This document shows positions 1 to 38,059 of a stretch of DNA of 38,059 bases, piece after piece. The stretch comes from Nitrospirota bacterium (GTDB lineage Bacteria > Nitrospirota > Nitrospiria > Nitrospirales > Nitrospiraceae). The notes beneath the pieces are model-generated. The model was given only the letters and a program-made list of their open reading frames with translations. It did not search any database and was not told where the DNA came from. The translations under genes and the position numbers were made by a program. Position 1 is the first letter of the stretch. Every line of letters begins with the position of its first letter. Location: NCBI GenBank assembly GCA_005887945.1, contig VBOL01000018.1, positions 1-38,059 on the forward strand. The letters run 5' to 3'.

Positions 1-2372
1 ACATCCATCGCGTGGTGGAGGCCCTCAACATTCCCGCCGTCCGGCAAGCCGGCTACGAGGCGGACGATTTGATCGGCGCGTTCGCCCACCAGGCGGAACA
101 GGCCGGCTTCGACGTCGTCATCGTCACCGGCGATAAGGACATGTTCCAGCTCCTGACGCCCCACGTGCGCATCTACGATCCGGTGAAAGACAAGTGGTTC
201 GGCGAAGCGGAATGCCGCGAACGTTTCAGCGTGGAGCCGGCGCGCGTCGTGGAGATCATGGGGCTCATGGGCGATGCGACGGACAATATTCCCGGCGTGA
301 AGGGCATCGGTGAGAAGACGGCAATGAAGCTGATCGCCCAGTTCGGCACGATTGAAGAACTCTTGCGTCGCGTAGAGGAGGTCACGCCGCCTCGGATCAA
401 AGCCCTGTTGATCGAGCAGGCCGAGAACGCCCGCCTCAGCCGGCGGCTGGCGACCATCCAACTGGATAGTCCCGTGGTCTTCGATGCCGCGACCTATCAC
501 ATGAAGCCTCCCCATCAGGACCAGCTCATCGAGTTGTTGCGCGAGCTGGAGTTCACCACACTCCTCAAATCATTTCAGCCGGCGTTCAAACAAGCTGAGG
601 CGAATGCAGTTGAGACGGAGCTCGTTCAGGATGAACCGTCCGCACAGCAATTCGTGGAGGGATTGCCGAAGGGCGGCGCCCTCGGCCTGCAGTGTCTGCT
701 CTCCCCTGGGCCAGGTGTGCAGGCGGATGTGCAGGGGATGGCGCTGTCTACGGGAGACAAGGCCGCGTTCATACCACTCGACGTCCGAACCTACATGCGG
801 CCTATCACGGCGTTGCTGCACGAACCCACGAGAACCAAGGTTGTCCATGACCTGAAGGCGACCTTGTTGGTTTTTCACCGCATCGGACTGACCCTCGCGG
901 GCCCCTACCTGGATACCATGGTGGCGGACTATCTGCTCAATCCCAATCGCCGCGATCACCAGCTTGAGACCATCGCGCTGGAAGTGCTGGACCATCGGCT
1001 TGGGACCGGGCAGAAGGCCAACGCCGCACCGCATTCCATTTTCGATGAGGACCGCGGATCACGAGAAGAGGCAGCGGAGGCCGCGTCGGTGCTGGCTAAA
1101 CTCGCCCCGTCCATGACGGAAAGATTGTCGGAACAGGGAAGCCTCACGCTCTTCACCGAAGTTGAAATGCCGTTGGTGCCGGTGTTGGCCGAGATCGAAC
1201 GGAACGGATTCTTATTGGATGTCGAGGGCCTACGCGCGCTCAGTAAAGAATTGGAACGGGAACTCGACCGGATGATCAAGGCGATTGAGGGATTGGCCGG
1301 CGGCGAATTCAACATCAATTCGCCGAAGCAGCTCGCCACGGTGCTCTTCGAGAAGTTGGGACTCAAACCGATCAGGAAAACCAAGACCGGGTACTCGACC
1401 GATGAAGACACGCTGACGCAGCTCGCCACACAACACGAATTGCCCGCGCAGATTGTGAACTATCGGAGCCTCAGTAAACTCAAGTCCACCTATGTGGACG
1501 CACTACCAGAATTGGTGAATCCGGAGACCAAGCGGCTCCATACGTCGCTCAATCAGACCGTCGCGGCGACCGGACGGCTCTCCTCTACCGATCCGAATTT
1601 GCAAAATATTCCGGTGAAGGGCGAGTACGGATTACGAATCAGAGAAGCGTTTATCGCGCCGACAGGCCACATCTTGCTCTGCGCCGACTACAGCCAGATC
1701 GAACCGCGTATCCTCGCGCACTTGTCGCAAGATCCGCGCTTGCTCGCTGTGTTTGCGAAGGGCGAAGATATCCACATGGCGACGGCCATGGAGATTTTCA
1801 GTCTGCCCTCCGGTCAGATCACGCGAGACATGCGACGCGTGGCCAAAACGGTCGTCTTCGGAATTGTGTATGGGATCAGTCCGTTCGGTCTGGCCTCGAA
1901 TATCGGCGTGTCGCAGGCGGACGCGAAGAAGTACATCGAGACGTTCTTTGAAAGGTTTGCAGCAGTGCGCGCGTTGATGGACCGGAATATCGAGGAAGGA
2001 AAAACGAAGGGCTACACGACGACGATTCTCGGTCGGCGGCGTCCGATTCCCGAGCTGCAGAGCGGCGATCCCGTGCAGCGTGGCTTCGGCGAACGCATGG
2101 CCGTGAACAGCCCGATTCAGGGCTCAGCCGCAGACTTGATCAAAGTGGCGATGATCAACGTAAACAACGCCCTGCATCACGATATGCCACACACGAAAAT
2201 GATCCTGCAAGTCCACGACGAATTGATCTTCGAAGTGCCGGAGAAGGACTTGGAAGAGGCGAAGCAACTCGTGAAGACAGAGATGGAAGCGACGGGAAAG
2301 AAACTGGGATTGTCGGTGCCCTTAAAAGTCGATCTAGGGACAGGCCACAACTGGCGGGTTGCGCATCCGTAA
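1..2372 (+). CDS. polA: DNA polymerase I, 5' end cut by window edge
   Basis: Pol I fills gaps and removes RNA primers during replication and repair. The frame is open to the window edge (IHR precedes the GTG at 12), so about the first 100 residues lie outside. The visible part starts inside the 5' nuclease domain (YEADDLIGA, VTGDKDMFQLL, DNIPGVKGIG). A 3'-5' exonuclease-like domain follows at about residues 205-375 of the ORF, and the polymerase domain runs to the end. Polymerase motifs are motif A DYSQIEPR (Asp at about 559), motif B RRVAKTVVFGIVYG with the Lys and Phe of the O helix, and motif C QVHDE. The proofreading domain looks dead: the DxE motif is replaced by LGLQC, NLKxD by DLKAT, and the YxxxD region by EEAAEAAS. 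Taq-type enzymes are similar. Motif A has Pro where most family members have Leu (IELR). Identity is certain. Confidence 0.97.
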   Translation, partial: IHRVVEALNIPAVRQAGYEADDLIGAFAHQAEQAGFDVVIVTGDKDMFQLLTPHVRIYDPVKDKWFGEAECRERFSVEPARVVEIMGLMGDATDNIPGVKGIGEKTAMKLIAQFGTIEELLRRVEEVTPPRIKALLIEQAENARLSRRLATIQLDSPVVFDAATYHMKPPHQDQLIELLRELEFTTLLKSFQPAFKQAEANAVETELVQDEPSAQQFVEGLPKGGALGLQCLLSPGPGVQADVQGMALSTGDKAAFIPLDVRTYMRPITALLHEPTRTKVVHDLKATLLVFHRIGLTLAGPYLDTMVADYLLNPNRRDHQLETIALEVLDHRLGTGQKANAAPHSIFDEDRGSREEAAEAASVLAKLAPSMTERLSEQGSLTLFTEVEMPLVPVLAEIERNGFLLDVEGLRALSKELERELDRMIKAIEGLAGGEFNINSPKQLATVLFEKLGLKPIRKTKTGYSTDEDTLTQLATQHELPAQIVNYRSLSKLKSTYVDALPELVNPETKRLHTSLNQTVAATGRLSSTDPNLQNIPVKGEYGLRIREAFIAPTGHILLCADYSQIEPRILAHLSQDPRLLAVFAKGEDIHMATAMEIFSLPSGQITRDMRRVAKTVVFGIVYGISPFGLASNIGVSQADAKKYIETFFERFAAVRALMDRNIEEGKTKGYTTTILGRRRPIPELQSGDPVQRGFGERMAVNSPIQGSAADLIKVAMINVNNALHHDMPHTKMILQVHDELIFEVPEKDLEEAKQLVKTEMEATGKKLGLSVPLKVDLGTGHNWRVAHP

Positions 2373-2394
2373 TAGAGAGCAAAGGAGGTGAGAG

Positions 2395-2652
2395 GTGCAG
2401 AACGTACGTCTTTCGATAGCGTGGTTGATAGCGGGCGTCAGTCTTTGTGCGTTGGGGTTCCTGCTTCTCATGGGGCAGCCGTTCACGGCGAAGGCTCAAG
2501 AGTCGAAACGGATTCAGTACAAAATCGTCGAGGTCCTTCCTGACGCCCAGAATATGCAAACCATGCTGAGCGAGTTTGGAGCGAGCGGGTGGGAGTTGGT
2601 GGCGGTCTCGATGGGGAATATGACGGAGCCGAGGCTGATCTTTAAGAAGTGA
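2395..2652 (+). CDS. Small membrane or exported DUF4177-like protein
   Basis: This 85-residue protein starts at GTG 2395 behind a strong ribosome binding site (AAAGGAGGTGAGAG). Residues about 7-27 are hydrophobic (signal peptide or single anchor, ending near AKAQES). The rest, YKIVEVLPDAQ...LSEFGASGWELVAV, has the pattern of the DUF4177 family: a short beta-strand, a helix and a GWELV strand. Function of the family is unknown. It follows polA by 22 bases and could be cotranscribed with it, but nothing suggests a shared role. Confidence 0.75.
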   Translation: MQNVRLSIAWLIAGVSLCALGFLLLMGQPFTAKAQESKRIQYKIVEVLPDAQNMQTMLSEFGASGWELVAVSMGNMTEPRLIFKK

Positions 2653-2673
2653 GAGAGAGGGATGGAGGCTGAT

Positions 2674-2739
2674 GATCTTCTGTGCTCGCGCAACGCGCGG
2701 CCTGGGAAGGCCCTCGTTGGACGCGCGCAGTGGAAGATC
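2674..2739. repeat. Imperfect palindrome, intergenic hairpin repeat
   Basis: GATCTTC at the left end is matched by GAAGATC at the right end. The arms continue with CTCGCGCAACG pairing imperfectly with CGTTGGACGCGCG, and the centre reads GGCCtgggaaGGCC. The hairpin is about 66 nt and lies shortly after the DUF4177-like gene, so it may act as a terminator or be a REP-type element. A related partial unit (GACGCGCGCAGTTGGGATCATCCC) follows at about 2815-2838. I see no supported gene in the remainder of the 308-base gap 2653-2960. Confidence 0.5.
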
Positions 2740-2960
2740 ACTCAGCCCCCATCCCTGAAGAGATAGCGAGCGAGCTTGGAAGGATCATTCCTACGATAAA
2801 AGCATTGAGCGTTCGACGCGCGCAGTTGGGATCATCCCAGCCACCCCCAAGTGAAAAGGTAGGGGAGAAGCGCATCAAATTCTAGGTGTCACTGTAAGGA
2901 GTTCTGGGAGTGAGAAGGAATTGGCGAGGAGCACATCCGCATACACAGTGAGAGCATCAC

Positions 2961-3428
2961 ATGCAACACAGTGGTCTTTTCAATCTGCAGACACCTCGCG
3001 ATCTTCTGGCAAAGGCCGAGCGTGATTTTAAGCGGCTCCGGGAGAATCCTGCTAATGCAGATGCAGCGTTCGACTTCTTCGTTACAGTTCGCCACTTGCC
3101 AGATTGGCTATATCCCAGTCCTAGTGACAAACAGCAGTGTAAAGCACTCTTCAAAAATCATGTCGAGTTGCGCATTGCACGTCACATTGCAGACGGTGCA
3201 AAGCACTTTAAGGTCACGCAACCACAGCATACGCAAGTGGTAGGTACCTCGGCATTGTTATCGGTGCCTCAGTCTGGCGGGATGCCTCAACCAGGTCCAG
3301 CTCAGGTTAAAGACCTTATCATTGAACTGGACACGCGAGATCCCGATACCGCCAAGCTCGGCCAAAAAGTGTATGTCATGGAGCTTGCGGAGCGCATTCT
3401 CGCTGTTGCCAGAAAGATTGTCTCGTAG
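2961..3428 (+). CDS. Uncharacterised 155-aa protein
   Basis: I do not recognise a named domain. The protein is soluble, with no signal peptide or membrane segment. Its N-terminal half is helical with segments FDFFVTVRHLPDWLYP and ELRIARHIADGAKHFKV, a pattern I associate with uncharacterised accessory-genome proteins. Residues about 115-150 form a second small region (DLIIELDTRDPDTAKLGQ...VMELAERILAVARKIV). The start ATG 2961 has a moderate GTGAGAG upstream. Its bases look lower in GC than polA or the cassette downstream, which suggests acquisition. A same-length overlapping ORF in another frame was rejected because this one has coherent amphipathic helices. Confidence 0.6.
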   Translation: MQHSGLFNLQTPRDLLAKAERDFKRLRENPANADAAFDFFVTVRHLPDWLYPSPSDKQQCKALFKNHVELRIARHIADGAKHFKVTQPQHTQVVGTSALLSVPQSGGMPQPGPAQVKDLIIELDTRDPDTAKLGQKVYVMELAERILAVARKIVS

Positions 3429-3533
3429 CAAGACTTCTGGAGAGATCACGCTTTCAAGGAAGGAATAAGAACGAATTGCATTACCAAGCTGCGAGATTGA
3501 CAGCATCGTGCTCCATGATAAAGGAGGCCTAAC

Positions 3534-3833
3534 ATGGCGAGAGAAGCAACATTGTTTGAGAGTGCAGACGGGAGCGTCTTGAAAGGCTATCGGCTTCTCC
3601 AGCGAGGCGGAGCGAACATTCCGCCGATGTGGATACAACGGGCTTCTCAGTCGAGATGTCGGCTTCACAAGGATGTTGCGCAGGCGCTTCGCCGAAAGAG
3701 CAAATCAGGGCAGAGCACCCTCAAGGAATGGGAAAAGCGTTACAATAAGGAATGTTTCTATTACGGGTTGCGCGTGCTCCTCGAATTGGCGAGAAAGGGT
3801 AAGACAAGATTGACGAAGGCCCCTCGCGCCTAG
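3534..3833 (+). CDS. Uncharacterised basic 99-aa protein
   Basis: The start ATG 3534 follows a near-perfect ribosome binding site (ATAAAGGAGG, 6 bases before ATG), which supports translation. The protein is basic and Arg/Lys-rich (HKDVAQALRRKSKSG, EWEKRYNKECFYYGLRVLLELARKGKTRLTK) and could bind nucleic acid, but no known motif is visible. Like its upstream neighbour it looks lower in GC than the surroundings. The two may have arrived together. Function unknown. Confidence 0.6.
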   Translation: MAREATLFESADGSVLKGYRLLQRGGANIPPMWIQRASQSRCRLHKDVAQALRRKSKSGQSTLKEWEKRYNKECFYYGLRVLLELARKGKTRLTKAPRA

Positions 3834-4008
3834 GTCTTGTAGAGTGCTTGGACGATTGCGTTGTATTAAAGAGCATCGCGCTCAGGCTGGCGTCGACGGC
3901 ATAGTCGATCTCGTTTCTACATCGCTGTTCGAGTTAACGCCACACATTCAGTGAATCCCCCCTCGTAATTCGCCGCTCCCATCTATAGACATTTTGCACC
4001 CGACCCCC

Positions 4009-4046
4009 TTGACAGCCCTTACCATGGTATGTAACATTTTGTGACA
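4009..4046 (+). promoter_or_regulatory. Promoter and palindromic operator of the PolB cassette, probably leaderless
   Basis: TTGACA at 4009-4014 is followed by 17 bases and TAACAT at 4032-4037, a good sigma70-type promoter. The predicted transcription start (about 4044-4046) coincides with the ATG at 4046, and no Shine-Dalgarno is present, so the mRNA is probably leaderless. Two symmetric sequences cover the spacer and -10 region: the perfect palindrome TACCATGGTA (4020-4029), and TGTAACATTTTGTGACA (4030-4046), in which TGTNACA occurs twice. They are natural candidates for the operator of the HTH-S24 repressor encoded immediately downstream (autoregulation, inferred). Confidence 0.65.
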
Positions 4047-4591
4047 TGACGGCCAAACAGTTCAGGCAGGCGCGGGTTCGGTTGGGGTACACGCAGGCGA
4101 AGTTGGCGGAGGTGCTGCAACTGAGCCGGATGACGATCAGCCGCTATGAGGCCGGCAGGTGGGAGGTTCCTTTGTCGGTCGAGATGGCGCTGGACCAGTT
4201 GGGGTCGTCACAGATTCCTATGTTGGGGATGGTGGCGGCCGGGGCGCCGATCGAACCGATTACGCAAGCTGAATTGGTGGCGGTGCTGCCGCCGTTGTTG
4301 CGCAGGGGAGAGACCTTCGCGCTACGGGTGAAAGGCGAGTCGATGAAGGACGACGGCATTTTCCCCGGCGATTTGGTGGTGGTGCGGAAGCAGGGTACCG
4401 CGCGGAATGGGCAGACGGTGGTGGCCTTAGTCAACAATGAAGCTACGATCAAGAAGTACTACCGCAAGGACGGTCGGATTGAACTGCATCCGGCGAATGC
4501 AGCGATGAAGCCGATCATCGTGTCGTCACAGGACGAGTTTTGTATTCAGGGAATTGTCGCGGGGGTGATTCGCCACTTCAACGAATCGTGA
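4046..4591 (+). CDS. HTH-S24 self-cleaving repressor (LexA/CI-like)
   Basis: This 181-residue protein has an XRE-type helix-turn-helix at about residues 5-40 (YTQAKLAEVLQLSRMTISRYE) joined to a LexA/CI S24 peptidase domain. Cleavage would occur at Ala65-Gly66 in GMVAAGAPIE. The catalytic serine is Ser99 (KGESMKDDGI) and the lysine Lys136 (NEATIKKYY), so all three elements of RecA-stimulated autoproteolysis are present. The winged helix of canonical LexA is absent, so this is not the housekeeping LexA but a CI-like repressor. It is the first gene of a four-gene cassette ending in a B-family polymerase, with only 8 bases to the next gene. By analogy with LexA it should repress its own promoter and release it on DNA damage; the regulation is inferred, the domain assignment is firm. 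Confidence 0.93.
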   Translation: MTAKQFRQARVRLGYTQAKLAEVLQLSRMTISRYEAGRWEVPLSVEMALDQLGSSQIPMLGMVAAGAPIEPITQAELVAVLPPLLRRGETFALRVKGESMKDDGIFPGDLVVVRKQGTARNGQTVVALVNNEATIKKYYRKDGRIELHPANAAMKPIIVSSQDEFCIQGIVAGVIRHFNES

Positions 4592-4599
4592 GGTGTTCT

Positions 4600-5310
4600 A
4601 TGGCTCTGGTGCAGCAACAGGCGATTGAGTTTTTGTTTCGCACAGAAGATGGCGGCGCGGTCATCGATGCGCCTCGCCATCTGCTGGCGGCGTTACGGCA
4701 GAGTGCGGTGTCGACCGATCAGCCGAAGGGGTTGGTGCTATTGTCCGGACCGCCGTCGGTCTATCGACTGGGCCTCTGTGCCGCGGTCGATCGCGCGTTG
4801 GCCGGCGAACCGGTGCTGTATCTGGCCGGCGCCAATGTCTTCGACCCATTCTTGGTGGGGCGGCTGGCTCGGGCAAGTCGGGTGGCGTCAGCTCAGGTGC
4901 TGCAACAGATTCACGTCTCACGGGCCTTCACCTGTCATCAGATGGTCCGGTTGGTCACGGATTGTCTCCTGTCGGCGTTGCGCACCTATGATGCGCGATT
5001 CGTCATTCTCGCCGGTCCGCTCGACACGTTGTACGATCAGTCGGTGCCGGAGCCTGAAGCGATGCGCCTCTTTCGTACCATGACAGAGGCCCTGCAGGAC
5101 ATGGCCTACCAGGGTGTGCAGGTGCTGTGCGTGAGCCCGCTCGCGCCGCCTGAATCCGGCGGACGCAGCCGATTTATGGCGGCACTCCGTGCGCAGGCGC
5201 GCCGGGCGATCGATGTGTGCGAGGCCGAGGACGGACTGTGGCTCCATGAAGAGGGAGGGCCTGAGCCCAAACGCTGGATGATTCCGCGTCCGCTCTGGAA
5301 TCGGTTGTAA
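4600..5310 (+). CDS. RecA-fold protein with degenerate Walker motifs, PolB-cassette accessory (ImuA-like role proposed)
   Basis: I chose ATG 4600 (GAGGTG five bases upstream, just after the repressor stop) over the longer ORF start at 4540, giving 236 residues. The fold pattern is RecA/Rad51/KaiC-like: strand GLVLLSG (44-50), helix, strand PVLYLAGAN (71-79), a conserved-looking VSRAFTCHQMVRLV (106-119), strand DARFVILAGPLDTLYD (131-146), strand VQVLCVSPL. The P-loop position reads GPPSVYRL instead of GxxxxGKT, and the Walker B Asp is missing (FVILAG), so ATP hydrolysis is unlikely. This recalls ImuA, a RecA-like accessory of the DnaE2 mutasome. It ends 2 bases before the next gene. A role in recruiting the polymerase to RecA filaments or the clamp is a proposal. 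Confidence 0.75.
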   Translation: MALVQQQAIEFLFRTEDGGAVIDAPRHLLAALRQSAVSTDQPKGLVLLSGPPSVYRLGLCAAVDRALAGEPVLYLAGANVFDPFLVGRLARASRVASAQVLQQIHVSRAFTCHQMVRLVTDCLLSALRTYDARFVILAGPLDTLYDQSVPEPEAMRLFRTMTEALQDMAYQGVQVLCVSPLAPPESGGRSRFMAALRAQARRAIDVCEAEDGLWLHEEGGPEPKRWMIPRPLWNRL

Positions 5311-5312
5311 GC

Positions 5313-5603
5313 ATGGGGCGCACGCTTGCCACGTTCACGCAATTGGTCCAGCAGGAAATCGATTCGTGGAGCCGCTACCGGCGTGCATTGCGGCGTGAGG
5401 ATCAGCAGGCGCTCGATGTGTTGTTCGCCGCCGCCCGCCACCATGCGTCCGCCGGCGCCTATCTTGCGCGTGAGACACCGTTCGAAGTGATGCTGCTGTC
5501 CATGTTAATCGAACAACAGAAACACGTCGTCACGTTGCAACAGAAAGTGATGACTCTTGAAACCCGCATGCACCACGACTCGACTCAAGGGATGGCTTCT
5601 TGA
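5313..5603 (+). CDS. Small helical PolB-cassette protein, 96 aa
   Basis: The start ATG 5313 lies 2 bases after the RecA-like stop, and the 3' end overlaps polB by 47 bases, so expression is probably coupled. The sequence is all helical: TFTQLVQQEIDSWSRYRRAL, REDQQALDVLFAAARHHASA, then PFEVMLLSMLIEQQKHVVTL and a coiled-coil-like tail (QQKVMTLETRM). I recall similar MGRT...FRRALRREDR...PFEAMLLSMLLE proteins in archaea and other bacteria as uncharacterised. If they sit beside PolB genes there too, it is a dedicated polymerase partner. No enzymatic motif is visible. Real gene by position and composition; function unknown. Confidence 0.75.
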   Translation: MGRTLATFTQLVQQEIDSWSRYRRALRREDQQALDVLFAAARHHASAGAYLARETPFEVMLLSMLIEQQKHVVTLQQKVMTLETRMHHDSTQGMAS

Positions 5604-7800
5604 TGTCTACCCGGCACAAGAGGGCATGGTCGTCTGGCTCGTCGGCGAGGACGGTCGCCGCATCAGAGCCATCGATCCCTTTGTGCCGACGTGCTATCTG
5701 GCGGCTCCGCCGTCCATCCGCGAGCACGTGTTCAGGTTACTCCGCCGTGCCTCCTGTCGTATCAGCACCAGAGAGGTAGAGCGATATGAACTTGGCGCGC
5801 CTTGTCCGATCTCGGTGCTGGAAGTTTCGGTTCACGCTCCCGCGCAGTTCTCGTCCCTCACGCAACATCTGATCCGCGCCTGTCCCGACGCGCAGTTCTT
5901 TCACGTGGATGTGTCCCTGCCGCAGCGCTACTTCTACGACCGGGAACTCTTCCCTCTGGTCCATTGCGAGGCTGACCTTACAGCCGAAGGCCGGATTCAG
6001 TCGATTCAGGCGCTGGAGTCGCCCTGGGACACGGACTATGGTTTCCCACCGCTCACGATCATGGAGCTGTCGCCGGACAGTCCGTCGCCCAACCCGAATC
6101 ATGGCGGGCATGGCTCGTTCGTGGTGCGGATGGATGGGGAGGAGCGTCTGTTGGAAGGCGATGATGCTGACGTAATCCAGCGCCTCAACCAGCTGCTCGT
6201 GCGACAGGACCCCGATATTCTATTAACGGACTGGGGCGATTCCTATCTTCTGCCGCGTCTCATGATCATGGCGGATCAGCTGCGCATGCCGCTCGAGCTC
6301 AATCGCGATCCCCATCGATCCATCGGCACCAGGAAACCCCGTTCGTATTTTTCATACGGCCGTATCCTGTCCCATGCTGGTGCCCGTATTCTGTCGGGAC
6401 GGTTGCATCTCGATCGGCACAATTCCTTTGCGCTGGCGGAAACGGGCCTGGCCGGTCTCATCGAGCAGGCCCGTATCGCGAAGGTCGATTTGCAGCAGAT
6501 GGCCCGCACGACGACAGGGACGGGGATCACCTCAATGCAGCTCGAAACGGCTTGTCGCGACGGTCTGTTGATTCCCTATCGGAAACAGGAGCCGGAAGCC
6601 TTCAAATCCGCGCGCGAGTTGCTGCAGACCGATCAGGGCGGATTGGTATTTGCGCCGATCGTCGGCTATCACGAGCAGGTCGGTGAGCTGGATTTCTCTT
6701 CTATGTATCCCTCCATCATGGTGCGCTTCAACATCTCGCCCGAAACGATCAATTGCCCGTGCTGCCGCGATGAGCCGGCCGCACGGGTGCCGGAGATCGG
6801 CCATCACACCTGCCGCCATCGCCAGGGATTGGTGCCTCGCACGCTGGCCCCGTTGCTCGACAAGCGCGTGCGGTACAAACGGCTCATGGCCGCGGCGACA
6901 CAGCCGGCGGCGAGGGCCGTGCTCGATCAACGGCAAACGGCGCTCAAGTGGCTGCTCGTCGTCTCGTTCGGTTATTTGGGGTACAAGAATGCCCGGTTCG
7001 GCCGGATCGAAGCACACGAATCCGTGACCGCCTACAGCCGTGATCTGCTGCTGCAGGCCAAGGAGGTTGCCGAGCGGCAGGGCTATCGCATGCTGCATGC
7101 GATTGTGGATTCGCTCTGGTTCGTCAAACCCGGCGCAGTCAGGGCAGACTACAACAGACTTGCGCAGGAGATCACCGAGCGGACGGGGCTCTCGATCGGC
7201 CTGGAAGGGCTCTATCACTGGATTGGGTTTCTTCCGTCACGGGTCAATCCGCTCATGCCGGTGCCGAATCAGTTCGTGGGCCTGTTTGACCATGGAGCCA
7301 TGAAAATCCGCGGCATCGAAATCCGTCGCAGCGATGCGCCGTTTCTCGTCAAACGGGCACAGGCGGAGGTGCTGCGCTGTCTGAGTCAGGCACGGATGCT
7401 GGCCGAGTTGCGTGAACAGATTCCTCAGGCATTGGAGATTGTCCGTATCTATCGGCGCTATCTCCACGATGGTCACGCCACCGTTGAGGAACTGGCCATT
7501 ACCAAATCCCTCTCGAAAGAGCCGCAGGCCTATCGCCATCAGACCTTGTCGATGATTGCGGCGCAGGAACTGCTCGCGCGCGGCGTGTCGCTCCAAGCCG
7601 GCGACACGATTCACTACATCATTACGGATGCCGACGCGGCTTATCTGCCAGACCGGGCGCGTGCGGTGGCCGGACTCGATGGGACCTGGAGCTACGATGT
7701 CTCGGCCTATGACAGCCTGCTTTTGAAGGCGGCCCTCGTGCTGTTGACGCCCTTGGGCGTGACGGCGACCTCGTTGAACGAATCTACTGCAGGATGCTAA
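5557..7800 (+). CDS. B-family DNA polymerase with degenerate exonuclease and Pol-epsilon-like Cys cluster
   Basis: The start must be TTG 5557 or later, because the frame closes at TGA 5551. The 747-residue product has an N-terminal and exonuclease-like region (about 1-330) and a polymerase domain (about 340-700). Motif A is LDFSSMYPSIM (Asp379). Motif B is KWLLVVSFGYLG (from Lys464), with Val for the usual Asn of NSxYG. Motif C is AIVDSLW (Asp518): the first Asp of DTD is lost but the metal-binding second Asp remains. The exonuclease motifs are degenerate: DxE reads TIMELS, the second motif WGDSYLLP lacks FD, and no YxxxD is seen, so proofreading is probably absent. Between motifs A and B lies NCPCC...HTC (Cys400, 402, 403, 419), where Pol epsilon carries its metal-binding Cys motif. 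Operon context points to damage-inducible synthesis. The last codons and stop lie in repeat copy A. Confidence 0.92.
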   Translation: MKPACTTTRLKGWLLDVYPAQEGMVVWLVGEDGRRIRAIDPFVPTCYLAAPPSIREHVFRLLRRASCRISTREVERYELGAPCPISVLEVSVHAPAQFSSLTQHLIRACPDAQFFHVDVSLPQRYFYDRELFPLVHCEADLTAEGRIQSIQALESPWDTDYGFPPLTIMELSPDSPSPNPNHGGHGSFVVRMDGEERLLEGDDADVIQRLNQLLVRQDPDILLTDWGDSYLLPRLMIMADQLRMPLELNRDPHRSIGTRKPRSYFSYGRILSHAGARILSGRLHLDRHNSFALAETGLAGLIEQARIAKVDLQQMARTTTGTGITSMQLETACRDGLLIPYRKQEPEAFKSARELLQTDQGGLVFAPIVGYHEQVGELDFSSMYPSIMVRFNISPETINCPCCRDEPAARVPEIGHHTCRHRQGLVPRTLAPLLDKRVRYKRLMAAATQPAARAVLDQRQTALKWLLVVSFGYLGYKNARFGRIEAHESVTAYSRDLLLQAKEVAERQGYRMLHAIVDSLWFVKPGAVRADYNRLAQEITERTGLSIGLEGLYHWIGFLPSRVNPLMPVPNQFVGLFDHGAMKIRGIEIRRSDAPFLVKRAQAEVLRCLSQARMLAELREQIPQALEIVRIYRRYLHDGHATVEELAITKSLSKEPQAYRHQTLSMIAAQELLARGVSLQAGDTIHYIITDADAAYLPDRARAVAGLDGTWSYDVSAYDSLLLKAALVLLTPLGVTATSLNESTAGC

Positions 7801-7912
7801 AAAAGTCCGCCAGCATCGTTCTCGCATCGCTCAGAGACTCAACGTACCGAAGCGTACGCCTCGCCTCCTCGCTCGCTGCGGCCTTGCTGGACGGTCTTTT
7901 TGAGCATCCTGC
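7789..7912. repeat. Inverted-end intergenic element, copy A
   Basis: The left end GCAGGATGCTAAAAAAGTCC and right end CTTTTTGAGCATCCTGC are inverted repeats. The core holds GTTCTCGCATCGCTC and GCTGCGGCCTTGCTGG, both shared with copy B. The left end overlaps the end of polB and supplies its last residues (AGC) and stop. It could fold as a long hairpin and act as a 3' processing or termination element. The rest of the gap up to 8146 holds a partial end-like sequence (AGCAGGATGCGTTCAAACC near 7990), a sigma54-type promoter and no gene. Confidence 0.7.
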
Positions 7913-8075
7913 GGGATATTCATCTGTTGCCCATAACCTATGGGCCATTGGGTCTCCTGCATGCCACAACATTTTCTCCCGCAGCCCGCTAGCAGGATGC
8001 GTTCAAACCTGTCCGCATAGTCGGTCCTTGCCTTCAGTTAACCCTCATCCAGAGCTAATTTGCGCGGGGTTAGCA

Positions 8076-8090
8076 TGGCACCCATCTTGC
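8076..8090 (+). promoter_or_regulatory. Sigma54 (RpoN)-type promoter
   Basis: TGGCAC, five bases, TTGC (GCATGGCACCCATCTTGCGG) matches the -24/-12 consensus, with GG and GC exactly 12 bases apart. The predicted start near 8102 is about 45 bases before the ATG at 8147, which has its own ribosome binding site. It would put the orphan pair under an enhancer-binding-protein-controlled promoter. No upstream activator site was identified. Confidence 0.6.
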
Positions 8091-8146
8091 GGAAATATCA
8101 TGGCTTCCATGTGCAGGAAAGGGCGTTACATGAAAAGGGGGATACG

Positions 8147-8530
8147 ATGGCACCAGTGTTGGAACTCGATCGGCAGACAGCCTCGTTTGTGCGGCAACTC
8201 GAAGAACAGCGGAAGCTCGAAAAGACGCTTCTGGTCGAACGGGTCCGCGGAACGAAAGAAGGGCTGGAGTCGGTCTTCAGCGACATCAAGAGCCGTGTGG
8301 CGGTGCTGGAGAAGTTGAACGGGTCGGCGAAGTGCAGCTGTATTGCGCCGATCGGCTGGAGCAAACTGATCTTTACCGGAGCGGATAGTGTCTCGGCGCC
8401 GAATACCATCGGATTCGGCGATCGGGATGAAACCCTGTGCAAGCTCGATCAGATCAAATACCTTGAAGACACGCACTATATCCGGCTTGCTGCGAATCCC
8501 TACTCCGTGGAGCATGGTGCTGCCGAATAA
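8147..8530 (+). CDS. Uncharacterised 127-aa protein with N-terminal coiled coil
   Basis: I chose ATG 8147 (AAAAGGGGGAT six bases upstream) over the track start 8060, because 8060 lies within the predicted sigma54 promoter. Residues about 5-60 are charged and helical (FVRQLEEQRKLEKTLLVERV, GLESVFSDIKSRVAVLEKL). A Cys-containing region (GSAKCSCIAPIGWSKLIFTG) and a mixed C-terminus ending AANPYSVEHGAAE follow. No signal peptide or known domain is seen. It overlaps the next gene by 17 bases, so the two are probably cotranscribed and translationally coupled. Function unknown. Confidence 0.6.
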   Translation: MAPVLELDRQTASFVRQLEEQRKLEKTLLVERVRGTKEGLESVFSDIKSRVAVLEKLNGSAKCSCIAPIGWSKLIFTGADSVSAPNTIGFGDRDETLCKLDQIKYLEDTHYIRLAANPYSVEHGAAE

Positions 8531-9014
8531 ATCGCTCCAGGCGCGCGTCGGGGCAAATCCTTCGCTCTGGGATACGCTCGGATATGTCCACGCGAGCTAC
8601 ACGACCCTGCTGCAGATTCTCCCCTCGTTGGAACCGACGACGGTGTCGATCACGTCGCGGGTGAACACCCTGTTTAATTGGGTCGAAACGAACGCTGTCG
8701 TAGACGAGTGGTACGCCCATGTGTCGGCTGCCGCACGACTGTGGGTGACCTATGATGGCGAGTTTCGTCAGGCGCCTTCCGCCAAGTTCGTGAATCTTCT
8801 CGCCTCGCCAAAACAGTTGTGGACGCATAGCGACATTGCATCACCTGCACCGAGCGCGGCCCTCACAATGCAAGTCTCCGCCTCAGCCGGCAGCGGCATG
8901 ACGATCAGCGTATACGAATCCATCGAACTCGTTGCCACCACGCCGAACGGCCATTCCTACCTTGACGGCATATTTTCCTGGGAACCTCTTGCGGTGCAGC
9001 TGCGCGAAGGGTAG
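8514..9014 (+). CDS. Uncharacterised 166-aa protein, partner of the preceding gene
   Basis: The first sensible start is ATG 8514 inside the end of the upstream gene; the longer track ORF from 8388 would overlap it fully. The protein begins MVLPNKSLQARVGANPSLWD and has a helical middle (SYTTLLQILPSLEP, VNTLFNWVETNAVVDEWYAHVSAAARLW). The C-terminus looks beta-rich (ALTMQVSASAGSGMTISVYESIELVATT, SYLDGIFSWEPLAVQL). It has no signal peptide or recognised motif. A frameshifted single gene made of both ORFs is an alternative, but each has its own plausible start. The stop is followed directly by repeat copy B. Confidence 0.55.
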   Translation: MVLPNKSLQARVGANPSLWDTLGYVHASYTTLLQILPSLEPTTVSITSRVNTLFNWVETNAVVDEWYAHVSAAARLWVTYDGEFRQAPSAKFVNLLASPKQLWTHSDIASPAPSAALTMQVSASAGSGMTISVYESIELVATTPNGHSYLDGIFSWEPLAVQLREG

Positions 9015-9235
9015 CGGATGTTGAAAAGGGCTTCCAGCTGCGTTCTCGCGTCGCTCCCAAGAGCCGTGAAACGTGAGGCGTGAAACGTGAAACGAGGGTC
9101 AGCCTCGAAGCTGCGGCCTTGCTTGGGATAAAGCGCGGCCCTGGGCGAAGAGGCTGTCTTGGCAGACTCAGGGCGGGTGGGTGAAGTAGCCGCCAGGGCT
9201 GGGCGGGTGAGAAGTCTAGCCCTTTTGAACACCCG
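9015..9235. repeat. Inverted-end intergenic element, copy B
   Basis: The ends CGGATGTTGAAAAGGG (9015-9030) and CCCTTTTGAACACCCG (9220-9235) are inverted repeats with 14 of 16 matches. The core shares GTTCTCGCGTCGCTC and GCTGCGGCCTTGCTTGG with copy A. Near its right end it carries, in reverse complement, TTCTCACCCGCCCAGCCCTG, which sits at the left end of copy C. Inside is a short tandem run of CGTGAAACGTGAGG-like units (9065-9096). It begins at the base after the stop codon of the upstream gene. Confidence 0.65.
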
Positions 9236-9264
9236 TGGAGAGATTAGTGGCCGAGGATGGTCCA

Positions 9265-10497
9265 CTATGAATAGAGGGTGCGAGCGATTTCTGTCGTGTT
9301 GAACAGCATCGCGTTGAGACGAGTATAGGCCGCGTGCCCGTAGTAGTGGTCGCGCACATTGGTTGACCCGGTGGAATCTTTATAATCGGCAAGCAGGCAT
9401 CGGCCCTCACTCGGAAAGCGCACGGCGCGCCGCGCACATTCCAGCCAGCGTTCGAAGCCATCGTAGGGCTCGACCAGCTCCCACACCGCTTTGTTCGCGG
9501 CGTTGGCGGCTTCTGCCGTCGGCATGGCGTCGCTTCCTGCCACCGCTAATTCCTGCACATAGTCGCCACCCCACGCGATCGGCATTTCCATCGTGATCTG
9601 GGGCAACTCCATCTTCGAGAGCCAGGTCTTGCCGTCGGTTCGCATGTTTCTGTGGTTGACGATGTGCAGCAGTTTGCCCATTCCAGAGGGATCCCACCCG
9701 TAGCGTACCGGCATGCCAAACGTGACAACGTCCAGCGCCGCTCCATTGAGGAGGGTGCCATTCGACAGCAACGGAGTGACACGTTGGATCGTCGAGGTGA
9801 TGTCTGGTCGATTGACTTGCGAGGCAAAAGCCGACAACAAGTCGAGCAGTCGCGTCCGGCCACTGGTCGAGGCCATACATAAGAGGTTCGAGACGAGGGC
9901 GAGGACCAACCCTGCCTGCCCATGAGCCTGCACGAGGACCCGATCTCCTTGGCCCAGCTTGTGGGCCTCGCCCCAGTCGCGAAGACGTCCGAGCATCGAG
10001 ACGGCCGCCATGGCACGGCCCAGGTGATGGTGTTCACAGGACCAGAGCTCACGGACGCAATGGATCGGACGATCCAGGCCTCGGTTGAGCGACTGTCTCA
10101 TCAGTTCCAGGTAGGTGTTTGTGAAATTGCCGGCATCCCCGATCTGCTCATCGAGCAGCCTCTTGATGGCGTCATCATTCGCGAGCGGTGGCTTCAACCC
10201 GCCGGGCAGCTGTGAAATGCCATTGTTGCTTTCCCGCATCAGGGCCAATAAGGCATCGAGGCCCGCCACGCCGCGCGAGTAGCCACGTTTGAGCCCGCCT
10301 AGCTCATCCAACCGTTGCACCCCAAAGACGTCGCTCCCCATGATGGAGCCGTGCAGCAAGACGATCACGCGGACACTGGTTTGCGAGAGGCGCTTGCCGA
10401 GCGCAGCCATCGCGTCCTGTCCGGAGGACGACTCTATTAGGGCAGTCGGGGCGACCTCACGAACGGTGAGGCGATCCCCGGGATTCTTTCGTGACAT
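9265..10497 (-). CDS. Alpha/beta-hydrolase-like protein, 410 aa, non-canonical nucleophile
   Basis: The pattern is that of a lipase-like alpha/beta hydrolase: strand and oxyanion-type loop VRVIVLLHGSIMG (about 43-55), a nucleophile-elbow-like GDRVLVQAHGQAGLVLALV (about 185-203), and a later strand DVVTFGMPVRYG typical of the acid-residue region. The elbow reads AHGQAG instead of GxSxG, so the serine nucleophile is missing and activity is doubtful. There is no signal peptide. The start is ATG 10497, inside the first unit of a 79-bp tandem duplication. A second ATG at 10576 is out of frame because 79 is not a multiple of three. The gene is bracketed by repeat copies B and C. The fold call is moderate and the substrate unknown. 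Confidence 0.6.
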   Translation of the reverse strand: MSRKNPGDRLTVREVAPTALIESSSGQDAMAALGKRLSQTSVRVIVLLHGSIMGSDVFGVQRLDELGGLKRGYSRGVAGLDALLALMRESNNGISQLPGGLKPPLANDDAIKRLLDEQIGDAGNFTNTYLELMRQSLNRGLDRPIHCVRELWSCEHHHLGRAMAAVSMLGRLRDWGEAHKLGQGDRVLVQAHGQAGLVLALVSNLLCMASTSGRTRLLDLLSAFASQVNRPDITSTIQRVTPLLSNGTLLNGAALDVVTFGMPVRYGWDPSGMGKLLHIVNHRNMRTDGKTWLSKMELPQITMEMPIAWGGDYVQELAVAGSDAMPTAEAANAANKAVWELVEPYDGFERWLECARRAVRFPSEGRCLLADYKDSTGSTNVRDHYYGHAAYTRLNAMLFNTTEIARTLYS

Positions 10498-10577
10498 CTC
10501 CGGAGGACGACTCTATTAGGGCAGTCGGGGCGACCTCACGAACGGTGAGGCGATCCCCGGGATTCTTTCGTGACATC
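10420..10577. repeat. Exact 79-bp tandem duplication over a gene start
   Basis: Bases 10420-10498 and 10499-10577 are identical as read (unit TCCGGAGGACGACTC...TTTCGTGACATC). The unit holds the first 26 codons of the minus-strand hydrolase-like gene plus its ATG. The upstream duplicate is out of frame and would stop shortly after the junction. The lack of divergence suggests a recent event or an assembly artefact. The rest of the gap to 10660 shows nothing recognisable. Confidence 0.9.
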
Positions 10578-10660
10578 TCGTCGTGTTGAAAGCTGTTTTC
10601 GATCGGCATGGGGGAATTACATATCCGATGTTGGTGATGGACTGCAACGGAGGATTAGCC

Positions 10661-10866
10661 GGATGCTGAAAAAGTCACTTTTCTCACCCGCCCAACCCTG
10701 GCGCGCCGAGACGCGCCTTTCACCAAGCATCGTTCTCGTTTCGTTCTCAAGTACCGTGAAGGGTAAGATGTGAAGGGTAAGACGTAGGACTGCCGAGTGT
10801 TCTTGCTCCGAAACATTTCACGTTTAACGATTCACGGATCGCTGGTCGGCCTTTTTGAGCATCCTC
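10661..10866. repeat. Inverted-end intergenic element, copy C
   Basis: The left end GGATGCTGAAAAAGTC (10661-10676) and right end GGCCTTTTTGAGCATCC (10849-10865) are inverted repeats. The core holds CAAGCATCGTTCTCGTTTCG, related to copies A and B. It also has a short run of GTGAAGGGTAAG units (10755-10785) and TTTCACGTTTAACGATTCACG. Its left arm matches the right arm of copy B in inverted orientation (CACCCGCCCAACCCTGGCG). Bases 10867-10950 downstream show no feature. Confidence 0.65.
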
Positions 10867-10950
10867 ATGCTCCTCTGGTACCAGCACCATACTAGGATTC
10901 CAACGGTATATAAACCGAGCTTTTCTGCAGCCTGTCATAGGGAAAATTGT

Positions 10951-11517
10951 TTACCGAATGAACGCCGGGGTGGGCTCGAGGCGGTCGGGTGCTGGATTGG
11001 GCTGGATCTGGCTTTTCGGCATAACGGCGGTGGCGCTACAGGTTTTGTTTTTTTCGTCGATCTGGCGATCGACGATCTTCACGCCCTGAAGATACTCCTG
11101 GACGATTTCTTCCCTGGTGAGTTCGATGTCCTGTTCTGCCTCTCGGCCTGTCCGCTCGCGAGCTCGGTCGACCATATGTTCTTTCACCAGAATACGAATC
11201 TGTTTGGCCAGATCGGTACGGGCAGACAGTTCCGATACCCGTTGGCAGACGATCTGTCCTTTCGTCATGTCGCCCTGACCTTTGCCGACGAGGTACTGGT
11301 CCGGTGAATAGCTGTTGCGATCTTCAACCGTGTGGCGCAACCCGGCCGGCGCTTTCGAGGAGTCTTTTTGTCCTGTGTGCTGTTTGAGTTGATCAAAGGA
11401 TTGCTCCGCGTGGATACGAACATCGCCTGAATCCGCAGCAAGCGAATGCAGCGGCAGCAAGACTGAACAGCCCGCGGCGATCAACGCAACGATCAACTGA
11501 CTACGTCTGCTCCTCAC
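10951..11517 (-). CDS. Exported LPP20-like protein, 188 aa
   Basis: GTG 11517 is preceded by GGGGGAGGTAGCGC and lies 3 bases after the stop of the upstream minus-strand gene, so the two form a coupled pair. A signal peptide is visible (LIVALIAAGCSVLLPLHSLAA, probable cut near LAA-DS). AAGC resembles a lipobox but lacks a hydrophobic -3 residue. The central YLVGKGQGDMTKGQIVCQRVSELSARTDLAKQIRILVKE fits the LPP20 family pattern (YLxGxGxG followed by A-R-x-x-L-A-K-x-I). A long charged helix follows, and two late cysteines are present (VCQRV, KTCSAT). Periplasmic or outer-membrane location is inferred; function is unknown. Confidence 0.7.
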   Translation of the reverse strand: MRSRRSQLIVALIAAGCSVLLPLHSLAADSGDVRIHAEQSFDQLKQHTGQKDSSKAPAGLRHTVEDRNSYSPDQYLVGKGQGDMTKGQIVCQRVSELSARTDLAKQIRILVKEHMVDRARERTGREAEQDIELTREEIVQEYLQGVKIVDRQIDEKNKTCSATAVMPKSQIQPNPAPDRLEPTPAFIR

Positions 11518-11520
11518 GCG

Positions 11521-12837
11521 CTACCTCCCCCGTCCTCCGCCCCCACCACGCCCGCTCCCCCCTCCTCCGCCTCCTTGACCGGCCCCACCATGATGCCCTC
11601 CGCCACCAAACCCCCTCGGGGCGATCTGATAAGGCACGCGCGGGACGTGTTGCGGGAGCGGAGGATGGATCTGGTTAATCGTCGGAGGAAATTGTCTTGC
11701 CGCAGGCGGTACACCCGCCTCTGCCTGCGGAGGCTGTAAAAACTGCTGAAGTGCGCGAGCTGACCGTGAGCCGGGAATCGGAGTCTGTTGCGATACGGGT
11801 GGAGCAGCGTTTGGTGGCGGCAAGAAGGGATTCAGCTGACGGACATCGGTCAAGGTTCTCGATCCCGTCGAGGGCGGCACTTGATATATGACGCCGGGTT
11901 GATTGCCGATGTGCGGTGATGCTGTCGGTGTGTTGTGCGTGATTTCGTTCAACGTTCGCAGAACAGTCTGCGATCCCGGCGCCGGTGTGATCTGATGGCT
12001 AGGCATGGTCGGCTGCGTCGTTCCCGGTGCAGAGGGAACGGACGGTTGTGGCGGCGCCGGCGGCTGTCTTGTGGTAATCACTTGTTGTGCCACTTGGACA
12101 TGCGGGCTTGTGGGATATAAGCCTTGTGCGACGTTCAGAAGGGCTTGGATCTGGGCTGGCCCTACCCAGCGAGACGGATAGACGACCGGGGAGACGAACA
12201 CCCAATCCGTCCAGGCTTGCGAGACCATGGCATTCGATTGTACCCGATTCAAGATGTCCTGGCGTTGTTGGGCCGCCTGCTGAGTCTGCTCCGCAGTCGA
12301 GGCTTGTGCCAAGGCCTGATTCGCCGCATCGAGGTCCTGTTGTAGTTGGTCATTTTCCTGTTGCAGCGCGACGAGCTGATGCCGGGCATCCTCGTTCTCA
12401 CGCAAGGCCGCGATGGCCTGTCGCACTTCTTCCGTATCGATCTGGGCTACCAGATCTGTGCTGACAACGATGGTGTCCCCATCGAGCGTCGTGTTGGTCT
12501 CTTGCTCCAGGACAAGGACCAATCCGGCAGTATAGGTTCGAATTTCGTCTTTCGTCACATCTAGACCGTCCACGATTGTGATGCTTTCCAGGTAGACGGC
12601 GACCTGTTCCAAGGCATTTCGTTTGGCCGCTTCGGTGGCCAGGCGAATGGCGTCTTCTCTGGTGTCACGGTCTCCCATCCGGTGTTCACCCTGAGCGGTC
12701 ACGACTCGGATTTCTGCCAGGGTAACTGTGGGCCAAACAGACAGGATGACGAACAGTGCAAAGAGCCTCATGCTCGGCGATGGGATGCGCGGGAACACCA
12801 GTTGGGCGATGGTATGCGGAGGAGAGATCTGTGGCAT
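11521..12837 (-). CDS. Exported FlgT/LPP20-like protein with coiled coil and Pro/Gly-rich tail
   Basis: ATG 12837 has AAGGTGAGG just upstream. ATG 12771 (MRLFALFVILSVWPTVTLA) would give a more ordinary signal peptide and remains possible. After the signal, EIRVVTAQGEHRMGDRDTREDAIRLATEAAKRNALEQVAVYLES is the pattern of the FlgT N-terminal or LPP20-type domain. A coiled coil follows (REN...HQLVALQQENDQLQQDLDAANQALAQ). Then comes a W-containing segment (WTDWVFVSPVVYPSRW), a long Pro/Gln-rich disordered stretch, and a Gly/Arg-rich C-terminus (GGGGRGR). It is coupled to the LPP20-like gene downstream, which suggests a shared envelope role. The specific function is unknown. Confidence 0.7.
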   Translation of the reverse strand: MPQISPPHTIAQLVFPRIPSPSMRLFALFVILSVWPTVTLAEIRVVTAQGEHRMGDRDTREDAIRLATEAAKRNALEQVAVYLESITIVDGLDVTKDEIRTYTAGLVLVLEQETNTTLDGDTIVVSTDLVAQIDTEEVRQAIAALRENEDARHQLVALQQENDQLQQDLDAANQALAQASTAEQTQQAAQQRQDILNRVQSNAMVSQAWTDWVFVSPVVYPSRWVGPAQIQALLNVAQGLYPTSPHVQVAQQVITTRQPPAPPQPSVPSAPGTTQPTMPSHQITPAPGSQTVLRTLNEITHNTPTASPHIGNQPGVIYQVPPSTGSRTLTDVRQLNPFLPPPNAAPPVSQQTPIPGSRSARALQQFLQPPQAEAGVPPAARQFPPTINQIHPPLPQHVPRVPYQIAPRGFGGGGHHGGAGQGGGGGGSGRGGGGGRGR

Positions 12838-12963
12838 CGCCCTCACCTTCTGGATAGGACCGACGCGCCAAGGGCCGATTCGTTGGCTCCCACGAGGTTA
12901 CGGACAAGCATAACACTGCCATCGACCGTTGGCCAGGAGCCGCTCCGCCCGCGTGAACCCTAC

Positions 12964-13153
12964 CCCGCATTACTCATGAGCGCTTCTGCTGCAATCGCCG
13001 ACCCGCTGTTACGACGAGCCTTCGGCCGGCGGGCTCGCCCCTCGGACCCTCACCGTACTGCACGAGTACGCATCGGGTCCTCAGGGCTCCGCGCGCCGGT
13101 CTCACGACGCGGCTCAGCGATTTCGCGACGAACCGCGTCACGAATAATGCGGG
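12964..13153. repeat. Inverted-repeat element with internal hairpins
   Basis: CCCGCATTA (12964-12972) is inverted as TAATGCGGG (13145-13153). Between them are nested palindromes: GGACCC...GGGTCC (13044-13080) around GTACTgcacgAGTAC. No credible gene was seen in the 420-base gap 12838-13257; the track ORFs there read through these palindromes. It probably belongs to a second family of intergenic repeats, distinct from copies A-D. It could also hold the divergent promoters of the flanking genes, which I could not identify. Confidence 0.45.
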
Positions 13154-13257
13154 TTATGGATCGTGCGGGCGAGGCCTTGCCTCGCTTGCCTTGGCAGAAA
13201 ACGCCATGATAGCGTAGAAGTCTAGTTGGAATGGAATGGAATAGAAAGATCTGAGCT

Positions 13258-14280
13258 GTGCACACGCCAATCAGCCTTGATCGCGGATGGTCGATTCGGA
13301 TACTGGCCGTATCCCTTTTCTTTCTTCATCTGGTCCTTCCGAGAGAAGCGGCGGCTGCCACTGAATTGGCGTCAGCTCCTGCCTCAATGGCTCCGACCGA
13401 ACACGTGATTCTCTTTGTCCTCGAAGGATTCGGCCAGGATTCCCTGAAAGGCGGCACGATGCCGACCCTCAGCCGGTTGGTCAAGGAAGGGGCTGTCACC
13501 TGGTCTGCCACGGCGGTGAAGCCTGCGTTACGGTTGCCGACGATGGCGTCATTGATCACGGGAATGCCGGTCGAGAAACATGGTATTACCTGGAACACCT
13601 TCGAATTCAGCCGCGGCTACCCACGCGCCCCGAGCGTGTTCGACTACCTTGATCTCAGCGGGGGGCGCGACAGCGCGATTTTCCTCATGGACGAGTCGCT
13701 CTATCAGTTGGCGAGACCCGAGCCCTACACGGATTACCAGATGTGCGGGCCGCTTAAGCCTGAGTGCAGCACGGATCGAATCGTGTCCTACATCCGTCAA
13801 TACTTCAAGAAAGCGACCAGCGGCCATGGTTACGGGCATGCCGTACTTTCATTGCCGCATTTTTTGGTCGTGCATCTTCCTGAGGCGGGTCGAGTGGGCG
13901 CGTCCCGAGGCTGGACCTCGAAAGAGTACCGTGACGCCCTTCGCACTGTGGATAAGGCCATACACTCCGTGTTGGACATCTATCAAGAGCAGGGGCTGAC
14001 TAAGCGGACAACCTTGTTCGTGACGTCGCTCAGTGCCGAAGGCAGGGATGCGAACCAGGAAGAGACTGACGCAGCCGTTTCGATGGTTCCATGGATTGCC
14101 TGGGGGGTGGGGATTAAACCTGGTCACACGATTCACCAGCCGGTCTCCATTTTGGATACCGGCGCAACAGTGATGCGGACGTTGGGATTACAGACACATA
14201 CCGAATGGGAGAGTCATGCCGTGGAAGAAATCTTTCAGGCTGCCTTTGCCGCGGCTCCACATGTACCCAGCCTGCAATAG
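13258..14280 (+). CDS. Exported alkaline-phosphatase-superfamily protein, degenerate metal site
   Basis: This 340-residue protein starts at GTG 13258 with a signal peptide (IRILAVSLFFLHLVLPREAAA). The order of segments is that of type I phosphodiesterase/nucleotide pyrophosphatases: strand HVILFVLEGFGQDSL, then MPTLSRLVKEGAVTWSATAV, the nucleophile region LRLPTMASLITGMPVEKHGI, VHLPEAGRVGASRGW, LFVTSLSAEG and VPWIAWGVGIKPG. Several metal ligands are changed. The first Asp is Glu (LEGFG), the PDxxGH motif reads PEAGRVG, and the DHG motif reads SAEG. Thr in LPTMAS could still be a nucleophile. It is probably a pseudo-enzyme or has altered metal use. Periplasmic location is inferred. Confidence 0.75.
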   Translation: MHTPISLDRGWSIRILAVSLFFLHLVLPREAAAATELASAPASMAPTEHVILFVLEGFGQDSLKGGTMPTLSRLVKEGAVTWSATAVKPALRLPTMASLITGMPVEKHGITWNTFEFSRGYPRAPSVFDYLDLSGGRDSAIFLMDESLYQLARPEPYTDYQMCGPLKPECSTDRIVSYIRQYFKKATSGHGYGHAVLSLPHFLVVHLPEAGRVGASRGWTSKEYRDALRTVDKAIHSVLDIYQEQGLTKRTTLFVTSLSAEGRDANQEETDAAVSMVPWIAWGVGIKPGHTIHQPVSILDTGATVMRTLGLQTHTEWESHAVEEIFQAAFAAAPHVPSLQ

Positions 14281-14288
14281 GTCACGTG

Positions 14289-14723
14289 ATGCAGAATGTT
14301 AAAAGTTACATGATCCGTTGTCTGGTCGGAGGGTTGCTGGGCTCTGCTACGGTCATCCAGGCGGCTGCGGCCGGTCAGCCGGCTGCCTACACCCAGGAGC
14401 ATCCGATCACCATCGACGCTACCGCCATTAATCCTCAGTCCTGGTGGCAAGTGTCCGGCATCACCCCATCCATCTATGCCTCGGACCCCGAGTCCATGGA
14501 TGCCTACAAGACGACCGAGTCCCGTGCCCTCAAACTGAAGCCCGGCAAATATAAATTTGGGAGCTTCACGTTTGATTTTCCGTTCACGGTGAACTTAGAG
14601 GGGAAGTTGGAGTTTCCCCAGTCGCTCGACCAATGTGTAGAGGGACGAGGGACCCAGACCTTAACCATCCGCTGCAGCCGGACCTATCCGCATGGCGGCC
14701 AGCGCGATTACCAGTATCAGTAG
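14289..14723 (+). CDS. Small exported protein, 144 aa, unknown
   Basis: ATG 14289 lies 8 bases after the phosphodiesterase-like gene; ATG 14310 (MIRCLVGG) is an alternative start. A signal peptide is clear (CLVGGLLGSATVIQAAAAGQPA). The mature part reads EHPITIDATAINPQSWWQVSGITPSIYASDPES...LKLKPGKYKFGSFTFDFPFTVNLEGKLEFPQSLDQCVEGRGTQTLTIRC, a beta-rich pattern with two cysteines that could form a disulphide. I recognise no family. Position suggests cotranscription with the upstream gene and possibly the HEAT-repeat gene 13 bases downstream. Confidence 0.6.
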   Translation: MQNVKSYMIRCLVGGLLGSATVIQAAAAGQPAAYTQEHPITIDATAINPQSWWQVSGITPSIYASDPESMDAYKTTESRALKLKPGKYKFGSFTFDFPFTVNLEGKLEFPQSLDQCVEGRGTQTLTIRCSRTYPHGGQRDYQYQ

Positions 14724-14736
14724 AGGAGCGGTACCA

Positions 14737-16101
14737 ATGGCCCAGGCGCTTGATGATCTGTTAGAAGCACTCGAGGATGTCGACGACGCGACCCGCGAGG
14801 AGGCGTCCAAGGCACTCGCCGAACTCGCCGATCCCACCACGTTGGACGCGCTTGTCGGTGCCTGTGCGGACGAATATTGGACTGTGCGGGCCCATGCGGG
14901 CTGGGGCGTGGCCAGGATCGGCGGGGCTAAAGCGGTGGAAGCGCTCATCGTCCTGTTTAATGATTCCATCATGAATGTGCGGAACGATGCCGTGGCGGCC
15001 ATGGCCTCGATGGGAGCCGCAGTCGTTGATCGCCAGATCACCGCACTGAAGGATGAGCGGTGGCGTGTCCGGGAACATGCGGCGAAAACTTGTGGTGAAA
15101 TAAAGGATCGGAGCGCCGTGGCGGCCCTCATGCTCGTCTGTCGAGATCGTGATGGTGCCGTGAAAAGTGCGGCGGCAGAGGCACTGGGCAAGATCGGCGA
15201 TCCGAGGGCGATCCCAGTCCTGGTCAAGCTCTTCCGTGATCCTTCGAAAACGGTGCGAGAAACAGCCGGAACCGCACTTGTTTCTATCGGCCAGCCCTCC
15301 GTCGATCCGCTGATTGAGTGTCTGAAGGATAAAGATTTTGTGGTCCGGTGCCACGCTGCCCGCGCACTTGGTGGGATGACCACCGACTATCAAATCGGCC
15401 GAACTTGGGTGCGTGACGCAAAAGTTGTCGACGGCTTGATTGCCGCGCTGAAAGATCCGGATCGGGCCGTCCGCGAGGATGCCACGATCGCCCTGGGCCA
15501 GATTGGAGATCCACGGGCCATCGATGCCTTGATCGAGGCGATGAAAGATGGCGTGGTGAAGCGGCATGCCATAGCGTCGCTCGGCATGATCGGCGATCCT
15601 CGCGCCTTGCCTCCGGTGCTGGACGCGTTGAAGGGCAAGGGCATTCGACAGGATGGGACCCCGACCCCCGGCTGTATCGTCAGCGAAGACGCCTTTATCA
15701 AGGAAGCGGCGGCGACGGCGCTCGGCGAGTTCCGTGATCCGCGCGTCATTCCCGACTTGATCATGCTGTTGAAGGACGGCGTCCTACGCGAAAAGGCCGG
15801 TGCCGCCCTGGCCACCATCGGTGATACGGCGATCGAGCCTTTGATTGCCTTTCTCTATGACCCGAAAGCGTCCGAAGTCGTCGCAGAAGGGGAGCGGGTG
15901 CTCTCCTATGCGTCGGTCCGACTTACGGCGAAAGATGCCTTGCGACAATTGGCGCTTGAAACACTCGAAAAGTTGGGGTGGATGCCGGCGCCGGAAGACG
16001 TCACCGTCAATTCGAGTGTGGTCGACAATGCCAGGGTGGACATGCCTCTTGGCGACACAGGCCGATTTGGCCCTTCGGGAGATTTCGCCCAACGGGGCTA
16101 G
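14737..16101 (+). CDS. HEAT-repeat protein 1, 454 aa
   Basis: ATG 14737 follows AGAGGAGCG. The protein is nearly all HEAT (PBS-lyase-like) repeats of about 31 residues with the signature VRxxAAxALGxIGDPRAVxPLIxALKD, for example VKSAAAEALGKIGDPRAIPVLVKLFRD and VREDATIALGQIGDPRAIDALIEAMKD. Two insertions break the array (MTTDYQIGRTWVRDAK and KGIRQDGTPTPGCIVSED). The last 40 residues are non-repeat. Such solenoids bind proteins or cofactors. No catalytic residues and no signal peptide are seen, so it is probably a cytoplasmic scaffold or chaperone. It heads a run of five HEAT genes. Relation to phycobilin lyases is only through the repeat fold. Confidence 0.85.
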   Translation: MAQALDDLLEALEDVDDATREEASKALAELADPTTLDALVGACADEYWTVRAHAGWGVARIGGAKAVEALIVLFNDSIMNVRNDAVAAMASMGAAVVDRQITALKDERWRVREHAAKTCGEIKDRSAVAALMLVCRDRDGAVKSAAAEALGKIGDPRAIPVLVKLFRDPSKTVRETAGTALVSIGQPSVDPLIECLKDKDFVVRCHAARALGGMTTDYQIGRTWVRDAKVVDGLIAALKDPDRAVREDATIALGQIGDPRAIDALIEAMKDGVVKRHAIASLGMIGDPRALPPVLDALKGKGIRQDGTPTPGCIVSEDAFIKEAAATALGEFRDPRVIPDLIMLLKDGVLREKAGAALATIGDTAIEPLIAFLYDPKASEVVAEGERVLSYASVRLTAKDALRQLALETLEKLGWMPAPEDVTVNSSVVDNARVDMPLGDTGRFGPSGDFAQRG

Positions 16102-16312
16102 CAGGCTGCGGAAAAACTATTTTGTCAGGCTAGAGCTTCGATGGTCTGTACATGTGGCACAACAGGAGAACACTCCTGCAGGATAGCTGAGCGAGACTGG
16201 CGGGATGGGCGAGACGAGGTAGAAATCCTATCTGTCCACGTCGGGCCTTTCTCGCATGTCTCGCGCTTCCAGCGCCACGGCCTGTGGCGCTGGCGGACTT
16301 TTTCAGCATCTA
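16101..16312. repeat. Inverted-end intergenic element, copy D
   Basis: The left end GCAGGCTGCGGAAAAAC starts at the last base of the HEAT-1 stop codon. The right end GACTTTTTCAGCATC (16296-16310) is the inverted consensus end. The centre differs from copies A-C and includes GCGCCACGGCCTGTGGCGC, itself a palindrome. Members of the family thus share ends but not cores. It separates HEAT genes 1 and 2 and could terminate transcription between them. Confidence 0.6.
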
Positions 16313-16331
16313 GTTGGGATTGAGGTTAGGC

Positions 16332-17414
16332 ATGGCTGACGCGGTAGCCGAACAGATTGCTGCGCTCAAAGACGAGGATTGGGCGATTCGCGAAGAGGCC
16401 GCCACCATGCTTGGCACGCTTCGAGATCCGAGGGCTGTGGCGCCGTTGGTCTCCGTGCTTCGTGACGGCGATCGCGCGGTTCGCGATGCGGCTATCGGCG
16501 CCCTCCTGGCCATCGGAGAGCCGGCTGTGACAACGCTGGGCGTCTGCCTTTCCGATCCGGTGCTCACGGTTCAGGAATTGGCCTCGTCTGTGTTGGCGAC
16601 CATTGCCGATGCGCGGGTGCTCGCGCCGCTCGTCAAGGCGCTCGCGAGCCCCGATTGGATTGTGCGGATGCATGCGGCCAAGGCGCTGGGTCGGATTCAA
16701 GATCCTGAAGCGGTGGCGCCGTTGGTGCCGCTGCTACAGGATAAGGTGAAAGCCGTACGTGAGGAGACGTCGACAGCCCTCGCGGCCATTGGGGAGGCGG
16801 CGTTGCCATCGCTGCTCGCTGCGCTGACCAATGCTGAATGGCTGGTACGGTTGCATGCGGTAGAAGCTTTAGGGAAAACAAGATCGCTGGAGGCTGTGGA
16901 CCCGCTCTTGTCGGTACTCTTCAACGATCGGGACAGGGCGGTTCGCGAGGATGCAGTCCGCGCACTCGGTCAGATTGGAGATGCGCGCGCCGTGGAGTGC
17001 CTCGTGACAGCAATGAAAGAGCCGGGGCTGCGGCCGCTGGCGGTAGAGGCACTGGGCCGGATCGGCGATCGTCGTGCGGTGCCGGTGCTGATCAACGTAC
17101 TTGAGGGAGTGGACCGACCGGAGGTCTCACGGCCGATCGATGGCTGTGGCGATCGTTGGGATGAAGAAATACTGACATTGGGGGCTGCCGTCAGAGCGTT
17201 GGGCGCGATCCGAGACGAGGCGGCCATACCTTCGCTCATGAAGGCGCTCCGCCACACGGTGGCGCGAGCGGAAGCCGCCGACGCTCTGACTCGATTCGGT
17301 TCCGCTGTGATCGCGCCATTGCTGGCCGTGCTGGCACGCGAGTCGGATGACAACATCCGTTACCATGTCAAAGACACGTTGGCCAAGGTCGGCTGGCGGT
17401 CGGGTCGCATCTAG
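16332..17414 (+). CDS. HEAT-repeat protein 2, 360 aa
   Basis: ATG 16332 (MADAVAEQIAALKDEDWAIR) is preferred over the track TTG 16314, which overlaps the end of repeat copy D. The array of about 11 HEAT repeats covers almost the whole protein (IREEAATMLGTLRDPRAVAPLVSVL, VRMHAAKALGRIQDPEAVAPLVPLL, VREDAVRALGQIGDARAVECLV). One insertion, VDRPEVSRPIDGCGDRWDEE, sits near residue 265. It ends with VKDTLAKVGWRSGRI, echoing the LEKLGWMP and LASLGWNAMP ends of its paralogues, so the family shares a terminal GW motif. Soluble; function unknown. Confidence 0.85.
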   Translation: MADAVAEQIAALKDEDWAIREEAATMLGTLRDPRAVAPLVSVLRDGDRAVRDAAIGALLAIGEPAVTTLGVCLSDPVLTVQELASSVLATIADARVLAPLVKALASPDWIVRMHAAKALGRIQDPEAVAPLVPLLQDKVKAVREETSTALAAIGEAALPSLLAALTNAEWLVRLHAVEALGKTRSLEAVDPLLSVLFNDRDRAVREDAVRALGQIGDARAVECLVTAMKEPGLRPLAVEALGRIGDRRAVPVLINVLEGVDRPEVSRPIDGCGDRWDEEILTLGAAVRALGAIRDEAAIPSLMKALRHTVARAEAADALTRFGSAVIAPLLAVLARESDDNIRYHVKDTLAKVGWRSGRI

Positions 17415-17427
17415 TGATGCCAGTGCT

Positions 17428-17490
17428 CAATTTTGAATGTTAAATTTTGAATTTATAACTCAGCACACAGGACATAGGACTTAGCACTCA
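17428..17490. repeat. AT-rich degenerate tandem repeat
   Basis: AATTTTGAATGTTA is followed by AATTTTGAATTTATAA, then by degenerate seven- to nine-base units (CTCAGCA, CACAGGA, CATAGGAC, TTAGCACT). The block fills most of the gap between HEAT genes 2 and 3 and stands out for its AT content. It has no coding potential. It may carry the promoter of HEAT gene 3, though no clear -35/-10 pair was assigned. Confidence 0.4.
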
Positions 17491-17512
17491 TTGCGTGCCA
17501 GGTCGTAGCGCC

Positions 17513-18613
17513 ATGCCCAAAGAAACGATTGAAACGCTGGTTTCTGATCTCGTCCACGAAGAGGACTGGCGACGGATGCGGGCGACAGCAGCCTGCCTGT
17601 CAGGCGGGCCCCGCGCAGTCCAGGCGCTGGTGCAGGCGTTGGAGACTGGCTCGCCAGCGTTAAAAGCCGAGGCCGCGGCCATGCTGGCGCGCGTGAACGA
17701 TCCTCAGGCCGGCGTGCCGCTGGTCGGCTTACTCCGCGATGAGGATGAGGCTGTCCGCAAGGCCGGCGCGTCAGCCTTGGAACACATGGCGGGGGTGCTT
17801 GACGAGACGACTGCAGCGGCGCTGGCCTCGCTGCTCTATGCCTCGAAGGACGAAGGGATTCGCCTGACGGCCTCGCAGTTGTTGGGAGTCATTCCGAATG
17901 CGATCGCGCCACTCTGCGAGATGTTGACCCATCAGGACCCAGAGGCACAGATCATGGCCGCGAAAATGCTGGAACATCTGCTCGATCCCCGTTCAGCGGA
18001 CGCGTTCATCAATGCGATGGGGCAGCCAGCCGTTCGCGATATTGCCGTGCGGACGCTCAAGAAGTTGAGCGCGATTCGTGAACGCATCGACGAGGTTTTT
18101 GACGCGCTTCGCGCGATTGAGGAGTTGAGCGAACGGGAAGAGGCTCGCATGAGCACCGTGATTAATCTTTTAGCCATCGGGCGTCCGAGCGTGGAGATTT
18201 TGATCGAGTATCTGGAAGATGACGATTGGCTGGTCCGTGAAGCCGCCGCCGACTTGCTGGGGAAGATCGGCGATGTCCGCTCGGTCGAGCCCTTGATGCA
18301 GCGGCTGCGGGTCGATAAAGATACGGGCGTGAAGGAACTGGCGATGAAATCATTGGGTTTGATCGGCGATGCCAGGCCTGCCCAACTCTATATCGAGGCC
18401 ATTCCCATTCGGCCCCTGCGGGTCCATGCCATGGAAGCCTTGGCCAAAGTGAAAGATGTGGATGTGTTGCGGCCGTATAAGGAGCTGTTCGATCGGTTGA
18501 GGACGGACCGAGACGGCCTGGTCGCGTATAATTCCGGGTTGATCGCCGACAAACTGGAAGCGCTCGACGGGACGCCTGTCGGGAGTCAGGGAGGGCAGGA
18601 CGACGATGAGTGA
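17513..18613 (+). CDS. HEAT-repeat protein 3, 366 aa
   Basis: ATG 17513 (MPKETIETLVSDLVHEEDWRR) is chosen; GTG 17495 is possible. HEAT repeats cover the protein, but they are more diverged than in its neighbours. The middle has a non-repeat helical insert (LKKLSAIRERIDEVFDALRAIEELSEREEARM). Well-formed repeats return afterwards (VREAAADLLGKIGDVRSVEPLMQRL). The C-terminus is acidic (GGQDDDE). The 3' end overlaps HEAT gene 4 by 8 bases, a translational coupling arrangement that implies the two products are made together and may form a complex. Confidence 0.85.
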   Translation: MPKETIETLVSDLVHEEDWRRMRATAACLSGGPRAVQALVQALETGSPALKAEAAAMLARVNDPQAGVPLVGLLRDEDEAVRKAGASALEHMAGVLDETTAAALASLLYASKDEGIRLTASQLLGVIPNAIAPLCEMLTHQDPEAQIMAAKMLEHLLDPRSADAFINAMGQPAVRDIAVRTLKKLSAIRERIDEVFDALRAIEELSEREEARMSTVINLLAIGRPSVEILIEYLEDDDWLVREAAADLLGKIGDVRSVEPLMQRLRVDKDTGVKELAMKSLGLIGDARPAQLYIEAIPIRPLRVHAMEALAKVKDVDVLRPYKELFDRLRTDRDGLVAYNSGLIADKLEALDGTPVGSQGGQDDDE

Positions 18614-19370
18614 CGATGTGCGGACTGAACGGATCGAACAATTGATCGGGGCCCTTCGGGACGACAATGAAGCGCTCCGCGATCATGCGATTGCCAGTTT
18701 GAGTCAAGTGGGCGAGGACGCGGTGGGACCGCTGATCGGGCTCATGGCGGACGAAGATGTGCTGATTCGGGAAGCGGCGACCAGCGCCATCGTGCGGATC
18801 GGTCCATCCGTCGTCGATCCGTTGATCGAGGCGTTGGAGGACGATGAATGGGCGATTCGCGAGCAGGCGGCGTCGGGATTGGGGAAGCTGAAGGACCCTC
18901 GAGGAGTCGATCCCCTCGTGAAGGCGCTCAAGGACAAAGATGGCGCGGTGCGGACCGCCGCCGTGTGGGCGCTTGAGCGTGTCGGCGATGCGCGCGCGGT
19001 GCCTGGGTTGGTCGAGGCGCTGACCGATAATACGGTACGTGAGGACGTGGCGCGTGTGCTGAAAAAGATCGGCGATGCGCGAGCCGTGGACGCTTTGATC
19101 GACGGGCTGCTTGGCAATAATTGGATGGTACGGCGCCATGCGGCCGAAGCCTTGGGCAAGATCGGCGATGCCCGCGGAGTGGACCCGTTGATCGAATCGC
19201 TCAAGGATGAAGACTGGCTCGTGCGGCGGAATGCCGCCGAATCGCTCGCGCGGCTCGGGGCGAAGCAGGCCATCGCCCCCTTACTTCCGCTGCTTGAAGA
19301 TGAGCATACGATGGTGCAGGAAACGGTAGAGGGTGTGTTGGCGAGTCTCGGATGGAACGCGATGCCATAA
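18606..19370 (+). CDS. HEAT-repeat protein 4, 254 aa
   Basis: ATG 18606 overlaps the preceding stop, with a GGCAGGACGACG leader. This is the most regular of the five, with about eight near-consensus repeats (IREQAASGLGKLKDPRGVDPLVKALKDKDGAVRTAAVWALERVGDARAVPGLVEAL). The C-terminal ETVEGVLASLGWNAMP carries the family GW ending. There is no signal peptide, membrane helix or enzymatic motif. Consensus-like repeats suggest recent repeat amplification or strong fold constraint. Binding partner unknown. Confidence 0.87.
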   Translation: MSDDVRTERIEQLIGALRDDNEALRDHAIASLSQVGEDAVGPLIGLMADEDVLIREAATSAIVRIGPSVVDPLIEALEDDEWAIREQAASGLGKLKDPRGVDPLVKALKDKDGAVRTAAVWALERVGDARAVPGLVEALTDNTVREDVARVLKKIGDARAVDALIDGLLGNNWMVRRHAAEALGKIGDARGVDPLIESLKDEDWLVRRNAAESLARLGAKQAIAPLLPLLEDEHTMVQETVEGVLASLGWNAMP

Positions 19371-19399
19371 TTTTTATTTCGACATAAAGGATATACATC

Positions 19400-20110
19400 A
19401 TGGCGGATGAAGCTCCTCCAAAGCTTATTCAGATCGGTCCGAAGGGCGGCGCGAAGAAGGACGGATTCAATCTCGTCACAGAACGAGTCGTCGCGATAAA
19501 CCCTGAGGCGAAACAGCTTGAAGTCGAACTGTTAGCCTACGACGGTAAGACGGTCGTGCTGGACGTTGATGACAAGGCGCTTGAAGAGCTGAAGCAGCTC
19601 AAGGTAGGGGACGGCGCCACCATCCGCGTCGTCGAAGAAGGCGGGCGACGGATCGCTAAAAGCTTTCGGATTCGTGCAAAGGATCCCAATGCGGCGCGAG
19701 CCGACGCGATGCTCTTGGATCTCAAGGATAGCCATTGGCTCAATCGAAAGTATGCGGCTGAAGTGCTGGGTGAGCTGAAAGAAGTTCGCGCCGTGCGGCC
19801 GTTGGTCGATGCGTTGGCGGATGAAGTCGGCGACGTCCGGCAGCGCGCCTATGATTCATTGATCAAGATCGGCGGGCCGGCGGTGTCATCACTCGTGCCT
19901 TTGCTGGTCTCGGAAGAAGATGAGATCAGACAATCCGTGACGGAAATCATCCGTAAAATCGGGAAGCCTGCCGTCGAGCCGTTGGCCACGGCGCTCGCCG
20001 AGGCCGACGACCGTCTGAAGACGCGGGTGATGAAGGTGTTGGACCGGATGGGCTACAAGCCGAAAGTCCATGATGAGGCCAAGGCCGTCGAGGCGCCGCG
20101 ACTCACGTAA
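19400..20110 (+). CDS. HEAT-repeat protein 5 with N-terminal beta-rich domain, 236 aa
   Basis: ATG 19400 follows AAAGGATATACATC. Residues about 5-95 are not HEAT repeats but look like a small beta-barrel (FNLVTERVVAINPEAKQLEVELLAYDGKTVVLDVDDKALEELKQLKVGDGATIRVVEEGGRR). Four HEAT repeats follow (WLNRKYAAEVLGELKEVRAVRPLVDALAD). This architecture differs from the other four, so the domain may add the effector or ligand-binding role of the group. The gene ends 8 bases from the convergent UDP-glucose dehydrogenase gene, with no room for a standard terminator. Confidence 0.83.
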   Translation: MADEAPPKLIQIGPKGGAKKDGFNLVTERVVAINPEAKQLEVELLAYDGKTVVLDVDDKALEELKQLKVGDGATIRVVEEGGRRIAKSFRIRAKDPNAARADAMLLDLKDSHWLNRKYAAEVLGELKEVRAVRPLVDALADEVGDVRQRAYDSLIKIGGPAVSSLVPLLVSEEDEIRQSVTEIIRKIGKPAVEPLATALAEADDRLKTRVMKVLDRMGYKPKVHDEAKAVEAPRLT

Positions 20111-20118
20111 TGCCGCTG

Positions 20119-21444
20119 TTACGTGGCCTGGGAGGGAGCTTTACTCGGTCTCCCGACCGAAATATGACGGAAGCCAAAGCCCGCGACCCGGTCGGGCTCA
20201 TAGACATTGCGCAAGTCGAAGAAGATGGGGTGGCGCAATGCGGTCTTTAGTCTGTCGAAATCAAGGGTCCGAAACTGGTTCCATTCGGTCATGAGAATTA
20301 ACGCGTCTGCTCCCTGTGCCGCCTCATAGGCGTCTTTGCAGGGAACAAGGCCCGAAACTGTCTGACAGGCTTCCTCGAGCGCAGCGGGATCGTAGGCGCG
20401 AACCGTGGCGCCCTGTTTCATGAGTTCCTGCGTGATGGTCAAGGCCGGCGCATCCCGTAGGTCGTTCGTATTGGGCTTGAAGGACAGGCCCAACATCGCG
20501 AACGTCTTTCCCTTGAGTCCCCCGACCGAACCCTTGATCTTTTCAACCATCCGGGCGCGTTGCTGTTCGTTGACGAGGGCTGCGGCGCTTGCGATCTGCA
20601 TGGGATAGCCGACTCGATCCCCCGTCTGCACGAGAGCGGCCAGATCTTTCGGGAAGCACGATCCACCGAACCCCGGTCCTGCATGGAGAAACTTCGACCC
20701 AATCCGGTTATCAAGCCCCATCCCTTTCGCGACCATCTGTACGTCGGCGCCCACCCGTTCGCAGACTGTCGCGATCTCGTTGATGAACGAAATTTTGGTG
20801 GCGAGGAAGGCGTTGGAGGCGTACTTGATCATCTCGGCAGTCGGGATGTCAGTCACGACGAACGGAGTTTCGATGAGGTACAGCGGACGATAGAGATCTT
20901 TAATGATCGCAATCGCCTGCTCGCTGTCTGCGCCGATGACGACCCGGTTCGGTCGCATGAAGTCTTCAATGGCGGACCCTTCGCGGAGAAACTCCGGGTT
21001 GGAGACAATATCAAACCGGAATTTGCCTGATTGATTGGCGTTGATCACTTCGCGCAACTTTTCCCCGGTTCCCACTGGGACGGTCGACTTGGTGACGATG
21101 ACTTTGTACCCGGTCATGGCCCTGGCAATGCCGCGGCCGACTTCTTCTACGTACGAGAGATCGGCTGATCCATCCGGTCGCGGTGGGGTTCCAACCGCGA
21201 TGAAGATAACGAGGGCTTTGTCAACGGCTTTGGCGATGTCGGCGGTAAAGCTGATCCGGTTCTCTCGAATTCCTTTGGCGACGAGCTCCGTGATCCCCGG
21301 CTCATAGAAAGGCACATCGCCCTTCTCAAGCCTAGCGATCCGTTTGGCATCGGTATCCATGCAGGTCACGTAGACACCAAACTCCGAAAAACAGGCTCCT
21401 GTTACCAATCCGACATAACCGGTTCCAATTACACTGATATGCAT
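20119..21444 (-). CDS. ugd: UDP-glucose 6-dehydrogenase
   Basis: The enzyme oxidises UDP-glucose to UDP-glucuronate with 2 NAD+, feeding cell-surface polysaccharide synthesis. ATG 21444 (MHISVIGTGYVGLVTG) has ACAGGAGGACAGC upstream; the track extension to 21510 is not needed. The N-terminal Rossmann domain has GTGYVG. VGTPPRPDGSADLSYV, KSTVPVGTG and SNPEFLREGSAIEDF are family hallmarks. The catalytic cysteine lies in GPGFGGSCFPKD. The C-terminal UDP-binding domain has GLSFKPNTNDLRDAP. The length of 441 is normal and all key residues are present. It is transcribed divergently from the CBS gene. No polysaccharide gene is adjacent, so the pathway is assigned by family only. Confidence 0.96.
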   Translation of the reverse strand: MHISVIGTGYVGLVTGACFSEFGVYVTCMDTDAKRIARLEKGDVPFYEPGITELVAKGIRENRISFTADIAKAVDKALVIFIAVGTPPRPDGSADLSYVEEVGRGIARAMTGYKVIVTKSTVPVGTGEKLREVINANQSGKFRFDIVSNPEFLREGSAIEDFMRPNRVVIGADSEQAIAIIKDLYRPLYLIETPFVVTDIPTAEMIKYASNAFLATKISFINEIATVCERVGADVQMVAKGMGLDNRIGSKFLHAGPGFGGSCFPKDLAALVQTGDRVGYPMQIASAAALVNEQQRARMVEKIKGSVGGLKGKTFAMLGLSFKPNTNDLRDAPALTITQELMKQGATVRAYDPAALEEACQTVSGLVPCKDAYEAAQGADALILMTEWNQFRTLDFDRLKTALRHPIFFDLRNVYEPDRVAGFGFRHISVGRPSKAPSQAT

Positions 21445-21551
21445 GGGTTGCTGTCCTCCTGTAACAAGAACGAACTGGCCGAGTATAACAACGGTACCGG
21501 GGGCGAGCAACGAAGTTATGGAAAGTTGCTTTCGTTGGGGAGAGCTGCTCG

Positions 21552-21580
21552 TTGACAGGTGTACGAGGGCTGAGTACTAT
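21552..21580 (+). promoter_or_regulatory. Sigma70-type promoter of the CBS gene
   Basis: TTGACA (21552-21557), a 17-base spacer and TACTAT (21575-21580) form a good promoter. The predicted start, about 21587, leaves a leader of roughly 24 bases before ATG 21611. The site lies in the divergent region with ugd. Confidence 0.6.
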
Positions 21581-21610
21581 TTGATCCCTCCATCGGACGG
21601 ATCCTGTCGT

Positions 21611-22021
21611 ATGGCGATTCAGAGCGGAGCTCTTCAGCGACCTCTCGCCGTGATGATGTGCCGGACCTTGCGCACGATCAGTCCGGACGCGACGCTGTTG
21701 GAGGCGGCCCGGCTGATGCGTGACGCGAAGGTCGGCGCATTGCTGGTGCACGAGGCCGGCCACTACAGTGGCCTAGTCAGCGAATCGGACTTGGTTCGCA
21801 AGGGGATGGCCGAATCGCGTCCGGCACAAGAGACGTTGGTCCGTGCCGTTATGAGTAGCCCGCTATTGTCGATCGATAGTGCGAGCTCGGCTCACGAGGC
21901 GAGTGAGAAAATGGCGGAACATGGGATTCGGCATCTGGCGGTCTCCGATGAGGGGCAGATCGTCGGGATCATCTCCGTCCGCGATCTCTTACGCTACTTC
22001 AAAAACTGGGGCGGTCTGTGA
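21611..22021 (+). CDS. Two-CBS-domain (Bateman) protein, 136 aa
   Basis: ATG 21611 is chosen because the longer track ORF runs back through the promoter into ugd. Two CBS domains are visible: VMMCRTLRTISPDATLLEAARLMRDAKVGALLVHEAGHYSGLVSESDLVRKG (about 14-65) and VMSSPLLSIDSASSAHEASEKMAEHGIRHLAVSDEGQIVGIISVRDLLRYF (about 78-132). Such stand-alone pairs bind adenine nucleotides and act as energy sensors or partners of other proteins. The V-x-SESDLV and ISVRDLL ends are the usual ligand-contact region. No effector domain is fused. The spermidine-synthase-like gene follows 58 bases downstream and may be cotranscribed; no functional link is known. Confidence 0.88.
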   Translation: MAIQSGALQRPLAVMMCRTLRTISPDATLLEAARLMRDAKVGALLVHEAGHYSGLVSESDLVRKGMAESRPAQETLVRAVMSSPLLSIDSASSAHEASEKMAEHGIRHLAVSDEGQIVGIISVRDLLRYFKNWGGL

Positions 22022-22079
22022 TCGTGTGGGCTCGTGAGGCAGCGCCGGATCGTCTCCCTACCCTCTGTGATGTTTCCAC

Positions 22080-23651
22080 ATGAGTTTTGTGAACCGGCCG
22101 ACTCATACCCCTCGATGGTTTCTTCTGATAACGGCGCTGGCGACTGGTGCGGTAGTCATGGCGCTCGAAATTTTAGGAAGCCGGCTCTTGGCTCCCGTCT
22201 TCGGGAACTCACTGTTTGTCTGGGGCGCATTGATCGGAGTGATTCTTGCCGCCATGAGTAGCGGGTATGCCTTTGGCGGCTGGGTCTCCGACCGGTACCC
22301 CTGCCCGCAGGTGCTGGCCGGTCTACTGTTGTTCTCCGGAGCCTGGACGTTTCTTACCGCGTGGCTCGGCCAGCCGGTGCTCTTTAAAGTGGCGGCGGCG
22401 GTTGAGGACCCTCGGTGGGGGCCCTGTGTCGCGGCGGCGCTGCTCTTGGGCCCGCCGGCCTTTGGTCTGAGCGGCGTGCTGCCGGCCATGTTGCGATTGG
22501 CCGTGTCGGACCTTGAGTATTTCGGCCGGCATACCGGTCGGATGATCGCGCTCTCGACCATGGGAAGCTTGGCGGGAACGTGGGGGACGGCGTTTTTCTT
22601 TCTGTCCTGGATCGGCAGCCAGGCGCTTATTGCGTGGCTCGCCGCCATTCAAGCGGGGCTTGGTCTGTGGTGGTTGATCGGGGGGACGACCGTACGACCG
22701 TTGGTGATCGGAATGTTCTTCCTAGGCGTTGGAGGGTTGGGGGCCGGTGCCTGGTCCCCGATCCAGATGTTGAAAGCGCCGGTCTATCAGGAAGACAGCC
22801 CGTACCAACAAGTACGAATTCGCGATGACGATCTTTTTCGCTACCTTGTCTTGGACCGGACCTTCCACGCGGTCATGTGGAAGGCGGATCCTATCACCCT
22901 GTTTCTACCCTATAGTCAACTGATGGTCGCATCACTGGCTTTGGTGCCCGAACCGAAACGAGGCCTGATCCTAGGTCACGGAGGCGGATCGCTGGCGAAG
23001 TGGCTCGCCCATCGATGGCCTGAACTCGAGCTGGACGTGGTTGAGTTCGATCCCGCGGTCGTCCGCATGGCCGAAGAATATTTCTCCTATCAGCCGCCTC
23101 CCCAGCATCATGTGCACGTTCGGGATGCCCGGGCCTTTCTGAATTCCACAAAGCGGACGTACGACCTCATTTGGGTCGATGCGTTTGCCCGACACATGAT
23201 CCCGTTTCACCTGACCACGGTGGAGTTCTTCGAAGAGTTGCGCGCCCATCTTGTGCCGAAAGGTATCCTGGCGCTGAATTTGGCCTCGTCGGGCGAGGGC
23301 GGAGATCTGTTGCGGGCCAATGCGGTCGTGCAGACGATGAGACGGTCGTTTCCCAACGTCGAGTCCTTTGCGGTCAAGGGACCATGGAAGTCTGCTCAAG
23401 CGCGATCGGAAAATCTGATTTTTTTTGCCGGTGCACCACTCGAACAGCACACGCTTGCCACTTTTGTGGTTAATGTGAACCGATTGGTTGAGCAACAGCG
23501 CCTTCCATCCGAGGCCATTGCCTTGCTGGGTACCCATCGCACGCAACCCTGGGATGCAGGTGTCGTGTTAACTGACAACTATGCGCCGTATGATCTCTTG
23601 ATCGGGTCCACAGTCCAAGATATGCAGCCTGAGGCGGAGAGTGCACACTAA
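22080..23651 (+). CDS. Membrane protein fused to spermidine-synthase-like methyltransferase-fold domain
   Basis: This 523-residue protein has about seven hydrophobic segments in its first 235 residues (FLLITALATGAVVMALEILGSRLLAPVFGNS is a hallmark N-terminus of this fusion family). A polyamine aminopropyltransferase-like Rossmann domain follows (about 245-490). Nucleotide-binding segments are GLILGHGGGSLAKWLAHRWPELELDVVEFDPAVVRMA and VRDARAFLNSTKRTYDLIWVDAF. GHGGG stands in for the GGGDG of spermidine synthases, and the catalytic-Asp region reads WVDAF, so polyamine synthesis is not assured. The C-terminal LTDNYAPYDLL is typical of the family. Inner-membrane location. No speD or other polyamine gene is nearby. 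Confidence 0.85.
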   Translation: MSFVNRPTHTPRWFLLITALATGAVVMALEILGSRLLAPVFGNSLFVWGALIGVILAAMSSGYAFGGWVSDRYPCPQVLAGLLLFSGAWTFLTAWLGQPVLFKVAAAVEDPRWGPCVAAALLLGPPAFGLSGVLPAMLRLAVSDLEYFGRHTGRMIALSTMGSLAGTWGTAFFFLSWIGSQALIAWLAAIQAGLGLWWLIGGTTVRPLVIGMFFLGVGGLGAGAWSPIQMLKAPVYQEDSPYQQVRIRDDDLFRYLVLDRTFHAVMWKADPITLFLPYSQLMVASLALVPEPKRGLILGHGGGSLAKWLAHRWPELELDVVEFDPAVVRMAEEYFSYQPPPQHHVHVRDARAFLNSTKRTYDLIWVDAFARHMIPFHLTTVEFFEELRAHLVPKGILALNLASSGEGGDLLRANAVVQTMRRSFPNVESFAVKGPWKSAQARSENLIFFAGAPLEQHTLATFVVNVNRLVEQQRLPSEAIALLGTHRTQPWDAGVVLTDNYAPYDLLIGSTVQDMQPEAESAH

Positions 23652-23915
23652 GTCATTGAAATAATTGTGACCAGCTTGTTGACGCGAGCGTGTGTGTTGA
23701 AAGTGGACCCCAGAAAAGAGTTAGATTAACGTTCTTGCTTCCGTTTTCGTCGCGGTGCTATCTATAAGGTTACCCTTGAATAGAATACATGCTGTTACGA
23801 CATGATGGCCAGACGCAGGGAAGTAGGAGCCTAGCACGGTCATGGCTAGGTGGGCTTGGCGGTAGTTATTTACCAACCTAATTACATCTCTTCTTCTTTC
23901 TTAAGGAGGTAAGTC
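23652..23915 (+). promoter_or_regulatory. Intergenic region upstream of cupredoxin: possible promoter and hairpin
   Basis: A weak promoter is possible: TTGCTT (23736-23741), 18 bases, TATCTA (23760-23765). A perfect 6-bp stem CCTAGC/GCTAGG with a 9-base loop lies at 23830-23850. The sequence is more AT-rich than its flanks. GTTGAAAGTGGACCCC near 23696 resembles insertion-sequence ends but has no partner here. The downstream gene has a very strong ribosome binding site (TTAAGGAGGTAAGTC). Confidence 0.35.
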
Positions 23916-24395
23916 ATGGGCAAGACGATGTTGGGGGCCTTCTTCGGTCTCGTGATGGTCGGGGCTGGGGCATCGGCAGCGTTTGCACTTCAGGCAGGCG
24001 GAGTCGAAATCGGGGATTTGGAGACTGGCTCCGTTGTGGGTCAGTCGTTCAAGGAGCTGGATGTCGATGCCCAGTTGTTCGCGATCGAGATTGGAAACTT
24101 AAAGACGTGGTATCCACCCGTCACGATCATCGATTTCAAAGTTCGGCCTGGTCGTCCTGTCCTGCTCAAGGTGACGAACAATGCCACTGCTGACCATGGT
24201 TTTGAGATGACCGACGCGACGAATGCTGGGGCTCCGACCGTGATGAAGGCCCAAGTTGTGTTGAAGCCTGGCGAAACCAAGTATATCGGGATTCCGACCA
24301 GCGACATGTTCTACGCCACTCAGGGGAATACGCTGACCTATCGCTGTCACCTGCATCCGGGGCATGTCGGCGGCAAAATTCTTATGCTCAAATAA
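23916..24395 (+). CDS. Secreted cupredoxin (type 1 copper protein), 159 aa
   Basis: A signal peptide is visible (GAFFGLVMVGAGASAAFALQA). The rest is a single cupredoxin domain: IIDFKVRPGRPVLLKVTNNATADHGFEM, then KPGETKYIGIPTSD and TYRCHLHPGHVGGKILML. Likely copper ligands are His94 (ADHGF), Cys144, His147 or His150 in CHLHPGH, and possibly Met157. The sequence resembles the copper domain of cytochrome oxidase subunit II and nitrosocyanin-like proteins more than plastocyanin. It is predicted to be a periplasmic electron carrier or copper-binding protein. It stands alone with its own strong ribosome binding site and a terminator, consistent with high expression. The exact redox partner is unknown. 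Confidence 0.88.
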   Translation: MGKTMLGAFFGLVMVGAGASAAFALQAGGVEIGDLETGSVVGQSFKELDVDAQLFAIEIGNLKTWYPPVTIIDFKVRPGRPVLLKVTNNATADHGFEMTDATNAGAPTVMKAQVVLKPGETKYIGIPTSDMFYATQGNTLTYRCHLHPGHVGGKILMLK

Positions 24396-24435
24396 TAGTC
24401 CTTGGCAGATGTGAGTGACCATCGCTCTCTCCGCG

Positions 24436-24463
24436 ACACCCCGGAGCGGGCGGTGGTTTTTTT
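24436..24463 (+). terminator. Rho-independent terminator of the cupredoxin gene
   Basis: ACACCCCGGAGCGGGCGGTG can form a CACC-CC/GG-GGTG stem with a one-base bulge. It is followed directly by TTTTTTT, 41 bases after the cupredoxin stop. Confidence 0.7.
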
Positions 24464-24501
24464 AAGCAATGGACAATGGATTGGGGGGCGAAGAACTGCG
24501 C

Positions 24502-24831
24502 TTATACCTCTTCTTCGGCTCCGCAGTCAGCTCCTGGCTCGAGCGGAATACGCTGGACTCCTCTGAGCTCTCCTGCCACGAGCAGCAGCAAGAAATGGCT
24601 CAAGGTGGGTTCCGTTGCACGCCGTTTGTTCATATTGGTGTGCACGTTCACAATCATTTCATTCCCCACGGAGTTTCGTTGATCCCCAATATAGTGACCG
24701 ACTGCGTTGGGGAACTGTCGAACGACAAATGTTTCCATGATGGTCCCCACGTTGCCGGTACTGGCCTGCGCTAGCATAGGCATTGTGAGGACTCCACAGA
24801 GCGCGCCCGTGATGATCCATTGATGCCGCAT
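24502..24831 (-). CDS. Small exported protein, 109 aa, unknown
   Basis: The N-terminus is a good signal peptide (MRHQWIITGALCGVLTMPMLAQA-S). The mature part begins STGNVGTIMETFVVRQFPNAVGHYIGDQRNSVGNEMIVNVHTNMN and ends in an acidic, Cys-containing tail (PGADCGAEEEV). A second hydrophobic stretch (SHFLLLLVAGEL) could be a helix or membrane segment. No family is recognised. The opposite-strand ORF 24469-24774 is judged its shadow. The start context is weak (TGTGAGAC). It is convergent with the cupredoxin gene and lies between two terminators, so it is a single-gene unit. Confidence 0.55.
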   Translation of the reverse strand: MRHQWIITGALCGVLTMPMLAQASTGNVGTIMETFVVRQFPNAVGHYIGDQRNSVGNEMIVNVHTNMNKRRATEPTLSHFLLLLVAGELRGVQRIPLEPGADCGAEEEV

Positions 24832-24988
24832 GTCTCACATCCATGGGGAAGGGCGAGAAAACACGGGTGGCTCCATCGAGAAAGTAGAGAGCCGGCTGGT
24901 CGTTCCACATGTCACAACTAACCCAATTCCTGACAGGGGGAGAAATCTAGGTAGGAAGGGCCGTTACGGAAGTGACGCTAGAGGCAAG

Positions 24989-25022
24989 AAGGCCCTGCTT
25001 CTCACGAGAAAAGCAGGGCCTT
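24989..25022 (-). terminator. Perfect 12-bp hairpin terminator downstream of ferredoxin gene
   Basis: AAGGCCCTGCTT and AAGCAGGGCCTT form a perfect 12-bp stem with a 10-base loop, 22 bases after the ferredoxin stop on the minus strand. The U-tract is short (TTCTTG). It also insulates the small exported gene upstream on the same strand. The 213-base gap 24832-25044 holds no other feature I can support. Confidence 0.75.
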
Positions 25023-25044
25023 CATTGTTGAACATGAGCGATGA

Positions 25045-25392
25045 TTAATTGCGCACGCCGCTCCAGACTTTCGCCGGATCAATCGCCTTATCCGGATTGA
25101 GCGTCTTCGCCCTCTCGAGCAGGACTTCCATCGATTCCGGATACGCCGGGTCCGAAATGCAGCAATTATCGACCGGGCAGACGGCGGCGCACTGCGGTTC
25201 GTCGAAGTGTCCGACGCACTCGGTGCAGCGGTCGTGCGTAATCACATAAATACTATCCCCGACTCCTTGGCCATCGCCCACATGATTGCCCTTCGTTTCC
25301 GCGTCGCTGCGAGTTTCAAAAATCGCCTCGTTCGGACATTCGGGCAGGCAGGCTCCACAGGAGATACATTCATCGGTAATCAGCAACGCCAT
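25045..25392 (-). CDS. YfhL-type 2[4Fe-4S] ferredoxin, 115 aa
   Basis: ATG 25392 has GAGAAGGAGGCGAGGGTC upstream, so the track start at 25428 is rejected. Cluster motif 1 is CISCGACLPECP (Cys9, 12, 15, 19). Cluster motif 2 is CTECVGHFDEPQCAAVCPVDNC (Cys56, 59, 68, 72), with the 8-residue insertion between the second and third Cys typical of the YfhL/Alvin ferredoxin group. A 36-residue linker and a helical tail (VLLERAKTLNPDKAIDPAKVW) flank the motifs. It carries low-potential electrons in the cytoplasm; the partner is unknown. It is transcribed alone and ends at a strong hairpin terminator. Confidence 0.93.
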   Translation of the reverse strand: MALLITDECISCGACLPECPNEAIFETRSDAETKGNHVGDGQGVGDSIYVITHDRCTECVGHFDEPQCAAVCPVDNCCISDPAYPESMEVLLERAKTLNPDKAIDPAKVWSGVRN

Positions 25393-25604
25393 GACCCTCG
25401 CCTCCTTCTCACTACGATTGAGACACACACGGTTGACAAGTTCACCCCGTCACGACCATTATGCGTGCCGCGACGCGAACGCCATTCTAGTCTGCCGCTC
25501 TTTTCCAAGTCAACAGAACGGCACTTGCTCAGAAGGCCTAGATTCCCTGTATAGATGGGCCTTTGGGCCCAGGAAATCGTGACGAGTCGTGACAGGGAAT
25601 GTCT

Positions 25605-26099
25605 ATGGCCACCTTACCGGTGGGCGATCGTGGACAGAAAAAGAAGCGCATCATCACGCTCGTCCTCATGGCGATTTTCTTGATGAGCGCTTCATTCTTT
25701 CTCATCGATCGAAAAGAGGAGACCATGATTATAGTCTCCTTTCCAAATGGCCGTGAGCTTGAGACGGAAGTGGCGGATACACCCGAGAAACTGCTCGTCG
25801 GTCTTGCCTTTCGATAGACGTTGCCAACGAATAGTGGATTGCTTTATATCTTCGAGTCGACCGGCCAGAACCACATCTGGACGAAGGGGTATCGGTTTCC
25901 GGTGGACATAATGTGGATTGATGAAAGCCATCATATTGTGGGGCTCAAGGAAAATGTCGCTCCCTGCCGGGAAGATGACTGCCCCAAGTATAGTTCCTCT
26001 CCCGAAGCGGTCCGCTACGCGATTCAAACAGAAGCGGGTTTCATCAAGCAGGAAGGGGTCACCATAGGGCTGGAATTGAAATATACACTTCGGATGTAA
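25605..26099 (+). pseudogene. DUF192-family protein gene interrupted by in-frame TAG
   Basis: One frame runs through a start (ATG 25605; CAGGGA upstream; ATG 25599 also in frame), a membrane anchor (IITLVLMAIFLMSASFFLI) and the start of a DUF192 domain (MIIVSFPNGRELETEVADTPEKLLVGLAFR). It meets TAG at 25815-25817 and continues without shift as TLPTNSGLLYIFESTGQNHIWTKGYRFPVDIMWIDESHHIVGLKENVAPC. The two halves together make one complete domain, because family members read GLMFRxxLPxxxGMLFxF across the site. A single change from CAG or GAG would create the stop. It is either a recent pseudogene, a suppressed stop, or a sequence error. Restart at TTG 25821 would give only a fragment. Confidence 0.8.
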
Positions 26100-26150
26100 C
26101 GCGCGCGGGAGACTTGGTGAAAGAAGCATGAGGAGAGGAATCGGTACAGC

Positions 26151-26419
26151 ATGCTAGAGGGGTTTCAATCCGTCGCCCTGGTCGACGAGCTGCCGCCTGG
26201 GCAATCATAAGTCGTCATAGTGAACAATCGGGAGATTGCGCTCTTCAACATCGAGGGGACGTATTTTGCGATCCATAATCGTTGTCCCCATGAAGGCGGT
26301 CCTTTGTTTTCGACGTTCGAAACGGGCAAGGGACGGACGGCGGTGGATATTGTGTGGGGAGTTATGATGTGCAGGTGGAAGGAGCGGAGATTTTTGTCGG
26401 GCCTCGGCGAAAACCTTAG
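26151..26419 (+). pseudogene. Decayed Rieske [2Fe-2S] protein gene
   Basis: From ATG 26151 the frame reads MLEGFQSVALVDELPPGQS, then TAA at 26208. It resumes in the same frame as VVIVNNREIALFNIEGTYFAIHNRCPHEGGPL, which contains the first Rieske Cys-x-His ligand pair (CPH). The second pair (CPWHxW type) and about 17 surrounding residues are missing: HEGGPL runs directly into FSTFETGKGRTAVDIV. Near GATATTGTGTGGGG the frame shifts. The proper C-terminus GSYDVQVEGAEIFVGPRRKP follows in another frame, ending at TAG 26417. With a nonsense codon, a deletion and a frameshift, the gene cannot make a functional Rieske protein. Confidence 0.82.
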
Positions 26420-26455
26420 CATGATGAGGCGGAGAAGGAGTGGGTTGCCGCGTAA

Positions 26456-26818
26456 ATGACGATGAGTACGACATCTAGCCACGACCATGATGGTGCCACA
26501 CACTCGGATGGGGCCAAGGTCATTGAGACGACCCTTGAGCATCCCATTCAGATTCATCTCTGGGAAGACAGGACGCGAGGGGAGCTCTGGGTTCCGACCT
26601 ATGATCCTACGGGGCTCGAGTTGCTGGCCGACGACTACCTTCGCATCGCCGGGAATAATGCGGTCGATAATGGGCAGCGGACGTTCGAGTTTAAAGCGGT
26701 CAGGCCGGGAATCCACCGGGTGCTGTTTGAAAAACGCATGGGGTGGAAATTCACCGCCGAAGATCAGCGCGTCTTTGACGTGACGGCCTCTGATTCCTCG
26801 TCTCAGAGGAGTGCGTAA
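26456..26818 (+). CDS. Chagasin-like (inhibitor I42) domain protein, 120 aa
   Basis: ATG 26456 or 26462 could be used (MTMSTTS). An N-terminal His/Asp-rich stretch (SHDHDGATHSDGAK) precedes one beta domain: HPIQIHLWEDRTRGELWVPTYDPTGLELLADDYLRIAGN...NGQRTFEFKAVRPGIHRVLFEKRMGWKF. The order of strands, the TG loop and the final R-x-G-W strand fit the chagasin/I42 cysteine-protease-inhibitor fold, though the usual NPTTGY motif is not conserved, so inhibition is uncertain. There is no signal peptide. It lies directly upstream of the transaminase (2 bases between stop and GTG), so the two are probably coexpressed. Confidence 0.65.
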   Translation: MTMSTTSSHDHDGATHSDGAKVIETTLEHPIQIHLWEDRTRGELWVPTYDPTGLELLADDYLRIAGNNAVDNGQRTFEFKAVRPGIHRVLFEKRMGWKFTAEDQRVFDVTASDSSSQRSA

Positions 26819-26820
26819 TC

Positions 26821-27660
26821 GTGCCGAATGTGGCCTTCATCAATGGAGCGTTCGTGCCGCTGGGCGAGGCGAAAGTCTCGATCGAAGATCGAGGCTTTCA
26901 GTTTGGCGATGGCATCTACGAAGTGATCCGCACATACAAGGGGCGTCCGTTCGCACTCGAGGCCCATCTGGCTCGACTGGATCGTAGCGCCACGGCGCTT
27001 GACTTGACGCAACCCTATTCCCGCGCCGAGTGGACTCACCATGTCCTGGAAGGGATTAAGCGAGCCGCCTATTCTGAATCCAAAGTCTATATTCAGGTCA
27101 CCAGGGGTGTCGCTCCCCGTGATCACGCCTACTCAGATGAAGTGACGCCCACGGTCGTCATGACGGTTTGTGAGTTCCACCCGCTCGACAGGTCATTACA
27201 AGCGGCCGGTGTGGAAGCGATAACGACCGAGGATATTCGATGGGGGCGCTGTGACATCAAGAGCGTGAATCTTTTAGCCAACGTTCTTGCGCGCCAGAAG
27301 GTCAAACAGGCCAAGGTCTTCGAAACCATTTTGGTCAGAGCGGGATTGGTCACTGAAGGGGCAGTCAGCAACGTGATGGTGGTCCAGGGGGGAACGGTGG
27401 TGACGGCTCCCGAAGGGTCGCGCATTCTGTCCGGGGTCACGAGGACCGTCGTGTTGGATCTGGCTCTGAGCGAGGGCCTGCCGATTCAGGAACGCTTTGT
27501 CTCTCAGGAAGACCTATATGAGGCTGACGAAGTTTTTCTCACAGGGACCACGGTCGAGGTCTTGGCCGTCGTCCGTGTAGATGGGAAAGTCATTGGAGAG
27601 GGACGGCCTGGCCCGATCACCCAACGACTCGCCGCGGACTTCACGAGTCGGGTCGGCTAG
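26821..27660 (+). CDS. dat: D-amino-acid transaminase (class IV PLP aminotransferase)
   Basis: This family interconverts D-amino acids and 2-oxo acids (D-alanine + 2-oxoglutarate to pyruvate + D-glutamate), supplying peptidoglycan precursors. The 279-residue length and motifs fit: VSIEDRGFQFGDGIYEVIR at the N-terminus, carboxylate-binding TRGVAPRDHAY (Arg95, Arg100, His102), Lys147 for the PLP Schiff base (CDIKSVNLL), EGAVSNVMVV, SGVTRTVVLDLA and EVFLTGTTVEV. The Arg-His set favours the D-amino-acid branch over branched-chain aminotransferases. The start is GTG 26821, two bases after the upstream stop. A single-gene or two-gene unit ending before the rimP promoter is likely. Confidence 0.88.
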   Translation: MPNVAFINGAFVPLGEAKVSIEDRGFQFGDGIYEVIRTYKGRPFALEAHLARLDRSATALDLTQPYSRAEWTHHVLEGIKRAAYSESKVYIQVTRGVAPRDHAYSDEVTPTVVMTVCEFHPLDRSLQAAGVEAITTEDIRWGRCDIKSVNLLANVLARQKVKQAKVFETILVRAGLVTEGAVSNVMVVQGGTVVTAPEGSRILSGVTRTVVLDLALSEGLPIQERFVSQEDLYEADEVFLTGTTVEVLAVVRVDGKVIGEGRPGPITQRLAADFTSRVG

Positions 27661-27665
27661 CCCCC

Positions 27666-27694
27666 TTGCTTTGGCATAGGTGGCGTGCTATGGT
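27666..27694 (+). promoter_or_regulatory. Promoter of the rimP-nusA-infB operon
   Basis: TTGCTT (27666-27671), a 17-base spacer and TATGGT (27689-27694) preceded by TGC (an extended -10) make a plausible promoter just after the transaminase stop. Transcription would start near 27701, immediately before the hairpin at 27706. Confidence 0.5.
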
Positions 27695-27705
27695 CGCTGG
27701 ACTGG

Positions 27706-27731
27706 AAGTGGGCTCAGGCCCACTTTTTTGT
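27706..27731 (+). terminator. Intrinsic terminator or attenuator in the rimP leader
   Basis: AAGTGGGC, TCAG, GCCCACTT is a perfect 8-bp stem with a 4-base loop, followed by TTTTG. It lies a few bases after the predicted start and 42 bases before rimP. If the upstream promoter is real, it must act on the leader RNA as an attenuator, fitting autoregulation of nusA operons known in other bacteria. Otherwise it terminates dat. Confidence 0.8.
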
Positions 27732-27772
27732 TTGATCTCTTGAATGGGCCATCCAAAGATACGGGGCTAGGG

Positions 27773-28255
27773 GTGTCGGTGAAGGAGTCCCGACCAGTCG
27801 TCGATCGCATCAGCGAGGTGGTATTGCCCATCCTCTGGGCGTTGGGCTTAGAATTGGTCGACGTCGTGTGTGTGGGGCAAGGTGCGCGGTCAGTCGTTCG
27901 CGTGTATATCGATAAGCCAGGCGGTGTCACGGTAGAAGATTGCCGGCGTGCACACCTCGCGATCGGTCCAGCCTTAGATGTGGCTGATCCGTTCCCCCAT
28001 ACCTATACGCTGGAAGTCTCCTCGCCGGGTCTGGATCGGGCCTTCAAACGGATTCAGGATTATCGCCGGGCATTAGGGAAGCAAGTGAGCGTGAAGCTCA
28101 GGCAGCCAATCGATGGAGAGTGGCGTGTGGTCGGAGTGCTGACGGAAGTGAATGAACAGGGAGTCACGGTCGTGGTGAACGATCCGCGTTCTGAGCGGAC
28201 GGTCATCCTTGAGTTCGACTCGATCGCTGAAGCACGGCGCGTCGTGACGTTTTAG
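27773..28255 (+). CDS. rimP: Ribosome maturation factor RimP
   Basis: RimP assists assembly of the 30S subunit. GTG 27773 (MSVKESRPVVDRISEVVLP) is preferred, with GTG 27779 also possible. The track start at 27680 would run through the terminator hairpin and is rejected. Conserved features are LGLELVDVVCVGQGARSVVRVYIDKPGGVTVEDCRRAHLAIGPALD in the N-terminal domain, YTLEVSSPGLDRAFK at the junction, and an Sm-like C-terminal domain (GKQVSVKLRQPIDGEWRVVGVLTEV). At 160 residues it is of normal length. First gene of the translation/RNA operon. Confidence 0.93.
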   Translation: MSVKESRPVVDRISEVVLPILWALGLELVDVVCVGQGARSVVRVYIDKPGGVTVEDCRRAHLAIGPALDVADPFPHTYTLEVSSPGLDRAFKRIQDYRRALGKQVSVKLRQPIDGEWRVVGVLTEVNEQGVTVVVNDPRSERTVILEFDSIAEARRVVTF

Positions 28256-28338
28256 GCGGTACCGGAGTCGATCACCGCGGTATGAGCACACCGTCCCATT
28301 GGAGTGTGGCTGCAGGGGCAGTCGCCGGAGAGTGAGCT

Positions 28339-29496
28339 ATGAATCGAGAATTGATTTCAGTCATCGATGAACTTGGTCGGCAAAAGGGCATCGAGAAGAG
28401 CCGAGTGATCGGGGCGATCGAAGCAGCCCTTCAAATGGCTGCCAAGAAACGTTTCGGGCAGGCCGAAAATATTCAAGTCGAGATCGACTCCAAGACCGGT
28501 GAGATCTCCGTCGTGTCGAAGAAGACCATCGTCGACGCGGTCACCAATCCAAAAACCGAAGTCTCTCTTCAGGAAGCTCGCCAGTTCGACAGCGAGGCAG
28601 AGGTCGGCGACGAGATCGGGTCGGTCATCGAGATGAGCGATTTGGGACGGATCGCCGCGCAAACCGCCAAGCAAGTAATCTTCCAGAAGGTCCGGGAGGC
28701 TGAATGGGAGGCGGTTCAAAAAGAATACTCCACGCGGCAAGGAGATCTGGTCAACGGCATCATTCTCGGGATGGAGCGCCGGAACTATCTGGTGGATCTG
28801 GGCAAGACGGAGGCGGTACTGCCTATTCAGGAGCAGATTCCGCGGGAAACCTATCGCTGTGGTGATCGGGTGAAGGCCATGCTCTTGGAAGTGCGCCGGA
28901 CTCCGAAGGATGTCCAGGTCATCTTGACGCGGAGTCATCCGCAGTTTGTGTCGAAACTCTTCGAGTTGGAAGTGCCTGAGGTGCTCGAAAAAATCGTTGA
29001 GATCAAGTCCATCGTGCGGGAGCCTGGTGATCGGACCAAGATCGCCGTGACGTCTCGCGAGAAGGCGGTCGATCCGGTCGGGGCCTGTGTGGGGATCAAG
29101 GGATCACGAGTTCAAGCGGTTGTCCGCGAACTGCGCGGAGAGAAAATCGACATCATTACCTGGACCTCCGATCCGCGCGTCTTCATCGCCGAGGCGTTGA
29201 ACCCCGCGAGCATTGAGAAGGTCGGCGTCGATGAGGAAAAGAAGTCGGCGTTGGTCGTCGTTGCAGATTCCCAGCTGTCGTTAGCGATCGGAAAGAATGG
29301 CCAGAACGTGCGGTTGGCGGCCCGTCTGACCGGCTGGAAGATCGATATCATCAGTGCGACGGAATACGAAAAGGAAAAAGCCGAACGGGATAAAGAAATC
29401 AAAGCGGCGCTGGCGGAGGAAACCGAAGCGTTGCATCAGCAAGAAGAAGCCCGAGAGCAGGAATTAAAAGCCCGGGCAGAGTCGGATGCTGGATAA
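28339..29496 (+). CDS. nusA: Transcription termination/antitermination factor NusA
   Basis: NusA binds RNA polymerase and controls pausing, termination and antitermination. The N-terminal domain is [40 protein letters not shown]. An S1 domain follows (about 133-200; [28 protein letters not shown]), then KH domains with [23 protein letters not shown] and [23 protein letters not shown]. The last 45 residues are a charged helix ([19 protein letters not shown]) in place of the C-terminal acidic repeats of enterobacterial NusA. At 385 residues it is typical for non-gammaproteobacteria. The ylxR and L7Ae-like genes often found between nusA and infB are absent. Confidence 0.97.
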
Positions 29497-29528
29497 ACCG
29501 GATAAAGAGGAGTAGGTGTCAAATTCTC

Positions 29529-32102
29529 ATGCGCGTGTATGCATTGGCTAAGCAGCTCGGGATGGAAAACCGTGATCTCATCCCAGAATTGAAGCGGATG
29601 GGGATCACCGTCGCGTCGCACAGTAGCGTATTGGATGACGACGTGGTGCAGAAGGTCTTGGAGAAGCTCGGTCCGAAACTCAAGGCTCACGGGAAAGCAA
29701 CAGGCAGGGCGGCAGAGACCGATGCAGGTCGGGGTGATCGGGGTAAAGTCGGTATGGCGTCCGACCACGCAACGGGAGCCAAGGCCGGATCGGCCCAGGC
29801 AGCTCCGGCGGCGGAGGAGTCTTCCAAGTCCGACAAGCGCCGCATTCTGATCAAGCGCAAGAGAGCCGATGACGTTCCAGCGGAAGAGGCAGCGTCCCTG
29901 CCCACAGTTGAATCAGCAGGCAAACGCGGAACGCACATCGAAACCCTCGTGGTTAGCCCGCCGGCGGCGGTGCATCCGCACGCTGAGACTCCAGCCGTTG
30001 CGCATAGTGACCTGACGGTGACGCCCGACCAGCCGTATTCTATAGGAACCACAACCGCTCCGGCTCCCACGACTGCCGTCAAGCTTGCAGTCGTGCCAAG
30101 CAGCGATGTGACCACAGGAAAAAAGAAAACCCTCTCCCTAGAAGAGATGCAAGCCGAGGGTCTGAAAGAGAAGGCGAAGAAAGCTCGTAAGCCCGGCCGT
30201 ACGCGGGAAGAAGAAGAGCTTCGGCTTCGTGAGGATGCGGCTCGCTGGCAGGATCTTCGTGCCATTCCGGTGCAGCAGCGCCGTGACGACCGCAGCAAGC
30301 ATGTGCATCACAGCACGCCGGGGGAAGTGACTAAGCCACGGAGGAAGAGCTTCAAGCTTGCGCCCGGCATGACGGTGAAGGAGTTTGCCGAGCTGATCGG
30401 ACAGCGCCCGGCCGACATCATGCGCAAGCTGATGGATATGGGCCAGATGCTCACGTTCAATCAGACCATGAACATTGATGCAGCCGTGATCATTGCGGAG
30501 GAGAACGGGGTCAAGATCGATGTGTCGATGGAGAAGGCCGGAGAAGAGTTGCTGGATTCCGTCGTGCAGACGGAGGAGGAGGTCCAGCTTGAGCCGCGGC
30601 CAGCGGTCGTGACGATCATGGGCCATGTCGATCACGGCAAGACCTCGTTGCTTGATGCCATCAGGCAAACGAAGGTGGCGGAAGGCGAGGCCGGTGGGAT
30701 TACGCAGCATATCGGCGCCTACACGGTTGCGGTACGCGGGAAACAGGTGACGTTCCTGGACACGCCGGGCCACGAAGCCTTTACCGCCATGCGAGGTCGT
30801 GGCGCCAAAATTACCGATATCGTTATCCTGGTCGTGGCAGCAGACGATGGAGTAATGCCGCAAACGATCGAAGCGATTAATCATGCCAAAGCCGCGTCCG
30901 TTCCGATTATTGTGGCAATCAACAAGATCGACAAACCTGGCGCCAATCCTGATCGTGTGAAGAACGCCTTGTCCGAACATGGACTCATATCCGAGTCCTG
31001 GGGCGGTGACACGATCACGGTTGAGGTCTCGGCCAAAGAGAAGATCGGCCTGGACACCCTGCTGGAAATGATTCTCCTGCAATCCGAAGTGCTGGAGCTC
31101 AAGGCCGACCCGTATCGGTTGGCTAAGGGCGTTGTGGTGGAAGCCAAGCTGGAGCGAGGGCGTGGCCCGGTGGCGACGGTGCTGGTTCAGAGCGGGACGC
31201 TTCGCGTCGGTGACGTGTTTGTCGTCGGAATTGTTAGCGGGAAAGTTCGCGCGCTGATTACTCATACGGGAACAAAGGTGCAAGAGGCCGGTCCTTCTAT
31301 TCCGGTAGAAGTGGCTGGGCTCCCGGGTGTGCCGTCTGCCGGTGATGTATTTCAGGTCGTCAAAGACGAGCGGGTCGCGCGAGAGATTGCGGAAGATCGA
31401 GCTCGCAAGCAACGAACGGCTGATTTGTCTGGGTCAGCGAAGGTCACGCTTGACGACTTGTTTGCCAAGATTAAGGAAGGGTCGGTCAAGGAGCTGGCAC
31501 TGGTAATCAAGTCTGACGTCCAGGGGTCGGCTGAAGCACTGACCGCAGGCGTCGAAAAACTTGCGACCGCCTCGGTCAAGATGCGCGTCATTCACAGCGG
31601 CGTCGGTGGGATCACGGAATCCGACGTGTTGCTGGCTGCCGCGTCGGATGCCATTATTATCGGGTTCAATGTCAGGCCGGAGCCGAAGGCTTCCGCCCTG
31701 GCTGAACAGCAAGGCGTCGACGTCCGCCTGTACACCATTATTTACGACGCGATGGCCGAAATTAAGGCCGCGATGGAAGGGCTGCTCGAACCGACGCTCA
31801 AGGAGCGGACGTTGGGGCGGGCCGAGGTGCGACAGGTCTTTACGGTGTCCAAAGCCGGCGTCATTGCGGGGGCTTATGTGGTGGACGGTACGATCACCCG
31901 TGCGGCTGTCGGAGCACGAGTGATTCGCGACAACGTGGTGGTCTATGAAGGGAAGCTCGGGTCGTTGCGTCGCTTCAAAGATGACGTCCGTGAAGTGCAG
32001 CAGGGCTATGAATGCGGAATCAGCGTTGAGAATTTCAACGATATCAAGGCCGGGGACATCATCGAAGCCTATGCGGTCGACAAGATTGCCGCAAAGCTCT
32101 GA
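29529..32102 (+). CDS. infB: Translation initiation factor IF-2
   Basis: IF-2 is a GTPase that brings initiator fMet-tRNA to the 30S subunit. It has an N-terminal IF2_N domain ([26 protein letters not shown]), a long low-complexity linker (about 55-250), and a second IF2_N-like domain ([29 protein letters not shown]). The GTPase domain has G1 [18 protein letters not shown]3 DTPGHEAF and G4 NKID. Beta-barrel and C-terminal domains follow ([19 protein letters not shown], ...[22 protein letters not shown]). At 857 residues it is complete. ATG 29529 follows AGAGGAGTAGG. Long antisense ORFs here are shadows. Confidence 0.98.
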
Positions 32103-32118
32103 GGCGTGAGTCTGCCCT

Positions 32119-32406
32119 GTGAGTATCGTCGTCGGACTCTGTACGGTCGAGCTGTTCATCCCCGAGAGTCAGTCATTGAAGGACAAGCGGCAGGTGCTGT
32201 TGAGTCTCAAAGATCGATTGCGGGAGAAATTCAATCTCTCCGTAGCCGAGGTTGATGGACAGGATCTGTGGCAGAAGGCCGTATTGGGGCTTGCCTGCGT
32301 GGCCAACGAAGGGCGATACGTCAACCAAGTGTGTGACCAGGCGCTGAACCTGATTCGGAGTGTCCCCGCGGTGGAAATCGTCCAGTCCCGAATAGAACTA
32401 TTGTGA
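32119..32406 (+). CDS. ylxP: DUF503 family protein YlxP
   Basis: This 95-residue protein starts at GTG 32119, 16 bases after infB. It matches the DUF503 pattern: VGLCTVELFIPESQSLKDKRQVLLSLKDRLREKFNLSVAEVDGQDLWQKAVLGLACVANE, then a C-terminal helix and strand. Members are commonly found between infB and rbfA in Gram-positive and related operons, and a role around ribosome assembly is suspected. The conserved order here supports the same. Confidence 0.88.
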   Translation: MSIVVGLCTVELFIPESQSLKDKRQVLLSLKDRLREKFNLSVAEVDGQDLWQKAVLGLACVANEGRYVNQVCDQALNLIRSVPAVEIVQSRIELL

Positions 32407-32433
32407 CGGCGACATACCCAGTTGGAGTACGCG

Positions 32434-32829
32434 GTGGCCAAAACGGGATATCATCGGGCCGATCGTGTGGCCGATCAAATCCGCATGGAAGTGGCAGATA
32501 TCCTCATGCGGAAGATCAAAGACCCGCGCGTGCAGTCCGTGACCGTGACCGACGTGAAATTGACCAGCGATCTGCGGATTGCGCGTGTGTTCGTGACGGC
32601 CATGGGCACGGAAGAAGAGGAGCGGAACGTCTTCGTCGGGTTGGCTCAAGCCAACGGGTTTGTGCGCGGTGAACTGGGTCGTCGGCTCTCGCTCCGGTAT
32701 CTGCCGGAGATCGTTTTTGCCAAGGATATCAGTGGGCCGAGAGGCGATCGTGTGTTGAAGTTATTGGACGATCTCCACGTCAATACGGAGGCCGATGGCT
32801 GGTCGTCCGAAGAGAAGACGAGTTCATAG
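32434..32829 (+). CDS. rbfA: 30S ribosome-binding factor A
   Basis: RbfA is a KH-fold factor for late 16S rRNA maturation. GTG 32434 (MAKTGYHRADRVADQIRMEVADIL) with TTGGAG six bases upstream is chosen over the track TTG 32422. Conserved segments are KIKDPRVQSVTVTDVKLTSDLRIARVFVTAMG and FVRGELGRRLSLRYLPEIVFAKD. At 131 residues it is of normal size. The 3' end reaches the truB region, overlapping the longest possible truB ORF by 35 bases. Confidence 0.94.
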   Translation: MAKTGYHRADRVADQIRMEVADILMRKIKDPRVQSVTVTDVKLTSDLRIARVFVTAMGTEEEERNVFVGLAQANGFVRGELGRRLSLRYLPEIVFAKDISGPRGDRVLKLLDDLHVNTEADGWSSEEKTSS

Positions 32830-32842
32830 CATCGGGGACTTG

Positions 32843-33733
32843 ATGATGGATCTCGCACAGAGTTGCGCCGTTGTCGACGGCGTGCTGACAATGAAGAAGG
32901 AATCTGGGTGGACCTCCCACGACGTCGTTGCGAAGATTCGGCATCTTCTCGGCGGAGTCAAGGTCGGTCATGCCGGGACTCTCGATCCTGCCGCAACAGG
33001 AGTATTGCCTGTGCTGATCGGGCGGGGAACCCGCATTGCTGAATATCTTGTTGCGTGGGATAAAGAATATCACGGGAAAGGTCAGGTAACACCAGAGGTG
33101 ATTCAGAAGGTGGTCGGTCGATTCCGCGGGCCGATTGTGCAAGTTCCTCCGATGTATTCGGCGGTGAAAGTCGGGGGTGTTCCTCTGTATAAGTCCGCTC
33201 GGGCGGGCAAAACGATTGCCCGGGACGCACGAGCGATCGTCATCCATACCCTTGAGGTGGAGGCGATTCAGGAACGGGATGTGACATTGCGCATCGTCTG
33301 TTCGAAGGGGACCTATGTGCGGACGCTCTGTGCCGACATTGGAGAAGCGTTGGGTGTCGGCGGCCACATGTTGGCGTTGGAGCGAAGGCGGGTGGGTCCC
33401 TTGACGATCGATAAAGCGCTGACGGTCGATGAGGTGGTCATCCGTCATGCCCTCGGTCGGTTGGGAGACGATCTGTTGTCGCTGGATTGTGCGTTGAACC
33501 AACTAGGAATTGTGGTGGTGGATGAACAGACCGCGGACCACGTGCGACACGGGGCTCCGGTGCCTGAGGCCAAGATCCTTCGTTGGGAGGGGGCGACCGA
33601 TGGCGAGTGCGGGTCACACACGCCGGTCCGTATCCACGATACCGACGGATGTCTGTTGGCGATCGGGAAGTGCACGGAGACTTCGGGTGGCGCACTCAAG
33701 GTTGAGAAAGTACTGATCGATCAGGACGTTTGA
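32843..33733 (+). CDS. truB: tRNA pseudouridine-55 synthase with internal deletion
   Basis: TruB makes pseudouridine 55 in the tRNA T-loop. ATG 32843 gives Asp48 in GHAGTLDPAATG and Tyr76 in DKEYHG, the same numbers as the E. coli enzyme; ATG 32795 is an upstream alternative. Conserved parts include GWTSHDVVAKIRHLLG, VPPMYSAVKVGGVPLYKSARAGK and VCSKGTYVRTLCADIGEALG. After DKEYHGKG the sequence jumps to QVTPEVIQKVVGRFRGP. About 19 residues containing the LGxxTDTxDAxG motif are absent, including the Asp equivalent to E. coli D90, which is part of the active-site Asp-Arg network. The deletion keeps the frame. Function is doubtful unless the sequence is wrong. The C-terminal PUA-like region is present. 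Confidence 0.92.
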   Translation: MMDLAQSCAVVDGVLTMKKESGWTSHDVVAKIRHLLGGVKVGHAGTLDPAATGVLPVLIGRGTRIAEYLVAWDKEYHGKGQVTPEVIQKVVGRFRGPIVQVPPMYSAVKVGGVPLYKSARAGKTIARDARAIVIHTLEVEAIQERDVTLRIVCSKGTYVRTLCADIGEALGVGGHMLALERRRVGPLTIDKALTVDEVVIRHALGRLGDDLLSLDCALNQLGIVVVDEQTADHVRHGAPVPEAKILRWEGATDGECGSHTPVRIHDTDGCLLAIGKCTETSGGALKVEKVLIDQDV

Positions 33734-33777
33734 TACTGCGTTGCGGATGAGGGAAAGGAACAGGAAGGAAGGAGCAC

Positions 33778-34047
33778 ATGGCATTACTCAAAGAAGCAAA
33801 GACCGAGTTGATCAAGCAGTACCGGCAGCATGAGACGGATTCCGGCTCGCCGGAAGTCCAGATCGCGGTGTTGACCAACCGGATCACGTATTTGACGGAG
33901 CATTTCAAGCTCCACAAGAAAGATCATCACTCGCGGCGTGGCCTGCTTCTCTTGGTCGGCCGTCGTCGGCGTTTGCTCGACTATCTTCATGGCGTTAGCG
34001 ACACACGCTATCGTGCGGTGATCGAGCGATTGGGCATCAGAAAGTAG
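33778..34047 (+). CDS. rpsO: 30S ribosomal protein S15
   Basis: S15 binds 16S rRNA early in 30S assembly. The 89-residue sequence is canonical ([49 protein letters not shown], ending [13 protein letters not shown]). A very strong ribosome binding site, GGAAGGAAGGAGCAC, precedes ATG 33778. It sits in the usual place between truB and pnp. Confidence 0.98.
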
Positions 34048-34092
34048 CATCCCGTCTCGCTGTCGGGCCAGGGGGCACAACAGCGGGCAGTA

Positions 34093-34117
34093 GTCAGTCA
34101 CACAGGTGAACACTGAC
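34093..34117 (+). promoter_or_regulatory. Hairpin in the rpsO-pnp intergenic leader
   Basis: GTCAGT and ACTGAC form a perfect 6-bp stem, with CAC/GTG able to extend it inside. It lies 75 bases before pnp. In enterobacteria a leader stem here is an RNase III and PNPase autoregulatory site; an equivalent role is inference only. Confidence 0.35.
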
Positions 34118-34191
34118 AGAGGCTGGAGTGTCCCGCATCGCTCGAGACTCTTTCTGTGGGCATCTGTGGGGCGTAACCAGAGGAGACCCAG

Positions 34192-35034
34192 ATGGTACAC
34201 ACAGTTGAGATAGAGGTTGCTGGGCGCACCCTGCGACTCGAAACCGGTCGCGTGGCACGACAAGCAGACGGCTCGATTTGGGCCTCGTACGGCGATACCG
34301 TCGTGCTGGCGACGGTCGTCGCGTCACAGGTCGCCAAGGCGGGCATCGATTTTCTTCCCCTCACGGTCGATTATCAGGAAAAATCCTTCGCAGCCGGGAA
34401 GATTCCCGGCGGGTATTTTAAGCGGGAAGCGCGTCCATCGGAAAAGGCTGTGCTGACCAGTCGGCAGATCGATCGGGGGCTCCGTCCGCTCTTTCCTGAG
34501 GGCTATTACTTCGAAACCCAGGTCATCGCCTCAGTCCTCTCGGCCGATCAGACGGGCTCGTCCGACATCCTCGCCATTATCGCCTCCTCTGCTGCCCTCA
34601 CCATCTCGAATATTCCGTTCGACAATCCTATCGCAGGTGTGAGGATCGGTCGGCTGGACGGCAAGTTCATCGTCAACCCGGACCTTGAGACAGTGGCGAA
34701 GAGCGAGCTGCAACTCGTTGTGGCGGGGACGGCTGATGCGGTCATGATGGTCGAAGCAGGGGCGAATGAACTGTCCGAAGCCATCATGCTTGAGGCGATC
34801 GAACTCGCCCATGCCGAGATCAAGAAGATTGTGGCCAAGATTCGCGAGTTGCAAGCCGCCGCAGGCAAGCCCAAGCGGAAGGTGGCGAAGGAGCAGATCG
34901 ATTCTGCGCTCGCCGCTCAAGTGAAGGCTCTGGTGGCGCAAGGGATCCGCGAGGCCATCATGATTCCGAACAAAGCGGCCAGGCAGGAGCGGTTGGATGA
35001 AGTCAAGGACGGCGTACGGAAGTTCGGAACATGA
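34192..35034 (+). CDS. pnp: Polyribonucleotide nucleotidyltransferase, N-terminal part (split gene)
   Basis: This ORF holds the first RNase PH domain of PNPase ([82 protein letters not shown]) and the all-helical linker ([31 protein letters not shown]). It ends KDGVRKFGT at TGA 35032. The expected continuation [17 protein letters not shown] is present in the next frame, starting just before the stop. Compared with the B. subtilis protein, about 25 linker residues are missing at the junction near 35012, plus a frameshift. The stop overlaps the ATG of the second part (ATGA), so coupled translation of two polypeptides is possible. Confidence 0.9.
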
Positions 35035-36233
35035 TCCTGGAGAAAGGGTCGCGGGCGGATGGACGTGGCCCGGCTGATATTCGTCCGATCACTTGCGAAG
35101 TCAGCGCGCTGCCACGGACACACGGCTCCGCGATCTTCACCAGGGGCGAGACTCAAAGTTTGGCCGTGGTCACGTTGGGGACCACGGACGACGAGCAGCG
35201 AATCGATGCGTTGGAAGGGGAGTACATGAGGACATTCATGCTCCATTACAATTTTCCGCCGTTCAGCGTCGGCGAGGCGCGGCCGCTTCGCTCACCGGGA
35301 CGCCGGGAAGTCGGTCATGGTACATTGGCGGAACGGGCGTTGGCCCCGGTGGTTCCCAGTAAGGAGGCGTTTCCCTACACGCTCCGCATCGTGTCCGACA
35401 TCCTCGAATCCAACGGATCCTCTTCGATGGCGACTGTCTGTGGTGGGAGCCTTGCCATGATGGACGCCGGCGTGCCGATCAGAGAAGCCGTTGCCGGGAT
35501 CGCGATGGGATTGATCAAGGAAGGTGATCGGGTCATGATCCTCTCGGATATCCTCGGGCTGGAGGATCACTTGGGTGACATGGATTTTAAGGTCTGCGGC
35601 ACCAAGCAGGGCGTGACGGCGTTGCAGATGGATATCAAGATCGGCGGCATTACGTCGGCCTTGATGCAGAAGGCCTTGGAACAGGCCAAAGCCGGGCGCT
35701 TACATATTTTGAGTTGTATGGATGAGGCGCTCCAAGCGCCTAGAACCACCCTGTCGGCCTACGCGCCACGGATCTTCACGATGAAGGTGAAGCAGGACAA
35801 GATCCGTGAGATCATCGGTCCGGGCGGCAAAACGATCCGCGCCATTATTGCGGATTGCGGGGTCAAGATCAATGTCGACGACAGCGGAACTGTCACGATC
35901 GCGTCGGTTGACGGAGCCTCGGCCGAGAAGGCCAAAGAAATGATCAGTCGGATTACCGAAGAAGTCGAGATCGGGAAGATCTACATGGGTACGGTTCGGA
36001 AGATCATGGACTTCGGCGCGTTTGTCGAGGTCCTGCCGGGAACCGATGGATTGGTGCACATCTCGCAGCTGGCGCACCATCGAGTCCAAACGGTATCCGA
36101 CGAGGTGAAGGAAGGCGATCAAATCCTGGTGAAGGTCCTGGAAGTGGATCGGCAAGGAAAGATCCGCCTTAGCCGCAAGGAAGCCATGCCGCCTCCGACC
36201 GGGGCCGGTGTGCTTGATCCGTCCGCCAGGTAG
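35031..36233 (+). CDS. pnp: Polyribonucleotide nucleotidyltransferase, C-terminal part (split gene)
   Basis: This 400-residue ORF contains the second, catalytic RNase PH domain ([114 protein letters not shown]). A KH domain ([22 protein letters not shown]) and an S1 domain ([33 protein letters not shown]) follow. All catalytic-site residues I can judge are present. Before its ATG the same frame reads TEVRN, which belongs to the ancestral fused protein. A split PNPase could still assemble if both parts are made; a frameshift error in the sequence is the main alternative. Confidence 0.92.
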
Positions 36234-36238
36234 CTGTC

Positions 36239-37492
36239 TTGTATCGCAAGCTCGTCCTGGACAACGGGGTGCGGGTGGTGACCGAACGGATGCCGACGCT
36301 CAAGTCGGTCACCGTCGGCGTGTGGGTCAACACCGGGTCACGGGACGAGCAGTCTTCCCAGGCAGGATATTCCCACTTCATCGAACACATGCTCTTCAAA
36401 GGAACGCGCAGGCGTTCCTCCGCCGAAATTTCGCGCGAAATCGACGCGCTTGGCGGAGAGATGAATGCCTTCACCTCGCGGGAGACAACGACCTATTACG
36501 TGAAGGTGTTGGATCAGCAACTGCAGCGAGCGTTTGAACTCCTCTCCGATCTATTCCACCATTCCCGTTTCGAATCCAAAGACATCGAAAAAGAAAAACA
36601 GGTCGTCCTGGAAGAAATTCGCATGGTCCAGGACGATCCGGAAGATCTCGTGCAAGAGCTCCACATGGGCCAAGTGCTGAGGCGTCATCCGCTCGGTCGC
36701 TCTATTCTAGGCCGAGAGAAGACGATCAGAGGTCTGCGACGCCAGGACCTGCTGAATTATATAGAGACCTACTACGATCCGTGGCAGACCGTGGTTTCGA
36801 TTGCCGGAAACTTTGAGCAGACCAAGCTTGATCGGCTGGTCGCGCGGTATTTCGGCAAGGGCCGGGCGGCAAAGGCGGCCCACACCAACGGGCGTTGTCC
36901 TCCTGACGTGCATGGCGGTGTCTTGCTGAAGAAGAAACGGTTGGAACAGGTCCATCTCTGTCTCGGGCTCAAAGGCGTGCCCGCAGGACACCAGGATCGG
37001 TATGCGTTATATACGCTCAACAACGTGTTGGGCGGCAGTGTGAGTTCGCGATTATTCCAGGAAGTCCGAGAGAAGCGGGGTCTCGTCTATTCGATCTACT
37101 CCTTCTTATCCGGTTATTCGGATGGCGGCATGATCACGGTGTATGCGGCGACGAGGCCGAAAGAGGTGGATCGCGTCGTGGATCTTGTCTGTCGAGAGAT
37201 TCGGCAGATCGGCATCAAAGGCGTTGAACGGAAAGAGCTTGAGCGGGCAAAGACCCAGATGAAGGGCAGCTTGATGCTGAGCTTAGAGAGTTCCCACAGC
37301 CGCATGAGCAAATTGGCGAAGGATGAACTCACGCATGGCAGGCACATGTCACTGGAAGACATGCTGGCTCATATCGATCGTGTGAATGAGGAGCAGGTCA
37401 TCAATGTGGGCCGCCAATTTTTCAAGCTGGACTCCCTTGCGATCACCGGGCTCGGGCCTCTCGCCTCGCGCAGTCTGCGTGCCCATAGATAA
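36239..37492 (+). CDS. M16 family zinc metallopeptidase (processing-peptidase-like)
   Basis: The start is TTG 36239, five bases after the pnp stop, so it is part of the same operon. The inverted zinc motif HxxEH is present (HFIEHMLFKGT, His46, Glu49, His50) with a distal Glu in the EKQVVLEEIRMVQDDPED helix. Other family segments are ALGGEMNAFTSRETTTYYVKVL, YYDPWQTVVSIAGNF, LNNVLGGSVSSRLFQEVREKRGLVYSIYSF and the C-terminal half typical of 420-residue single-unit members. It resembles the pnp-linked YmxG/MlpA peptidases and mitochondrial processing peptidase beta. No signal peptide, so cytoplasmic. Substrate unknown. Confidence 0.93.
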   Translation: MYRKLVLDNGVRVVTERMPTLKSVTVGVWVNTGSRDEQSSQAGYSHFIEHMLFKGTRRRSSAEISREIDALGGEMNAFTSRETTTYYVKVLDQQLQRAFELLSDLFHHSRFESKDIEKEKQVVLEEIRMVQDDPEDLVQELHMGQVLRRHPLGRSILGREKTIRGLRRQDLLNYIETYYDPWQTVVSIAGNFEQTKLDRLVARYFGKGRAAKAAHTNGRCPPDVHGGVLLKKKRLEQVHLCLGLKGVPAGHQDRYALYTLNNVLGGSVSSRLFQEVREKRGLVYSIYSFLSGYSDGGMITVYAATRPKEVDRVVDLVCREIRQIGIKGVERKELERAKTQMKGSLMLSLESSHSRMSKLAKDELTHGRHMSLEDMLAHIDRVNEEQVINVGRQFFKLDSLAITGLGPLASRSLRAHR

Positions 37493-37624
37493 GAATTCTC
37501 TAATAGAAACTCGTCGGGGCTTCAAAAAAGTGGATAAAAAATCTCAACGTAGCTGTCTGTAAGGCATTGATTATTAAATGTATACTTCGTAATATTCGAA
37601 GCGATCAACAGGGCAAACAATTTC

Positions 37625-37653
37625 TTGACACAGTTTCATGATTTCAGTACCAT
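37625..37653 (+). promoter_or_regulatory. Strong sigma70-type promoter of the last gene
   Basis: TTGACA (37625-37630), 17 bases, TACCAT (37648-37653). The start would be near 37660, giving a leader of about 180 bases before ATG 37839. The 346-base gap 37493-37838 is markedly AT-rich compared with the genes around it. Confidence 0.6.
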
Positions 37654-37666
37654 ACCCGAATATTTT

Positions 37667-37685
37667 GACAATGATTCTCAATCGA
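37667..37685. promoter_or_regulatory. Fur-box-like sequence
   Basis: GACAATGATTCTCAATCGA matches the 19-base Fur consensus GATAATGATAATCATTATC at about 13 positions. It lies just downstream of the predicted transcription start, a position suited to repression. No test of binding is possible from sequence alone. Confidence 0.4.
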
Positions 37686-37711
37686 AGGGACGCAGCACGA
37701 AGAAAAACAAA

Positions 37712-37753
37712 GAGATGTAGCTGAAAAACCAGCACTCGTGGCTACCTGATCTC
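37712..37753 (+). promoter_or_regulatory. Stable hairpin in a long 5' leader
   Basis: GAGATGTAGC pairs with GCTAC-CTG-ATCTC (a three-base bulge) around a 19-base loop. It lies in the predicted 180-base leader of the last gene. No known riboswitch class is recognised. Confidence 0.4.
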
Positions 37754-37838
37754 TGAAACTGTTTCGTAGCTATTGGTGTCCTTAAACTAAGTAAGGATCG
37801 GTTATTGTGGTGTTATTTTTATGAAGGAGGGACTAGGT

Positions 37839-38059
37839 ATGCCAAAGGTCATACTTATCGCCGCCGTGGCAGTGTTTTCTGTGCTCGGCTTACTGACGGC
37901 CGAGTTCGCCGTTGCTGACCCTGCTGTGCCTGCTGCAGCTGGACCAACTGACAACATCGTCGGTGGAAAGCCCATGAAGGGTGAAATCACCAAGACTCTC
38001 AAGGGCCGGGTATGGTCACAGTGGGCCGACAATCCAGATGGAGAGTTGCTCTTCGGAAT
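37839..38059 (+). CDS. Exported protein, start only (runs off window)
   Basis: This gene is missing from the ORF track because it has no stop inside the window. ATG 37839 lies 8 bases after AAGGAGG; the in-frame ATG 37821 is upstream of that site and less likely. The signal peptide is clear (MPKVILIAAVAVFSVLGLLTAEFAVA-DP). The visible mature part reads AVPAAAGPTDNIVGGKPMKGEITKTLKGRVWSQWADNPDGELLFG. Family not recognised from this fragment. The strong promoter, Fur-like box and long leader suggest a regulated, abundant envelope or secreted protein. Confidence 0.75.
   Translation, partial: MPKVILIAAVAVFSVLGLLTAEFAVADPAVPAAAGPTDNIVGGKPMKGEITKTLKGRVWSQWADNPDGELLFG

Follow-up and report, generated by a model that had tools for sequence, protein, structure and literature searches.

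Background

The closest described relatives of the polymerase reported here are the PolB2 (G2 group) enzymes. Makarova 2014 found PolB2 encoded together with lexA, an inactivated radA and arCOG07300 in Leptospirillum (PMC4104785), and Kazlauskas 2020 delimited a bacterial group, G2, within archaeal B2 (PMC7544198). Timinskas 2025 named the partner genes iRadA and PPB2, described the MGRT motif, gave the bacterial gene order as iRadA-PPB2-PolB2, and described a single transfer of PolB2 from archaea to bacteria (PMC11791011). Rogozin 2008 (PMC2527604) belongs to the same literature. S. islandicus Dpo2 is the PolB2 that has been studied; it shows activity but no proofreading, and can extend ends that are mismatched or paired with a lesion (PMC8764526).

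Eukaryotic Pol epsilon carries a metal site, CysX, in its catalytic domain that is treated as unique to this enzyme (PMC3986358, PMC9581978, PMC7544198). Jain 2014 reported that conservation of the Pol epsilon cysteines does not extend to other B-family polymerases, and described a P-domain made of residues 533-555 and 682-760, the latter between C677 and C763 (PMC3986358). According to Kazlauskas 2020, no metal-binding domains had previously been detected in archaeal PolBs, and that paper adds C-terminal ones only (PMC7544198). In the searchable literature we found no metal measurement on any PolB2, and in literature outside subscription papers no zinc or cysteine description of the PolB2 loop. 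The four-cysteine loop is absent from the portions of PMC2527604, PMC4104785, PMC7544198 and PMC11791011 that were searched. The polymerase family and its operon are already known; the four-ligand palm site appears to be undescribed in the searchable literature.

The window, meaning the whole stretch of 38,059 nucleotides that was analysed, contains a polB2 gene. An earlier sequence-only reading of it had pointed to a Pol epsilon-like cysteine cluster between motifs A and B of the gene product. From comparison of sequences, we consider it probable that this polB2, part of a LexA-controlled mutasome operon, encodes a polymerase with a four-ligand structural metal site (C400/C402/C403/C419), most likely for Zn2+.

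Results

The gene order in the window, lexA-iRadA-PPB2-polB2 (4046-7800), is that of the published PolB2 operon. Its features are as follows.

4009-4037, + strand: promoter, with -35 TTGACA (4009-4014), 17-bp spacer and -10 TAACAT (4032-4037), kept in relatives L031-L035, L038 and L047
4030-4046, + strand: LexA-type operator TGTAACATTTTGTGACA, a near-palindrome over the -10 and the lexA start codon, from sequence comparison with relatives
4046-4591, + strand: XRE-type LexA repressor with S24 self-cleavage domain (Peptidase_S24, 5.4e-30; TIGR00498 lexA, 1.1e-36)
4600-5310, + strand: iRadA, a degenerate RadA/Rad51-like protein with no evident Walker A motif (weak radA/Rad51 match)
5313-5603, + strand: PPB2, a 96-aa partner protein with the N-terminus MGRT, as in PMC11791011
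5557-7800, + strand: PolB2 (G2 group) DNA polymerase, 747 aa, TTG start assumed

Among 80 fetched loci, homologues of PPB2 lie near polB2 in 66, of iRadA in 60 and of lexA in 31, with many of the remaining loci ending at contig borders. The sequence-only reading had taken the polymerase to be damage-inducible, and its gene does belong to a lexA operon, which carries a LexA-type operator. Perfect palindromes occupy the same operator place in relatives L035 and L047, and the window's operator is the only exact consensus match in the genome. Because this operator stands at the lexA start and is kept in relatives, damage induction of the polB2 operon is likely. The lexA transcript is probably leaderless, given that no more than 8 nt separate the -10 from its ATG. 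The genome also holds a second XRE-type LexA paralogue (L259:4836-5381, contig C310), which stands alone with no PolB2 operon beside it and has its own one-mismatch site, TGTAACCATCGGTTACA, at the gene start.

Other genes of the window were recorded as well. The gene for DNA polymerase I (polA, 12-2372, its 5' end cut by the window) closely precedes the PolB2 operon and shares its strand. Five genes in a row (14692-20110) all encode HEAT-repeat proteins of the PBS lyase type. PNPase (34192-36233) is present as two overlapping frames, 34192-35034 and 35031-36233, which reflect either an assembly frameshift or a real split gene.

The polymerase matches DNA_pol_B (PF00136) at 8.9e-40, and its best NCBIfam matches are archaeal-type PolB models, with NF004416 at 2.9e-118, under that model's cut-off. 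In a tree built without the loop columns, PolB2 forms a clade (SH-aLRT 95) separate from PolB1 and PolB3, and the bacterial PolB2 sequences, including that of the window, form one clade (SH-aLRT 99). By sequence, the enzyme is a PolB2/G2 polymerase, an archaeal translesion type transferred to bacteria, in its published operon. The PolB2 profile scores 271 bits against Thermococcales PolB, 143 against Pol alpha, 103 against Pol delta, 83 against E. coli Pol II and 59 against Pol epsilon. Descent from Pol epsilon is ruled out by these scores together with the fit to PolB2. The "Pol epsilon-like" label of the sequence-only reading therefore survives for the position of the site and fails for descent, the enzyme being an archaeal-type PolB2.

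The host genome measures 3.5 Mb, and Nitrospira and Nitrospirae bins are the nearest named relatives by the polB2 gene. Distribution is patchy: PolB2 is absent from 7/7 other sampled genomes of the same genus, and 45/198 phylum genomes match at E 0.001, some of these via other PolB. Such a pattern points to frequent loss or transfer. With no PolB2 in the seven other genomes, conservation was judged across genera. The features of the polymerase that bear on the site are listed below.

6688-6714, + strand: motif A, LDFSSMYPS, residues 378-386, with Asp379 retained
6754-6765, + strand: CPCC, with Cys400 (6754-6756), Cys402 (6760-6762) and Cys403 (6763-6765), first part of the proposed metal site
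6811-6819, + strand: Cys419 (6811-6813), which pairs with Pol epsilon C763, and His421, an alternative ligand position, from alignments and HMM columns
6943-6981, + strand: motif B, LKWLLVVSFGYLG, with the usual Asn and Tyr replaced
7096-7119, + strand: motif C, HAIVDSLW, residues 514-521, with the first Asp of DxD replaced and the second, Asp518, and His514 retained

LDFSSMYPS, ETINCPCC, HTCRHRQG and HAIVDSLW all stand in the translation exactly as had been read. The supposed likeness of motif C to the DTDGIW of Pol epsilon proved superficial: the actual motif is IVD-S-LW, the first Asp is absent, and the likeness lies in the tail only. Loss of that first Asp is shared by most PolB2, and 30/30 phylum homologues lack it while having the second Asp and the conserved His. 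Exonuclease motif I is not conserved, with FPPLTIMELS where DIE would be expected, and this position is variable among homologues. At the D(K/R) motif position before motif A, Asp359 is invariant, but the next residue is Gln (DQ) in the window.

Directly after motif A, the four cysteines form the pattern CxCC-x15-C (C400, C402, C403, C419). The sequence-only reading had named a lack of conservation in close homologues as a refutation, and this did not occur: all four are invariant in 30/30 homologues from the phylum, the only ones to be so among the protein's 13 cysteines. Eight of the nine others are poorly conserved in the phylum set. The exception is Cys137 (FPLVHCEA, window 5965-5967), found in 27/28 Nitrospirota PolB2 and replaced by G/A/V in many PolB2 elsewhere; a role for it as a fifth ligand is ruled out, as many PolB2 with such a replacement retain all four cysteines.

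Beyond the phylum, in a comparison made without Asgard and methanogen PolB, the four-cysteine motif also occurs in Armatimonadota, NC10, Ignavibacteria/Bacteroidota, Deltaproteobacteria, Rokubacteria, Bathyarchaeota, and many further archaeal PolB2. Bathyarchaeia PolB2 loci have CxCC..C. Those on haloarchaeal plasmids read CxC[CH]..C, and in three of the four such PolB2 examined a His replaces C403 (CxCH). Apart from PolB2, the active PolB1 polymerases of Bathyarchaeia (L113-L116) carry CxHxxC..C at the place of the cluster, where just two cysteines are present in 1s5j, the structure of S. solfataricus PolB1.

The ligands vary as a set. By HMM column, the 168 distinct loops compared, from bacterial and archaeal PolB2, have four possible Cys/His ligands in 121 cases, two in 16, zero or one in 31, and three in none (L042, with its third Cys shifted by one to CxCxC, was set to four by hand). 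If the columns were independent, about 42 loops with exactly three ligands would be expected in a tree-thinned set of 100 (minimum 27 in 5000 shuffles), and none was observed; kinship makes this shuffle test generous, and the tree agrees with its outcome. C400 alone is lost in six loops, all of which (6/6) have His or Cys at position 421, as against 5/114 among loops with C400. The Fisher P value of this swap, 1.3e-7, is inflated by kinship, the six loops representing only one or two branches or evolutionary events.

The Cys-free Chloroflexota sequences form one clade (SH-aLRT 100), whose sister clade carries the C400-to-H421 swap. The loop is often shorter in the Cys-free clade, which retains iRadA and PPB2 beside polB2. 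The two-Cys sequences likewise form one clade (SH-aLRT 100), a Thermoproteota branch. Thermophily is a conceivable cause of its reduction to two cysteines, as composition proxies are high there (IVYWREL mean 0.494), yet several four-Cys archaeal PolB2 are equally high. Judged from these alignments, all-or-none occurrence and swaps are the behaviour of a metal site.

Located between motifs A and B, the cluster coincides in position with CysX. An hhalign comparison of the PolB2 profile with the yeast Pol2 segment, whose cysteines (C665, C668, C677, C763) were checked against PDB chains, begins exactly at C419 = C763 (E 2.1e-8), and continues ungapped with R437, Y440 and K441 on R781, F784 and K785. 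In the MAFFT alignment, the inserted P-domain of Pol epsilon interrupts the loop that runs from CPCC to C419. PolB2 has no such insertion, with 15 residues between C403 and C419 as against 94 between Pol epsilon C668 and C763. The pairing of C665/C668 with the CPCC group is made by MAFFT only and is weaker than C419 = C763, and C677 has no counterpart. As the overall score is far from Pol epsilon (59 bits), the likeness, as read from sequence, is local to the site and not a sign of close kinship.

Discussion

The sequences show the family, the operon, the conservation and co-variation of the cysteines and their positional match; metal binding and metal identity, the mechanical role, a common origin with CysX and the translesion function of this particular protein are inferences. 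It is hypothesized that this PolB2 acts in translesion synthesis as an extender polymerase whose proofreading has been lost and whose partners are iRadA and PPB2. We infer that C400, C402, C403 and C419 would together hold one structural metal ion, most likely Zn2+. The site would fasten the palm loop that follows motif A to the beginning of the stretch running on to the fingers, and it would not be catalytic. Since the Cys-free clade still has iRadA and PPB2, the site is probably structural rather than required for the complex. The two-Cys pair of other archaeal polymerases of the family and the CysX of Pol epsilon also lie in this loop; these arrangements are probably variants of a single palm staple. 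Such a staple could exist in three chemistries: a four-ligand metal, a two-Cys disulfide, and none in the Cys-free clade.

Zinc sites typically allow exchange of Cys and His, which is seldom seen in [4Fe-4S] clusters. Zinc is favoured over Fe-S on account of three such exchanges: CxCH in haloarchaea, CxHxxC..C in Bathyarchaeia PolB1, and H421 for C400. Of the Fe-S or zinc site suggested by the sequence-only reading, the conserved four-ligand set is borne out, and the Fe-S part is disfavoured by the same swaps. Two observations speak against a metal site. Adjacent ligands such as C402 and C403 are unusual, and the Thermoproteota branch has two cysteines only, while those of S. islandicus Dpo2 have been read as disulfides (PMC7390963), so that the pair can work without a metal.

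A [4Fe-4S] cluster as in Pol epsilon, which would make PolB2 a redox-sensitive translesion polymerase, is possible, less likely than zinc, and on the whole unlikely. The shared loop and the alignment of C419 with C763 would fit it. CysX itself binds [4Fe-4S] (PMC9581978; PMC3986358), and Zn was modelled at CysX in Pol epsilon crystals, meaning that one metal can be mistaken for the other (PMC3986358). However, the ligand sets differ (CxCC..C versus CxxC-x8-C..C), PolB2 lacks the P-domain, and a His at C403 or in the PolB1 motif is common for Zn and rare for [4Fe-4S].

One or two disulfides, with C403-C419 bonded as proposed for hyperthermophile PolB, would account for the Thermoproteota branch, which has exactly this pair. 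C403 and C419 align with the two palm cysteines of Thermococcales PolB, for which a disulfide was proposed (PMC6051491), and disulfides were also proposed for the cysteines of S. islandicus Dpo2 (PMC7390963). We nevertheless hold this explanation to be quite improbable for the window protein: the bacterial cytosol is reducing, four ligands occur in 121/168 loops with His accepted and three-ligand loops at zero, and the 400-to-421 swap would be left unexplained. Conservation of the cysteines for contact with DNA, PPB2 or iRadA, with no metal, is suggested by the modelled complex of PolB2 with PPB2 and iRadA (PMC11791011) and is very unlikely, as the Cys-free Chloroflexota clade retains both partners and such contacts would require neither loss of the whole set at once nor Cys/His exchange.

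A structural zinc site is thus the reading we prefer. Sequence evidence gives strong support to the four-ligand palm site, whose position matches that of CysX. A palm metal site common to PolB2 and Pol epsilon is a testable new idea, given that papers call CysX unique to Pol epsilon. Were the four-ligand site of this probably damage-inducible prokaryotic polymerase homologous to CysX, the Pol epsilon site would gain an evolutionary history, and there would be a hint at the route by which the P-domain entered. Smaller enzymes, with natural Cys-free relatives as controls, would also become available for testing what the site does. The site would matter for purification of PolB2 too: incorrect metal loading or thiol oxidation could partly explain the low activity reported for some preparations.

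Comparison with known systems

Published PolB2/G2 polymerases (PMC2527604, PMC4104785, PMC7544198 and PMC11791011) resemble that of the window in a motif C that retains the second Asp but not the first, along with a conserved His, in decayed exonuclease motifs, in the iRadA-PPB2-polB2 order with lexA, in the MGRT of PPB2, and in a bacterial clade adjoining archaeal PolB2. They differ in the D(K/R) motif, which is DQ in the window.

Thermococcales PolB (KOD, Tgo, Pfu) gives the best PDB profile matches and has cysteines at the C403 and C419 positions. Unlike PolB2, it has only two cysteines at this place, an active DxD and an exonuclease.

The Pol epsilon core with CysX (yeast Pol2 C665, C668, C677, C763) has a set of four cysteines in the corresponding loop, likewise between motifs A and B, and the CxxC spacing of PolB2 C400/C403 resembles that of C665/C668. 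In contrast to Pol epsilon, PolB2 has no P-domain (Pol2 682-760) inside the loop, has an adjacent Cys pair, and lacks a counterpart of C677. Its motif C is IVDS without DxD rather than DTDG, it has no C-terminal half (ending at 747 aa), and its sequence is distant. We tentatively raise the possibility that CysX is not unique, and that an ancestral palm metal site, seen in archaeal and bacterial PolB2 and some PolB1, might have received the P-domain between its ligands and changed from zinc to [4Fe-4S] in Pol epsilon.
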